Positions 1 through 44,262 of a stretch of 44,262 bases of DNA are shown here, in pieces; position 1 is the first letter of the stretch, and the number at the start of each line of letters is the position of its first letter. The stretch comes from a virus. The position numbers were made by a program, and so were the translations under genes. The notes under the pieces are model-generated. The model saw only the letters and a list, made by a program, of their open reading frames with translations, searched no databases and was not told where the DNA came from. The stretch covers positions 1 to 44,262 of the IMG/VR virus record IMGVR_UViG_3300046002_005763; one strand, given 5' to 3'.

Positions 1-126
1 CCGGCATCTACCGCGCGTTCAAGGCCGACGGCCGGTTCGTCGCCGACCGAGGCACCCAGCGCCAGGCCAGCGTCGACCAGAACCTGGCCAAGGTGCAGGA
101 GCTGTACGACACGCTCGGCCCGGCAG
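1..126. repeat. Terminal direct repeat, left copy
   Basis: These 126 bases are identical to 44134-44259. Base 127 differs from base 44260 (G against T), after which the last two bases of the window match again. Both copies lie inside the same giant coding sequence and in the same frame. This is most simply the overlap left when a circular or circularly permuted genome is assembled into a linear contig. A true terminal redundancy is possible but less likely, because phage ends seldom lie in the middle of a long gene. Confidence 0.9.
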
Positions 127-3100
127 GCATGCGCGAAACGCTGCTGCAAGAACTGACGGTGTCGGAGCTGAAGAAGAAGGCCGCGGCGCTCGGTGTTCAG
201 TTCTCCACCAGCTACAAGGCCGACGTCAAACTGCCCCTGGCCGCCGTCATCTTCGGCCCGAAGCTCGGGGCCTTCTACGCCAACCTGATGGGCGCGGACG
301 GCTACCTGACGATGGATCGCTGGTGGTCGCGGACCTTTAACCGCTACCGCGGCACCCTGCTGCAGAAACCGACCGCGCAAGGCCTGGCCCGCTTCCGCGA
401 GCTGCTGGGCCAGCCGAACCTGTCGGACGATGAGACCTTGGCCGCGACGGTCGGGCCGCGTAACACCTACGCCGCCCGGGGTTACAAGAACCCCAGCGAG
501 ATCGAGGCCGCGGCGAACACGCTCTACAAGGCCGCCTTCGAGAACATCGAGGACCAGCCGTTCAACGCCTCCGACCGCAGCTTCATGCTCGACACGGTCG
601 CGCGTGCGCGGGCCGCGCTCAAACGCCAAGGCGTCGAGATCAGTGTGGCGGATATTCAAGCCGTCCTGTGGTATTATGAGAAGCGCCTCTACGGAGAGCT
701 GGGCGCTCGTCAAACAGCGGATGTCAGTTATGAAGAAGCAGCCCAACGTGTCGTCGCTGAAGGAACCGCAGCTGCTGGAGCCCTCGGACCCGATCTGGGC
801 GGCGATTGGGAAGCTGCCGCTGAACAGTCTGACCCCGGCGCTCTCGCCTACAACCAAGGCCCCGTCGCCCGCAGCGTAGCCGAATACTTCTCCCCGGAGA
901 ACATCGGCTCGCTTTTGCAAAAGGACGATTGGTCGGTCCTGACGGCCGAGAACCCGATGGGCCAGCAGGCCACACCGGAGGCAAACGCCGCGGCCCAGGC
1001 CAAGCTGGTCGCCGATCTCGATGCGCTGGGCGTCGACTACCAGCCGTCGATTGGCCGCTACGGCCAGATCGAGAACTCGTTCGTGGTCGTTGGGGTCACC
1101 GAGCAGCAGGCGCGCGACCTCGGCCGGAAGTACGACCAGGACAGCGTGCTGACGCACAAAGGCCTGATCTACCAAGACGGCCGGATCGACGCGGCGACGG
1201 GCGTGACCGTCCACGCCACCCGCCCCGAGGACTACTTCACCGAGGTGCCCGGCACGGGCGCGCTGTTCACGGTGGACATCGACTTCGGCGAACAGACCGA
1301 AACCTTTAACCAGTCCGACCCCTTCTTCTCCGCGCTGGAGCGCGCCGTCGAGACCAGCCAGCTGACCAAGGCCTCGGCCGCGCGCGGCGGCTTCGCTCTG
1401 TTCCAGCGCAACCGCGGCCAGATCGCCTTCGGCCAGGACGTCAGCCAGACGCCGAGCGTCATCAGCCTGCTGCGCGCCGCCGACCTCTCAACTTTCATCC
1501 ACGAGACCGGGCACTTCTTCCTCGAAGCCACGGCGCACATGGCCAACCAGCCGGACGCGCCGGCTGACATCGTCGCCGACATGAGCACCGTGCTCAACTG
1601 GTTCGAGCCGGGCATGACCCAGGCCAGCTGGAACGGCATGTTGCCCGAGCAGCGTCGCCCCTATCACGAGAAATGGGCCCGCGGCTTCGAGGCCTACCAC
1701 TTCGAGGGCCGTGCCCCGAGCCTGGCCCTGCGCGATGTGTTCCGCCGCTTCTCGGCATGGCTCAAGAACGTCTACCGTTCGCTGACCGCCCTCGACGTCG
1801 AGCTGACCGACGAGGTCCGTCAGGTCATGGACCGGATGCTCGCCTCCGAAGCCGAGATCAAGGACATGGAGCAGGTCCGCGGGCTCGCGCCGGCCTTCAC
1901 CAACAAGCCCGAGTTCGCCAGCGCCGACGAGTGGGAAGAGTACCAGCGGCTGGCGGGCGACGCCACGGCCGAGGCCATCGAGCAGCTCGAGCAGCGCAGC
2001 GCGCGCGACATGCGCTGGGCATCCGGTGCCAAGGACCGCTACCTGCGGTCGCTGCAGCGCGAAGGCGAAGAGCAGCGCAAGGCTGTCCGCGCCGAGGTCA
2101 CCGCCGAAGTCATGGCCGAGCCAGTCAACCGGGCGCGGAGCTTCCTGCGTCGCGGCTTGGGCGAGAACGGCGAGCCGGTCGAAGGCGCAGCGAAGCTGGA
2201 CCTGGCCACCCTCAAGTCGCTGTACCCGGCCGACGGCCCCTGGACCCAGCTGCGCCGGGGCGGCAAGTACGGGGAGGTCAGCACCGACGGCCTGCACCCC
2301 GACGCCGTCGCCAGCATGTTCGGCTACCCCAACGGCGAAGCCCTGATCGAAGACCTGGTCAACGGCGAAGACAGCGCCGACAAGATCAAGGGCCTGACCG
2401 ACCAGCGCATGCTCGAACGCTACGGCGACCTGTCCGACGCGCAGTCCATCGAGCGCGCCGCCAACGAGGCCGTCGCCAACGAGGCGCGTGGCAAGTTCGT
2501 CGCCGCCGAGATGGCGATGGCCGACAAGGCCATCGGCAAGAAGTCGATCCTGAACAGCGCCGCCAAGGAGTTCGCGGCCCAGGTCGTCAACCGGCTGGAG
2601 CTGAAGCGGCTGCGGCCGGCGCAGTACCTGGCCGCCCAAGGCCGCGCCGCCAAGGCCGCCGAGAAGGCGCTGAAGGCCGACGACCTGCCCGCCTTCGCCA
2701 CGGCCAAGCGCAACCAGCTGGTCAACCTGCACACCGGCCGCGCCGTGCAGCAGGCCCAAAAGGACGTCGAGAAGACGATGCGGTTGTTCACGCGGATCGT
2801 GAGCGCCAAGGACGACAGCATCTCGAAGTCGCGCAACATGGACCTGGTCAACGCTGCTCGCGCGGTGCTGGCCTCCTACGGCGTCGGCCGCGTCAAGAAC
2901 GATCCGGCTGGCTACATGAAGGCCCTGTCGCAATACGACCCGACGCTCTACGCCGACATCGAGCCCTTCGTGAACGGTGCCAGGGGCGACGCCAAGCCCG
3001 TGGTCGATCTGACCTACGAACAGTTCACCGCGCTGCGCGACACCGTCAACCAGCTCTGGGTTCTGTCGCGTCGCACCAAGCAGATCGAGATCGACGGCAA

Positions 3101-5264
3101 GCTCATAGACCGCGAGGTGGTCACCACCGAGCTGGGCCTGCGCCTCGACACCCTCGGCATCCCCGCCCAGGCCGGCGTCGACCGCGCGCCGACGGATCGC
3201 GACAACCGCGTCCGCGACCTGCTCGGCGCTCGCGCCGCGCTGCGCCGCGTGGAGAGCTGGGCCCGGGGCACCGACGGTGCGAACTCGGGGCCGTTCCGCA
3301 AGTACATCTGGAACCCGATCTCGGTCGCCGCCGACGCCTACCGCGCCGAGAGCGGCGTCTACATCCGCCGTTTCCGCGAGCTGCTCGACGGCATGCGCGC
3401 CGAGCTGAAGCCCGGCGACATCAAGGCCCCCGAGATCGGATACACCTTCGGCGGCAAGTCGGAGTTGTTCCACGCCCTGTTGCACACCGGCAACGGCTCT
3501 AACAAGTCCAAGCTCCTGCTCGGCCGGGGCTGGGGCAAGAAGAACGCCGACGGCTCGCTCGACGACAGCCGCTGGCAGTCGTTCGTCGACCGCCTGCACA
3601 CCGAAGGCGTCCTGACGCAGAAGGACTGGACCTTCGTGCAGGCCGTCTGGGACTTGCTGGAAGAGACCAAGCCCGGCGCGCAGAAAGCTCACCGCGCGAT
3701 CTACGGCCGGTACTTCGACGAGGTCAGCGCCGACCCGGTCGACACCCCTTTCGGCCAGCTGCGCGGCGGCTACGTCCCTGCGATGACCGACGGCTTCCTG
3801 GTTCAGGACGCCGCTCTGCGCGCCGAGCAGGAGGCCATCGAAGGCGGCGACAGCGCCATGTTCCCGGCGGCCTCGAACGGCTTCACCAAGTCGCGCGTCG
3901 AGGACTACACCCGCGAGCTGGCGCTGGACCTGCGCCTGCTGCCGATGCACATCGACAAGGTGCTGAAGTTCACGCACCTGGGCCCGCCCGTCCGCGACGT
4001 GGCCCGCATCCTGAAAGACCGGGGCTTCTCCAAGAAGCTGCAGGCCTACGACCCGACGGCCCAGACCGACCTGCTGCTGCCTTGGCTGCAGCGCGCCGCC
4101 AAGCAGCTGGTCGAGACCCCGTCGAAGGGCCGCGCCGGCAAGGTGTCCGACCGCTTCTTCAGCTCCGTGCGCAGCCGCGTCGGCATGCAGCTCATGTTCG
4201 CCAACGTCGTGAACACGGCGCAGCAGGTCACCGGCTTCTCGAACGTGCTGCTGCGCGTCAAGGCTCCGATCCTGGGCGACGCGCTGTGGCGCTACGTCCG
4301 CGACCCCAAGGGCGTCGCCGAAGCCGCGGCCAGCCAGTCGGTCTTCCTGACCAACCGCATGTCCTCGGACATCTTCGAGGCCCGCCAGACCATCGCGCAG
4401 CTCACCAAGCTGGACCCGTCCAAGACCGGCGAGGCTGTGGCCTTCCTGCAACGCAACGCCTACTTCATGCAGTCGGCGCTGCAGAACGTCATGGACGTCG
4501 TCAGCTGGACCGCCGCCTTCAACCAGGCCGTGGGCAAAGGCGAGAGCGACCGCGACGCCGCGCGCTTCGCCGACAGCGTGATCCGGGAGACCCAAGGCAC
4601 GATGGCCCCGGAGGATGTCTCGCGCTTCGAGACGGGCCCGGCGTTCATCCGGGTGTTCACGCAGTTCGCCGGCTACTTCAACATGATGGCGAACCTGAAC
4701 GCCACCGAGGTGCAGCTGGTCGCCCGCGACGTCGGCCTGCGCAAAGGTGCCGGCCGTCTGTTCTACGTCTACCTGATGGGCTTCGCGGTGCCCGCCCTGA
4801 TCGGCGACGCCATCGCCAAGGCGCTGCGCGGCGGTTGGGAAGACGAAGAGGGCGACGGCTATCTCGACGACATGTTCGCGTGGTTCTTCTCGTCGCAGGC
4901 CAAGTTCGCTCTGGCCGCCGTGCCGGTGGCGGGCCAGGCCGCCAACGCAGCAATGGGGGCCTTCACCAAGCTGCCCTACGATGACCGCATCTCAATGTCG
5001 CCGGCCGTGTCGGTGATCGAGAGCGGCCTCGGCACGCCGGCCGAGGTCTACCAGAGCATCGTCGACGGCGAGAGCTTCAACCGCGCCGACACGCGCGACG
5101 CTCTGAACCTGCTCGGCGTCCTGACCGGCTTGCCCATCGGCGCGCTGGCCAAGCCCGTCGGCTATGGCGTCGGCGTCGCGCAAGGCGACATCGCGCCGAC
5201 CAGCCCTCTGGACGCGGCGCGCGGCGTGGTCACAGGCGCGCCGTCGCCCGAGAGCCGGCAGTAA
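1..5264 (+). CDS. Giant virion polyvalent protein, C-terminal part (continues from 41235)
   Basis: This is the 3' portion of a gene that begins at 41235 and crosses the window ends; joined, it encodes about 2720 residues. The reading frame is open from base 3 (codon phase matches 41235 because the offset of 44133 is divisible by 3). Position 1500-1514 encodes HETGH, within STFIHETGHFFLE, a zinc metallopeptidase motif at about residue 1467 of the joined protein. Further on are long charged helical stretches, a segment TPFGQLRGGYVPA (about 3745-3780), and a hydrophobic segment YLMGFAVPALIGDAI (about 4771-4815) that may cross a membrane. Very large multidomain proteins of this kind follow the internal virion genes in many podoviruses. 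They are thought to be packaged and ejected with the DNA, with enzymatic domains acting on the cell. The gene is complete at its 3' end and lies 62 bases before the tailspike gene. Enzymatic function is inferred from the motif only. Confidence 0.85.
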   Translation, partial: GIYRAFKADGRFVADRGTQRQASVDQNLAKVQELYDTLGPAGMRETLLQELTVSELKKKAAALGVQFSTSYKADVKLPLAAVIFGPKLGAFYANLMGADGYLTMDRWWSRTFNRYRGTLLQKPTAQGLARFRELLGQPNLSDDETLAATVGPRNTYAARGYKNPSEIEAAANTLYKAAFENIEDQPFNASDRSFMLDTVARARAALKRQGVEISVADIQAVLWYYEKRLYGELGARQTADVSYEEAAQRVVAEGTAAAGALGPDLGGDWEAAAEQSDPGALAYNQGPVARSVAEYFSPENIGSLLQKDDWSVLTAENPMGQQATPEANAAAQAKLVADLDALGVDYQPSIGRYGQIENSFVVVGVTEQQARDLGRKYDQDSVLTHKGLIYQDGRIDAATGVTVHATRPEDYFTEVPGTGALFTVDIDFGEQTETFNQSDPFFSALERAVETSQLTKASAARGGFALFQRNRGQIAFGQDVSQTPSVISLLRAADLSTFIHETGHFFLEATAHMANQPDAPADIVADMSTVLNWFEPGMTQASWNGMLPEQRRPYHEKWARGFEAYHFEGRAPSLALRDVFRRFSAWLKNVYRSLTALDVELTDEVRQVMDRMLASEAEIKDMEQVRGLAPAFTNKPEFASADEWEEYQRLAGDATAEAIEQLEQRSARDMRWASGAKDRYLRSLQREGEEQRKAVRAEVTAEVMAEPVNRARSFLRRGLGENGEPVEGAAKLDLATLKSLYPADGPWTQLRRGGKYGEVSTDGLHPDAVASMFGYPNGEALIEDLVNGEDSADKIKGLTDQRMLERYGDLSDAQSIERAANEAVANEARGKFVAAEMAMADKAIGKKSILNSAAKEFAAQVVNRLELKRLRPAQYLAAQGRAAKAAEKALKADDLPAFATAKRNQLVNLHTGRAVQQAQKDVEKTMRLFTRIVSAKDDSISKSRNMDLVNAARAVLASYGVGRVKNDPAGYMKALSQYDPTLYADIEPFVNGARGDAKPVVDLTYEQFTALRDTVNQLWVLSRRTKQIEIDGKLIDREVVTTELGLRLDTLGIPAQAGVDRAPTDRDNRVRDLLGARAALRRVESWARGTDGANSGPFRKYIWNPISVAADAYRAESGVYIRRFRELLDGMRAELKPGDIKAPEIGYTFGGKSELFHALLHTGNGSNKSKLLLGRGWGKKNADGSLDDSRWQSFVDRLHTEGVLTQKDWTFVQAVWDLLEETKPGAQKAHRAIYGRYFDEVSADPVDTPFGQLRGGYVPAMTDGFLVQDAALRAEQEAIEGGDSAMFPAASNGFTKSRVEDYTRELALDLRLLPMHIDKVLKFTHLGPPVRDVARILKDRGFSKKLQAYDPTAQTDLLLPWLQRAAKQLVETPSKGRAGKVSDRFFSSVRSRVGMQLMFANVVNTAQQVTGFSNVLLRVKAPILGDALWRYVRDPKGVAEAAASQSVFLTNRMSSDIFEARQTIAQLTKLDPSKTGEAVAFLQRNAYFMQSALQNVMDVVSWTAAFNQAVGKGESDRDAARFADSVIRETQGTMAPEDVSRFETGPAFIRVFTQFAGYFNMMANLNATEVQLVARDVGLRKGAGRLFYVYLMGFAVPALIGDAIAKALRGGWEDEEGDGYLDDMFAWFFSSQAKFALAAVPVAGQAANAAMGAFTKLPYDDRISMSPAVSVIESGLGTPAEVYQSIVDGESFNRADTRDALNLLGVLTGLPIGALAKPVGYGVGVAQGDIAPTSPLDAARGVVTGAPSPESRQ

Positions 5265-5267
5265 TCG

Positions 5268-5299
5268 GTATGTCTAAGGCCCGACCCCGCCTCTAGGAT
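5268..5299 (+). promoter_or_regulatory. Putative late promoter copy 1 (before tailspike)
   Basis: The site reads GTATGTCT (5268-5275), 17 bases, then C and TAGGAT (5294-5299). It lies in the 62-base gap between the giant gene and the tailspike gene, and the predicted transcript start would be about 20 bases before the TTG start at 5327. Four more sites with the same layout precede other late genes. The promoter role is inferred from repetition, position and spacing. Confidence 0.7.
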
Positions 5300-5326
5300 C
5301 GCGCCCGTCCTTCGGAGCTTTTAATC

Positions 5327-8149
5327 TTGGCCATCTCCTCGAGCACCCGCAAGGCCGGGCCTTTCCTCGGCAATGACGCGACCACGGTTTTCCCGTTCGC
5401 GTTCAAGGTCTTCACCACTGCCGACCTGCTGGTCGTCAACACCAGCTCGCTCGGGGTCGAGAGCGACCTGGTGATCGACGTTGACTACACGGTCACGCTG
5501 AACTCCGACCAGGACAATGACCCCGGCGGGTCCGTCACCCTCACCGACGCGCTGCCGACCGGCGAGCGCCTGACGGTCACGTCCGACGTTGCCGCGCTGC
5601 AGCCCTTGGTGCTGACGAACAACGGCGGCTTCTACCCGCGCGTCATCAACGACGCCTTCGACAAGATCACCATCATCGCGCAGCAGCTTATCGAACAGGT
5701 CGGCCGCTCACTGAAGCTGCCCATCAGCTCGACGGCCAGCGCCACCCTGCCTGACCCGGTGGCCAACCGCCTGATCGCCTGGAACTCCAGCGCCAACGGC
5801 TTCACCAACGTCGACCCGGCGTCCATCGCCACCGTCGCCGCCTACGCCGACGCCAACCTCGAGCTGTTCGACGGCAACGGGACGCAGACCGCCTTCACCC
5901 TCGCCGAAGACCCGGCCGTGCTGGCCAACCTCGACGTGTCGATCAGCGGCGTGACCCAGGTCGGCGGCGAAGACTTCACCTGGATCGGCACCACGCTGAC
6001 CTTCCTGGTCGCGCCGCCCAACGGCACCCGCATCCAGGTCCGCTACACCCGCGCCATTCCGCCGGCAGACCTGGCCGCCGCTGTCGCCGCCGCCGAAGCT
6101 GACCGCGTCGCCACCGCGGCTGACCGGGTGCAGACGGGGCTTGACCGTGTCGCCACCGCGGCTGACGTGGTGTCGGCCGAGGCGGATCGGGTGGCCACCG
6201 CCGCCGACCGCGTGCAGACCGGCCTGGACGCTGTCGCTACCGCCGCCGACCGCGCGCAAACCGGGCTCGACCGCGTGCAGACCGGCGCGGACGTTGCGAC
6301 CGCCTCGTCCATTCTCGCGAGCCGCCAGCCGCTCGACGCAGACCTGACCGCCATTGCCGCGCTGACCTCGGCCGCCGACAAGATGCCCTACGCCACCGGG
6401 GCGCAGACATGGGCGCTGGCGGACCTGACTGCGGCTGGCCGGGCGCTGCTGGATGACGCGGATGCGGCGGCGCAGCGGGCCACGCTCGGAGCAAACCTTG
6501 CTGCCAACGTGAACCTTGCTGTTGACGGCCAACGCGCCGTTCGCACCGTTCAAAACAAGCTCCGCGAGACATACAGCCTGCTGGACTATCTGACGGGTAG
6601 CGAACTCCCTAGCGACGCGGGGATGGGTAACACGCTTTGGGGTCGTTTCCTGACCGACGTGGCGGGCCAAAGCCGCGCCTTGACGCTTCACATCCCGTCC
6701 GCGACCTATAGCCATGAAGCTACGGTTACGTTGCCGTTTGGTATTGGCCTGACGGTCATTTGTGACAACGGCTTGCAAGGTGCGCGACTGGCTGCGGGAG
6801 TAGGATTGGATGGCCTGCCGATGTTTACAACTACGGTTGGCACCATGAACCGCTTTAACTGGACAGGTGGCACTGTTATTGGCGGCGGCCTCGCGTCTCA
6901 TTTTATGGAGTTTGAGAGCGTCAAGCACTCCACGTTTAATGAAATCGTGGTCGCTGGAACGACTGAATACGCGATTAGAGCGAATGATGGTTACGCTAAC
7001 CGTTTCCGCAATCTGGAGCTATTTACCAACGCTGGTGGTGGGCTTGATCTGTCAGGCGTCAATCTCAACAACATCAATCTGGAAGGGTGCCGTATCTATT
7101 CAAACGACGGGATTGGCGTTCTGTTGGGGAGTGGGTGGGGGATTACCCTGGATGGATGTTTGATTGAAGGAAACAAGGTCGCGGGCGTTATCGCCTATGC
7201 TTTGCGGGGCCTGAAAATCAACGGCGGATATTTCGAGCGCAACGCCTCCGTAGGCCGCGCCTATACAACGGCAGGCGGTTCGCCAGAGAACGTGACAATC
7301 AAGGCAGATATTCACCTTCTCTGCGACGGAAACAAAATCTCCTACGACGACGCCACTCTCGGGGTTCTCGGGGCGGTGATCGACGGCGTGAGCTTCACGC
7401 CCTACGGAACGGGCGACGTGCCAACCGCTGGCTTAAGCCAGGATTGCATCGTGTTCGCTACCTCAATGGACAATCTGCGGATTACGAATAACGACATCGT
7501 GCAGACCAACAAGGTCAGCGGGTTCCTCGGGACGTATAACCAGAACACCGACGCCCGGTGCAACTCGGTCGTGCTTGAGCAAAACACCCGGAACGACATT
7601 GTGTTGCTGGGTGGGCCATCTGGAAAAACCATTGCAGGCATTCACAACCTATCTAACCGTGACGAAAAAAACGCAAACAACTATGCGCCACAGACGCTTG
7701 GCAGCTACTCCGTTCTTGCAGGCTCGACCGGCACGTTTACGGACAACGGAACTGATTACGGGCCGTTTACGGTATTCAAACTGACTGCTGGCGACGCGCT
7801 GTGGGGCGCAGCGTTAGACCTGAACACTTATCCAGAGCTGCAAAACAAACATATCTGGTTTGGTTTCGATTACCGCGTTCAAGACGCAAGCACGACTGTT
7901 CGGGTTCAGTTGGGGGGAACTGGCATTCCAGGCGGGACGCGGCAGAGCATTGACGATGTAGAGGCCGTAACTGCAACGGGCGTCTGGAACACAAAAAGCG
8001 TTCTGGCAAAAACGGGCGGGGCGGGAACGACGGTATTTTTCTCTTTTAGTGCCATCGGGTCCGCTACTACGGGCCTTCTTCTTACGTGCCCCCGGATTTG
8101 CGTTGTTGGCGTAAATGGCCCCGACGCTGCTCGTGGCACTAGGGTTTAA
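5327..8149 (+). CDS. Tailspike / tail fibre with beta-helix receptor domain
   Basis: The 940-residue product is an adsorption protein. Residues 1 to about 130 resemble the T7 tail-fibre N-terminal domain that docks fibres to the tail ([14 protein letters not shown] and similar). A small beta domain follows (about 185-245), then heptad-like repeats of the type [14 protein letters not shown] (about 255-325), and a typical fibre linker ([20 protein letters not shown]). From about residue 400 to 760 the pattern of short Asn/Gly-rich turns suggests a right-handed parallel beta-helix, as in depolymerase tailspikes. The last 170 residues look like a beta-sandwich. The start is TTG at 5327 with GGAG nine bases upstream. 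Base composition falls clearly from about 6500 on, so the receptor-binding half looks acquired by recombination. The sugar target cannot be told from the sequence. Confidence 0.88.
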
Positions 8150-8160
8150 GGTGGTATGAC

Positions 8161-8226
8161 ATGACCGCACAGGACCACATCGACGCCATCGGGCGGGCGC
8201 TCATCAAGTCGGAGGCCGTTAAATGA
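8161..8226 (+). CDS. Possible 21-residue leader peptide
   Basis: A short frame (MTAQDHIDAIGRALIKSEAV plus K) starts at ATG 8161 behind a strong ribosome site, AAGGTGG, six bases upstream. It ends in an ATGA overlap with the next gene at 8223. It fills the gap between tailspike and lysis genes. The strong ribosome site and the overlap suggest it is translated and couples translation of the following gene. No function is recognised. Confidence 0.5.
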   Translation: MTAQDHIDAIGRALIKSEAVK

Positions 8227-8519
8227 CCCTCGAACCCGGCCACCTCATCACGCTCGGCTTTGCGGCTGTCACTGTCATCATTTGGCTGGTGCGTCTGGAA
8301 GGCCGCGTCAACGGCAAGGCGACGGGCGACCAAGTCGCGGCTGCTGCGGCCCAGATCGGCGCTGTCGGTGCTATCGTCGCCACGCTGCAAGCCAAGGAAG
8401 CCGCGCATGATAATACGCGCGACGAGGTCATTCGGTTGCAAGAGCAGATCAAGCATCTGACGGACCTGATCGAGCGGCTGCTGCCCCCGCCCATTTCGCG
8501 TCGCAAGGTGGCGGAATGA
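8223..8519 (+). CDS. Membrane-anchored coiled-coil protein, lysis cassette
   Basis: The 98-residue product has one N-terminal membrane segment (about 9-24, LITLGFAAVTVIIWLV), then an alanine-rich stretch and a helical charged region (about 62-88) likely to form a coiled coil. The layout recalls small XhlA-like or holin-accessory proteins, but I recognise no family with certainty. It overlaps the next gene by an ATGA junction at 8516 and begins the lysis cassette that continues with a holin candidate, an endolysin and spanins. Confidence 0.65.
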   Translation: MTLEPGHLITLGFAAVTVIIWLVRLEGRVNGKATGDQVAAAAAQIGAVGAIVATLQAKEAAHDNTRDEVIRLQEQIKHLTDLIERLLPPPISRRKVAE

Positions 8520-8761
8520 CCGACAACCAAGACCCCCTCCCCGAACCGTCGTTTCACTGGCGTCGCTGGGTCACCATCGGCTACGTCGTGTCGACGACGC
8601 TCCTGCTGGTCGGCACCATCTGGAGGATGACCGAGAGCGCGCCGCTGCGCGACGTGGCCCTGGCCCTGATCGGATCGCAGGCCTTCTTCGCGCTGCTCTA
8701 CATGGGCGGCGCGTCGGCGGCCGACCTCGCCCGCATCGTCGCAAGCTGGAAGAAGCCATGA
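8516..8761 (+). CDS. Putative holin, two membrane segments
   Basis: The 81-residue product has two predicted membrane helices (about 17-34, WVTIGYVVSTTLLLVGTI, and about 45-65, VALALIGSQAFFALLYMG) with charged ends. Size, topology and position directly before the endolysin fit a holin that forms inner-membrane lesions at the end of infection. It overlaps both neighbours by ATGA junctions. No sequence family is firmly recognised, so the call rests on topology and context. Confidence 0.7.
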   Translation: MTDNQDPLPEPSFHWRRWVTIGYVVSTTLLLVGTIWRMTESAPLRDVALALIGSQAFFALLYMGGASAADLARIVASWKKP

Positions 8762-9141
8762 CCTACGTCCTCGGTGCCCGCTCCCTCGCCCGCCTGAAGG
8801 GCGTTCATCCCGACCTGGTCAAGGTCGTGCAACGCGCCCTAACCTACAGCCCGCACGATTTCCTCATCACCGAGGGGCTGCGGACACGCGCCCGGCAGCA
8901 GCAGCTGTTCAACGCAGGCGCGTCGCAGACCCTCAACAGCCGCCACATCACAGGCCACGCCATCGACTTCGCCGTGCTGGTCGCTGGCAAGGTGCGGTGG
9001 GACTGGCCCCTCTACGGCCCCGTCGCCGACGCCTTCAAGCGCGCGGCCACGGAGCTGAACGTCCCGATCATCTGGGGCGGCGACTGGAAGACCCTGCGTG
9101 ACGGCCCCCACATCGAACTCGACCGGAGGCGCTACCCGTGA
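8758..9141 (+). CDS. Endolysin, M15-type peptidoglycan peptidase
   Basis: The 127-residue product resembles phage peptidases of the VanY/M15 group (L-alanyl-D-glutamate or D,D-peptidases), which cut peptide cross-links of the cell wall. Visible signatures are TEGLRTRARQQQLF near residue 39, SRHITGHAIDFAV near 61 with metal-binding His and Asp, and GPHIEL near 117 with the second His. A WGGDW segment precedes the last motif. No signal peptide is visible, so release would depend on the holin encoded just upstream. The genes overlap by four bases. Confidence 0.88.
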   Translation: MTYVLGARSLARLKGVHPDLVKVVQRALTYSPHDFLITEGLRTRARQQQLFNAGASQTLNSRHITGHAIDFAVLVAGKVRWDWPLYGPVADAFKRAATELNVPIIWGGDWKTLRDGPHIELDRRRYP

Positions 9142-9449
9142 GGAACCCCTTCCTCCTCCGCACCTGGCTGATCCTGGCGGCCGTTGTCGCCACCGTGCTG
9201 TCCCTGCTCTCGTGGCGCGGGGCCTGCACCTCTGCAGACCAGGCCAAGGACCAAGCCACCATCGCCGACGCTCGCACCGCGACGGCAACCGAGACCTTCG
9301 AGATCACCGTCAACAACGCGGCGGCCGACGCCGCCACACAGACCCAGGTACAGGAGGCCCAAGATGCGGTACGCCAAGCTGATCCTGCTGACCGCGAGCG
9401 CGTTGCTCGTCAGCAGCTGTGCAAGCTCCAGGGTATCAGCGCCTGCTGA
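9138..9449 (+). CDS. Rz-like inner-membrane spanin
   Basis: The 103-residue product starts at GTG 9138, overlapping the endolysin stop. It has one N-terminal membrane anchor (about 8-26, RTWLILAAVVATVLSLLSW), followed by a long Ala/Gln/Asp-rich helical region. This is the design of i-spanins, which span the periplasm and bind an outer-membrane lipoprotein to fuse the membranes in the last step of lysis. The partner gene overlaps its 3' end in another frame. Confidence 0.75.
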   Translation: MRNPFLLRTWLILAAVVATVLSLLSWRGACTSADQAKDQATIADARTATATETFEITVNNAAADAATQTQVQEAQDAVRQADPADRERVARQQLCKLQGISAC

Positions 9450-9687
9450 AGGCTGCTCGGTCTTCGGCGAGGCCATCCTGGGCAATGTCGTCGGCCACGC
9501 TACCCTCGCCGACAGCGGCGTGCCGCTGGACGACTGGCGCAACTACGCCCTCGACGAGACCGGCCGTCTCACGCAGTCGGAGCGCGACAAGAAGGACGGC
9601 CTGGCCGTCATCAAGCTGTGCGAGGCGCGAGACCAGCGTGCCTACCGTGCCGTCAACGCCCCCTGGTACGCCTTCTGGGCCCGCTGA
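9364..9687 (+). CDS. Rz1-like outer-membrane spanin lipoprotein
   Basis: The 107-residue product has a lipoprotein signal (LILLTASALLVSSC, Cys at residue 19), so it should be anchored in the outer membrane. It starts inside the 3' part of the i-spanin gene in a different frame, the overlapping arrangement typical of Rz/Rz1 pairs. It is longer than the classic Rz1 and lacks a strong proline-rich tract. It could therefore be an o-spanin with an added domain, or another lipoprotein; the context favours the spanin. Confidence 0.65.
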   Translation: MRYAKLILLTASALLVSSCASSRVSAPAEGCSVFGEAILGNVVGHATLADSGVPLDDWRNYALDETGRLTQSERDKKDGLAVIKLCEARDQRAYRAVNAPWYAFWAR

Positions 9688-9699
9688 AAGAACGAGACC

Positions 9700-10320
9700 A
9701 TGACCACCTTCGTCCCTCAGTCCCTGCTCGCCGAGGACTACCCGACCGCCGCCGAAGTCCTGGCGCTGGCCAACATCATATGCCCCATCGGCACGGTGAT
9801 CGACTACGTCGGAACCTCTGCGCCCTCGGCTGTTCAAGGCGTGACGTGGCTGTTCCCTTCGGGCCAGGCCGTCAGCCGCACGACCTACGCCACGCTGTTC
9901 GCCCGCGTCGGGACCGCCTACGGGGTTGGCGACGGCACGACCACCTTCAACCTGCCCGACTACCGGGGCCGGGTTGGCGCTGGCCAGGACGACATGAACG
10001 GCACCTCGGCCGACCGCCTGACCGCCGCGGTGTCGGGCATCGACGGCGACGTGCTCGGCGCGTCGGGCGGTGACGAGCGGCTGCACGCGCACACGCACAC
10101 GGTCACCGACCCAGGCCACACCCACCTGATCTCGCCGCCCTCGTCGAGCGACGACACCTCGCAGGGTCTCACATCCACCGGCACCGGCGGCGGTGAAACC
10201 GTCACGCCGTACAACAGCGGCTCGAACACCACGGGCATCACCCTGGTCAACGCTGGCGCGGGCGCAAGCCAGAACGTGCAGCCGACGATCATCGTGAACA
10301 AGCTGATCCGGGTGCTCTAA
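9700..10320 (+). CDS. Phage tail collar domain protein
   Basis: The 206-residue product has a tail collar domain: WLFPSGQAVSRTTYATLF, then GTAYGVGDGTTTFNLPDYRG (about 50-90), as seen near the C-terminus of many fibre proteins. A His-rich segment (LHAHTHTVTDPGHTH, about 127-141) resembles metal-binding repeats of trimeric fibres. Residues after 145 are Gly/Thr/Ser-rich. It may be a second receptor-binding protein or a short fibre tip. It sits alone after the lysis genes and is the last late gene before the terminator. Confidence 0.8.
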   Translation: MTTFVPQSLLAEDYPTAAEVLALANIICPIGTVIDYVGTSAPSAVQGVTWLFPSGQAVSRTTYATLFARVGTAYGVGDGTTTFNLPDYRGRVGAGQDDMNGTSADRLTAAVSGIDGDVLGASGGDERLHAHTHTVTDPGHTHLISPPSSSDDTSQGLTSTGTGGGETVTPYNSGSNTTGITLVNAGAGASQNVQPTIIVNKLIRVL

Positions 10321-10325
10321 AGCAA

Positions 10326-10372
10326 AAAGCTCCGGCCGCCGGGAAGGACAAGTAACCAGCGGCCGGAGCTTT
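10326..10372. terminator. Bidirectional rho-independent terminator
   Basis: A 14-bp perfect stem (10326-10339 with 10359-10372, AAAGCTCCGGCCGC and its complement) encloses a 19-base loop. Read rightward it ends in TTTAG; read leftward it is followed by TTTTTGCT. It lies between the last rightward late gene and the end of the leftward early operon, so it should stop both transcripts. The rest of the gap to 10467 holds only a small hairpin (10447-10452 with 10459-10464, CTATCC/GGATAG) just after the stop of the leftward operon. Confidence 0.85.
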
Positions 10373-10467
10373 AGTCGTGACTGGCTCCGCGAAGGGCCTT
10401 GTCACTCATCCCGCAGCCCGTCTCCCGGGAGCAGCGAGGTCAATCGCTATCCTACCACGGATAGGTG

Positions 10468-10776
10468 TCAGATCAAGCCCAGCGCCGACAGATAGAGATC
10501 GAGGATCGCCTCTTCCTCTTGGCGCTTGGCCTTGTCCATCTTGCTGATGCGAAGCACCTTGCGCAGGGTCTTCACGTCATAGCCCTCGCCCTTGGCCTCG
10601 GCGAAGACCTCCTTCATGTCGGCCACCACGGCGGCCTTGTCCTCGTCGAGCCGCTCGAGGCGCTCGATGATGCCGCGCAGGCGGCCCTGCGCGTTGTCGT
10701 TCAGCACGTCGGCGGGGTCGGTGTCGAAGTATGCGTCGTCGGCGGGGTCGGTGTCGAAGTATGCGTCGTCGGTCAT
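10468..10776 (-). CDS. GapR-like DUF2312 nucleoid-associated protein
   Basis: The 102-residue product ends in a domain very like alphaproteobacterial GapR (DUF2312): IIERLERLDEDKAAVVADMK, EVFAEAKGEGYDVKTLRKVL, and RQEEEAILDLYLSALG. GapR clamps overtwisted DNA and aids topoisomerases ahead of forks and RNA polymerase. In a phage it could support replication or alter host chromosome organisation. The first 23 residues are an acidic extension with a perfect 10-residue tandem duplication (DDAYFDTDPA twice). The ATG overlaps the helicase stop (ATGA). It is the last gene of the leftward operon. Confidence 0.88.
   Translation of the reverse strand: MTDDAYFDTDPADDAYFDTDPADVLNDNAQGRLRGIIERLERLDEDKAAVVADMKEVFAEAKGEGYDVKTLRKVLRISKMDKAKRQEEEAILDLYLSALGLI
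10711..10770. repeat. 30-base perfect tandem repeat in the gapR-like gene
   Basis: Two adjacent identical 30-base units (10711-10740 and 10741-10770) encode the duplicated acidic decapeptide at the N-terminus of the GapR-like protein. The frame is kept. The identity of the copies, including third bases, suggests a recent duplication by slippage. Confidence 0.95.
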
Positions 10777-12191
10777 GTGTTCCTCTTCATGGCGTCGAGC
10801 ATGATCTGCTGGACGCTTCGCTTGGTGGTGAGCCGGTCTAGTACGAGTTCATCCACGGTGCCGGCGGCCAGGATGTAGTGGACGTAGACGGCGCGCTTCT
10901 TGCCCGCCTGCTGTTGGCGCATCGGGCCGACGCGCTCGATGATCTGGTCGTGCTCTTCGAGGTTCCAGTTCAGCCCGAAGAAAGCGACGATGTTGCAGTG
11001 CTTTTGGAGCCCGTCGACCCCGTGTCCGAGGCTGGCGGGGTGAGCAAACCAAACTCGACCCTCGCCTCCCTTAGCGCGGCGCAGGCCAGCCGACGTCGAG
11101 AGATCGATGCCGCCGGGGAAGGCTCGCTGCAGGCGTTCGAGGTCGTGTCGGAAGTTGTAGGCGACGAGGACTGGTGTTCCGGCAGCCTCCTCGACCACAC
11201 TCTCCAGGGCGTCCAGTTTGGCTCCGTGGACTTCGTGCCAGGCTTTGTTCTCTTCGTTGTCATAGATCGCTCCGTTGGCCAGCTGCAGACATTTGCCGGT
11301 GCGCGCCGCAGCGTTCACCGCCTCGATGCCGACCGTCTTGATCTCGGTCCACATCTTCCGTTCCATCTCGCGGTAGTGCGCCCGGGCTTTATCGGGCAGC
11401 TCGACCACGATCTGGTTGAACAGGGGCTTCTCGACCGGCACCTCGGTGGTCAGGCAGATGTCGCGGATCGCGCCCTCGATCTGCTCCTGGGCGAAGGGCA
11501 AGGGGTCGATGCCGTGGCCGTCGAAGGACCGCTGGAACCACCGTTCCTTGAAGCTCTCGTAGGTGCGGCCGAGGCGCTGGCCGGCGTCGAGGAACCAGCC
11601 CTGGCCCCACAGGTCTTGCAGCCCGTTCGGCGACGGCGTGCCCGTCAGGTTGATCCAGCGCGGCGTGCGGTGAGCGACGCGACCGACGGCCCGGGCCCGC
11701 GCCGATCCGCCGCCGCGGTAGAAGACCTTGCCCGTCTTGGGGTGGGTCTGGAAACCGCCCCTGAAGCTCTTGAGCTTGGTGCTCTCATCCGCGATCACGA
11801 CGCCGAAGGGCCAAGCGCCATCCAGCTTCTCGATCAGCCACGGAAGGTTCTCGTAGTTGATCGTGGCCAGAGGGCTGTTTCCGCGGCGCACAGCGGCAAG
11901 AGCGGCCAGCCGGTCGCTCGGTGAGCCGAGGATCGTCTCGACCCTCCAGGAGGCGCAGAAGTCCCACTTCCCGACCTCGTCGGGCCAGGTGTGTTCGGCC
12001 ACCCGCTTCGGCGCGATGACGAGCGCCGGCCGCGTGACCTCGCCGCAGAGGTGCAGCAGGTCGAGCGCGGCCAGCGTCGCCGAAGTCTTGCCGGTGCCCA
12101 TGCCCGCCCACTGGCCGGCGCGCGCGATCTCACAGGCGTGCTCGATCATCGCCGGTTGCCAGGGCCTGGGGACGTACTCGCGAGACGTCAC
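10773..12191 (-). CDS. SNF2-family DEAD-like helicase
   Basis: The 472-residue product is a superfamily 2 helicase/translocase of the SNF2 type common in phage replication modules. Visible motifs are Walker A GMGTGKT (residues 30-36), VIADEST as the DExx box, NLTGTPSPNGLQDLW as motif III, and IIERVGPMRQQQ as motif VI. I chose GTG at 12191, which overlaps the upstream stop as GTGA with AGGAAG about ten bases before it; a longer frame to 12248 would run into the upstream gene. It probably remodels DNA or protein-DNA complexes during replication or recombination. Confidence 0.9.
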   Translation of the reverse strand: MTSREYVPRPWQPAMIEHACEIARAGQWAGMGTGKTSATLAALDLLHLCGEVTRPALVIAPKRVAEHTWPDEVGKWDFCASWRVETILGSPSDRLAALAAVRRGNSPLATINYENLPWLIEKLDGAWPFGVVIADESTKLKSFRGGFQTHPKTGKVFYRGGGSARARAVGRVAHRTPRWINLTGTPSPNGLQDLWGQGWFLDAGQRLGRTYESFKERWFQRSFDGHGIDPLPFAQEQIEGAIRDICLTTEVPVEKPLFNQIVVELPDKARAHYREMERKMWTEIKTVGIEAVNAAARTGKCLQLANGAIYDNEENKAWHEVHGAKLDALESVVEEAAGTPVLVAYNFRHDLERLQRAFPGGIDLSTSAGLRRAKGGEGRVWFAHPASLGHGVDGLQKHCNIVAFFGLNWNLEEHDQIIERVGPMRQQQAGKKRAVYVHYILAAGTVDELVLDRLTTKRSVQQIMLDAMKRNT

Positions 12192-12382
12192 TTGAACCTG
12201 TGCTTCCTGCTCTTCGAGCCCCGGCCGATGTGCCATTTGCGGCAGCACGGGCAGCGGTAGACCTCGACGTTCTTGCCGAAGCGGCCCATGTTCCGCGCCG
12301 CGCGGGCGGCGTGAGCGCCGCTGTCGAAGGGCTCCTTGCCGTTGCAGGCAGTGCCGTGGGGGTCGACGGCGTCACGAGACAC
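12188..12382 (-). CDS. Small zinc-ribbon-like protein
   Basis: The 64-residue product starts at GTG 12382 inside the end of the GcrA-like gene and overlaps the helicase start by GTGA. Its C-terminal half carries YRCPCCRKWHIGRG, with CPCC and a nearby His as possible zinc ligands, and a basic tail RKHRFK. It may bind nucleic acid or a protein partner. I recognise no named family. Confidence 0.7.
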   Translation of the reverse strand: MSRDAVDPHGTACNGKEPFDSGAHAARAARNMGRFGKNVEVYRCPCCRKWHIGRGSKSRKHRFK

Positions 12383-12719
12383 GGCGCTGGTCCTCTCTGT
12401 AGAGAGCGCCGATCACCATGTTGCGGGTGACCTTGTGCCCTAGTTCTCGGGCGATGGCCGAGGAAGACAGGCCCGAGGCGCGGAGCCGGCGGGCCCTGGC
12501 CAACCTCTCTGGCGGCCAGGGCTGGCTCCCGCGGTTGCGCCGAAGGTCGAGCGTCAACCGCTTGCGCTGGATGGAGAAGGCGCTGCGGCGCAGGCGTCTG
12601 CCTATCTCGTCGTCGCTGGCCCCGGCCTCGAAGGCCCGCTTGAGGCGGTCCTCCTCGGCGGCCGACCACTCCCGCCGCCAGCACCAAATGCCGCAGCGCA
12701 TGTACATCTGATCGGTCAC
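12372..12719 (-). CDS. GcrA-like transcription regulator with N-terminal SANT-like domain
   Basis: The 115-residue product has two helix-turn-helix-like parts. Residues about 18-60 (EWSAAEEDRLKRAF ... DEIGRRLRRSAFSIQRKR) look Myb/SANT-like. Residues about 68-108 (WPPERLARARRLRASGLS then AIARELGHKVTRNMVIGAL) match the signature of alphaproteobacterial GcrA, where WTDERV... and GLSASQIAKQLG-GVTRNAVIGK occur. GcrA binds sigma-70 and GANTC sites and activates cell-cycle genes. Here the GcrA-like part is C-terminal instead of N-terminal and the usual long linker is absent. Start is GTG 12719, overlapping the upstream stop. A role in redirecting host RNA polymerase is possible but inferred. Confidence 0.75.
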   Translation of the reverse strand: MTDQMYMRCGIWCWRREWSAAEEDRLKRAFEAGASDDEIGRRLRRSAFSIQRKRLTLDLRRNRGSQPWPPERLARARRLRASGLSSSAIARELGHKVTRNMVIGALYREDQRRVS

Positions 12720-12958
12720 GCCGCCCTCGGTAGGCCGTCACGCAGCGTGATGTGGCACGCCGGGTCATAGAGGCTGTCGACCAACCAGCCGATGGCGGGC
12801 ACGGTGGTGCCGCTGTGCTTCAGCAGACGGATGAAGCCCGAGCCCCAGGCGGCGTAGACGTCCTCGCCGCGGCGGAAGAGCTTGGCCTGTTTGAAGACGC
12901 CCTTCGAGCGCAGGATCACCTGGGCGTCAGGGATTTCGTGGAAGAGGTTGTCGGTCAT
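12716..12958 (-). CDS. Hypothetical 80-residue protein
   Basis: The product is MTDNLFHEIPDAQVILRSKG onward, with alternating hydrophobic residues (VYAAWGSGFIRLL) that suggest a small beta-rich fold. No membrane segment or known motif is visible. The start at 12958 is preceded by AAGGACA, the ribosome-site form used by several genes of this operon. It overlaps the GcrA-like gene start (GTGA). Confidence 0.75.
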   Translation of the reverse strand: MTDNLFHEIPDAQVILRSKGVFKQAKLFRRGEDVYAAWGSGFIRLLKHSGTTVPAIGWLVDSLYDPACHITLRDGLPRAA

Positions 12959-13270
12959 TCAGCTTGTCCTTTTAGCGACGTATCTGTCGACGGCTTCGAT
13001 GCTGTCGAGGGTGTAGACCGCGCAGCCCATGCTGCGCAGCTTCTCGTGCTCTCGGACCTGGTGGTCTTCGAGCGTTCCGCCCGGGCGTTTCAGCTCGACG
13101 AAGTCGATGCGCGTCGGCAAGCCGTCGCCGGCCGCCCAGGTCGGATCGTCCGGCCACACGACCAACCGATCCGGCGCGCCGCGGTGCCCCGGCCAGACCA
13201 TCTTCCTGACCAGAGCGCCGGCAGCTGTCGCCTTCTTGCGGAGGTGCTTCTCGACTACGGTTTCACGCAT
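12959..13270 (-). CDS. VRR-NUC domain nuclease
   Basis: The 103-residue product is a stand-alone VRR-NUC nuclease of the PD-(D/E)XK superfamily. Visible catalytic signatures are GAPDRLVVWP (Asp 34) and FVELKRPGG (Glu 59, Lys 61), with an N-terminal ETVVEKHL helix. Such proteins act as Holliday-junction or flap nucleases in phage replication cassettes with SNF2 helicases and DUF2800/DUF2815 proteins, all present here. I chose ATG 13270, which overlaps the end of the upstream HNH gene; the upstream extension to 13330 has no family match. Confidence 0.88.
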   Translation of the reverse strand: MRETVVEKHLRKKATAAGALVRKMVWPGHRGAPDRLVVWPDDPTWAAGDGLPTRIDFVELKRPGGTLEDHQVREHEKLRSMGCAVYTLDSIEAVDRYVAKRTS

Positions 13271-13754
13271 CGAGGTGTTTCCAGATGTCGCCCGCCTTGA
13301 TGCGGCTGACCAGCTGGTTGCTAACACCATAGGCCGCGGCGATCTGTACGTTGCTGCCGGACGCTGCGCGGATCGCGCGGACGTCCTCGTCCTTCAGTTT
13401 AGCCATCGGGTGGTCTTGTCCTTTGCGTGTGGTGCCGTGAAGTATTTGGTCGTCGCTGTTCTCTTGGTGCGTCCCGTATTTGAGATTAGTCTTGGCGCAG
13501 TTTTTCTTGTCCCCGTCAAGGTGCCGAACGACTTGGCCCTCGGTTTTAGGTGGGAGAAAAGCAGCGGCCACCAGCCGGTGGACCTGCTGGGTGGACCAGC
13601 GACCCTCCCCCGTAAGGGTCACCTGGAGATAGCCCGAAGGCCCAGCGCAGGGGGTGAGCAGCCGAGGGCCGCGCATCAAAGATCGAACGCGGCCTTGGTC
13701 ACTGACCTGGTAGCGGCCTTCCTTCCCGGCTATGTCCTTCCACTGTTCCCGCAT
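13263..13754 (-). CDS. HNH homing endonuclease with NUMOD4 domain
   Basis: The 163-residue product starts with a NUMOD4 motif (EQWKDIAGKEGRYQVSDQGR, VRSL), then an HNH core (VHRLVAAAFLPP ... VVRHLDGDKKNCAKTNLKYG), and ends with a helix-turn-helix (NVQIAAAYGVSNQLVSRIK) that probably reads the target site. It is a free-standing homing endonuclease directly downstream of the intein-containing polymerase gene, one base after its stop. It may promote its own spread and that of the neighbouring DNA. Confidence 0.9.
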   Translation of the reverse strand: MREQWKDIAGKEGRYQVSDQGRVRSLMRGPRLLTPCAGPSGYLQVTLTGEGRWSTQQVHRLVAAAFLPPKTEGQVVRHLDGDKKNCAKTNLKYGTHQENSDDQILHGTTRKGQDHPMAKLKDEDVRAIRAASGSNVQIAAAYGVSNQLVSRIKAGDIWKHLDA

Positions 13755-13755
13755 C

Positions 13756-16548
13756 TCACTTCCGATACCTAGCGCCTTCCCACCCCGACGCGGCCAGCGG
13801 AAGACCCGCGGCCCAAGGGGGGACGGCCGACATTAGTGCAGAAAGGTGGGAGCTTGTAAAGGCCTCTGTGTCAGGAGTTTCGGCTACCAACTCGTCGTGC
13901 ACACCGAGAACTATAGAGTACCCCGCCGCTTCTACCGCGGGCATGTTGTGGGCCAGGACATCTCTTGAGCCTGCTTGCGTGGCGTTCTCGATGATCTTCC
14001 CCCCATAAGTATGAAGCTGCTCGAAGCGTCTCGTGTACTGGTTGACACCCATGTAGGTCAGCTTGCCGTCCTCGACGGCCACGCCCGGGTAGCAGAGGCA
14101 ACGACCAGACGGCAGGCGCATGCGCAGCCAGCTGCCGTCCCGTTGGAAAACGAGCTTGCCGCCCGCGACCTCGACGCGCAGGCCCGGCTGCTCGGCGGCG
14201 CGGATCGCCGCGCGTTCGGCTTCGTACCACAGGTCGACGATGTGCTTGTTCTTCTTGCGCCAGGCCTTGACGATCTCCAGCGCCCGGGCGTCGGACATCT
14301 CCAGCCCGTAGATGCGGGCCATCGACTGGAACGCGCCGACCGCGCCTTGATAGCCGCAGTTGTGGACTAGTCGGCCTGCGGCAGTAAAGCGATGAAGGGG
14401 TCCGCAGTTGAGCAAGTCCCATACACGCCCTTGGGTTTGCAGCTCGGCTGTGTCCACCTCTCTGTTATCTGCTCGAAGGTCAGGCCCATCGCCAGCAAGT
14501 TTTTCAGTGTCGTGTCCGCGTACCGGACCTCCGGGTGTGTTTGCCGGAACAGATGCCAGGCCGTTGACCTCTTGCTGCGCTGCGTGTGCGACCTGTTGGC
14601 CCGGTGTGTCGACCAACGCAGGTTCCCGGCCGCGTAGTCCCCGTCGTTGTCCACCCGATCCAGATCGTGCTTCGGGGGCGGCGGCCCTAGGTTCTCCAGC
14701 ACCCAGACGTAGGCGTGCGCTACCGTCGGGAAGTCGAACTTCACGCCCCGGCCTCCGTAGTTTTTGAACCCCTTGTCCTTGGGGTTCGTGCAGCGTTGCT
14801 TGGCGGCGGTCAGCCTGCGGGCCAAGCTCGGGTGCACGAGCTTGGTTCCGTGGCCCCGTGCGGACGAGACGAAGCCCGTCAGCGGCTGCTCGGCCAAGTT
14901 CAACCGCGTCCGCCTGCCCTTCAACCCACACGAGATGATCGGGGGTGGCGCAGAGGCCGTCGTATGTGATGACACGTTTCTCTCCCTTGAACACGGGCCC
15001 GTCGGTTTGAACCCAGGCTGTTCCGTCCCACACGAAATCGCCAGGCAAGACGGTTTCGATAGGGACTTCCCCGCGTGCCGTCAACACTAAAGTTCCTTCA
15101 AGAAGACACGCTAACTCCGGTACCTTTCCTTGCGCCTGCCGCTGGTCGTCTGTCACGTCCTCGACCTTGATGCCGAGCACCTCGGAAGCGCCGACGTGGT
15201 AGAGGTCGGGCCCTTCGCGCGCCTGCTCCAACTCCCCCTTCTTGTTGCGCACCATCAGCGGCGAACCGTCTGGGTTCCAGCGCAGGGTGTCGTAGTCCCT
15301 GAACGCGCGGAGCTTCCACTCTTCGCCCGCCAACCACGCGAGGAAGCGGCCTTCGATGTTGGCCAGATCGGACGACACCATCTTCTTGCCGGGGCCGACG
15401 GTCAACGCGCCGCGGGTGCAGTTGGCGGCGACGTTCATGACGTTGTCGTAGAGCAGGTCGGCACAGTCGGCGAGGAAGGCTTCGATGGCGTCGAGGATCG
15501 CTTGTTGCTTCAGCGTCGGACGCATCAGGTTCTGGGGCTGGAAGAGGCGGCCAGCCCAACGGCCCGTGCGCGCAGCGCCGCAGAACTGGAGCGTGCCGCG
15601 CAGTCGCCCGTCGCTCGACGTGCCTCGCATCAGCGCCTTGTACTTGGTGGTCGACGTCACCGTCGCCATGAGCCGGATGCGCAGCAAGTCCTTGACCGGC
15701 TCGGGCAGGTTCTCATCGGCGAGCCGGCGCTCCAGCGTGCCCTTCTGCATGTTGGGCAGGTCCACCCCGAACTCGCCGAGCAGGTACTTCAGGAAGGCGT
15801 CGCGCTTGGTGGTGCTCTCCAGCCCCTGCCCGGTCTCGGGATCGAAGCCGGTCAGCATCTGGGTCTTGGCCTTCAGCCCGACCTTGGCCAGGTCCGTGGC
15901 GCGCACGGCGGCAGCGGCCAGCGCCAGGTCGACGGCGACGCCCCTGTCGTTGATCTTCTGGTCGAGCACCCACAGTGCCCGCTCGCGCGCGTTGCCGGGG
16001 TAGTTCCATTTCGGCATGCGCTTCTTGACTTCGCGCATCGAGACGATGTCCGAGCCGGCGTAGTCGAGGAACCGCTGCCACTCGACAGGGTGGGTGTGGC
16101 GCGTCGCGCGCCTGATCTTCTGGTTCTTGGGCCTGGGCTTGCAGAAGAGCTGCACCAAGCTCTTGCCCGCCTTGTGCTTGGACAGGTCCACGGGCACGCC
16201 GAGGATCGAGCAGAGGGTGTCGAGCGACCCGGGCAGGCTGTGCGCCAGGGCCTGGACCATCGTGTCCCAGATGCGCTCGAGCGGCATCTCGTAGCCCCAG
16301 GCGTGACGCAGGACCGTGCGGTCGAAGGCCGAGTTCTGCCAGACCTGCTCATCGGCGGCGTCGGCCGCGGCCAAGGCCACCTTGACCTTGTCCTCCCAGC
16401 CGGGCGCGGTGCAGTCGATGACCTCGACCGGACCGTCGTCGAGCGCCCAGGCGAAGATCGTGATCTCGACGTCCTCGGCGTAGCGGTGCAGGCCGTGGTT
16501 CAGCGGCGTCTCGCAGTAGGTCTCGGTGTCCCCGTAGAAGGTGGTCAC
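13756..16548 (-). CDS. polA: Family A DNA polymerase interrupted by an intein
   Basis: The 930-residue precursor is the replicative polymerase. An N-terminal 3'-5' exonuclease shows DTE (residues 7-9), QNSAFDRTV (Asp 76) and YAGSDIVS (Asp 167). The polymerase domain shows motif A SSDLANIEGRF (Asp 394), motif B KVPELA-CGYQGAVGAF and motif C VLGVHDELVAE (Asp 885). Motif B is split between Ala 480 and Cys 731 by a 250-residue intein (481-730). Removing it leaves 680 residues, normal for this group. The gene overlaps the upstream small gene as ATGA. Activity would require protein splicing. Confidence 0.93.
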   Translation of the reverse strand: MTTFYGDTETYCETPLNHGLHRYAEDVEITIFAWALDDGPVEVIDCTAPGWEDKVKVALAAADAADEQVWQNSAFDRTVLRHAWGYEMPLERIWDTMVQALAHSLPGSLDTLCSILGVPVDLSKHKAGKSLVQLFCKPRPKNQKIRRATRHTHPVEWQRFLDYAGSDIVSMREVKKRMPKWNYPGNARERALWVLDQKINDRGVAVDLALAAAAVRATDLAKVGLKAKTQMLTGFDPETGQGLESTTKRDAFLKYLLGEFGVDLPNMQKGTLERRLADENLPEPVKDLLRIRLMATVTSTTKYKALMRGTSSDGRLRGTLQFCGAARTGRWAGRLFQPQNLMRPTLKQQAILDAIEAFLADCADLLYDNVMNVAANCTRGALTVGPGKKMVSSDLANIEGRFLAWLAGEEWKLRAFRDYDTLRWNPDGSPLMVRNKKGELEQAREGPDLYHVGASEVLGIKVEDVTDDQRQAQGKVPELACLLEGTLVLTARGEVPIETVLPGDFVWDGTAWVQTDGPVFKGEKRVITYDGLCATPDHLVWVEGQADAVELGRAAADGLRLVRTGPRNQARAPELGPQADRRQATLHEPQGQGVQKLRRPGREVRLPDGSARLRLGAGEPRAAAPEARSGSGGQRRGLRGREPALVDTPGQQVAHAAQQEVNGLASVPANTPGGPVRGHDTEKLAGDGPDLRADNREVDTAELQTQGRVWDLLNCGPLHRFTAAGRLVHNCGYQGAVGAFQSMARIYGLEMSDARALEIVKAWRKKNKHIVDLWYEAERAAIRAAEQPGLRVEVAGGKLVFQRDGSWLRMRLPSGRCLCYPGVAVEDGKLTYMGVNQYTRRFEQLHTYGGKIIENATQAGSRDVLAHNMPAVEAAGYSIVLGVHDELVAETPDTEAFTSSHLSALMSAVPPWAAGLPLAASGWEGARYRK
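14359..15108 (-). mobile_element. Intein in polymerase motif B
   Basis: The element encodes precursor residues 481-730. Block A is CLLEGTLVLTARGEVPIETV with Cys 481 as first nucleophile; block B is GLCATPDHLVWV with Thr 535 and His 538; blocks F and G are RVWDLLNCGPLHRF and GRLVHN, with penultimate His 729 and Asn 730; the +1 residue is Cys 731. All residues needed for class 1 splicing are present. Between the splicing halves (about 565-690) the polymerase frame is Arg/Gly/Ala/Pro-rich and low in complexity, because the same DNA encodes an HNH nuclease in another frame. Confidence 0.92.
14367..14975 (-). CDS. HNH endonuclease nested out of frame inside the intein
   Basis: The 202-residue product is read one base shifted relative to the polymerase and lies wholly inside the intein. 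Residues about 60-135 match phage HNH nucleases: KQRCTNPKDKGFKNYGGRG, then HDLDRVDNDGDYAAGNLRW with HNH residues His 103, Asn 118 and Arg 120. The start at GTG 14975 has a strong ribosome site, AGGGAG, six bases upstream, inside the intein codons for FKGEK. An internal GTG before HPSLARR is an alternative start. The product would be made independently of the intein and could act as its homing endonuclease. Two compensating frameshift errors in the sequence are an alternative, but the intact polymerase frame on both sides argues against them. Confidence 0.8.
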   Translation of the reverse strand: MSSHTTASAPPPIISCGLKGRRTRLNLAEQPLTGFVSSARGHGTKLVHPSLARRLTAAKQRCTNPKDKGFKNYGGRGVKFDFPTVAHAYVWVLENLGPPPPKHDLDRVDNDGDYAAGNLRWSTHRANRSHTQRSKRSTAWHLFRQTHPEVRYADTTLKNLLAMGLTFEQITERWTQPSCKPKGVYGTCSTADPFIALLPQAD

Positions 16549-16730
16549 TTCGGCACCACGTCGGTGGTCAGGTCTTCAAAGTCCTCTGGGCTGGCCGGAG
16601 CTTTAGCCCGCGCGAGAGCAGCAGCGCGCCCCCGGGTCCGACGGCGTGTTCGCGCCGAGAACAAGAAGGCGTCTTCGTCCCAATACCCGCCGAGAGCAGC
16701 TTCGATGGCGTCGTCCGCGGCGTCTCCCAT
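16545..16730 (-). CDS. Hypothetical 61-residue protein
   Basis: The product is acidic at its N-terminus (MGDAADDAIEAALGGYWDED), with a basic centre (RTRRRTRGRAAALARAK) and an acidic tail. I chose ATG 16730 because it overlaps the preceding stop as ATGA and has GGAG six bases upstream; GTG 16742 is possible. It overlaps the polymerase start by ATGA and may be translated with it. No family is recognised. Confidence 0.65.
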   Translation of the reverse strand: MGDAADDAIEAALGGYWDEDAFLFSARTRRRTRGRAAALARAKAPASPEDFEDLTTDVVPK

Positions 16731-17362
16731 CACCGGCTCCACCGCGAGGATTGGCGGCTCCGAAGCCGGGTCCAGGTCCAGCCGAAGGCCGACTTGGTGA
16801 CGCCGCCCATCGCGTTGCGGATGGCCTTCTGCCAGTTGTCCTTACGCTCGCCGGTCATGCAGCGCGCGGCCTCGGTGACGGTCATGAAGTAGAGCACCTC
16901 GCCGCCCCGGCGCGCTTCCAGCGCGGCGCTGGCAGCGGGAATGTCGATGTAATAGCTGCGGGGCTTCTCAATGTCGGGCGTGCTGGACTTCGGGCCGCGC
17001 CGTGCCGTCTGCACGTCGACCCGGTCCACCGAGCCCTCGATCCGGTAGCGGCTGTCCTTGGCCAGGAGCGCGAGGCGGATGCGCTCGGCGTGCTCCAGCC
17101 GGTCGGGCCGGGGATCGCCCGTGGCCTCTGGCGGCAAGGGGGTGCCAGGTCTGCGGTCGGTGTCGGTGCGCTTGAAGTGGGTGTGCGAAGAGTGGTTCGC
17201 CTGCACCGTCAAGCGAAGCTCGACCGCCACGCCGTGATAGGCCCGGCTCCGGTCGAACACGGGCAGATCGCCACCCTCCTGCAGGCGTTTCTGCGAGGTC
17301 GTCTCCAGCCTGCCGTAGGTGTTGACCTTCGGTGTGTGCGGGCGAGGGAGGGGATTGGTCAT
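16730..17362 (-). CDS. Protein with C-terminal NUMOD1-like repeat
   Basis: The 210-residue product has no recognised domain in its N-terminal 150 residues. The end (VLYFMTVTEAARCMTG, then IRNAMGGVTKSAFGWTW) follows the pattern of NUMOD1/IENR1 DNA-binding repeats, which have an eAA core and G-x-x-x-x-x-G-x-x-W. It may bind DNA, perhaps helping the polymerase or acting as a remnant of a homing nuclease. ATG 17362 was chosen because AAGGACAAGAGAC precedes it; the frame extends further but without a start signal. Confidence 0.65.
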   Translation of the reverse strand: MTNPLPRPHTPKVNTYGRLETTSQKRLQEGGDLPVFDRSRAYHGVAVELRLTVQANHSSHTHFKRTDTDRRPGTPLPPEATGDPRPDRLEHAERIRLALLAKDSRYRIEGSVDRVDVQTARRGPKSSTPDIEKPRSYYIDIPAASAALEARRGGEVLYFMTVTEAARCMTGERKDNWQKAIRNAMGGVTKSAFGWTWTRLRSRQSSRWSR

Positions 17363-17387
17363 TGTCTCTTGTCCTTCTAGCAGATCG

Positions 17388-17411
17388 GGGGCGGCCGGGA
17401 GAGGCCGCCCC
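17388..17411. other. GC-rich hairpin in the leftward operon
   Basis: A 9-bp stem (17388-17396 with 17403-17411, GGGGCGGCC and its complement) with a six-base loop lies in the 58-base gap after the single-strand binding protein gene. In the operon's direction no T-tract follows it, so it is not a classical terminator. It could protect the end of the upstream transcript or lower expression of the genes that follow. Confidence 0.55.
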
Positions 17412-17420
17412 TTCTCCTGT

Positions 17421-18176
17421 TTACGCGAGTTCGCCTGCGTCAGCACCATCGTCGATGGGCGCGAAGTCGCTGGCCACAGCCGGCGCGCCGCCCGTGAAGG
17501 CGTCGCCGTCACGTACGAACTGGACAGCCTTCAGTGTGGCGCGGATGGCCTTGCCGAAGTTGTTGTCCTGGGCCCAGAACTCGACCTGGACGATGACGTG
17601 GCACCCGCCGTAGGGTTTGCCGTCGCTCTCGACCAACGGCGAGGTGTCCCGGTCGATGACCAGGGGCCGCGGGTCGCGCTTCGGATCGGCGCTCGCGGAG
17701 ATGTAGTACATGCCCTCGAAGCCGTCGTAGGCGTCGCCTTCCTTGTCGAGGTAGGGCTGCTTGATGAACGCGACTTCGAGGGTCTTCGGCTTGCCGGTCT
17801 TGACCAGGCCAGCCATGACCTTCTCGGCCTTCTCGCCCCACTTGAGGCGGGCGGCGGCCATCATGCCTTCATCGAGCTTCTTGACGGTCGCCGTGTCGGA
17901 GGGGTCGATGATGAACTTGCCGTTCCACTTCGGCGGGCCGTTCTCGTAGGAGGCCGCCGTGAAGAGGTTAAGGAACGCGGCGCGGGCGGGGACTTGGATT
18001 TTCATGGTCTGATTTCTCGTTTCTGATTTCAGCGTTTCAGGATGATTTCTAGCGATAGTCTCGTAGGCACGATCAATAGCTATGCGCCGGGCCAGAGACC
18101 CTGGCAAGCCTGTTTTTGCCGCCTCTTTAAGAAGAGCCTCGGCTGCGGCGGGCAGCTCTCCAATCAGCCGGGACAT
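17421..18176 (-). CDS. DUF2815 single-stranded DNA-binding protein, possible N-terminal extension
   Basis: From residue 58 (MKIQVPARAAFLNLFTAASY onward) the product matches phage DUF2815 proteins, OB-fold single-strand DNA-binding proteins that accompany DUF2800 nucleases and family A polymerases. The C-terminus is acidic (PIDDGADAGELA), as is usual for such proteins, where the tail recruits partners. The frame stays open to ATG 18176, three bases after the preceding small gene, adding 57 helical residues. I give this longer form because otherwise 170 bases would be empty in a gapless operon. The family start at ATG 18005 is a real alternative; neither start has a strong ribosome site. Confidence 0.75.
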   Translation of the reverse strand: MSRLIGELPAAAEALLKEAAKTGLPGSLARRIAIDRAYETIARNHPETLKSETRNQTMKIQVPARAAFLNLFTAASYENGPPKWNGKFIIDPSDTATVKKLDEGMMAAARLKWGEKAEKVMAGLVKTGKPKTLEVAFIKQPYLDKEGDAYDGFEGMYYISASADPKRDPRPLVIDRDTSPLVESDGKPYGGCHVIVQVEFWAQDNNFGKAIRATLKAVQFVRDGDAFTGGAPAVASDFAPIDDGADAGELA

Positions 18177-18179
18177 GGG

Positions 18180-18275
18180 TCAGCGCACCGGCCACATGGT
18201 GTCGATCAGATCGACGGTCAGGCGGTATCCGCCGTATCCTGCGAGCAGGATTATGGTGAAGTCGAAGGCGGTCAC
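18180..18275 (-). CDS. Small membrane protein, 31 residues
   Basis: GTG 18275 begins one base after the stop of the Acb2-like gene. The product has one hydrophobic stretch (FTIILLAGYGGY) followed by RLTVDLIDTMWPVR. It fits exactly between its neighbours, which favours a real gene, but no ribosome site is obvious and nothing else supports it. Confidence 0.5.
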   Translation of the reverse strand: MTAFDFTIILLAGYGGYRLTVDLIDTMWPVR

Positions 18276-18276
18276 G

Positions 18277-18519
18277 TCAGAACGTCGTGGGTTGGGCCAC
18301 GGCGCGAACGAGCGCCATGATGCCGGTCTGAAGATCGGTTTTGCCGATGGCCGCCCAGCGGTAGCAGTCGCTGCCCGTCCAAGCGGGTTTGACGGTGTCG
18401 ACGACCTTGGCGTACAGGGTGTCCAGCTCTGAGGCCTTGGCCTTGATCTCGTTCATCAGGTCGATCTCGGCCTGCGACAGGTCGCGATAGCCCGTGATCT
18501 TGGTGTGTTGGTCTTTCAT
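18277..18519 (-). CDS. acb2: Acb2-family anti-CBASS cyclic-nucleotide sponge
   Basis: The 80-residue product fits the Acb2/Tad1-hairpin family found in many phages: GYRDLSQAEIDLMNEIKAKA near the N-terminus, W(A)AIGKTDLQTGIMALVRAV and the terminal AQPTTF. Acb2 proteins form small oligomers that bind cyclic di- and trinucleotides made by CBASS (and some Thoeris-related signals), so host effector proteins are not activated. It is an early gene, followed by a hairpin-protein-sized membrane protein and the DNA-binding protein. Identification is by remembered family pattern, especially the conserved C-terminus. Confidence 0.8.
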   Translation of the reverse strand: MKDQHTKITGYRDLSQAEIDLMNEIKAKASELDTLYAKVVDTVKPAWTGSDCYRWAAIGKTDLQTGIMALVRAVAQPTTF

Positions 18520-18531
18520 GTGGTGGTCCTC

Positions 18532-19788
18532 CTAGACCAGGTCGGAACCGTCGTCGATGACGGCGAAGTCGTCCGCGGTTGCGGCGACGGTGATGGCGGG
18601 CCGCTTGTCGCTGTCGGGCGCGACGCTCGGCTTGCCCTGGCTCTGGGCGTATTGGCCCTGCAGCTTCTTCCACTGGCGAGGCCCGATGTCGCCGGCCTTG
18701 GCCAGCTTCTCGGCCGTGGTCGGGGAGATCAGCGACAGGTCGTACATCTGCTCGGTCTTGAGCCGCATGCTCTTCAGCTGCAGCTCGGCCTCGTCGGGGT
18801 TGACCCATTTCCGGTGGCCCTTCTTGCCTTCGACCAGCTTGAAGCCCGGCACCGTGCCGCCCGACGTCAGGCGGCGTTCGGTCTCGGCGCGGACGGCCTT
18901 GCAGAACATCTCCAGCAGGTCGACCTTGTCGAGCGCCGCGCCGAGCACGTCGCCGGGCACCTCGGCCAGAGCGTCGGGCAGGGTCTCGGCGGTCAGGTCC
19001 GCGAAGTCCTCGACCTGGGCCGCCGTGGTGACGACCGCGGTGGTCTCGGCGGCGAGCGCCGGACACACGGCCTTGGCCTTGCACCACTGGCATTGGCTCT
19101 CGCCGGGGTTCAGCTCGGGCTTGCGGCCACCGTTGAACTGGTAGACCGCATGCGCCGCGCCGATCCTGGCCTCGGAGGCGAACTCCAGCAGGTCTTCGAC
19201 GCTGATCTCGTGGGCGCTCGGCTCCATCGAGACCTTGGGCTGGTAGATCGTCAGCACCACCCGCTCGATGTCGTAGCAAAGCGAGGCCACGTCCAGCGCC
19301 CCGAGGGCGTAGAGCATCAGCTGTTTGTTGTCCTCGGCGGCGACGTAGCGCCGGCCGTACTTCAGGTCAACGACGTGCAGCGTCGTGCCCACGATCACGA
19401 TGGTGTCCGCGGTGCCGAAGCAGTCGGGCTGACCGAGAGTGGCCGACAGGTCAACGACCTGTTCGACCATCAGTTCGCCGCCCAGGCCGCGGACGTAGTC
19501 GCAGTAGCCCTGGATGCCGAGGACCATGTCCTCGTCGACCTCGAACTTGCGGCCGCTGTCCTCGATCTCGATCAGCCGACCGGCGTAGGCCGAGGCGTCC
19601 TGGCCAGAGGTCAGGCACCATTCCATCAGCTGGTGGGCGGCGGTGCCCTCGTCGGCGTAGACGGAGGAGGTGTCGGGGAAGGGCTCTTCCATCTTGAGGG
19701 AGCCCGGGCAGGCCATCCAGCGGTGAGCGCCGGAGGGCGAGAGGCGGGCGTGGGCCTTGCTGGCGGTGGTGTCAGGTGCTTCTGCCAT
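18532..19788 (-). CDS. DUF2800 RecB/Cas4-like nuclease
   Basis: The 418-residue product is a PD-(D/E)XK exonuclease of the DUF2800 type. Visible are [13 protein letters not shown] near the N-terminus, [12 protein letters not shown] ... VVDLKYGRR as the nuclease core (Asp, Lys), and [11 protein letters not shown], which with Cys 27 (MACPGS) could hold an iron-sulfur cluster as in Cas4 and AddB. It probably resects double-stranded ends for phage recombination together with the DUF2815 protein downstream. ATG 19788 overlaps the preceding stop (TGATG); the frame's upstream extension is not protein-like. Confidence 0.9.
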
Positions 19789-19958
19789 CAGACTTTGTCC
19801 CGCTGTTTGAGAGCGTCCAGGCCGACGCCGAACGTGAGGGCGGCCAAGAGGCACAGCGCCACCGCGCCGGGCGCGCTCGACATCTCCAGAGCGCCTCGCA
19901 GGTTGGAGCCCGCTGCGGCGAAGTTGATGAACACGCTCGCTGTCCAGTATTTCTTCAC
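19788..19958 (-). CDS. Small membrane protein, 56 residues
   Basis: GTG 19958 overlaps the previous stop as GTGA, and its stop overlaps the nuclease start as TGATG. The product ([20 protein letters not shown] onward) has a hydrophobic segment [19 protein letters not shown] near residues 31-49. The tight overlaps at both ends support a real gene. Function is unknown; small early membrane proteins of phages often act in superinfection exclusion or inhibit host functions. Confidence 0.65.
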
Positions 19959-20167
19959 GTCTCGATCTCCCCGCGCTGGGCCTTGAGCACCAGCAGTTTG
20001 CGCAACACGCGCTTGCGCTCACCCCGGGTGAGCAGAATGTCCTCCCCTCCGACCCGCAACGCTTTCACGTTGCGGGGGAGGCTCGGGTCTCGTTTGGCCG
20101 GGCCAGGCAAGGGGGCCTGGACCAAGTCCGCGCCGAAGATCATTGCGCCGCCCGACGGGCTGGACAT
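19955..20167 (-). CDS. Hypothetical 70-residue basic protein
   Basis: The product ([20 protein letters not shown] onward) ends in a basic helical stretch, [18 protein letters not shown], that could bind nucleic acid. ATG 20167 lies just after the previous stop; ATG 20143 (MIFGADL) is an alternative. No family is recognised. Confidence 0.6.
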
Positions 20168-20171
20168 GCCC

Positions 20172-20417
20172 CTACGCACGGCTGTCGCAGGGGTGGTTGT
20201 AAATCCAGCGGCGGCGCTGGCGGGACAACGTCTCCGGGGGCCTCGGGCCGACCTGCTCTGCGCGGGCGGCAAGGCGAGCCACAGCGCGCTGGCGGCCGGG
20301 CCCGGTGCCCCGGGAGGGGTTGCGGCTCGGCCCGCTGTTTGGGCCGGGACCGCTGACCGCAGACACCGAGGCCATCAACCCCATCGCCGCGATGCTCATC
20401 ATGCTGCGCCCGCGCAT
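20172..20417 (-). CDS. Hypothetical protein with N-terminal hydrophobic segment
   Basis: The 81-residue product starts MRGRSMMSIAAMGLMASVSA, which may be a signal peptide or membrane anchor, followed by a Pro/Gly/Arg-rich region and RQRRRWIYNHP near the end. It overlaps the preceding gene as ATGA. The rest is of low complexity, so translation is probable but not certain. Confidence 0.55.
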   Translation of the reverse strand: MRGRSMMSIAAMGLMASVSAVSGPGPNSGPSRNPSRGTGPGRQRAVARLAARAEQVGPRPPETLSRQRRRWIYNHPCDSRA

Positions 20418-20848
20418 CAGCCGAGCACCTCTTCAGCGCGGGCCAGGAACGGGCCCCACTGTTCTTCGGTCAGGTCGCCGCCGACCTTGGCGTTGAACTC
20501 GCCGAGCAGGTCGACAGCGGCCTGCCGGCCCTTGGTTGTCGAGACCTTCATGACGGCGGCCTTGACCTGGGCGTAGTCAATAGCCGAGCCGCTCTCGTTC
20601 TCGTCGGAGGCAGGTTCCGTCTGGCCCGTCGCCGGCTCGCCAGCGTCGCCAGCCGTTTCCGGTTCGGGCGTAACAGGGGTGGTCTCCTTGGCCTTGGCAG
20701 ACCGGGCAGCGGTCTTCGGCTTTTCCGGCTCGGCCGTGGCCTCCGGGGCCTGCAGCGCGCCGTCCACCGAGCGGATGGACATGGCGGCGGCCAGGTTGTT
20801 GATGGCCTGGGCCAGCTCGGGGCATTTGATGTCGAGGGTGATGTTCAC
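20417..20848 (-). CDS. Hypothetical protein with acidic linker
   Basis: The 143-residue product has an N-terminal segment of about 35 residues (MNITLDIKCPELAQAINNLA), a Pro/Glu/Thr/Ala-rich linker (about 36-88), and a C-terminal helical domain of about 55 residues (YAQVKAAVMKVSTTKGRQAA onward). The end domain resembles helical segments in other phage early proteins, with the pattern kGR-aavdLL-eF. GTG 20848 overlaps the previous stop. Function unknown. Confidence 0.75.
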   Translation of the reverse strand: MNITLDIKCPELAQAINNLAAAMSIRSVDGALQAPEATAEPEKPKTAARSAKAKETTPVTPEPETAGDAGEPATGQTEPASDENESGSAIDYAQVKAAVMKVSTTKGRQAAVDLLGEFNAKVGGDLTEEQWGPFLARAEEVLG

Positions 20849-21042
20849 AGCATGTGTTCCTTTTCGAAGTCGGTGAAGGTGTTCGGGGCTTGCTCGTCGG
20901 AGCTGAAGACGTAGCAGTCGTTGAGGCGCTCGACGAGTTCGAGGACCAGGTCGCCGTCGGGCTGCATCAGGTTGCGGTGCACGCGGCGGGCGTACTCGAC
21001 GAGGTCGCGCACGGACATGGACTGGAGCTGGGTGCGGGTCAT
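20845..21042 (-). CDS. Hypothetical 65-residue protein
   Basis: The product (MTRTQLQSMSVRDLVEYARR onward) is helical, with LVLELVERLNDCYVF in the middle and an acidic end. ATG 21042 overlaps the preceding stop as ATGA, which decides the start. No membrane segment or known family is visible. Confidence 0.7.
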   Translation of the reverse strand: MTRTQLQSMSVRDLVEYARRVHRNLMQPDGDLVLELVERLNDCYVFSSDEQAPNTFTDFEKEHML

Positions 21043-21227
21043 GAGAGCCACCAGATGGCCAGAGCCACTTCGAGGGCGACGCCCGCCACCAGGATGGCTA
21101 AGAGGACCAGAGAGAAGAGCGGCGTGCGCACATTCTCCTCGGCGGCCCACGCGTACCACTGGTTCATGGCTTGGCAGCTGCCCACGAGCAGCAGGAGCCC
21201 GGCGAGGGAGAAAGCTACGTCGCGCAT
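21039..21227 (-). CDS. Small protein with two membrane segments
   Basis: The 62-residue product has hydrophobic segments at about 5-17 (AFSLAGLLLLVGS) and 38-60 (PLFSLVLLAILVAGVALEVA) joined by a polar loop (NQWYAWAAEENVR). It overlaps both neighbours as ATGA. An inner-membrane location is predicted; function unknown. Confidence 0.7.
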   Translation of the reverse strand: MRDVAFSLAGLLLLVGSCQAMNQWYAWAAEENVRTPLFSLVLLAILVAGVALEVALAIWWLS

Positions 21228-21565
21228 CAGGTCATCTCCCCGTTCTGCTTGACGAAGGAAACGCGGCCCGCGGCGACCTGGATCATGACGCACTGCTGGT
21301 CGGCGTCGCGGCAGGCCTGGGCGGCGATGGAGACGAGGGTCTTGCCCGCGCCCGCGCCCGTGTCCATCGCAATCTCGTACTTGAGGCTGTCGTCGTTGAA
21401 GACGACGCCGTCCTCGTTGCGCCAGACGCCCGTCACGAGGGTCTGTGTGTAGCCGCCGTAGTTGTCGAGGACTGCGGTGCGCAGCGCACCGTGAGCGGCG
21501 GTGGTCTTGCGGCCCAGGTCGTTGCGCAGGGGCAGGATGATGAAGGCGATCTTGAGGTCGGTCAT
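21227..21565 (-). CDS. Conserved hypothetical early protein
   Basis: The 112-residue product includes NYGGYTQTLVTGVWRNEDG (about 35-53), a pattern I have seen in uncharacterised phage and plasmid proteins. The C-terminal part (LVSIAAQACRDADQQCVMIQ then VAAGRVSFV) suggests an alpha/beta fold. ATG 21565 is preceded by AAGGACAAGAGCC. It is the second gene of the leftward operon. Confidence 0.75.
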   Translation of the reverse strand: MTDLKIAFIILPLRNDLGRKTTAAHGALRTAVLDNYGGYTQTLVTGVWRNEDGVVFNDDSLKYEIAMDTGAGAGKTLVSIAAQACRDADQQCVMIQVAAGRVSFVKQNGEMT

Positions 21566-21576
21566 GGCTCTTGTCC

Positions 21577-21744
21577 TTATTGAGTGCAGATGCCAGCGGA
21601 GATCAGGCTGGCTGCGGTTCGGCCGTAGCGGCCCTGGAGGGACCAGGCGGCCCCTGTGTCAATCAGGTTCTGGAAGAAGTCAACCATTTGGTCCTCCTCC
21701 ATCTCGCCCTGCTCGTAGGCCATGATGTCGTCGATGCTGGGCAT
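21577..21744 (-). CDS. First gene of leftward operon, 55-residue conserved phage protein
   Basis: The product (MPSIDDIMAYEQGEMEEDQM, then VDFFQNLIDTGAAWSLQGRY and GRTAASLISAGICTQ) matches a small protein widespread in phages, with the pattern FFQ-LIDtG-aW-LQG-YGRtA--LI--G. Its role is unknown. It starts at ATG 21744 with AAGGACAGAGAC directly upstream and lies behind the leftward promoter at 21790-21818, so it should be among the first products made. Confidence 0.85.
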   Translation of the reverse strand: MPSIDDIMAYEQGEMEEDQMVDFFQNLIDTGAAWSLQGRYGRTAASLISAGICTQ

Positions 21745-21789
21745 TGTCTCTGTCCTTCTGTCGCAGCGGCTTGTCCCAGCTGCCCCTCC

Positions 21790-21818
21790 TCTCTAGGCCC
21801 CTCGGAAACAGGTGTCAA
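21790..21818 (-). promoter_or_regulatory. Leftward early promoter, sigma-70 type
   Basis: Read on the minus strand, a perfect TTGACA (21818-21813) is followed by a 17-base spacer and TAGAGA (21795-21790). The predicted start lies about 38 bases before the 21744 ATG. This is the best consensus promoter seen in the window and would be read by unmodified host RNA polymerase. Confidence 0.85.
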
Positions 21819-21855
21819 GCGTTTGGTTGTGAAAAATATGCAGGCGAGAAAATGC

Positions 21856-21882
21856 TTGTACAACGCGGGGGCCGGGTATAGA
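21856..21882 (+). promoter_or_regulatory. Rightward early promoter candidate
   Basis: TTGTAC (21856-21861) is followed by 15 bases and TATAGA (21877-21882), giving a start about 38 bases before ATG 21927. The -35 box overlaps a palindrome TTGTACAA (21856-21863) that could be an operator. The spacer is shorter than ideal, so the -35 assignment is less sure than the -10. The stretch between the two early promoters (about 21819-21855) is AT-rich. Confidence 0.6.
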
Positions 21883-21926
21883 GAGGAAACCCGTCGGGAC
21901 AAGCCGACAGCAAAAGGACAGAGACA

Positions 21927-22130
21927 ATGATCGACACGCATGACATCCGCCGCGACCCCCGCAGGCTCGCCGCCATGACCACGGACCAGGCCAGCCACCG
22001 GGGCTGGGACTTCCGCCCCGCAGGGGAAGTGCCGAGGTGGGCGCGCGCCATAGCCGAGGTGTTCCGGCCCCGCAGCATCGTGATCCTGGCCGTCATGGCT
22101 GGCGTCGTCAGCCTGTGGTGGCTGTCATGA
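21927..22130 (+). CDS. First rightward early gene, small membrane protein
   Basis: The 67-residue product has a polar, basic N-terminal part (DIRRDPRRLAAMTTDQASHR) and one C-terminal membrane segment (about 50-66, SIVILAVMAGVVSLWWL), so it is probably tail-anchored with its bulk in the cytoplasm. The start ATG 21927 follows AAGGACAGAGAC. It overlaps the next gene as ATGA. Function unknown. Confidence 0.75.
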   Translation: MIDTHDIRRDPRRLAAMTTDQASHRGWDFRPAGEVPRWARAIAEVFRPRSIVILAVMAGVVSLWWLS

Positions 22131-22654
22131 CCGTCGCTGACATTCCGGCTTGGGCGCTAGAGGGCGACCGATACAGCCCGAACCTTCGCCGCTGGATGAG
22201 GAAAAACAGCAGGCACCACGGCAACGACGTGTTCGCGGACAAGGGCGGCAAGCTGTGGATCGGCTGGATTGACGACGGCCCTTCGTTCATCGGCTCCCGC
22301 CTGTGGCGCGTCCTGACTGTCGGCGGACGGGCCGAGGTAGGGTGCTGGATGTTTCCGGTCAGCGACCTGACGCCGGTTCCTGACTTCTGGGCCAACTACG
22401 CCCGCATTGGTCGCTGCGCTATCGACCCCGACCACTCGCACTACTTCATCGGCGACGAGCCGCGATGGACGGAACAAGGCGACACCCGGTCCTGCAACTG
22501 GTGCGGCAACCATCGCCAGTTCCGCCATCGCTGGACCGAGACCGTCGAGCGCCAGCGTTGGGAAACGAGAACAGCCGTTGAAGGCCCCTCGGTGGGGACG
22601 CAGCCGCATCGCGGCGAAGTGAACCAAGCCTCTCAGGAGAAAACCAATGTCTGA
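22127..22654 (+). CDS. Hypothetical 175-residue early protein
   Basis: The product (MTVADIPAWALEGDRYSPNL onward) is rich in Trp and His and contains SCNWCGNHRQFRH (about 123-135), a single CxxC that may be half of a zinc site. ATG 22127 was chosen because it overlaps the previous stop (ATGA). No family is recognised and no membrane segment is seen. Confidence 0.7.
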   Translation: MTVADIPAWALEGDRYSPNLRRWMRKNSRHHGNDVFADKGGKLWIGWIDDGPSFIGSRLWRVLTVGGRAEVGCWMFPVSDLTPVPDFWANYARIGRCAIDPDHSHYFIGDEPRWTEQGDTRSCNWCGNHRQFRHRWTETVERQRWETRTAVEGPSVGTQPHRGEVNQASQEKTNV

Positions 22655-23051
22655 TGCAGTTAGGGTTCCGACAGAGGCAGAAGCTGCGGTCATCAAGTGG
22701 CTGTCTGAAACCGACAGCTACGGGCTCCGCATGGAGCGGCTGATTGGCGACCTTGAGAACGAGGCCGACATTCTCCCGTGGTTGGTTGCCGCGTATAACC
22801 TCGCAGCTTCTCCCTCTGTGGGAGGTTGGGGGGACATAAGCACGGCTCCGAAGGATGGGGTGACCGAGGCCGAATGTCTCCGCATCGACCAGTTGCCGTT
22901 CGATCTGGCGATGAAGGTCTATCGCGCTCTCGGCTTCCAGCGACGCTCAACCCCTCCACCATCCTCAGTCTCTACAGGTTCACGGCCCCAAGAGGCCGTA
23001 CCCACCGAGCAAGCGGAAGCGGCTGTTGTAGCCCGCGTGGTCCAGAAATGA
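22647..23051 (+). CDS. Hypothetical protein with STAPKDG motif
   Basis: The 134-residue product has a helical N-terminal half (EAEAAVIKWLSETDSYG, DLENEADILPWLVAAYNL), then GGWGDISTAPKDG, a motif seen in many small phage proteins of unknown function, and a polar C-terminal tail. It overlaps both neighbours. Base composition is slightly less GC-rich than around it. Confidence 0.7.
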   Translation: MSDAVRVPTEAEAAVIKWLSETDSYGLRMERLIGDLENEADILPWLVAAYNLAASPSVGGWGDISTAPKDGVTEAECLRIDQLPFDLAMKVYRALGFQRRSTPPPSSVSTGSRPQEAVPTEQAEAAVVARVVQK

Positions 23052-23299
23052 AGAACCCTTGCACTACCCCCGAGGTCAGGCAGCACATCGCCCTGTCCAT
23101 CAGGGTGGCGGGGAGCCAGCAGGAGCTGGCCCTCGCCCTCGGCGTCACGCAGCAGGCCGTCAGCGGCTGGCTGAACGGTGCTCGCTGGATGCCAGTGCGC
23201 CACGCCCAGGTCATCGAGCGCCGCTACGGCGTGCCGGCCGCTGGCCTGGTCAACCCCGAGAAGCTGGTGTTCGCCCCCACCCCCGCCCCGAAGGACTGA
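23048..23299 (+). CDS. Cro/YdaS-like helix-turn-helix regulator
   Basis: The 83-residue product has a helix-turn-helix at about 19-45: QQELALALGVTQQAVSGWLN, followed by a YdaS-like RWMPVRHAQVIERRYGV. Such proteins are Cro-like repressors in phages. ATG 23048 overlaps the previous stop as ATGA and fixes the start. It may regulate the divergent early promoters at 21790-21882. No matching large repressor or integrase is seen, so a lysogeny switch is not shown. Confidence 0.8.
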   Translation: MKNPCTTPEVRQHIALSIRVAGSQQELALALGVTQQAVSGWLNGARWMPVRHAQVIERRYGVPAAGLVNPEKLVFAPTPAPKD

Positions 23300-23301
23300 C
23301 C

Positions 23302-25512
23302 GTGCCAGCAGCCAACCTCATCGCTGCTCTGCAGCCGCTGGTCAGCCGTGCCCGCACGGACGTGACCGCTATCAAGGCCTCGACGGGCATGGCCTGGACC
23401 CGGGAGGCGCTGACCGAAGTCCGGTTGAAGCGCCACCTCGACGGCACGATGCCCCGCGGCGTGTGCCCCATCAAGGCGGGCGAGAGCACCACGCGCATCG
23501 CCCTGTTCGACCTGGACAGCCACAAGGGCGCGACGTCGTGGAACGCCATGACCAAGGTCGCCTCGGCGGTCTGCAGCGTGCTGGAGGATCGGGGCTATAG
23601 CCCGGTGGTCTTCCGCTCGTCGGGAGGCAACGGCATCCACATCTTCCTGGTCTGGGCTGAACCCCAGGATGCCTTCTCGGTGCGCCGGTCCATGAAGGGC
23701 GCGCTCGACGTCATCGCCTATAGGGACGGGGCCAAGGGCGTAGCGCAAGGCGAGATCGAGGTCTTCCCCAAACAGGACAGCGTGCCCGAGCACGGCTTCG
23801 GCAACCAGTTCATCCTGCCTTTGGCGGGCAAAAGTGCACCGCTGGAGCCGATGCTCGACTTCGAGGTGATGCCGCGCGAGTACGCGCTGGAACTGGTGTG
23901 GACGCCGTCGGCCCCGGTGCCGGTGGTCGAGCGGCCGCAACGCGAAACCCAGACCCTGACTGTGTTTGAGGGTGGTGCGCTGACACAGCTGCAGGCCGCC
24001 CTGGCCGCGATCCCCAACGACACCGACCCGCTCGGCTATGACGAGTGGCGCGACATCATCTCGGGCATCCACTACGCCACGGGCGGGAGCGATGAGGGAT
24101 ATGCCCTGGCGCTGGAGTTCTCGGCCAGGGCTCCGCACTTCGACGAGGATGAGCTGGCCATCAAGGTCTGGGCCTGGCTCGACCAGAAGGGCGAGACCGC
24201 GAACCCCGTCACCGAGCGCACGGTCTTCGCCAAGGCGCGCGAGCACGGGTGGCAGGACGTCGCCTCGGCCGACGACTTCGAGGACTTGACGCCGGCTGTG
24301 CGCGAAGAGGACGAGCGCATCGACCTGCCGCTGCCCGGCTTCCAGCGCGACGGCAACGGCCGGATCGAGGCGGTCATCGGGAACGTGCGCTCGGCGCTCC
24401 TGCGCCCTGACGTCTGCGGCATGGACATCAGGTACGACACGTTCCGCGCCGAGATCGTCTACGCCGACATCGACAGCCCCGGCAAATGGCTGGCCTTCAA
24501 GGACCACCACGCCGTCGAGCTGCGGCTGACCTTGGAGAGGTTGGGCTTCAAACCCGTCGGCCGTGAGCTGATCCGGGACGTGGTCAACTACGTCGCCCAG
24601 ATGCAGAGCGTCGACAGCGCCCAGGTCTGGCTCGGTGGTCTGAAGTGGGACGGCGTGCGCCGCGTCGAGCGGTTCTACGAGACCTACTTCAACGTCGAGG
24701 CTGGCCCCTACACCCGCGCCGTCTCGCGCTACATCTGGACCGCTATGGCGGGCCGCGTGATGTCGCCCGGTTGCCAGGCCGACATGGTGCCGGTGCTCAC
24801 CGGGGCGCAGGGGCAGCGCAAGACCTCTGGCATCGTGGCGATGGTGCCCAACGACACCTTCCGTGAAATGTCGTTCCACCAGTCGGAGGAAGAGCGGGCC
24901 CGGCTGATGCGTGGCGCGCTGATGGTCGAGCTGGCCGAACTGTCGGGTCTCAAGACCCGGGAGAACGAACAGATCAAAGCGTGGATCACGCGGCGCAAGG
25001 AGGACTGGACCCCGAAGTATCAGGAGTTCGCCGTCAGCCTGCTGCGCCGTTGCGTGATGCAGGCGACCTCGAACCCGACCGAGCTGCTCGACGATCCGAC
25101 CGGGTCACGGCGGTGGTTGCCGATGGCCTCGGGCGACGTGGACGTCGAGGGCATCGCTCGCGACCGCGACCAGCTGTGGGCCGAGGCCTTGGTGATGTTC
25201 GATGCTGGCGGCGTGGACTGGCAGCAGGCGCAGGCCTTGGCCGAGGGAGAGCACGACGCCTATCGGGTCACAGATACGTGGGAGGACACCATCGTCCGGT
25301 GGCTGAAGACGCCCGAGCTGGACGGCACCTTGCCGGGCGCGGAGGGCTTCACCACACACCAAATCCTGACGGAAGCCCTGACCTTCCGCGAACACGCAAT
25401 AAAACGCGCGGACGAGATGCGGGCGTGCAAGGCGCTCAAAGCCCTCGGTTTCTGCCAAAAAGTGCAGAAAGACGGTCGCAAGTCGGTTCGGAGGTGGGTG
25501 TCTACACCCTGA
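23302..25512 (+). CDS. Primase-polymerase fused to VapE-like helicase
   Basis: The 736-residue product begins at GTG 23302 with AAGGA eight bases upstream. Its N-terminal archaeo-eukaryotic primase domain shows ALFDLDSHKG (Asp 70 and Asp 72) and FRSSGGNGIHIFLVW (residues 104-118). A PriCT-like helical segment follows (DEWRDIISGIHYATGGSDEG, about 244-265). The C-terminal helicase of the virulence-associated protein E type has Walker A LTGAQGQRKTSG (near 497-510) and MVELAELSGL as Walker B region. It would prime and unwind DNA at the phage origin; the motif array directly downstream may be its target. Confidence 0.92.
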   Translation: MPAANLIAALQPLVSRARTDVTAIKASTGMAWTREALTEVRLKRHLDGTMPRGVCPIKAGESTTRIALFDLDSHKGATSWNAMTKVASAVCSVLEDRGYSPVVFRSSGGNGIHIFLVWAEPQDAFSVRRSMKGALDVIAYRDGAKGVAQGEIEVFPKQDSVPEHGFGNQFILPLAGKSAPLEPMLDFEVMPREYALELVWTPSAPVPVVERPQRETQTLTVFEGGALTQLQAALAAIPNDTDPLGYDEWRDIISGIHYATGGSDEGYALALEFSARAPHFDEDELAIKVWAWLDQKGETANPVTERTVFAKAREHGWQDVASADDFEDLTPAVREEDERIDLPLPGFQRDGNGRIEAVIGNVRSALLRPDVCGMDIRYDTFRAEIVYADIDSPGKWLAFKDHHAVELRLTLERLGFKPVGRELIRDVVNYVAQMQSVDSAQVWLGGLKWDGVRRVERFYETYFNVEAGPYTRAVSRYIWTAMAGRVMSPGCQADMVPVLTGAQGQRKTSGIVAMVPNDTFREMSFHQSEEERARLMRGALMVELAELSGLKTRENEQIKAWITRRKEDWTPKYQEFAVSLLRRCVMQATSNPTELLDDPTGSRRWLPMASGDVDVEGIARDRDQLWAEALVMFDAGGVDWQQAQALAEGEHDAYRVTDTWEDTIVRWLKTPELDGTLPGAEGFTTHQILTEALTFREHAIKRADEMRACKALKALGFCQKVQKDGRKSVRRWVSTP

Positions 25513-25726
25513 CTACACTCTGTCTACAACCGAAACTACAGAGAAAAGTTCTTTGGTTTCAACGTGTCTACGTCCTCTACACTATTACTACTCAACTATA
25601 AGAGGGAGTAGTAGGGGCCCGTGTAGGGGCTCTGGGCAAGGGTAGAGGAAAAACTGCCGTAGAGGTCGTAGAAAGCGTAGAAACCCAACAAAACCAAAAA
25701 CTTAAATCTCTACACCCAGGTGTAGA
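25501..25726. other. TCTAC/GTAGA motif array, putative replication origin
   Basis: This AT-rich stretch holds five TCTAC on the plus strand (starting at 25501, 25523, 25567, 25576, 25709) and five GTAGA (25642, 25659, 25668, 25677, 25722). Some are spaced exactly nine bases apart (25567/25576; 25659/25668/25677), and the left half is mostly TCTAC while the right half is GTAGA, an overall inverted layout. ACTAC and GTAGG variants lie between. Iteron-like repeats beside a primase-helicase gene suggest an origin; a large operator is the alternative. The rest of the gap to 25756 carries only the ribosome site of the next gene. Confidence 0.7.
25709..25726. promoter_or_regulatory. 18-base palindrome, putative operator
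   Basis: TCTACACC-CA-GGTGTAGA is a perfect inverted repeat with 8-base arms and a two-base centre. It contains one motif of each orientation from the surrounding array and lies 30 bases before the small helix-turn-helix gene at 25757. A dimeric regulator, perhaps that gene product, could bind it. Confidence 0.7.
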
Positions 25727-25756
25727 CGTTGTGTAACCACCAAGGAAATCGCGAAA

Positions 25757-25933
25757 ATGGCCAGGCTAGGCGAAAAACACCACCACGCGAAGCTGACCAA
25801 CGCCGAGGTCGAGCTGATGCGGTCGATGTATGAGGGTGGCGGCTGGGGTTATGACCGGCTGGCGCAGAAGTTCGATGTGGCGAAGAGCACGGTGCAGCAC
25901 ATCATCACCTTCAGGATCAGGAAGCAGGGATGA
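25757..25933 (+). CDS. Small helix-turn-helix protein
   Basis: The 58-residue product (MARLGEKHHHAKLTNAEVEL onward) has a helix-turn-helix, YDRLAQKFDVAKSTVQHIIT (about 33-52), of the resolvase/homeodomain-like kind, and a basic end (FRIRKQG). AAGGA lies about nine bases before ATG 25757. It overlaps the next gene as ATGA. It may bind the adjacent palindrome or array and control the switch to late genes; this is inferred from position. Confidence 0.75.
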   Translation: MARLGEKHHHAKLTNAEVELMRSMYEGGGWGYDRLAQKFDVAKSTVQHIITFRIRKQG

Positions 25934-26175
25934 ACAGGCGAGAGCTATTTGCGGGTGCCGGCGCAGCGGCGTTGTCAGCCGCTATGCCGGTGCTGCCCGT
26001 GGGCCCGGTCACGGCCACCGAGATCAGGGACTTGCAGGAAAAAGCACGCAAGGACTTCGCAGTCGACGAGAGCACCTCGATCTGGTTGGTGAGCTGGGGG
26101 ACGGACGAAGTGGTGCAGGTTGAGGGCGAAGTGGTAAACGGCCAGCTGTATTTCCGGCGACCAAGCCAACTCTGA
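25930..26175 (+). CDS. Small exported protein with Tat-like signal
   Basis: The 81-residue product starts MNRRELFAGAGAAALSAAMP, a twin-arginine-type signal (RR followed by a hydrophobic Ala/Gly segment), with a likely cleavage after about residue 29 (VTA). The mature part is about 50 residues (EIRDLQEKARKDFAVDES, then a beta-rich end). Export to the periplasm by the Tat route is predicted. A role such as superinfection exclusion is possible but not shown. It is the last gene before the first late promoter. Confidence 0.65.
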   Translation: MNRRELFAGAGAAALSAAMPVLPVGPVTATEIRDLQEKARKDFAVDESTSIWLVSWGTDEVVQVEGEVVNGQLYFRRPSQL

Positions 26176-26177
26176 TC

Positions 26178-26209
26178 GTATGTCTTCGCGGGGAACACGC
26201 GCGTAGCTT
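26178..26209 (+). promoter_or_regulatory. Putative late promoter copy 2 (before terminase)
   Basis: GTATGTCT (26178-26185), 17 bases, then G and TAGCTT (26204-26209). It fills the 44-base gap before the terminase small-subunit gene. The expected transcript start, six to eight bases after the second box, is only about four bases before ATG 26220. Confidence 0.75.
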
Positions 26210-26219
26210 CCTGCTCGTA

Positions 26220-26753
26220 ATGGCCCGTCCCCTCCTGAACATTCCGACCACCGCCTACGACCCCGAGAAAGCCGCGCACATCTGCGCCGAGCTGGCTAAG
26301 GGCGAGACGCTGACCACGATCCTGCGGGACATGGGCGACGTCGCCCCCTCGCGTTGGTCGATCTACCAGTGGAAGACCTCGACGCCCGAGTTCGGCACCG
26401 CCTACGACCTGGCCCGCGACGTGGGCTTCGACGTGATCGCCGAAGACTGCATGCACATCATCGAGGACGGCTCGAAGGACTGGACCACCCGCAAGGCGCG
26501 CGACGGGTCCGAGTACCAGGTCGTCGATAACGAGGCCCTCGGCCGCTCCAAGCTGCGCGCCGAGATGCGGCTCAAGCTGCTGGCCGTGTGGTCGCCGCGC
26601 TACCGCCAGATGTCGGGCCTGTCGATCTCCAACCCGCAAGGCGGGCCCGTCGAGTTCACCGACGCCGCGGCCTCGGCCAAGATCGCCTCTCTGCTGGCGC
26701 TGGCCAAGTCGCGGGCGGCCGGCGAGCCCGAGGACGGCTCGGACCTCGCATGA
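26220..26753 (+). CDS. terS: Terminase small subunit
   Basis: The 177-residue product has an N-terminal helix-turn-helix-like region (AHICAELAKGETLTTILRDM, then WSIYQWK), typical of DNA-recognition by small terminases, a helical middle (AYDLARDVGFDVIAED) and a polar tail. It directly precedes and overlaps (ATGA) the large subunit gene. No ribosome site is visible before ATG 26220, consistent with a leaderless transcript from the adjacent putative promoter. Confidence 0.88.
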   Translation: MARPLLNIPTTAYDPEKAAHICAELAKGETLTTILRDMGDVAPSRWSIYQWKTSTPEFGTAYDLARDVGFDVIAEDCMHIIEDGSKDWTTRKARDGSEYQVVDNEALGRSKLRAEMRLKLLAVWSPRYRQMSGLSISNPQGGPVEFTDAAASAKIASLLALAKSRAAGEPEDGSDLA

Positions 26754-28336
26754 CGGCCCCCTCGGTCGCCGAGGTCATGAAGCTGCTGCCCTACCTCACC
26801 GAGAAGGAGCGCGGCGAGCTGTGGGCCCTGCTGGCCCGCGACAAGAAGCGGTGGCGGCCCCTGCCTGGGCCCCAGACCGACGCCTACCAGAGCGAGGCCG
26901 ACATCATCGGCTACGGCGGGGCGGCGGGCGGCGGCAAGACCGACCTGGCCTGCGGCAAGAGCATCGAGGACCACCGCAAGATCATGATCCTGCGGCGCGT
27001 CGGCACCGAGCTGTCCGCTATCGAGGACCGGCTCGAAGAGCTGTTCGGCACCAAGGACGGCTACAACTCGACCAAGGGCATCTGGCGTCAGACGCGCAGC
27101 GACGGCAAGGCCCTGCAGATCGAGCTGGGCTCGGTGCCCAACGCAGGCGACGAGAAGAAATACCAGGGCCGGCCGCACGACCTGATCGTGTTCGATGAGG
27201 CGGCCAACTTCCTGGAGCTGCAGGTCCGCTTCCTGCTCGGCTGGCTGCGCACCACGGTCGTTGGTCAACGCTGCCAGGCCCTGCTGACCTTCAACCCGCC
27301 GACCAGCGCCGAGGGTCGGTGGATCGTGGACTTCTTCGCCCCGTGGCTGGACGACAAGCACCCCAACCCCGCCGTGCCAGGCGAGCTGCGCTGGTTCGCC
27401 ACCGTGGCTGGGTCGGACATGGAGGTCGACGACGGCACCCCGTTCGTGATCGTCGACGGCGAGCCCGACTACGACTTCAACCCCGACGACTACGCGGAGA
27501 GCCCAGACCTGGTCATCCAGCCCATGTCGCGGACCTTCATCCCCTCGCGAGTGCGAGACAACCCCTTCCTCACCGGGACCGGCTACATGAGCACGCTACA
27601 GGCGCTGCCCGAACCCCTGCGCAGCCAGATGCTGAACGGCGACTTCAAGGCGGGCATGGAGGACGACATCTGGCAGGTCATCCCGACCCGCTGGGTGGAG
27701 ATCGCACAGGCTCGGTGGACCGCGCGTTCGCCCAAGCCCGAGATGCTCTCGCTCGGCGTCGACGTGGCACGAGGCGGCAAGGACAAGACCGTGATCTACC
27801 GCCGGCACGAGGGCTGGTGGTTCGACGAGCCCCTTGAGTACGCAGGGAGCGAGACGCCCAACGGCCCTATGGTCGCAGGCCTCGCCATCGGCGCGAACCG
27901 CAACCACAGCCCCATCCACATCGACATCATCGGCGTGGGGTCGAGCCCCTACGACTTCCTCAAGGAGGCCAGGCAGCAGGTGCTCGGCGTCAACGTCTCG
28001 GAGAAGTCTGGGGCTCGCGACAAGTCAGGGCGTCTGGGCTTCTTCAACCAGCGGTCGGAGCACATCTGGCGGCTGCGTGAGCTGCTCGACCCCGAGGCCA
28101 ACAACAACATCGCCCTGCCCCCTTCGAAGAAGCTCCTGGCCGACCTCTGCGCCCCGAAGTGGAAGCTCCGCGGCTCGCAGGTCTACGTCGAGAGCAGAGA
28201 GGACATCGTCGACAGGATCAAGCGCAGCCCAGACCACCTGTCGGCCCTGGCCCTCGCCTGCATCGACACGCCCAAGGCCCGCAACATGCCCGGTATGTCT
28301 TCGAGGAGGCCCCGCGACTACGATCCCCTCGCTTAA
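26750..28336 (+). CDS. terL: Terminase large subunit
   Basis: The 528-residue product is the packaging ATPase and nuclease. Walker A is GYGGAAGGGKTDLA (about 53-66), Walker B LIVFDEAANF (about 144-153), and the RNase H-like nuclease begins at LSLGVDVARGGKDKT (about residue 333). ATG 26750 overlaps the small subunit stop. The last codons (GMSSRRPRDYDPLA) coincide with a putative late promoter for the head genes. It cuts concatemers and pumps DNA through the portal encoded 440 bases downstream. Confidence 0.93.
   Translation: MTAPSVAEVMKLLPYLTEKERGELWALLARDKKRWRPLPGPQTDAYQSEADIIGYGGAAGGGKTDLACGKSIEDHRKIMILRRVGTELSAIEDRLEELFGTKDGYNSTKGIWRQTRSDGKALQIELGSVPNAGDEKKYQGRPHDLIVFDEAANFLELQVRFLLGWLRTTVVGQRCQALLTFNPPTSAEGRWIVDFFAPWLDDKHPNPAVPGELRWFATVAGSDMEVDDGTPFVIVDGEPDYDFNPDDYAESPDLVIQPMSRTFIPSRVRDNPFLTGTGYMSTLQALPEPLRSQMLNGDFKAGMEDDIWQVIPTRWVEIAQARWTARSPKPEMLSLGVDVARGGKDKTVIYRRHEGWWFDEPLEYAGSETPNGPMVAGLAIGANRNHSPIHIDIIGVGSSPYDFLKEARQQVLGVNVSEKSGARDKSGRLGFFNQRSEHIWRLRELLDPEANNNIALPPSKKLLADLCAPKWKLRGSQVYVESREDIVDRIKRSPDHLSALALACIDTPKARNMPGMSSRRPRDYDPLA
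28293..28324 (+). promoter_or_regulatory. Putative late promoter copy 3 (inside the end of terL)
   Basis: GTATGTCT (28293-28300), 17 bases, then C and TACGAT (28319-28324). It overlaps the last codons of terL and would start transcription about 20 bases before the ATG at 28352, ahead of the portal cluster. Confidence 0.75.
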
Positions 28337-28351
28337 GCCCGAGGCCATCCC

Positions 28352-28651
28352 ATGTGCGGTAATCCGCTTCGACTTCTCTCCCCCGTTGCCGCTGTCTTCG
28401 GCGCTGCCAGCGACCAGCGCAAGGCGCTGCGCGCGCAGGAGGCTGCCCAACGCGAGGCCGCCGCCGCCGCCGCCAAGACCCAGGCCGACGCGCAGCAGGC
28501 CGAAGCCAAGGCCAACCGGCAGGCACCGAACCTCGCCTCGCTCTTCAAGGCCAACAAGGTGGGGTCGGCTGCGGCCACCCTGCTGACCGGGCCGGGCGGT
28601 GCCCCGCTCCAGAACATGGCGCTAGGTAGGAACGTGTTGCTGGGAGGATGA
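28352..28651 (+). CDS. Small conserved podovirus protein before the portal
   Basis: The 99-residue product starts MCGNP, has an Ala/Gln/Lys-rich coiled-coil region (about 20-56), and ends with VGSAAATLLTGPGG and LGRNVLLGG, a C-terminal pattern (TLLTG...LGR..LLG) seen in small proteins next to podovirus portals. It is probably a virion or head-tail accessory protein; the function is unknown. GAGG precedes ATG 28352 by seven bases. Confidence 0.8.
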   Translation: MCGNPLRLLSPVAAVFGAASDQRKALRAQEAAQREAAAAAAKTQADAQQAEAKANRQAPNLASLFKANKVGSAAATLLTGPGGAPLQNMALGRNVLLGG

Positions 28652-28653
28652 CC

Positions 28654-28779
28654 ATGACCACCGAACAGATCGACCGTCTTGCCGACGCCTGCGGCGTCCA
28701 GCGCCGTGGCCGCAGTGATGAGCAGGTCTTCGAGGCCTGCCTGCGCTTCATCTACGCCAACATGGGCTCGCCCGCGTGA
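28654..28779 (+). CDS. Hypothetical 41-residue protein
   Basis: The product (MTTEQIDRLADACGVQRRGR onward) is followed by the portal start in a GTGA overlap. GGGAGG lies six bases before ATG 28654, a strong ribosome site, so I prefer it to ATG 28648. Nothing about the function is visible; the strong site may mainly serve to couple translation into the portal gene. Confidence 0.7.
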   Translation: MTTEQIDRLADACGVQRRGRSDEQVFEACLRFIYANMGSPA

Positions 28780-30470
28780 TCGAAGCCCCGAAGAAGCAGC
28801 ACTATCAGAAGCGGTGGTCCGCGCTCGAGACCGAGCGGTCCTCGTGGGTTTCGCACTGGCAGGAGCTGTCCACGGTGCTGTTCCCGCGCGCCGGCCGCTT
28901 CACAGTCGACGACCGCAACGACGGAAAACGTCGTCACAACGCGATCTATGACCGCACCGGCACGGGCGCTCTGCGCATCCTGGCAGCGGGCATGATGTCG
29001 GGCGTGACCAGCCCGGCCCGCCCCTGGTTCCGCCTGCGCATCCCCGACGACGCGCTCATGGAGTACCAGCCCGTCAAGGTCTGGCTGGCGCAGGTCACCC
29101 GCAAGATGCAGGCCGTCTTCGGCCAGTCCAACACCTACCGCGCCCTGCACCAGCTCTACGAAGAGCTGGGTGCCTTCGGCACGGCCAACACCCTGATGAT
29201 GGATGACTTCGAGCGGGGCATCCACCTCTACCCCAACACCGTGGGCCGCTACGCTCTGGCCACCGACTTCAGGGGCAACGTCGACACGTCGTACCGCGAG
29301 CTGCAGAAGACCGCACGCCAGCTGGTACAGGAGTTCGGCGCTGACAACTGTTCGTCGGCCGTCAAGAACATGGTCTCCAACGGCAACGGTGACAGCTGGG
29401 TCACCATCGTGCACGCCATCGAGCCCCGCAAGGAGCGCGACATCCGCTCGAAGGAAAGCAGCCAGATGCCCTGGGCCAGCTGCTACTTCGAGAAGGGCGG
29501 CGACGGCGACAAGCTCCTGCGCGAGAGCGGCTTCGAGCGGTTCCGCGTGCTGGCCCCTCGCTGGTACACCTCGAGCGAGGACGTCTACGGCCAGAGCCCC
29601 GGCATGGAAGTGCTCGGCGACATCAAGCAGCTCCAGCACGAGCAGCTGCGCAAGAGCCAGGGCATCGACTACCTGACCCGCCCGCCGCTCCAAGGGCCCT
29701 CGAGCCTGAAGGGCGAGGAAGTCGACATCCTGCCCGGCGGCTACACCGTCGCCGACACGGCCTCGGCCGGCGGCGGCGTCACGCCCCTGTTCCAAGTGCG
29801 CCTCGACCTGAACCACCTTCTCACCGACATCCAGGACGTCCGCCAACGCATCCGCGAGGGCATGTACTCCGACCTGTTCCTGATGATCTCGCAGGCCGTC
29901 TCGACCAACATGACCGCCACCGAGGTGGCAGAGCGCCACGAAGAGAAGCTCCTGATGCTGGGCCCGGTGCTCGAGCGTCTGCACAACGAGCTGCTCGACC
30001 CGCTCATCGAGATGACCTTCGAGCGCCTGCTGCAGGCCGGCGCGCTGCCGCCCCCTCCCGAAGAGCTGCTCGGCGTGAACCTCGATGTCGAGTTCGTCTC
30101 GATCCTGGCCCAGGCCCAACGTGCTATCGGCGCGAACAGCACCGACCGCTTCGTCGGCAACCTCGGCGCGATGGCCCAGATCAAGCCGGAAGTGCTCGAC
30201 AGGTTCGACGCCGACCGCTGGGTGGACAACTACGCCGACCAGATCGGTGTCGACCCCGAGCTGATCGTCGGCAAGGAGGAGGTCGCCCTCATCCGTAAGG
30301 CCCGTGCCGACCAGCAGGCGGCGCAGCAGGCAGCAGCCCAAGCGCAGCAGGCCGCCGAGAGCGTGAGCAAGCTGGGTGGCGTCGCCACGCAGAACGGGGC
30401 CTCGAACGCAGGGGCCGACATTATGGGCGGTCTTATGGGATACGGCTCACCCGCGCCGTACACCTACTGA
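28776..30470 (+). CDS. Portal (head-tail connector) protein
   Basis: The 564-residue product matches head-tail connector proteins of T7/BPP-1-like podoviruses: RWSALETERSSWVSHWQELS near the start, then LFPRAGRF and AAGMMSGVTSPARPWFRL (about 66-85). It forms the dodecameric ring at the capsid vertex through which DNA is packaged. The C-terminal 60 residues are Gln/Ala-rich (QQAAQQAAAQAQQAAES) and end in APYTY. GTG 28776 overlaps the preceding stop. An HNH gene begins at its stop codon. Confidence 0.92.
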   Translation: MIEAPKKQHYQKRWSALETERSSWVSHWQELSTVLFPRAGRFTVDDRNDGKRRHNAIYDRTGTGALRILAAGMMSGVTSPARPWFRLRIPDDALMEYQPVKVWLAQVTRKMQAVFGQSNTYRALHQLYEELGAFGTANTLMMDDFERGIHLYPNTVGRYALATDFRGNVDTSYRELQKTARQLVQEFGADNCSSAVKNMVSNGNGDSWVTIVHAIEPRKERDIRSKESSQMPWASCYFEKGGDGDKLLRESGFERFRVLAPRWYTSSEDVYGQSPGMEVLGDIKQLQHEQLRKSQGIDYLTRPPLQGPSSLKGEEVDILPGGYTVADTASAGGGVTPLFQVRLDLNHLLTDIQDVRQRIREGMYSDLFLMISQAVSTNMTATEVAERHEEKLLMLGPVLERLHNELLDPLIEMTFERLLQAGALPPPPEELLGVNLDVEFVSILAQAQRAIGANSTDRFVGNLGAMAQIKPEVLDRFDADRWVDNYADQIGVDPELIVGKEEVALIRKARADQQAAQQAAAQAQQAAESVSKLGGVATQNGASNAGADIMGGLMGYGSPAPYTY

Positions 30471-31007
30471 TGAAGACCTGCGCAGCATGCAAGGAGCTGA
30501 AACCCGAGGACCAATACGGTGCTCGTGCTTGCCACTCGTCTGGGCGCAACCCGCGCTGCAAACCCTGCGTCCAGGCCTCGAACAAACGGGCCCACGAAAA
30601 GTACCGCCCGGCCCGAAGAGCGGCGCAGAAGGCGTGGTACGAAAGCACTGGCCGCTACGAGGCCGAGAAAGAACGCTACGAGGCGAACCGCAAACGGTGG
30701 CGCGCCAACAACCTCGAGCGGGAGAACCAGAAGACCGCAGAGTGGCGCAAGGCCAACCCGGGCAAGATGACCGCGTACAGCGCCGCGCGCAGAGCCACGG
30801 AACGACGGGCCACCCTGGCCAACGTCAGCCGCGAAGCCTTGATCGCCATCTACGAGCGGTCGGAGCACCTGACCCAACTGACCGGCGTACGCCACCACGT
30901 CGACCATATCGTGCCCCTGCGTGGCAAAACGGTCTGCGGACTTCACGTTCCGTGGAACCTGCAGTGCATCCCCGCCAGAGATAATCTGGCAAAAAGCAAC
31001 ACCTACT
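30460..31007. repeat. 9-base direct repeat flanking an HNH gene
   Basis: ACACCTACT occurs at 30460-30468, the last codons and stop of the portal gene, and again at 30999-31007, the last codons and stop of the HNH gene. The DNA between the repeats is the HNH gene. This could mark the insertion that brought it in. Nine bases can also match by chance, and a further CACCTACTAG is seen near 31093. Confidence 0.5.
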
Positions 31008-31009
31008 AG
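30470..31009 (+). CDS. HNH homing endonuclease with zinc-finger N-terminus
   Basis: The 179-residue product has an N-terminal zinc-binding part (CAACKELK ... RCKPCVQASNK, two CxxC), a long basic helical middle, and a C-terminal HNH motif HHVDHIVPLRGKTVCGLHVP with WNLQCIPARDNLAKS. This is a common free-standing phage nuclease. ATG 30470 overlaps the portal stop (TGATG). It lies between structural genes that are usually adjacent and is probably a mobile gene not needed for the virion. Confidence 0.9.
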   Translation: MKTCAACKELKPEDQYGARACHSSGRNPRCKPCVQASNKRAHEKYRPARRAAQKAWYESTGRYEAEKERYEANRKRWRANNLERENQKTAEWRKANPGKMTAYSAARRATERRATLANVSREALIAIYERSEHLTQLTGVRHHVDHIVPLRGKTVCGLHVPWNLQCIPARDNLAKSNTY

Positions 31010-31018
31010 GAGAACGAC

Positions 31019-31102
31019 ATGTCCGACGGTCCCGCACAAGGGCCTCTTCGGGGTGTCCGAACTGGTGTCGCGCCGCTGGCGTCCGTGATCCCCACCTACT
31101 AG
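31019..31102 (+). CDS. Possible 27-residue protein
   Basis: MSDGPAQGPLRGVRTGVAPL followed by ASVIPTY starts at ATG 31019 with AGGAG six bases upstream. The ribosome site and the proline/glycine-rich, non-random sequence favour translation, but it is short. It may be a small structural or accessory peptide. Confidence 0.5.
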   Translation: MSDGPAQGPLRGVRTGVAPLASVIPTY

Positions 31103-31136
31103 GCCACCTCTCCCGAAACTGACCTGGAAGTGCCGC

Positions 31137-32339
31137 ATGGGTTTGACCTTCGCCCCTCCCGACGACCTCAAACCCGAATGGGCCAGCGACATACAATGGC
31201 GGGCCGCAGAGGCGGTCAGAGAGCACGGTAGCACCCGCGCCGCCGCCGAGGCCTTGGGCATGTCCAAGTCCGCGGTGTGGGAAGCCCTGACCCGCTACAA
31301 CAAGGAGGCGGCCCGCCACGGCCGCGCGCCTGGCCACTTCAATGACGGCGTTGCCCCCGGCTATCGCATGGGCAAGGTCACGATCCAGCGCGGGCCCGCC
31401 GGCGTGGAGCGTGTCTGGGAACGCCAGTCGCCCGATGCGGAAGCCCAGGCCGAACGGCTGCAGGCTATGCGCGCCGAGTTGTGCGCCCCGATGCCGCCCC
31501 TCGCCCCTAGCTGCGTGCCCGGCTACGCCGACGACGACCTTCTGACGGTCTACCCGCAGGGCGATCCGCACGCGGGCCTTTACTCGTGGAAGGACGAGAC
31601 CGGCCAGGCCTTCGACCTGGTCGAGTACGAGCGCGTCATGAAGGCGGCCATCGACAGGCTGGTGGCCTCTGCCCCGCCCTCAGCCCACGCCCTCTTCATC
31701 GACCTGGGCGACACGCTGCATGCAGACAACAACGCCAGCCGCACCAAGAGCGGACACCATCTCGACACCCACGGCCGGCACGCCGAGGTCGTTCGCGCGG
31801 TCATCCGCTGCAAACGCCACCACATCGCCCGCATGCTCGAGAAGCACCGGCACGTCACCGTGCGGATCAACCCCGGCAACCACGACGGCATCACCGCCGT
31901 CATGCTCGCCGAGATGATGGCTCTGCTCTACGAGAACGAGCCCAGGATCACGGTCGTCACCAGCCCCAACCCCTACTGGTTCTTCGGCTTCGGCACCAAC
32001 CTGATCGGCACCACCCACGGCGACGGAGCGAAGGGCGCGAACCTGCCCTTGCTGATGGCCGTCGACGCCCCCGACCTGTGGCAGGCCTCGCAGCACGGGC
32101 ACCGCGTCTGGTTCGTCGGCCACGTCCACCACAAGGACATCAAGGACCACCCAGGTGTGACGGTCGAATACGTTCGCACCCTCGCCGCCCCCGACATCTG
32201 GTCCCACGGCGCGGGCTACAGGTCGAAGCGGTCGATGGAAGCGGTGACCTACCACCGCGAGGATGGCGAGGACGAGAGGCACACCTGCAATATGGCCAAG
32301 CTCGCCCGCAGTATGTCTTCCGTTCCGCGCGCGACGTAG
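31137..32339 (+). CDS. Metallophosphoesterase with N-terminal helix-turn-helix
   Basis: The 400-residue product carries a helix-turn-helix-like region at about 25-60 (STRAAAEALGMSKSAVWEAL) and a calcineurin-type phosphoesterase domain: GDPHAGLYSW, FIDLGDTLHADN (about 184-195), NPGNHDG (about 244-250) and VGHVHHKD (about 326-333), the metal ligands of the family. Similar genes lie in the head cluster of other podoviruses. The substrate is unknown; nucleic acid or nucleotide phosphates are likely. Its last codons overlap a putative late promoter. Confidence 0.88.
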   Translation: MGLTFAPPDDLKPEWASDIQWRAAEAVREHGSTRAAAEALGMSKSAVWEALTRYNKEAARHGRAPGHFNDGVAPGYRMGKVTIQRGPAGVERVWERQSPDAEAQAERLQAMRAELCAPMPPLAPSCVPGYADDDLLTVYPQGDPHAGLYSWKDETGQAFDLVEYERVMKAAIDRLVASAPPSAHALFIDLGDTLHADNNASRTKSGHHLDTHGRHAEVVRAVIRCKRHHIARMLEKHRHVTVRINPGNHDGITAVMLAEMMALLYENEPRITVVTSPNPYWFFGFGTNLIGTTHGDGAKGANLPLLMAVDAPDLWQASQHGHRVWFVGHVHHKDIKDHPGVTVEYVRTLAAPDIWSHGAGYRSKRSMEAVTYHREDGEDERHTCNMAKLARSMSSVPRAT

Positions 32340-32342
32340 GTT
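32311..32342 (+). promoter_or_regulatory. Putative late promoter copy 4 (before capsid cluster)
   Basis: GTATGTCT (32311-32318), 17 bases, then G and TAGGTT (32337-32342). It overlaps the end of the phosphoesterase gene. The expected start, seven bases after the second box, falls on the ATG at 32349, so the transcript for the scaffold and capsid genes may begin without a leader. Confidence 0.75.
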
Positions 32343-32348
32343 CGCGCT

Positions 32349-32660
32349 ATGAGCCAGGAAGACCCGACCGATTTGGCGACCCAGCACAAGAGCGCCGAGG
32401 CGAGAGCCCAGGATGCTCGGAACCGCAGGGACACCGACAAGGCCGATCTTGAATGGCTCATGGCCACGCCCCGAGGCCGCCGGATTGTCTGGCGTATGCT
32501 CGAGGCCACGGGTCTCTTCGTCTCAAGTTTCACTGGCAACAGTGAGACGTTCTTCAGGGAAGGCAAGCGCGCCATCGGTCTCGAGTTCCAGGGCAAGGTC
32601 GCCAAGGCCGCGCCGCTCGGTTTCCAGACCATGATGCAGGAGCATTTCGGACATGACTGA
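32349..32660 (+). CDS. Bbp19-family protein
   Basis: The 103-residue product matches the Bbp19-like family of BPP-1-related podoviruses: LEWLMATPRGRRIVWRMLEA (about 35-54) and TFFREGKRAIGLEFQ. These proteins are encoded next to the scaffold; a small head-assembly role is assumed but not known. It overlaps the scaffold gene by eight bases. Confidence 0.85.
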   Translation: MSQEDPTDLATQHKSAEARAQDARNRRDTDKADLEWLMATPRGRRIVWRMLEATGLFVSSFTGNSETFFREGKRAIGLEFQGKVAKAAPLGFQTMMQEHFGHD

Positions 32661-33303
32661 CACTACGCTGATGACGGCCGACACACCCACCGATGAAGCC
32701 GCATCGCAGACCGCGGGCGACGTCGCCAACACCGACGCCGCCGCACAGCAGCCGGCAGCCGAAGCCGCCCCGACCGATCCGGTCGAAGGCGAACAGGCGC
32801 AGCAGGCCGAAGGCGACAAGGCCGAAGACGCACCGCAAGGCGCGCCCGAAGCCTACGAGGACTTCTCCGTGCCCGAAGGCGTCGAACTCGACGCTGAAGT
32901 GCTCGGTGAGTTCAAGGCCGTCGCCAAGGAACTGAACCTGCCGCAGGACGCCGCGCAAAAGGTCACGGACCTTGGCGTGAAGCTGGCCCAGAAATGGGTC
33001 ACCGACAGCCAACAGGCGACGAGCGAAATGTTCGCCGACTGGAAAGGCCGTGCCGAAACCGACAAGGAGTTCGGGGGCGATGCGCTCCCGGCCAACTTGG
33101 CGGTCGCGAAGAAGGCAGTCGACCAGTTCGGCACGCCGGAACTCCGCGAACTGCTGGACGTACACCGCCTCGGCGACAACCCGGAAGTCATCCGGTTCAT
33201 GTTCCGTGTCGGCAAGGCCATCAGCGAAGACACGTTCGTGGCGGGGGGCAAGTCCTCTCCCGTCCAGGACGCAGCCAAGACCCTTTTCCCCAACATGAAC
33301 TAA
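32653..33303 (+). CDS. Capsid scaffolding protein
   Basis: The 216-residue product has a long Ala/Glu/Gln/Asp-rich N-terminal region (about 1-70), then a helical domain (VELDAEVLGEFKAVAKELNL, AAQKVTDLGVKLAQKW, and EVIRFMFRVGKAISED) typical of podovirus scaffold or capsid assembly proteins. It is acidic, as usual, and directly precedes the capsid gene. It should be present in proheads and lost or degraded on maturation. Confidence 0.85.
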   Translation: MTDTTLMTADTPTDEAASQTAGDVANTDAAAQQPAAEAAPTDPVEGEQAQQAEGDKAEDAPQGAPEAYEDFSVPEGVELDAEVLGEFKAVAKELNLPQDAAQKVTDLGVKLAQKWVTDSQQATSEMFADWKGRAETDKEFGGDALPANLAVAKKAVDQFGTPELRELLDVHRLGDNPEVIRFMFRVGKAISEDTFVAGGKSSPVQDAAKTLFPNMN

Positions 33304-33318
33304 GACTGGAGCACCACC

Positions 33319-34323
33319 GTGGCCACCCTTTCGGATACCCACCCCACCCTGCTGGACGTTTCCAAGCGTCTGGACCCGAACGGCAAGGTCGACAAGATCG
33401 TCGAAATCCTCGCCCAGACCAACGAAATCCTGTCCGACGCCGTGTACATCGAAGGCAACCTGCCGACGGGTCACCGCTCGACCATCCGCACCGGCCTGCC
33501 CGCCCCGACGTGGCGCAAGCTGTACGGCGGCGTTCAGCCGACCAAGTCGCGCACCGCCCAGGTGACCGACAACGCCGGCATGATGGAAGCCTACGCCGAG
33601 GTCGACAAGGCCCTGGCTGACCTGAACGGCAACACCGCCGCCTTCCGCCTGTCGGAAGACACCGCCCACATCGAAGGCATGTCGCAAGACCTGGCCTCCT
33701 CGATCTTCTACGCCGACGAAGATGTGACCCCCGAGAAGTTCACGGGCTTCGCCGCTCGCTACTCCTCGCTGTCCGCCGAAAACGGCCAGAACATCAACGC
33801 CTCGGCCGCGGACGGCTCGAACTCCACCAACACCTCGATCTGGTTCATTGGCTGGGGCCCGAACTCCTGCTTCATGACCTACCCCAAGGGGTCCGTTGCC
33901 GGTCTCAAGACCGACGACAAGGGTCAGATCACCATCGAGAACGTCGATGGTGCCGGTGGCCGGATGGAAGCCTACCGCACGCACTACCGCATGGACGCCG
34001 GCCTGGTCCTCAAGGACTGGCGCTACGTCTACCGCATCCAGGTTGACTTCGCCGAGCTGACGAAGGATGCCGCGACCGGCGCTGACCTCATCGACCTGAT
34101 GACGGACGTTGCCTCGTTCATCCCGAACCTGACCGGCATCCGTGGTGCCTTCTACTGCAGCCGCCGCGTTCACAGCTTCCTGCGCCGCCAGATGGTCAAC
34201 AAGGTCAAGAACTCGACCCTGATGATGTCGGACGTCGCAGGCCAGTCCGTGATGACCTTCGACGGCTTCCCGGTTCGCCGGGTCGACAGCCTGCTGCACA
34301 CTGAAGCAAAGGTCGCCGCGTAA
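33319..34323 (+). CDS. Major capsid protein
   Basis: The 334-residue product resembles the major capsid protein of BPP-1-like podoviruses, which has an HK97-like fold. Visible are PTLLDVSKRLDPNGKVDKIV near the start, LPTGHRSTIRTGLP, and near the end GAFYCSRRVHSFLRRQM and MTFDGFPVRRVDSLL. GTG 33319 has GGAG eight bases upstream. It lies between the scaffold and the cement protein, the standard order. Confidence 0.92.
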   Translation: MATLSDTHPTLLDVSKRLDPNGKVDKIVEILAQTNEILSDAVYIEGNLPTGHRSTIRTGLPAPTWRKLYGGVQPTKSRTAQVTDNAGMMEAYAEVDKALADLNGNTAAFRLSEDTAHIEGMSQDLASSIFYADEDVTPEKFTGFAARYSSLSAENGQNINASAADGSNSTNTSIWFIGWGPNSCFMTYPKGSVAGLKTDDKGQITIENVDGAGGRMEAYRTHYRMDAGLVLKDWRYVYRIQVDFAELTKDAATGADLIDLMTDVASFIPNLTGIRGAFYCSRRVHSFLRRQMVNKVKNSTLMMSDVAGQSVMTFDGFPVRRVDSLLHTEAKVAA

Positions 34324-34347
34324 GCGGGGCCCCTGGAGAACAAGACC

Positions 34348-34821
34348 ATGATCCTCGACGAACGTAACGAGTTCGCAGATGCCGTTTCGGTGGCAGCTGC
34401 GGCCGGCACCGCCCTCATCGGCGATGTCATCGACCTGGGTTCTGCCTCGCGCGACATTGGCGCGGGCCAGCCCCTCTACCTCATCATCCAGACGGATACG
34501 GAAATCATCACCGGCGGTTCCGCCGGCACGATCAAGTTCCAGCTGGCCTCGGACAGCACGGCCGACCTGGCCACGTCCGCGACGGTCCACTACGACACGG
34601 GCACGCTCGTGACGGATGACGCCGCCGCGAACGACGCCCGCCTCAACGCGGGTGGCCTGATCTGCTCCATCGCCCTTCCGCAGGGCGCGGTCTATGAGCG
34701 TTACCTCGGCATCCTCGCCGTGATCGCCACGACGACCGTCACGGCTGGCAAGATCAACGCCTTCCTGTCGATGGACCCGTACCCGGCCCAGCGCGCCTAC
34801 CCTGACGCGATGCCGGTCTAA
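34348..34821 (+). CDS. Bbp16-family capsid cement protein
   Basis: The 157-residue product matches the cement protein that stabilises the BPP-1-type capsid: MILDERNEFADAVSVAAAAG, then LGSASRDIGAGQPLYLIIQT and a beta-rich remainder ending INAFLSMDPYPAQRAYPDA. It directly follows the capsid gene with GGAG before the start. It probably binds as dimers at capsid surfaces. Confidence 0.88.
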   Translation: MILDERNEFADAVSVAAAAGTALIGDVIDLGSASRDIGAGQPLYLIIQTDTEIITGGSAGTIKFQLASDSTADLATSATVHYDTGTLVTDDAAANDARLNAGGLICSIALPQGAVYERYLGILAVIATTTVTAGKINAFLSMDPYPAQRAYPDAMPV

Positions 34822-34833
34822 GGGGGCTGAACC

Positions 34834-35163
34834 GTGAGCAAAGCCCGCACTGACGCACAAGGCCGACGCTTCGACGCTGAAGGCCGCCGCGTCTACGACA
34901 AGGCTGGGAAAAACACCTGGGTGGAAGCTATCCACCCGGGTGTCTACCCCGCCAACCACTACCGCCCGGTGGGCTCGAAGTTCCTGCTGGCCGAAGGCCA
35001 CGGGATCGTCGACTGGATGGTGGTTGTCGAAGACGAAGCCCCCCGCAAACCCGCCCGGGCAAAGCCCGTGCTGGTCGCCGCGGCTCCTGCCTTCCACGCT
35101 GACGTGGAGGCGGCTCTGGCCGCCGCCCCTGAAGCCGATGAAGCGCAGGACGACCTGGTCTAG
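34834..35163 (+). CDS. Hypothetical head-cluster protein
   Basis: The 109-residue product has RTDAQGRRFDAEGRRVYDKA near the start, a likely folded core (NTWVEAIHPGVYPANHYRPV then GSKFLLAEGHGIVDWMVVVE) and an Ala/Glu-rich acidic tail. GTG 34834. It is the last gene of the capsid cluster before a strong terminator; a minor head protein is likely. Confidence 0.7.
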   Translation: MSKARTDAQGRRFDAEGRRVYDKAGKNTWVEAIHPGVYPANHYRPVGSKFLLAEGHGIVDWMVVVEDEAPRKPARAKPVLVAAAPAFHADVEAALAAAPEADEAQDDLV

Positions 35164-35195
35164 GCCAGAACCAGCCCCCTCCCCGTAGGGGTTCC

Positions 35196-35227
35196 GAGCC
35201 GGGGGCCCAACAGCCCCCGGCTCTTTT
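35196..35227 (+). terminator. Rho-independent terminator after capsid cluster
   Basis: An 11-bp perfect GC-rich stem (35196-35206 with 35213-35223, GAGCCGGGGGC and its complement), a six-base loop and TTTTCTTT follow the hypothetical head gene. It should reduce transcription from the capsid genes into the tail genes, in line with the large amount of capsid protein needed. Confidence 0.9.
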
Positions 35228-35243
35228 CTTTGAGGTGATCCCC

Positions 35244-35897
35244 GTGACGACCGCAGTTGCCATCGCCAATCTGGCCCTGTCGCACCTGGGCGACGACGCC
35301 ACCATCGTGAACCTCGATCCCCCCGAGGGCAGCGCGCAGGCCGAGCAGGCCGCCCTGTTCTACCCCATTGCGCGTGACGCGCTGCTCGAGATGTACCCCT
35401 GGAACTTCGCGCTGCGCCGCACGACGCTGGCCCTGCTCGACGAAGACCCCAACACGCAGTGGCGCTACGCCTACGCCCTGCCCTCAAACGCGCTCGCCGT
35501 CTTCGCCGTGCAAGGCGCGGAAGACGCGGACGACTTCGTCGGCACGACCTACGGCCCGGTGGCGGCGCTGAACGGCGTCAACGACTTCGAGATCGAGGGC
35601 CTCTCCGACAACACCCGCGTGCTCTACACCAACGTGGTCGACGCCCGCATCCGCTACACCGTCGCCGTGACGATCCCCAGCTTCTTCCCCCCGCTCTTCA
35701 CCCTGTCCCTGTCGTACTTCCTGGCCAGCTTCCTGGCTGGCCCGGTGCTCAAGGGCGAGACCGGGCGCACCGTGGCCTCAGCCATGCTCAACATCATGAG
35801 CGGCTTCATGGACAAGGCTCAGACGATGGATGCCAAACAGCGCCGCGCCAGCCGCGTGCGCGACGCGCACATCGCCCCTTGGGTGGGTGCACGCTGA
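35244..35897 (+). CDS. Tail tubular protein A-like adaptor
   Basis: The 217-residue product (MTTAVAIANLALSHLGDDAT onward, with LLEMYPWNFALRRTTLALL) matches the gp11/tubular protein A type adaptor that joins the portal to the tail nozzle. I prefer GTG 35244, eight bases after GAGG, to GTG 35235, which overlaps that ribosome site. It ends overlapping the next gene (TGATG). Confidence 0.85.
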   Translation: MTTAVAIANLALSHLGDDATIVNLDPPEGSAQAEQAALFYPIARDALLEMYPWNFALRRTTLALLDEDPNTQWRYAYALPSNALAVFAVQGAEDADDFVGTTYGPVAALNGVNDFEIEGLSDNTRVLYTNVVDARIRYTVAVTIPSFFPPLFTLSLSYFLASFLAGPVLKGETGRTVASAMLNIMSGFMDKAQTMDAKQRRASRVRDAHIAPWVGAR

Positions 35898-37951
35898 TGG
35901 GTGCCACCACGCGCACCAACTTCCGCTCGATGGCCGGCGGCGAGATCACGCCCGAGATGTACGGGCGGATCGACGACGTTCGTTATCAGACCGGGCTCGC
36001 CCTCTGCCGGAACTTCATCACCCTGCCCCACGGGCCCGCGCAGAACCGCGCCGGCTTCGAGTTCGTGCGCGAGGTGAAGGACAGCACCAAGGCCACCCGC
36101 CTGCTCCCCTTCACCTTCAGTGTCTCCGACACGGTGGTGATCGAGTTCGGGGCTGGCTACTTCCGCTTCCACAGCCTGGGCGGCACAGTGCTGCTGACTG
36201 GCGTGCCCTACGAAATCTCCAACAGCTACGCCGAGGCGGACCTGTTCGACGTCAAGTTCGTGCAGTCGGCGGACGTGCTGACGCTGGTGCACCCTGACTA
36301 CGCGGTGCAGGAGCTTCGCCGCTCCGGTCCCACGAGCTGGGCCCTAACCGCCGCCACCACCGGCCCCGGCATCGACGCGCCGGCGGGCCTGGCTGTCACG
36401 CCGACCACCGCCGGCGCGAGCTTCCTGCGCAACGACGCCTACGTCGTGACCGCGGTTACCGCCACTGCCGAGAGTGCAGCGTCGGCGGCCGTCACCGCGA
36501 CCAACAACCTCAGCGCGGCCAACACCTACAACACCGTCAGCTGGACGGCGCGCACGGGGGCCACGGGCTACCGGGTCTACCGGCAAGCGGGCGGCCTGTT
36601 CTACCTGATCGCCGTGCTCGACGGCAACGGAACGGTCAGCGTCATCGACGACAACCTGCCGGCCAACGGCGGCATCACGCCGCCCCAAGCCTCCGACCCC
36701 TTCGCCTCCAGCAACAACCCCGGGGCGGTGACCTACTTCGAGCAGCGCAAGGTGTTCGGTGGCTCGACGGCACAGCCGCAGAACATCTGGACGACGCGCA
36801 GCGGGTCGGAGGTCGACTTCAACTTCTCGGTGCCGCCGCGCGACGACGACAGCATCCAGTTCGAAATCGCGGCCCGCGACTACAACCAGATCATCCACCT
36901 CGTTCCGCTCCAAGACCTGATCGCCATGACCCAAGCGGGCGAGTGGCGCATCTCTTCGGGCGGCAACGCCCTGACGCCGGGGAGCTTTGGCGTGCGGCCA
37001 CAGTCGTTCGTCGGTGCAGGCCCCGCCACCCCGATAACCACCGGCTCGAACCTGATCTTCGCCGACACCGCAGGCCACATCCGCGAGATGTCTTATCAGG
37101 ACACCGCCGCCGGCTATCTGACCGGCGACCTGTCGCTGCGCGCTCCGCACCTGTTCGACACCTACGAGATCGTCGACAGCGCCCAGACCAAGTCCCCCTA
37201 CCCGATCCTCTGGTTCGTCAGCTCGAGCGGCAAGCTGCTCGGCCTGACCTACATCCCCGAGCAGCAGGTGTCTGGCTGGCACCAACACGACACGGCGGGC
37301 TCCTTCGAGAGCATCGCGGCCGTGCGCGAGGGCAATGAGACCGCGCTCTACGCCATCATCCGCCGCGAGATCAACGGCAGCTCGGTGCGCTACGTCGAGC
37401 GCATGCGCAGCCGGGCGTTCAGCGACGCGGCCGACGCCTTCTTCGTGGACGCCGGGGTCTACTACAGCAGCACCGCCGTCGACGAAGTGACGTCGGGGCT
37501 CGAGCACCTCGAGGGTGAGATCGTCTCGATCCTCGCGGACGGCGCTGTGTGCCCCCAGCAGACGGTCATAGACGGCGGCCTGCCCGAGCCCCTGCCGGCC
37601 GAGTGCGAGACCATCATCATCGGTCTGCCCATCGAGGCCGACATCCAGACCCTACCCTTCGCCATCGAGATGCCGGGCGCGGGACAGGGCCGGCCGAAGA
37701 ACGTCAACGAGGTGTGGCTGCGCGTCTACCGCAGCTCCGGCGTGTTCGCGGGCCCGAGCTTCGACAGCCTGACCGAATACAAACAGCGCACCACCGAGGT
37801 CTACGGCTCGCCGCCCAACCTGACCACCGACGAGATCAGCATCAAGATCGGGCCCGCCTGGTCGACCAACGGGCAAATCTGCATCCGCCAATCGGACCCT
37901 TTGCCCCTGACCGTGCTGTCGATTTCCGCGGAGACTGTCCTTGCCGGTTGA
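35897..37951 (+). CDS. Tail tubular protein B-like nozzle protein
   Basis: The 684-residue product (TRTNFRSMAGGEITPEMYGR onward) matches podovirus tail nozzle proteins: CRNFITLPHGPAQNRAGFEF (about 34-54), a fibronectin-like insert (SWTARTGATGYRVYR), TRSGSEVDFNFSVP and MTQAGEWRISSGG in the beta-propeller part. It forms the tube below the adaptor. The start at 35897 overlaps the adaptor stop; the frame further upstream is only a shadow of that gene. Confidence 0.88.
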   Translation: MGATTRTNFRSMAGGEITPEMYGRIDDVRYQTGLALCRNFITLPHGPAQNRAGFEFVREVKDSTKATRLLPFTFSVSDTVVIEFGAGYFRFHSLGGTVLLTGVPYEISNSYAEADLFDVKFVQSADVLTLVHPDYAVQELRRSGPTSWALTAATTGPGIDAPAGLAVTPTTAGASFLRNDAYVVTAVTATAESAASAAVTATNNLSAANTYNTVSWTARTGATGYRVYRQAGGLFYLIAVLDGNGTVSVIDDNLPANGGITPPQASDPFASSNNPGAVTYFEQRKVFGGSTAQPQNIWTTRSGSEVDFNFSVPPRDDDSIQFEIAARDYNQIIHLVPLQDLIAMTQAGEWRISSGGNALTPGSFGVRPQSFVGAGPATPITTGSNLIFADTAGHIREMSYQDTAAGYLTGDLSLRAPHLFDTYEIVDSAQTKSPYPILWFVSSSGKLLGLTYIPEQQVSGWHQHDTAGSFESIAAVREGNETALYAIIRREINGSSVRYVERMRSRAFSDAADAFFVDAGVYYSSTAVDEVTSGLEHLEGEIVSILADGAVCPQQTVIDGGLPEPLPAECETIIIGLPIEADIQTLPFAIEMPGAGQGRPKNVNEVWLRVYRSSGVFAGPSFDSLTEYKQRTTEVYGSPPNLTTDEISIKIGPAWSTNGQICIRQSDPLPLTVLSISAETVLAG

Positions 37952-38423
37952 GGTGCGCTTCGCCCGGGTCGGGGACGCCGACACCATCACGCCGAACCTG
38001 CGCCCCTCCGACCACGACGAGCTGGTCGCCGCCTCGGGCCCCGATGTGCTCGGCCAACTGCGCGAGGCGGTCGAGCTGTCGCACGGCAGGCTGGGCCCGA
38101 TGTCCTTTGTCGCGGAGCACCAAGGCGAGATCGTCGCGCTCTTCGGCTTCGTGCCGGCGGCGGCTCTGTCCAACACCGCCTACCCGTGGCTGGTCGGGAC
38201 GCCCGGCCTGGGCCGCGTGCCCCGTATGTTAAACCGGCTCTCTCGCTCCTACTGTGGCGTGGTGCTGGCCGAATACCCCCTTCTGTTCAACCACGTCGAC
38301 GCTCGCAACACGACGAGCATCTCCTGGCTGAAGAGGCTGGGGTTCAAGATCAGCGAAGCCAAACCCTTCGGTGTCGAAGGCCTCCCCTTCCACCGCTTTG
38401 AGATGCGAGGCCCCCTTGTGTAA
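37941..38423 (+). CDS. GNAT-like internal core protein (gp13-type)
   Basis: The 160-residue product looks like an acetyltransferase-fold protein: MSFVAEHQGEIVALFGFVPA (about 54-73) and NTTSISWLKRLGFKISEA (about 123-140), as in T7 gp13-like proteins encoded before the internal virion genes. TTG 37941 has GGAG seven bases upstream and overlaps the nozzle stop; GTG 37953 is possible. It may assist assembly of the internal core. A putative late promoter lies inside it. Confidence 0.75.
   Translation: MPVEVRFARVGDADTITPNLRPSDHDELVAASGPDVLGQLREAVELSHGRLGPMSFVAEHQGEIVALFGFVPAAALSNTAYPWLVGTPGLGRVPRMLNRLSRSYCGVVLAEYPLLFNHVDARNTTSISWLKRLGFKISEAKPFGVEGLPFHRFEMRGPLV
38224..38255 (+). promoter_or_regulatory. 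Putative late promoter copy 5 (before internal virion genes)
   Basis: GTATGTTA (38224-38231), 17 bases, then C and TACTGT (38250-38255). It is the most divergent copy and lies inside the GNAT-like gene about 160 bases before the internal virion genes. The spacing matches the other four exactly. Confidence 0.6.
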
Positions 38424-39042
38424 CCCCGCAGCCAGCATGGCCCTCCAGGGCGTAGGCGCGGCGACCTCGGCCATCGGTGCCTACGGTTCGGCCAAGTCCC
38501 AGAAGAGCGCGCTCGGCTTCCAAGCCCAGATGGCCGACATGAACGCGGAGCTGGCAGAGCGCCGCGCGCAGATCGCGTTGGACCAGGGGGCCTACCAAGC
38601 ACAAGAGATCGAACGCGGCGGTGCCCGGCAGAAGGGCACGCAGCGAGCAGAGATGGGCGCGAGCGGCATCGCCCTCGGCAGCACCACCGCCCAAGCCATC
38701 GTGGTCGGCACCGACCTGGTCACCGCCGAGGACGCGCAGCAGGCGCGGGTCAACGCCGTGCGCGCGGCCTGGGGCCAGCGCACCGAGGCGACCAACATGC
38801 GCAACGAGGGCCTCGCCGCCCGCGCCAACGCCCGGGGCATCAACCCGATGGGTGCCGCGGCGACCAGCCTTCTGGGCAGCGCCACGAGCATGGCGCAGAG
38901 CGCCTACAGCATGGGCATGTTCAAGGGCAACGGAGCCGTCAAGACCGGCGGCGCGACCGGGGCGATGAAGCCCTCGTCGGGCTCGGGTTTCCGCGGCGGC
39001 CGTGACCGGCCGATGTCCCGCTTCGGGGGCTTCGGGGGCTGA
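38416..39042 (+). CDS. Internal virion protein, gp14-like
   Basis: The 208-residue product starts at TTG 38416 (MCNPAASMALQGVGAATSAI), with GAGG five bases upstream; the MC-P start is common in this family. It has a hydrophobic N-terminal segment, a long helical region (DMNAELAERRAQIALDQGAY, GTQRAEMGASGIALGSTTAQ) and a Gly/Arg-rich end. It corresponds to the smallest T7-type core protein, which is ejected into the cell envelope at infection. Confidence 0.82.
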   Translation: MCNPAASMALQGVGAATSAIGAYGSAKSQKSALGFQAQMADMNAELAERRAQIALDQGAYQAQEIERGGARQKGTQRAEMGASGIALGSTTAQAIVVGTDLVTAEDAQQARVNAVRAAWGQRTEATNMRNEGLAARANARGINPMGAAATSLLGSATSMAQSAYSMGMFKGNGAVKTGGATGAMKPSSGSGFRGGRDRPMSRFGGFGG

Positions 39043-41228
39043 TGGCCAACCTTCGTATCGACGACCAGCGTCGCGTTGCCCCGGGCCAAGCCCCGGGCCA
39101 GTTCGACGCGCCTGACGCCTCGCGCGGCGCGGAGTTCGCCTCCCGCCAGATGCAGCAGACGGGCCAGGCCTTGTCGCAGGCCGGCCAGGCCGTCGGCGCG
39201 ATCTACCGCGCAGAGGTCGAGAAGCAAAACGAGACCCGGGTCAACGACGCGCTAAACCGCGCGCAGGCGGCGGCGCAGCAAGACCAAACCGAATGGAGCC
39301 AGCTGCGCGGCGAAGCGGCCATCGCCGTCGGCGAGAACCGCGAGCCGGTCGACCAGGTCTACGCTCCGCGCTTCGAGCGCCGGGTCAACGACATCGCCGA
39401 CGAGCTGCAGCTCACCGCGGAGCAGCGCCAGCAGTACCAGGCTCGCGTTGCGCCCCTCGCCCTGCGCGTGCGCGGCAGCCTGACCGAGCACTTTGTCCTC
39501 GAGAACGAGACCTACCAGGAGCAGGTCTACACGAGCGGCGTCGCCACCGCGCAAGAGGTGATCCGCGCGAACCCCGGCGACGCGGAGTTGGTGCGGCTCA
39601 ACACCCAACGCATCGCAGAGTTGACCGACGCCGAGAGCCGCCGCCGCGGACTGCCGGCCGCTGCCGCCGTGATCGCCAACCGCACCAACGTCGGCAAGGC
39701 GCTGTCCGATGTCGTCAAAGACCTGGCCGACGAAGACGTCGATGCCGCGCAGGCCTTCTTCGACGCCAACTACGAGGACATGACCGCCGACCAGCGAGAC
39801 AGCGCACGCACGGTCCTGCGCCCCGCCATCGAAGCGCGCACCGCAGAGCAGGTCGCCGACATGTTCGGCCCTCGCCTGGGCGGCACCGTCGCGGCCCCGG
39901 GCGGCGCGTCCAGCTTCGATCAGTCGATGGGCTCCATCTGGCAGTCCGAGGGCACGGCTCTGGTGGCCGAAGACAACGGTGCCGGCCGCGCGCGTTTCGG
40001 CATCACCGAACGCTCGCACCCGGCCGCGTGGGCTGATGGTGACGTGACCAGGGAAGAGGCCAACGCGATCTACCGGCGCGACTATTGGGACGCCATCGGT
40101 GCGGACGAGCTGCCCGCCGGCATGGCGCACATGGCTTTCGACACCGCGGTCAACATGGGTGCCGGCCGCGCCCGCCAACTGTTGGCCCAGGCCGGCGGCG
40201 ACGTGACCAAGTTCGCCCAACTTCGCCGCGCAGAATACCGCCGCATCGCTGCTGAAGACCCCGACGGCTCCAGCCGCCAGTACCTGGCCGGATGGCTGGA
40301 GCGCACCGACAAGGTCGAAATGGAGGCCCGCGGCCAAGCCCCGGCTGGGCCCGCCCGCGCCCCGGAGATGTCGGTGTCGCAGGCTGTCGCCGCCGCGCGC
40401 GCAGCTCTGCCCCTCGGCGCGCCGCCGACTCTGGTCCGCGCCACCGAGGCCGAGGTCCGCCGGCGCTACGCCGAGTTCAACCAAGCCGAAGCTCAAGGCT
40501 TCGAGGAAGCCGACACCGAAGCCTTCCGCCACATCGAAACCAACCGCACCATGCCCGGGGCCGACATCATCGCGCGCCTCAAGCCCGGCCGCTTGGAGAC
40601 GATCCGCAACTATTTCGAGGCGGTCACCGCCCCGCCGACCGTGCGCAGCGATCCGACGATCCTGATGGCCATCGCCGCCAACCCGCAGGCCATCACCGAG
40701 ATGTCCCCGGAAGAGATCGTCGCCACCTACGGACGCAACCTGTCGTCCAACGACCTCATCAGCCTGATTGGCACCTCGGCCCGGGCCAGCACCGCCGCGG
40801 TGGCCGAAGCCCAGAAGGCCACCGTTGTCCCGCAGCAAGCGTTCTCGTCGGCCTGGTCCGCGTCGCTCGACGCCTCGGGCATCGACCGCACGCCAGCGGG
40901 CCGCACCGCCGACAGCGACCGGCAGGCCCTGGCGCAGATCAACGCCGCCGTGCGCGAAGAAGTCGTCGAGCGCCAGCGCACCCTTGGCCGCCAGATGAAC
41001 CGCGAAGAGATCGCCGCGGTCATCGAAAACCGTTTGGGCAGGCTTGCCTGGGAGCGCCCGCAGGGTATGCTGCAGCCCTACGCCACCGGCTTCCAGACAT
41101 CCTACGAAACGATGATCCGCCCGAACCAGCTCGAGTACCGGCGGCTTGCCCGCGAACGTCTTGGTCGCAACCCGACCAACGACGAAATCTTCCAAGAATA
41201 CGTCACCACCCGCATCCGAGGAAACTAG
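39042..41228 (+). CDS. Internal virion protein with GH108-like muramidase domain
   Basis: The 728-residue product has a Gln/Ala-rich helical N-terminal part, then at about 290-390 a domain resembling GH108 muramidases: IWQSEGTALVAEDNGAGRAR, RFGITERSHPAAW, AIYRRDYWDAIGADELPAGM and FDTAVNMGAGRARQLLAQAG, with the likely catalytic Glu in QSEG. The rest is helical. It probably opens peptidoglycan locally during DNA entry. It overlaps the preceding gene by one base (TGATG). Confidence 0.85.
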   Translation: MANLRIDDQRRVAPGQAPGQFDAPDASRGAEFASRQMQQTGQALSQAGQAVGAIYRAEVEKQNETRVNDALNRAQAAAQQDQTEWSQLRGEAAIAVGENREPVDQVYAPRFERRVNDIADELQLTAEQRQQYQARVAPLALRVRGSLTEHFVLENETYQEQVYTSGVATAQEVIRANPGDAELVRLNTQRIAELTDAESRRRGLPAAAAVIANRTNVGKALSDVVKDLADEDVDAAQAFFDANYEDMTADQRDSARTVLRPAIEARTAEQVADMFGPRLGGTVAAPGGASSFDQSMGSIWQSEGTALVAEDNGAGRARFGITERSHPAAWADGDVTREEANAIYRRDYWDAIGADELPAGMAHMAFDTAVNMGAGRARQLLAQAGGDVTKFAQLRRAEYRRIAAEDPDGSSRQYLAGWLERTDKVEMEARGQAPAGPARAPEMSVSQAVAAARAALPLGAPPTLVRATEAEVRRRYAEFNQAEAQGFEEADTEAFRHIETNRTMPGADIIARLKPGRLETIRNYFEAVTAPPTVRSDPTILMAIAANPQAITEMSPEEIVATYGRNLSSNDLISLIGTSARASTAAVAEAQKATVVPQQAFSSAWSASLDASGIDRTPAGRTADSDRQALAQINAAVREEVVERQRTLGRQMNREEIAAVIENRLGRLAWERPQGMLQPYATGFQTSYETMIRPNQLEYRRLARERLGRNPTNDEIFQEYVTTRIRGN

Positions 41229-41234
41229 GCGCGC

Positions 41235-44200
41235 ATGGCTCTCGAAGACCAAGACCCCGCCGACGAACTCGAAGCGCAACGCCAGCGCCTGGCCAACGCC
41301 CTGCGGACGGGCGTCGTCGAGAACCCCGATGCGCTGGCCGCCGACCGCGCCGAAGCCGCGCGCCGGGGCATGCCGGTTTCGCGCCTGCGCGCCATCCGCG
41401 AAGTCAACGGCGCGTTGCCGCCTGTCGACTACACCACCGACCTGCCGGAACGCGCGCCGGCCACCAGCGCCTTCCTCGCGAACCCGGCCAACGCCGCCGT
41501 CGCGCACGACGACATCGAGAACCTGACGGGGCTCGAGCGTATCGTCGCCCGGGGCTTCTACACCCCCGAGCAGACCCGCCAGCTCGTAGACCAAACCGCC
41601 GCCCGCAACGCACGCGAGCAGGGCCAGTCGGCGGCTCGCACGCCTCTGGGCCGCTTCATCGAGCGCCAAGGCCCGGCGGGCCGTGCTGTCGCCAACGTGT
41701 TCCGCGGGGCCAGCGAAGGGGCCAGCCGGATCGCGGGCGGCCTGGCGCGAACGGACCAGACCCTGTTCGGCGGGATCGAAGACTTCGCCCGCCGGCAATA
41801 CGACCGGGTCGGCATCCCCATCTACGACTTCCGGCCAGATGAACAAGGGCGCTTCAGCCTCCAGCGCGTTGAGCCTGCCGCCAACGGCACTACCCGCACG
41901 GGCCAGATGACCCGCGCGCTGGAGACCCCCGCGCTCGGTTACGAGGCGGGGACGACCTGGGAAGAGGTGAAGGCCCGGCCGCTCCAGAACGTCATCCCCT
42001 TCGCTATCGAGAGCGGGCTTGTTTCCCTGCCCGACATGGCGGTGGCGATGGCCTCTGTGCCTCTGTACGTCGCGGCCAGGACAGGCGGCATTGGGCAGGA
42101 CCGCGCCGAGAACGACGCGCGCGCCGACGCCACCGTGGGCGATCTTTTTGCTGCGCTGCCCGCCGCAACGGCATCCGCGCTTCTCGAGCGGCTCGGCACC
42201 TCGGGCATCCTCGGCGTCGGCGAAGAGCTGGCGAGCGCCACCCTGCGCGGTGTTGCCACGGCCTCGGGCCGCGCGGGCCTGATCGAAGGCGTCACCGAGG
42301 CGGTGCAGAGCTTCGTCGAGTACCTCGGCACCAACCTCGGCACCCAGGCAGGCTTCAACCCGGTCGACGCTCTTGACCAAGTGGCGGCGGGTGCTGTCGC
42401 GGGTACGCCATTCGGCGCGGGCGTGCGCGCAGTTACGGCTACGGGCGAGATCGTTGCCGGCCGTTTGGCGGGGCGCGAGGCCGAAGCCGCAGGCGCGGAG
42501 CAGGCCGCCCAGACCTTCCAAGACCTGACCGACCTGTCCGCCGCGTCGCGTCTGCGCGAGCGCGAGCCTGCCACCTTCCAACAGTTCATCGAGCAGGCGA
42601 CCGAGAACGGCCCCGCCGAGAACATCTACGTCGACGCCCAGACCTTTGCCCAGAGCCTGAACGACGCGGGCGTGTCGCTCGACGAGGTGACCGCCGCGAT
42701 CCCCTCGCTGGCCGACCAGCTGCCCGGGGCTATCGCCTCCGGCGGCGACGTGCGGATCACCGCCGGTGAGTTCGCCGCGCACCTGGCCGCGACCGACGCC
42801 ACGGCGGCCCTGCTCCCGCACATGCGCACCGACCCCTTCGCCATGAGCCAGGCCCAGGCCAAGGAGTTCATGGCCACGCGCGGCGACGCGCTGCAGGCCG
42901 AAGTCGAGACCGCCGTCGCCCAAGCCACCGCCACCGAAGAGCTGCGCGCCGGCCGCGAACGCCTGCAGACCCGCATCACCGAAGAGCTGAACGCCGCCGG
43001 CCGTTTCACCAAGGACGTGAACGCCGCCTACGCCTCGCTGCCCGCCGCCTTCTACGACGTAATGGCCGCGCGCACCGGCATGACGGCCGAAGAGCTGTCG
43101 CAGAAATACCAGCTGCGCTTCTCGGCCGAGATGCCGTCGAGCGCCGGCCGCCAGGTCATGGAGCAGGAAGATAACGTCGACCTGGTCCACTACAGCAGCA
43201 CCTCGGGGCTGATGGTGTCTGACCCCTCGCGCTGGGGCGCGGCGGGCGTGACGCAGGACGCCGAGCGCGAGCGCCGCGCTGCAGGAGCGCCGGGCCGCAC
43301 CTACTTCGGCGTGCGGGGCGTCTACGACGGCGAGCCCGGCACGGGCATCAGCAACCGCTCCTTCCGCTACGAGGCCCGCATCCCGGCCTCGAAGCTCTAC
43401 GACTTCGACGGCGATCCGCAGAACCTGAAGCCCACCGAGGGCACGACCACCGAGATCGCCACAGCCTACGAGAAGGCGATCCAAGCCGCCGGCTTCAGCG
43501 GCTACCGCAGCGACGCTTCGATCAGAGGCGCGGTCGCCCTCTTCGACGCCGCCGACATGACCCAGGTCGGGCCCGTCCGCACCACGCAAGACGCACAGCG
43601 CCTGATGGCGCGCATGCGCGAGCTGGCGCAGCAGGACCGTCTGGCGCGCCTCGCCGCGCGCACCGACCCCAACGAGAGCATCGCGACCCGCCCCGCCGAA
43701 GACTTCCGCGACCAGGCCCTGGCCGAGCTGTTCCCCGGCGGAACCTTCGCCCAGAGCGCCTCTCTGCGCGACGGTCGCGAGACGCTGCAGAAGTACGGGC
43801 TGAACCCGAACAAACGCTACAGCACCCGCCAGGTCGCCGCCGCGCTCGAAGCCCGGCAGCGGGCCAAGTACGGGTCGATCTCGGCCAAAGATCGAAGCCC
43901 CGAAGCCGCGAAGAAGATCGCGAAGTGGATGGCCGAGGAAGTGCAGTTCGAGCTGCAGAACCCGGAGCAATCCGGGGTGGGCTGGTATTCGACCAAGTTC
44001 CAGGCCGCGCTCGACATCTTCGCCCAAGAGTTCCCCGAGCTGGCCACCGACAAGGACGCCCGCGACACCTTCACCGCGCTGATCGCCATCACCTCCGATG
44101 GCCAGAAGGTTGTGCCGAACTTCCAGCAGGCCGCCGGCATCTACCGCGCGTTCAAGGCCGACGGCCGGTTCGTCGCCGACCGAGGCACCCAGCGCCAGGC

Positions 44201-44262
44201 CAGCGTCGACCAGAACCTGGCCAAGGTGCAGGAGCTGTACGACACGCTCGGCCCGGCAGTCA
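41235..44262 (+). CDS. Giant virion polyvalent protein, N-terminal part (continues at 1)
   Basis: ATG 41235 begins a frame that leaves the window at 44262 and resumes in phase at base 1, ending at 5264; joined it has about 2720 residues. The N-terminal 450 residues include Gly/Ala-rich hydrophobic stretches (LVSLPDMAVAMASVPLYVAA). Residues about 648-760 (LVHYSSTSGLMVSDPSRWG, RTYFGVRGVYDGEPG, ARIPASKLYDFDGD) resemble an ADP-ribosyltransferase-like domain of phage polyvalent proteins. From about 880 a domain runs across the window ends (VGWYSTKFQAALDIF, FTALIAITSDGQKVVPNFQQ, then GPKLGAFYANLMGADGYLTM). A metallopeptidase follows in the second part. The product is probably ejected with the DNA. 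Domain names are by pattern and not confirmed. Confidence 0.85.
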   Translation, partial: MALEDQDPADELEAQRQRLANALRTGVVENPDALAADRAEAARRGMPVSRLRAIREVNGALPPVDYTTDLPERAPATSAFLANPANAAVAHDDIENLTGLERIVARGFYTPEQTRQLVDQTAARNAREQGQSAARTPLGRFIERQGPAGRAVANVFRGASEGASRIAGGLARTDQTLFGGIEDFARRQYDRVGIPIYDFRPDEQGRFSLQRVEPAANGTTRTGQMTRALETPALGYEAGTTWEEVKARPLQNVIPFAIESGLVSLPDMAVAMASVPLYVAARTGGIGQDRAENDARADATVGDLFAALPAATASALLERLGTSGILGVGEELASATLRGVATASGRAGLIEGVTEAVQSFVEYLGTNLGTQAGFNPVDALDQVAAGAVAGTPFGAGVRAVTATGEIVAGRLAGREAEAAGAEQAAQTFQDLTDLSAASRLREREPATFQQFIEQATENGPAENIYVDAQTFAQSLNDAGVSLDEVTAAIPSLADQLPGAIASGGDVRITAGEFAAHLAATDATAALLPHMRTDPFAMSQAQAKEFMATRGDALQAEVETAVAQATATEELRAGRERLQTRITEELNAAGRFTKDVNAAYASLPAAFYDVMAARTGMTAEELSQKYQLRFSAEMPSSAGRQVMEQEDNVDLVHYSSTSGLMVSDPSRWGAAGVTQDAERERRAAGAPGRTYFGVRGVYDGEPGTGISNRSFRYEARIPASKLYDFDGDPQNLKPTEGTTTEIATAYEKAIQAAGFSGYRSDASIRGAVALFDAADMTQVGPVRTTQDAQRLMARMRELAQQDRLARLAARTDPNESIATRPAEDFRDQALAELFPGGTFAQSASLRDGRETLQKYGLNPNKRYSTRQVAAALEARQRAKYGSISAKDRSPEAAKKIAKWMAEEVQFELQNPEQSGVGWYSTKFQAALDIFAQEFPELATDKDARDTFTALIAITSDGQKVVPNFQQAAGIYRAFKADGRFVADRGTQRQASVDQNLAKVQELYDTLGPAV
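44134..44259. repeat. Terminal direct repeat, right copy
   Basis: This copy is identical to 1-126. The base after it (T 44260) differs from G 127, which would change one Gly codon to Val in the giant gene, and is probably an assembly-end error. Confidence 0.9.

Follow-up and report, generated by a model that had tools for sequence, protein, structure and literature searches.

A phage DNA polymerase intein with a putative HNH homing endonuclease gene overprinted in the +1 frame of its linker

The window analyzed in this study comprises 44,262 nucleotides of viral DNA (IMG/VR record IMGVR_UViG_3300046002_005763, positions 1 to 44,262). Its minus strand contains an ORF of 930 codons without interruption (positions 13756 to 16548), which encodes the precursor of a phage family-A DNA polymerase of the BPP-1/BcepC6B-like type (phrog_17, E=4e-100; phrog_7766, E=2e-56). 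This extein host gene harbors an intein of 250 amino acids (14359 to 15108, minus strand) that extends from Cys1 to a terminal His-Asn. As claimed in a first-pass annotation of this DNA, the polymerase frame carries all intein splicing blocks (Cys 481, TPDH, HN, and the +1 Cys), and blocks A, B, F, and G could be read directly: Cys1 is residue 481 of the polymerase, block B is TPDH, block F is VWDLLNCGPLHRF, and the intein ends with LVHN, followed by the +1 Cys of the extein. Among the aligned intein relatives, the residues C1, T55, H58, and N250 were invariant. Removal of the intein from the sequence resulted in a polymerase of 680 amino acids that could be aligned without gaps across the junction with four intein-free phage polymerases; the extein was 51 to 55% identical to the intein-free polymerases of the phages 689R2, BPP-1, BcepC6B, and YeP5.

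An AlphaFold2 model based on an alignment of relatives showed a Hint fold formed by residues 1 to 85 and 222 to 250, mostly with pLDDT values of 92 to 97, and an unstructured middle part. The N-terminal splicing domain (Hint N, residues 1 to 85, positions 14854 to 15108, minus strand) was recognized by a profile match with E=6e-32 and had a pLDDT of ~96 for residues 1 to 80. The C-terminal splicing domain (Hint C, residues 222 to 250, positions 14359 to 14445, minus strand) had a profile match with E=1.6e-13 and pLDDT values of 82 to 95. The linker between the two (14446 to 14853, minus strand) is predicted to be disordered in the polymerase frame, with a pLDDT of ~37 for most of residues 88 to 220. 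In a Foldseek search with the intein model, the top matches were all inteins (NpuDnaE, gp41-1), with a probability of 1.00 and E values of ~0.003. Splicing blocks, a Hint fold, and the insertion at a conserved site of an otherwise contiguous protein, as is characteristic of class 1 inteins, were all found in the window, whose host gene is continuous, unlike those with split inteins or fractured genes. Judged by its sequence and predicted fold, the insert is a class-1-type intein that would be expected to splice.

The DNA encoding the linker also contains most of a second gene. An ORF in the +1 frame relative to the polymerase (14367 to 14975, minus strand) starts with GTG and encodes a protein of 202 amino acids that matched an HNH endonuclease family of PHROG (phrog_3377, E=6e-19); further PHROG HNH matches were phrog_8790 (E=3e-18) and phrog_374 (E=2.5e-18), while a Pfam search with the ORF gave zero matches. 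The GTG at position 14975 is preceded, at a spacing of 6 nt, by the Shine-Dalgarno-like sequence AAGGGAG (14982 to 14988, minus strand; anti-Shine-Dalgarno duplex, -8.4 kcal/mol), which is overprinted on the intein codons Lys-Gly-Glu. These results confirm the earlier proposal of a clear HNH nuclease in the +1 frame (14975 to 14367) with AGGGAG and GTG for its translation, and they place the nuclease outside the frame in which an in-frame endonuclease of an intein would be found. The description of the middle part as low-complexity sequence had to be refined, as the polymerase frame here simply reads the HNH gene out of frame.

In the model of the HNH protein, the core (ORF residues 49 to 132, positions 14580 to 14831, minus strand) had pLDDT values of >90 nearly throughout, and the family-invariant residues R, Y, G, D, R, Y, and N are kept. 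It is followed by a C-terminal, HTH-like part of three helices (ORF residues 138 to 175, positions 14451 to 14564, minus strand; helices with pLDDT values of 84 to 92), whereas disorder is predicted for residues 1 to 43, where the ORF overlaps the splicing domain. A Foldseek search of the model against the PDB gave no significant match, the best one being an HNH nicking enzyme with E=1.1, and a PDB sequence search with the HNH profile yielded nothing useful. The window HNH is devoid of the N-terminal zinc-ribbon that precedes the core in its relatives and sits on a long branch of the HNH tree. Because of these two properties this copy is possibly impaired, and the absent zinc-ribbon in particular may have weakened it.

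The distribution of this layout was analyzed in two surveys. The HNH-first survey covered 146 HNH loci from IMG/VR and phage records, which comprised 40 contiguous overprinted inteins (30 with the HNH gene in the +1 frame and 10 in the +2 frame), seven split inteins, and 99 loci without a Hint domain. The intein-first survey was performed with single N-intein queries in viral contigs and in GTDB genomes (Clostridia, Selenomonas, Synergistales, spirochaetes, and Actinomycetaceae) and revealed 40 overprinted inteins, 12 mini-inteins lacking HNH, one split intein, and one intein broken by a frameshift, with locus L154 left out; this sample is limited to relatives of the queries, and a few loci were common to both surveys. 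An in-frame HNH was found in none of the 146 loci of the HNH-first survey and in none of the intein-first survey. Together, the two surveys provided 81 overprinted loci, which clustering at a nucleotide identity of 85% reduced to 61 clusters. Apart from L001, the 14 top-ranking IMG/VR relatives of the window HNH were all located within inteins of family-A polymerases. Among isolate genomes, cultured phages included, the overprinted layout was present in the Dhillonvirus Sodalis phage SO-1 (gp39 inside gp38), in APSE-1 (P46 inside P45), and also in Salmonella Jerseyvirus, Pseudomonas MR14, Shewanella SFCi1, Streptococcus Javan prophages, Gardnerella AB1, and Caulobacter GB2A. A second host gene was identified in L123, where the intein of a terminase large subunit carries an overprinted HNH of another subfamily. 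Open alternative frames beside HNH in L026, L105, and L112 were treated as chance occurrences, as these loci have neither a Hint domain nor an extension of a host gene.

A trivial cause of the layout would be indels from assembly or sequencing, or two compensating real frameshifts, which displaced an HNH domain that was originally in frame. The window is a metagenomic virus record, and one prophage relative (L209) in fact has a frameshift inside its intein. However, an IMG/VR contig with a different sample id (L001) is identical to the window over 8606 nt, homologous inteins with the same layout were found at ~80 loci including isolate phage genomes, zero in-frame cases were observed, and the internal start and its Shine-Dalgarno sequence are conserved. 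Since finished genomes of isolates show the same layout, the objection that it is an indel artifact fails; for the family as a whole it is already refuted, and we attach next to no probability to it. The view of the layout as an unusual oddity did not hold either: as judged from the two surveys, an overprinted HNH is the standard architecture of a large and little-noticed family of phage and prophage inteins.

Pairwise comparisons of the linker DNA revealed which of the two frames is constrained. In every pair tested, the differences peaked at position 3 of the HNH codons. The numbers of differences at HNH codon positions 1/2/3 were 25/12/59 for L055 and L062 (p=1e-8) and 65/45/118 for L074 and L078. 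Comparison of the window with L004 gave 38/28/64 (p=3e-4) and with L012 40/35/67 (p=0.002), while 44/36/57 differences to L014 corresponded to only p=0.085. When the same DNA was translated in both frames, the window and its relatives shared 46 to 51% amino acid identity in the HNH frame versus 18 to 25% in the polymerase frame, and the HNH identity was higher in all pairs. Because the differences are located at HNH third positions and the HNH amino acid identity exceeds that of the polymerase frame, the HNH frame is the coding one, and its codons are under purifying selection.

The constraint on the polymerase frame is of a different kind. When synonymous codons were drawn for each HNH protein, ~3 to 20 stop codons were expected in the polymerase frame, yet zero stops were present in any contiguous case. 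For the A+T-rich Streptococcus inteins, 13 to 22 stops were expected, and 0 of 4000 draws were open; taken over the relatives, the open frame lies far outside what chance would produce. For the GC-rich window alone, the expectation was 2.5 stops, and the probability of an open polymerase frame was ~0.05. Split and free-standing HNH relatives do contain stops in the polymerase frame. Since this frame is free of stops in all contiguous cases and contains them in the split and free-standing relatives, read-through of the insert must be required, as expected for a precursor that needs to be translated and spliced.

For the window copy, the probability of ~0.05 for an open frame, the absent zinc-ribbon, and the long branch would also fit a state of decay, in which the intein still splices while the HNH ORF is a dead remnant kept open by the GC-rich composition. 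Against such a decay stand the 202 intact HNH codons with all invariant core residues, the intact Shine-Dalgarno sequence and start codon, the third-position excess in the comparisons with L004 and L012, and the high pLDDT (>90) of the HNH core, and we consider it rather unlikely. A group I intron with an HNH ORF, in which the open polymerase frame is incidental, is another conceivable identity of the insert, as HNH genes are common in phage introns and gp39 of SO-1 was annotated as a "type I self-splicing intron." In conflict with this assumption, all intein splicing blocks are conserved, and the polymerase frame is open in every contiguous case despite the ~3 to 20 stops expected. An Rfam search of positions 13700 to 16600 of the window gave zero matches up to E=1, and no intron match was obtained with Rfam in L055, L003, L056, L067, and L083. 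Because of the missing Rfam match and the conserved splicing blocks, a group I intron is excluded for the window, and we regard this explanation as extremely improbable.

An HNH gene with an initiation site of its own is supported by conserved translation signals. In most members with the HNH gene in the +1 frame, its start is an ATG at position +145 of the intein, which is formed by a conserved Tyr codon and the following G and is preceded by a Shine-Dalgarno sequence composed of Lys/Arg-Glu-Val codons, such as AAAGGAGGTTATCACTTATG in L004. The Tyr codon at the start site was TAT in 38 of 48 distinct loci, compared to 41% expected from the extein codon usage (P=3e-9), and the HNH Shine-Dalgarno sequence was stronger than in synonymous shuffles (p=6e-5). 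Several members in which the +145 ATG is lost (TAC), including the window, have ATG or GTG at position +133; a start at this position was found in the window, L073, L167, L168, L170, L195, L198, and L200. The HNH ribosome-binding site itself is overprinted, because its codons belong to the splicing domain. The HNH frame might alternatively be reached by programmed ribosomal frameshifting, resulting in a fusion of N-Hint and HNH rather than in an independent protein, and in some loci, including the window, the open HNH frame does extend somewhat beyond the proposed start in the upstream direction. In many +1 loci, however, an HNH-frame stop directly precedes the conserved ATG at position +145 of the intein, and the Shine-Dalgarno sequence and start are under selection, which makes frameshifting very unlikely.

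Comparison of inteins and exteins provided evidence for mobility. Between the Dhillonviruses SO-1 and Pubbukkers, 0 of 47 third positions differed in the single-coded start of the intein, compared to 91 of 450 in the extein. A comparison of Dhillonvirus with Jerseyvirus gave third-position differences at 12 of 47 sites of the intein and 249 of 426 of the extein. As the divergence of the intein was much lower than that of the extein in several pairs, the intein has moved separately from the polymerase. In line with a mobile element, the distribution is disjunct, and close relatives of the window polymerase do not contain the intein. No excess similarity of the intein was found for the Streptococcus pair L003 and L010, and the surroundings of the insertion site gave no sign of a co-conversion gradient. 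In L005 and L006, two copies located on the same contig, the HNH part was nearly identical and the N-intein diverged, as if the HNH part had moved by itself.

In the HNH tree, the +2 members formed one clade (support 93), the HNHs of the APSE/SFCi1 type and of the terminase fell among free-standing HNHs, and the HNHs of six split loci formed one clade near the window HNH (SH-aLRT 98). The separate grouping of the split-form, +2, and APSE/SFCi1 plus terminase HNHs suggests that HNH was acquired at least three times, with weak support of the deep nodes of the tree. An origin of the HNH gene de novo from the intein frame, that is, overprinting in the strict sense, was rejected. Since the HNH is a member of a large family of free-standing genes, it was the HNH gene that entered, and what is read in the polymerase frame is a by-product.

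The six loci of the split clade (L002, L077, L079, L080, L082, and L083) consist of three overlapping genes for the N-half, HNH, and the C-half. The polymerase frame stops after block B, the HNH gene overlaps this end, and a third ORF starts exactly at the M-x-VPVYD motif of the C-intein. The start of the C-half is mostly preceded by a strong Shine-Dalgarno sequence, e.g., AGAGGAGAAAATATG in L002 and AAGGAGAAATTGTGATA in L083. L171, which has an HNH of the APSE/SFCi1 type, is also split, and here an ATG at position 3387 adjoins the HNH stop. In the mini-inteins L188 and L196, the first part of the HNH gene is still present in the +1 frame, and they are therefore deletion products of overprinted inteins. 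Regarding the split forms, the nuclease would be independent of the polymerase frame, so that the gain of a start for the C-half could compensate for a stop in that frame; on these grounds we infer an evolutionary order from overprinted to split inteins.

In classical inteins, the homing endonuclease domain (LAGLIDADG, in some cases HNH) is fused in frame between blocks B and F. The inteins described here likewise combine a Hint splicing domain with a homing endonuclease partner between blocks B and F, but the nuclease is predicted to be a separate protein from a different frame. Dassa et al. are said to have described, in 2009, fractured genes with split inteins, in which a free-standing endonuclease lies between the two halves. 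The arrangement of an N-half, a nuclease gene, and a C-half in L171 and the six split loci is similar to that of fractured genes, whereas the HNH gene in the split loci overlaps both neighbors in another frame, contiguous relatives exist, and the window is contiguous. Some members of the family are present in databases in a different guise. The polymerases of Jerseyvirus, Dhillonvirus, and APSE-1 (P45/P46) that are annotated as "intein-containing DNA polymerase precursor" carry the same element. An overlapping HNH ORF is annotated in SO-1 (gp39) and APSE-1 (P46) and omitted in the other records examined, and in none of the examined records is the overlap explained, the SO-1 record calling gp39 an intron.

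No intein with an HNH gene in another frame was described in the literature we searched, outside which lay a 2025 preprint (10.1101/2025.01.02.630785) on inteins of actinophages with a "non-canonical architecture." The closest published precedent of a hidden HNH is the non-splicing insert of phage methylases known as ShiLan. This domain and the Pacc40 insertion represent out-of-frame HNH genes in actinophage methylases (Arsenault, Gosselin, and Gogarten 2025, PMC11855218). As in ShiLan (PMC11855218), the HNH gene described here lies in another frame of an insertion that is open in the frame of the host gene, the distribution is disjunct, and the window has an internal GTG start. Unlike the window insert, the ShiLan insertion lacks splicing domains and is assumed to be retained in the protein, and no ribosome-binding site was found for it (PMC11855218). 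The members of the present family are inteins, that of the window is located in a replication polymerase, and they have conserved Shine-Dalgarno signals.

Taken together, the element is very probably an intein with an overprinted and independently translated HNH homing endonuclease gene, an explanation that draws direct support from the layout, the selection on both frames, the conserved initiation signals, the movement of the intein, the deletion remnants, and the split forms. According to this model, the putative homing endonuclease gene is written over the intein linker in the +1 frame, and the polymerase would be translated straight through the insert to give a precursor. The Hint domain would then excise itself, and in the polymerase frame the HNH gene would be a meaningless disordered linker that need only stay free of stops. 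The HNH protein would be a separate product of internal initiation, with its Shine-Dalgarno sequence and start codon lying within conserved codons of the splicing domain, so that splicing and nuclease expression would be uncoupled by the overprinting. The predicted nuclease presumably cuts polymerase alleles without an intein in co-infecting or resident phages, whereby the element would spread. An in-frame deletion of the HNH gene would result in a mini-intein, while stops in the polymerase frame together with a start signal for the C-half would result in a split intein in which the HNH gene spans the break. The wider proposal that overprinting represents a third, widespread intein architecture, which was acquired more than once and is intermediate to phage split inteins and mini-inteins, is in our view evenly balanced. 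The acquisitions meant by this proposal are the polymerase inteins with HNH in the +1 frame, those with HNH in the +2 frame, those of the APSE/SFCi1/Caulobacter type, and the terminase intein.

In this arrangement, one DNA would serve the splicing and the nuclease functions of a parasite in two frames, with the ribosome-binding site hidden in the splicing domain. It accounts for annotation oddities such as the gp39 "intron" of SO-1, P46 of APSE-1, and "low-complexity" inteins, and it represents a clean natural case of long overlapping genes on the same strand, where coding is confined to one frame and the other need only stay open. The arrangement further shows how a free-standing HNH gene can colonize an intein without fusion, and it offers a concrete route to split inteins, which are important tools of biotechnology.

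The window carries a free-standing homing endonuclease gene with NUMOD4 and HNH_3 domains (13263-13754, minus strand), whose start lies 1 nt past the stop codon of the polymerase gene polA. Since this gene lies directly downstream of the polymerase, two different HNH genes are associated with polA, one overprinted in its intein and the other following it.

In the record of Sodalis phage SO-1 (locus L055, 3078-3836), gp39 bears the label "type I self-splicing intron", and gp38 is described as harbouring such an intron. We rejected this annotation; the inserted sequence is an intein, and an HNH gene is overprinted in it. A prophage copy in Eubacterium plexicaudatum (L209, 2501-3432) has a frameshift in the N-intein just upstream of the HNH start, reflecting either decay of this copy or a sequence error. 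At L026 (3895-4551), the +2 frame of an HNH ORF is open throughout, and neither an intein nor a host gene was found around this ORF; the open frame is probably due to chance.

A split polymerase intein at L171 (2501-3476) has an HNH gene of the type found in APSE-1 and Shewanella phage SFCi1 located between its halves and overlapping both. Among split polymerase inteins it represents a second kind, independent of the first.

One 214-kb contig contains two polymerase inteins (L005 and L006, each at 3550-4482 of its locus). Their HNH regions are near-identical (8 differences in 579 nt) and their N-inteins have diverged (43 differences in 216 nt), so that, judged from these sequences, the exchange seems to have involved the HNH part alone.

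Two inteins are present in a single terminase large subunit at L123 (2694-3650). The first contains an in-frame LAGLIDADG domain, and the second contains an HNH ORF (2971-3546) in a different frame. The overprinted-HNH layout thus occurs again in a second host gene, that of the terminase large subunit.

Follow-up and report, generated by a model that had tools for sequence, protein, structure and literature searches.

The window analysed here, the complete 44,262-nt stretch of a viral record (IMG/VR IMGVR_UViG_3300046002_005763), ends in a direct repeat in which 128 of 129 bases are identical, and the record was therefore read as a circular map. When 41235..44133 is joined to 1..5264, a single reading frame of 8163 nt and 2720 codons results, whose only stop is terminal and which makes up 18.5% of the 44133-base unit (Table 1). 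This agrees with the initial annotation, which had described a 2720-residue protein encoded by 8163 bases across the window ends and taking up about 18% of the genome. The interval to which it had assigned the protein, 41235-44262, does encode the first 1009 residues, but the HETGH motif and the C-terminal segment that it named both lie in 3-5264. Since the gene spans the ends of the record, an assembly artefact might be suspected, in which false circularization joined two genes. However, the frame is kept over the join, and the giant-gene ORF crosses the junction unbroken in the relatives L003, L010, and L011; such an artefact is refuted in practice and has a vanishingly small probability.

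Table 1. Features of the giant gene and its neighbours in the window.
Feature	Position	Strand	Evidence or remarks
Giant gene, 5' part	41235..44262	+	ORF; residues 1-1009; final 129 bases are the end repeat
Giant gene, 3' part	1..5264	+	ORF; residue 967 to stop
Two internal virion protein genes	37953..39042	+	phrog_308, phrog_418
Endolysin-like internal protein of 728 aa in the gp15 position, directly upstream	39042..41228	+	phrog_10475 E 1e-33
Tail-fibre gene, just downstream	5327..8149	+	tail PHROGs, e.g. phrog_1640 E 2e-22
LPD22 domain, residues 22-101	41298..41537	+	Pfam PF18834 E 8.5e-14
Conserved N-scaffold, residues 309-631	42159..43127	+	family HMM E 2e-111
Cargo module 1, ART-like (unproven), residues 647-772	43173..43550	+	17-sequence alignment; dN/dS 0.21 vs L003
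Cargo module 2, first part; GPKLG/DUF7178-like, residues 841-1217 in all	43755..44133	+	weak DUF7178 match in relatives
Cargo module 2, second part; glycosylase-like fold	1..752	+	VIA Z 9.4 Qng1, 7.3 AGOG; motif test
Cargo module 3, DUF3293/SAM-lyase-like, residues 1262-1396	885..1289	+	PF11697 E 1.7e-15; PF23780 E 6e-4; fold match 8bb1_E
Zincin-like domain, residues 1448-1599; HETGH at nt 1500-1514	1443..1898	+	HExxH conservation
C-scaffold, residues 1609-2712	1926..5237	+	phrog_9880 E 0; AF2 mean pLDDT 81.3
Conserved hydrophobic (candidate membrane) segment, residues 2553-2572	4758..4817	+	Kyte-Doolittle 1.75

The protein consists of a conserved frame and of modules inserted into it. The domain searches returned matches (LPD22 and DUF3293 by Pfam), and both peptide motifs of the initial annotation were recovered, GPKLGAFYANL at residue 1052 and HETGH at residue 1467. 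Its assignment of the latter to a metallopeptidase gains support from conservation, as the HExxH motif is kept in all 116 family ORFs that have the putative zincin-like domain. This domain is retained even by members with a cargo of 16-32 aa, and it can therefore not serve solely as a cargo releaser. The hydrophobic C-terminal segment was likewise borne out; such a segment occurs within the last 400 residues in 76 of 80 non-redundant relatives, vs 0 of 110 in a control slice. For the C-scaffold, neither a sequence comparison with the PDB (no convincing match) nor a Foldseek search of solved structures (no match with E <0.001) was informative. The VIA matches were middling, with 9jyy_I at Z 6.2 (229 residues, 4.4 Å) and 8vb2_A at Z 5.1 (221 residues, 4.7 Å), and represent a weak structural resemblance to T7 and PhiM1 ejectosome chains. 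According to gene order, compared with that of T3, the giant gene occupies the T7 gene 16 position, preceded by the internal virion protein genes and followed by the tail-fibre gene. Sequence similarity of the C-scaffold to T3 gp16 was not detectable (hhalign probability 1%). Entry of the giant protein with the DNA is thus supported indirectly, by the gene position and the weak resemblance of the C-scaffold to ejectosome chains.

All three cargo modules occupy one slot, which follows the N-scaffold and immediately precedes the protease-like HExxH domain: among 87 non-redundant ORFs, 75 of 75 module matches fall inside it and none outside. Cargo length ranges from 16 to 1534 aa, while the remainder measures 1937±143 aa (r 0.956; 51 ORFs). 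In 32 cargo regions the most frequent families were ART-PolyVal (12), DUF3293 (7), and PBECR5 (4), and single matches to GGDEF, RadC, and others were found in addition. NCBIfam and PADLOC searches gave no useful match. The giant gene thus has a modular architecture with a single slot. Between the window and L003, dN/dS is 0.07-0.21 across the cargo modules, which are under purifying selection.

The first module had been described initially as an ADP-ribosyltransferase-like region. It is a real conserved module, with eight invariant positions among the 17 aligned sequences, but its identity as an ART was not confirmed: Pfam gave no match for the window copy even at E 1, comparison with genuine ART-PolyVal by hhalign reached a probability of 14%, and profile comparison with the PDB did not support the ART reading either. 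Because the pLDDT of the AF2 model is mostly <60, no statement on the fold of this part is made.

The GPKLGAFYANL domain in the second module appears to be a divergent DUF7178 (PF23802). This family matches below its cut-off, weakly in 42 of 51 relatives and with 16.4 bits vs a required 27 in the L003 copy; a Pfam search of the window's part of the module listed no DUF7178 match. In its modelled structure, the module is similar to Qng1 and to AGOG, an 8-oxoguanine glycosylase, at Z values (Table 1) below the level of about 13 under which helical folds can mislead. The pattern G.K.{17}D.{4}R.{2}[NGH]R, which was picked after seeing both families, occurs in 45 of 51 module 2 copies and in 7 of 8 Nth-like proteins. 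When locus ORFs totalling 808,900 aa were scanned with it, all 57 matches fell in module 2 (shuffle 0). K1054 (261-263) and D1072 (315-317), which are spaced as in endonuclease III, are the candidate catalytic residues. Profile comparison with the HhH-GPD/Qng1 superfamily was not significant (hhalign E 0.63), and the GPKLG alignment found no convincing match in a PDB sequence search. Q_salvage (PF10343) was found in none of ten genomes, but no control matched either. The module shares the K-x17-D-x4-R motif, and may share the helical fold, with Qng1 (DUF2419) and the AGOG/endonuclease III superfamily, but no significant profile similarity.

Module 3 was assigned to DUF3293 (PF11697) with 57.8 bits vs a curated cut-off of 25, whereas PF23780 scored 20.2 bits, below its cut-off of 28. 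Profile comparison of the DUF3293 domain with T3-type SAMases by hhalign gave a score of 37.0 (E 1.6e-5), vs 17.3 for the best of 100 column shuffles and 12.6 for the reversed control. A structure model, built on the relative L003 and not on the window copy, had the T3 SAM lyase at Foldseek rank 1 (probability 1.00, but E 0.018), and VIA matched it to 8bb1_E (Z 11.8, 3.0 Å, 123/147 residues), 7ock_J (Z 10.9), and Svi3-3 6zm9 (Z 6.0). The active site of SAM lyase comprises Gly, Tyr, Glu, and Gln, according to PMC7877911. Among 12 copies of module 3, the Gly, Tyr, and Gln are present in 12 and the in-column Glu in 9, and L045, one of the three copies without it, has a Glu one column earlier; the window copy possesses all four candidate active-site residues (G1318, Y1320, E1324, and Q1346). 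On these computational grounds, module 3 shows the fold and residues of a SAM lyase. PDB searches by sequence with the domain and its alignment yielded no convincing chain, and DUF3293 was found in none of nine genomes holding related prophages. The domain is also part of a Flavobacterium phage protein of 3694 aa that carries a structural annotation. A search of the open-access literature yielded no paper on DUF3293 or on DUF7178, no Elemo phage proteomics, and no paper treating a polyvalent protein and a SAM lyase together except for a co-mention in one reference list.

We consider it reasonably probable that the giant protein of this T7-supergroup-like podophage is an ejection protein in the gp16 position with swappable enzymes, one of which is predicted to be a SAM (or SAM-AMP) lyase. 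The frame, made up of LPD22 and N-scaffold on one side and of HExxH domain and C-scaffold with its membrane-prone end on the other, would ride in the head and exit with the DNA, while its slot would carry the ART-like, DNA/nucleoside-glycosylase-like, and SAM-lyase-like modules. After entry, the C-scaffold would take part in building the DNA channel; the cargo, possibly freed through cleavage by the zincin, would end up in the cytoplasm. The lyase would then act on SAM, the methyl donor of the host, or on a signal derived from it, and by this cleavage SAM-dependent restriction, BREX, or SAM-AMP signalling could be blunted before transcription of any phage gene. We infer packaging, injection, proteolytic release, all catalytic activities, and the defence target. 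The first-line anti-defence role suggested in the initial annotation becomes more likely by the SAM-lyase-like domain, which that annotation lacked. With slightly more doubt than confidence, the reading may be extended to a whole podophage group, in which the gp16-position protein would be a delivery platform with one exchangeable slot; in this phage, a ready-made SAM (or SAM-AMP) lyase and a DNA-glycosylase-like enzyme would arrive with the DNA, and SAM-dependent immunity would be hit before any phage transcript is made.

Copy number is a problem for this scheme. The known SAM lyase is a trimer with active sites between subunits, and a few copies may not meet. The cellular SAM pool can be put at 0.2 mM. 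At the turnover of 9.5 per second given for Svi3-3 in PMC7877911, four subunits would clear this pool in about 3170 s and 500 subunits in about 25 s. A few injected copies would thus probably act too slowly to drain bulk SAM. This arithmetic favours a variant in which the lyase module degrades a rare signal made from SAM, such as the SAM-AMP of type III CRISPR, and not bulk SAM; a few injected copies would then be enough. A lyase of this kind has been published from a phage; it is specific to SAM-AMP, belongs to the PII-like family, and is fused to a second domain (PMC12255297). However, the fold match of module 3 is to the SAM-specific T3 enzyme, and we regard the variant as rather unlikely. 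Similarly doubtful is a late role of the enzymes within the producing cell, where hundreds of copies could, for instance, keep progeny DNA unmethylated, with the frame alone being injected. The location of the giant gene within the structural cassette and the short clearing time for 500 subunits would fit, yet cargo and presumed ejection frame are one polypeptide, and late action would be of no help against restriction at entry.

The form of action envisaged in the initial annotation, ADP-ribosylation plus proteolysis, appears unlikely: genuine ART-PolyVal domains do occur among the relatives, with matches to 12 of 32 cargo regions and 10 of 16 records, but a search of this phage's whole record with PF18760 gave no match, and the similarity of its ART-like module to real ARTs is weak. 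Quite improbable, finally, is an ordinary ejection or structural protein in which the inserts lack catalytic activity and act as fillers or in assembly. Although three of 12 lyase-like copies miss the in-column Glu and minimal members manage without cargo, the low dN/dS of the cargo, the preservation of the G-x-Y/Q and K/D motifs, and the many unrelated enzyme families sharing the slot argue against it.

To our knowledge, all phage SAM lyases described so far are synthesized only once entry has taken place and therefore leave the first moments of infection unprotected, a gap that a virion-borne lyase, if true, would close. If the delivery-platform reading is correct, the entire DUF3293 family would consist of SAM-type lyases. 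A testable function can be proposed for two unnamed families, DUF3293 and the DUF7178-like one. Moreover, reading the interval between N-scaffold and HExxH domain in hundreds of phages offers a route to unknown anti-defence enzymes, and the giant protein could serve as a natural model for the passage of enzymes through a podophage ejection channel.

Among known systems, Bordetella phage BPP-1 encodes the same frame in Bbp10 ("crystallin beta/gamma motif"; phrog_9880), with 31.7% identity over the C-part and an identical gene position, but only 176 aa separate its N-scaffold from the zincin and none of the three cargo modules is present. The frame is also found in Caulobacter phage Jess A, and Limnohabitans phage DC33 is among the members with cargo. 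Among 10 of the 12 open-access papers matching Bbp10, none deals with this phage, and the accessible part of PMC10386132 does not mention the giant-protein family. T7 gp16 shares with the giant protein the position between a gp15-like gene and the tail fibre, the hydrophobic C-terminal part, and perhaps part of the fold, but no sequence similarity; it has 1318 aa and its own transglycosylase, whereas the endolysin-like domain of this phage resides in a separate gene. The T3 SAM lyase gp0.3 and Svi3-3 have the fold and the G-x-Y, E, and Q residues in common with module 3, but are small free proteins made after entry, whereas module 3 forms part of what is probably a virion protein. The SAM-AMP lyase of PMC12255297 belongs to the PII-like superfamily and has conserved Glu and Gln, as has module 3. 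Large polyvalent proteins are very large, multi-domain, and predicted to be injected (Iyer et al. 2017, PMC5512222). The available description includes LPD22, HExxH zincins, and cargo of the ART, PBECR, GNAT, and RadC types, as found in the relatives. It does not include a fixed frame with one cargo slot, and S-adenosylmethionine, SAMase, glycosylase, and DUF do not occur in its main text. The giant protein unites several disparate domains (LPD22, DUF3293, HExxH, and a glycosylase-like fold) and has a putative zincin-like MPTase, a common although not universal component of polyvalent proteins. As the initial annotation had proposed, and in line with the LPD22 match and the typically polyvalent cargo families of the relatives, it belongs to the known polyvalent proteins, as a variant of them.

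The initial annotation read the giant gene as continuous across the window ends, and this reading was confirmed; the sequence GAGGA lies about a dozen bases 5' of its ATG. The two ends of the 44262-base record repeat each other directly, with 128 of 129 bases identical, so that the record represents a circular map. Homologues on other contigs (the related loci L003, L010 and L011) run through the junction unbroken, and an assembly accident is thereby excluded. Genes in the window are ordered as terminase, portal (phrog_332), exonuclease, protease, major head protein and two tail proteins, followed by two internal virion proteins, a 728-aa endolysin-like protein, the giant gene and a tail fibre. 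The order in phage T3 is gp14, gp15, gp16, tail fibre, and the giant gene therefore occupies the gp16 position. Among six annotated phage records that contain a homologue, five label the adjoining upstream gene lysozyme, endolysin or lysis protein (DC33 is unannotated), and three label the adjoining downstream gene tail or tail fibre. Bacterial genomes hold 29 related loci, mostly in Pseudomonadota (e.g., Azoarcus, Caulobacter, Janthinobacterium, Variovorax, Massilia).

Locations of the features discussed (window positions unless a related locus or residues are named)
Feature	Location	Observation
Giant gene	ATG 41235 to stop 5264	8163 nt, 2720 codons, 0 internal stops
N-part of giant gene	41235-43154	
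DUF3293 module	residues 1262-1396	
C-scaffold	residues 1609-2712	
DNA-repair-exonuclease-like gene (phrog_704)	31137-32339	within structural cassette, between portal and protease
Tandem units in tail-fibre gene	6100-6267	four 42-nt units, 74-79% identical to the first
Tandem units in minus-strand ORF (10468-10776) adjoining helicase gene	10707-10766	two perfect 30-nt units
Extra cargo residues	L003 11288-12960	between SAM-lyase-like module and zincin
Extra N-terminal residues	L105 4721-7200	ahead of LPD22

Relatives were gathered as a first set of 61 loci, collected with the C-part of the window gene and selected partly on GPKLG peptides, and as a second set for which the C-scaffold alone served as query, so as not to pick by cargo (80 loci kept of 324 relatives). 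Family HMMs place the domains in the order LPD22, N-scaffold, cargo, HExxH domain, C-scaffold. Among the 51 complete ORFs of the C-scaffold set, counted after removal of contig-end-cut ORFs and near-duplicates, the cargo measures 16 to 1534 aa (median 683, sd 479) and the remainder 1937±143 aa, with a correlation of 0.956 between cargo length and total length; of these ORFs, 14 carry GPKLG, 13 carry the ART-like module and 4 carry DUF3293. Across all loci gathered (87 non-redundant ORFs, whose module frequencies are biased because the 61 loci were chosen partly on GPKLG peptides), all 75 matches to the three modules fall between N-scaffold and HExxH domain and none elsewhere.

Cargo turnover is fast, and the order of modules in the slot changes between relatives: GPKLG stands ahead of DUF3293 in the window, L003, L011, L012 and L014, and behind it in L015, L044 and L045. 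The C-scaffold of L003 is 96% identical to that of the window, yet this locus carries about 500 extra residues directly before the HExxH domain, in which PADLOC gave no match and Pfam no additional one. L005 (87% C-scaffold identity) is devoid of GPKLG and DUF3293, L072 (76%) of all three modules, and in five members the slot comprises at most 32 aa. In 32 cargo regions scanned with Pfam (E up to 0.01), ART-PolyVal was matched in 12 regions, DUF3293 in seven, PBECR5 and DUF3990 in four each, DUF7178 in three, GNAT in two, and GGDEF, RadC, LPD23, PBECR1, methyltransferase, ASCH and PARP in one each. The window N-scaffold is 55% identical to that of L003 (dN/dS 0.62), and the N-part is nearer to L005 and L006 (76–77%); together with the close C-scaffold match to L003, this indicates recombination inside the giant gene. 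One member, L105, has about 830 additional residues at its N-terminus, which suggests that some phages have a second site for cargo, at the N-terminus.

The HETGH sequence, previously noted as a metallopeptidase motif, proved to be conserved, with HExxH retained in 116 of 116 ORFs that have the domain (near-duplicates included), among them all five members with only 16–32 aa of cargo. The zincin is thus part of the frame and more than a cutter of cargo. For the C-scaffold model (pLDDT 81), Foldseek against the PDB gave no match below 0.001; two phage ejectosome chains are among the 50 VIA matches listed and align to one common region, namely 9jyy_I of the T7 mature core, at Z 6.2 over 229 residues, and 8vb2_A of the PhiM1 pre-infection ejectosome, at Z 5.1 over 221 residues. 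BFVD contains 90 matches to this model at E up to 0.001, some named for ART, GNAT, MuF, nuclease or LPD domains. Sequence similarity of the C-scaffold to T3 gp16 was not detected. The hydrophobic C-terminal segment, also described initially, recurs in 76 of 80 relatives, and such an end is likewise a feature of gp16-like proteins as reviewed (PMC8954989).

The DUF3293 module is SAM-lyase-like. Pfam DUF3293 matches the window at 57.8 bits (cut-off 25), and the S-AdoMet lyase family scores 20.2 bits over the same residues, under its cut-off of 28. Comparing profiles of 12 phage DUF3293 copies and nine T3-type SAM lyases yielded a score of 37.0 (E 1.6e-5, probability 79%), as against at most 17.3 for 100 column shuffles and 12.6 for the reversed profile. 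In the AlphaFold2 model of the L003 cargo, the DUF3293 part mostly reaches pLDDT 89 or above. A Foldseek search of the PDB with this part ranked T3 SAM lyase first (E 0.018, probability 1.00), with no match reaching 0.001. In VIA, two T3 SAM lyase entries scored Z 11.8 (3.0 Å over 123 residues) and Z 10.9, and Svi3-3 scored Z 6.0. The conserved ligand-binding positions reported for Svi3-3, Gly56, Tyr58, Glu69 and Gln104, of which Glu69 is critical (PMC7877911), correspond to G1318, Y1320, E1324 and Q1346 in the window. All 12 copies have G, Y and Q, and nine have the Glu, the exceptions being L023 (Q), L037 (D) and L045 (M, with Glu one column earlier). For the two pairs compared, dN/dS of the module is 0.16 (L003) and 0.34 (L011). 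DUF3293 also occurs in 68 Flavobacterium elemo-phage records; in the one examined, it lies in a 3694-aa protein labelled structural, about 100 residues ahead of an HExxH motif, and an ART-like module follows further along.

DUF7178 has a divergent relative in the GPKLGAFYANL domain, with weak Pfam matches in 42 of 51 copies. Its model (pLDDT mostly >90) resembles Qng1/DUF2419 (Z 9.4, 4.2 Å, 209 residues) and AGOG (Z 7.3), values that can mislead for helical folds. Among 51 copies, 45 have the motif G-x-K-x17-D-x4-R-x2-[NGH]-R, a pattern chosen only after both families had been seen; so do seven of eight Nth-like proteins, themselves picked by motif from 14 PF00730 loci. Locus ORFs totalling 808,900 aa contain this full motif 57 times, each time within the GPKLG domain (0 after shuffling), and the whole-profile comparison was not significant (E 0.63). 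We lean slightly towards a predicted nucleobase-glycosylase function for this module.

Cellular SAM amounts to about 0.2 mM, and T3 virions contain about three copies of gp16 and 12 of gp15 according to the notes in the T3 record. At the Svi3-3 turnover of 9.5 per second given in PMC7877911 and without resynthesis, four subunits would take about 3170 s to clear this pool from a 1-fL cell, and 500 would take about 25 s. A dose delivered by injection alone would therefore act only under special conditions. It could be effective if the enzyme were much faster, if it worked locally, if its target were a scarce molecule such as SAM-AMP, as described in PMC12255297, or if it blocked SAM synthesis, as reported for the T3 SAMase (PMC8406200). 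Otherwise, the lyase would act late, in the producing cell.

Polyvalent proteins with zincins and ARTs are already known (PMC5512222). The main text of that paper, tables aside, contains neither S-adenosylmethionine nor SAMase, and no mention of DUF3293 or DUF7178 was found in the open-access literature. At the level of such searches, three points appear to be new: the SAM-lyase assignment, its placement within a protein that is probably part of the virion, and the architecture with a single slot.
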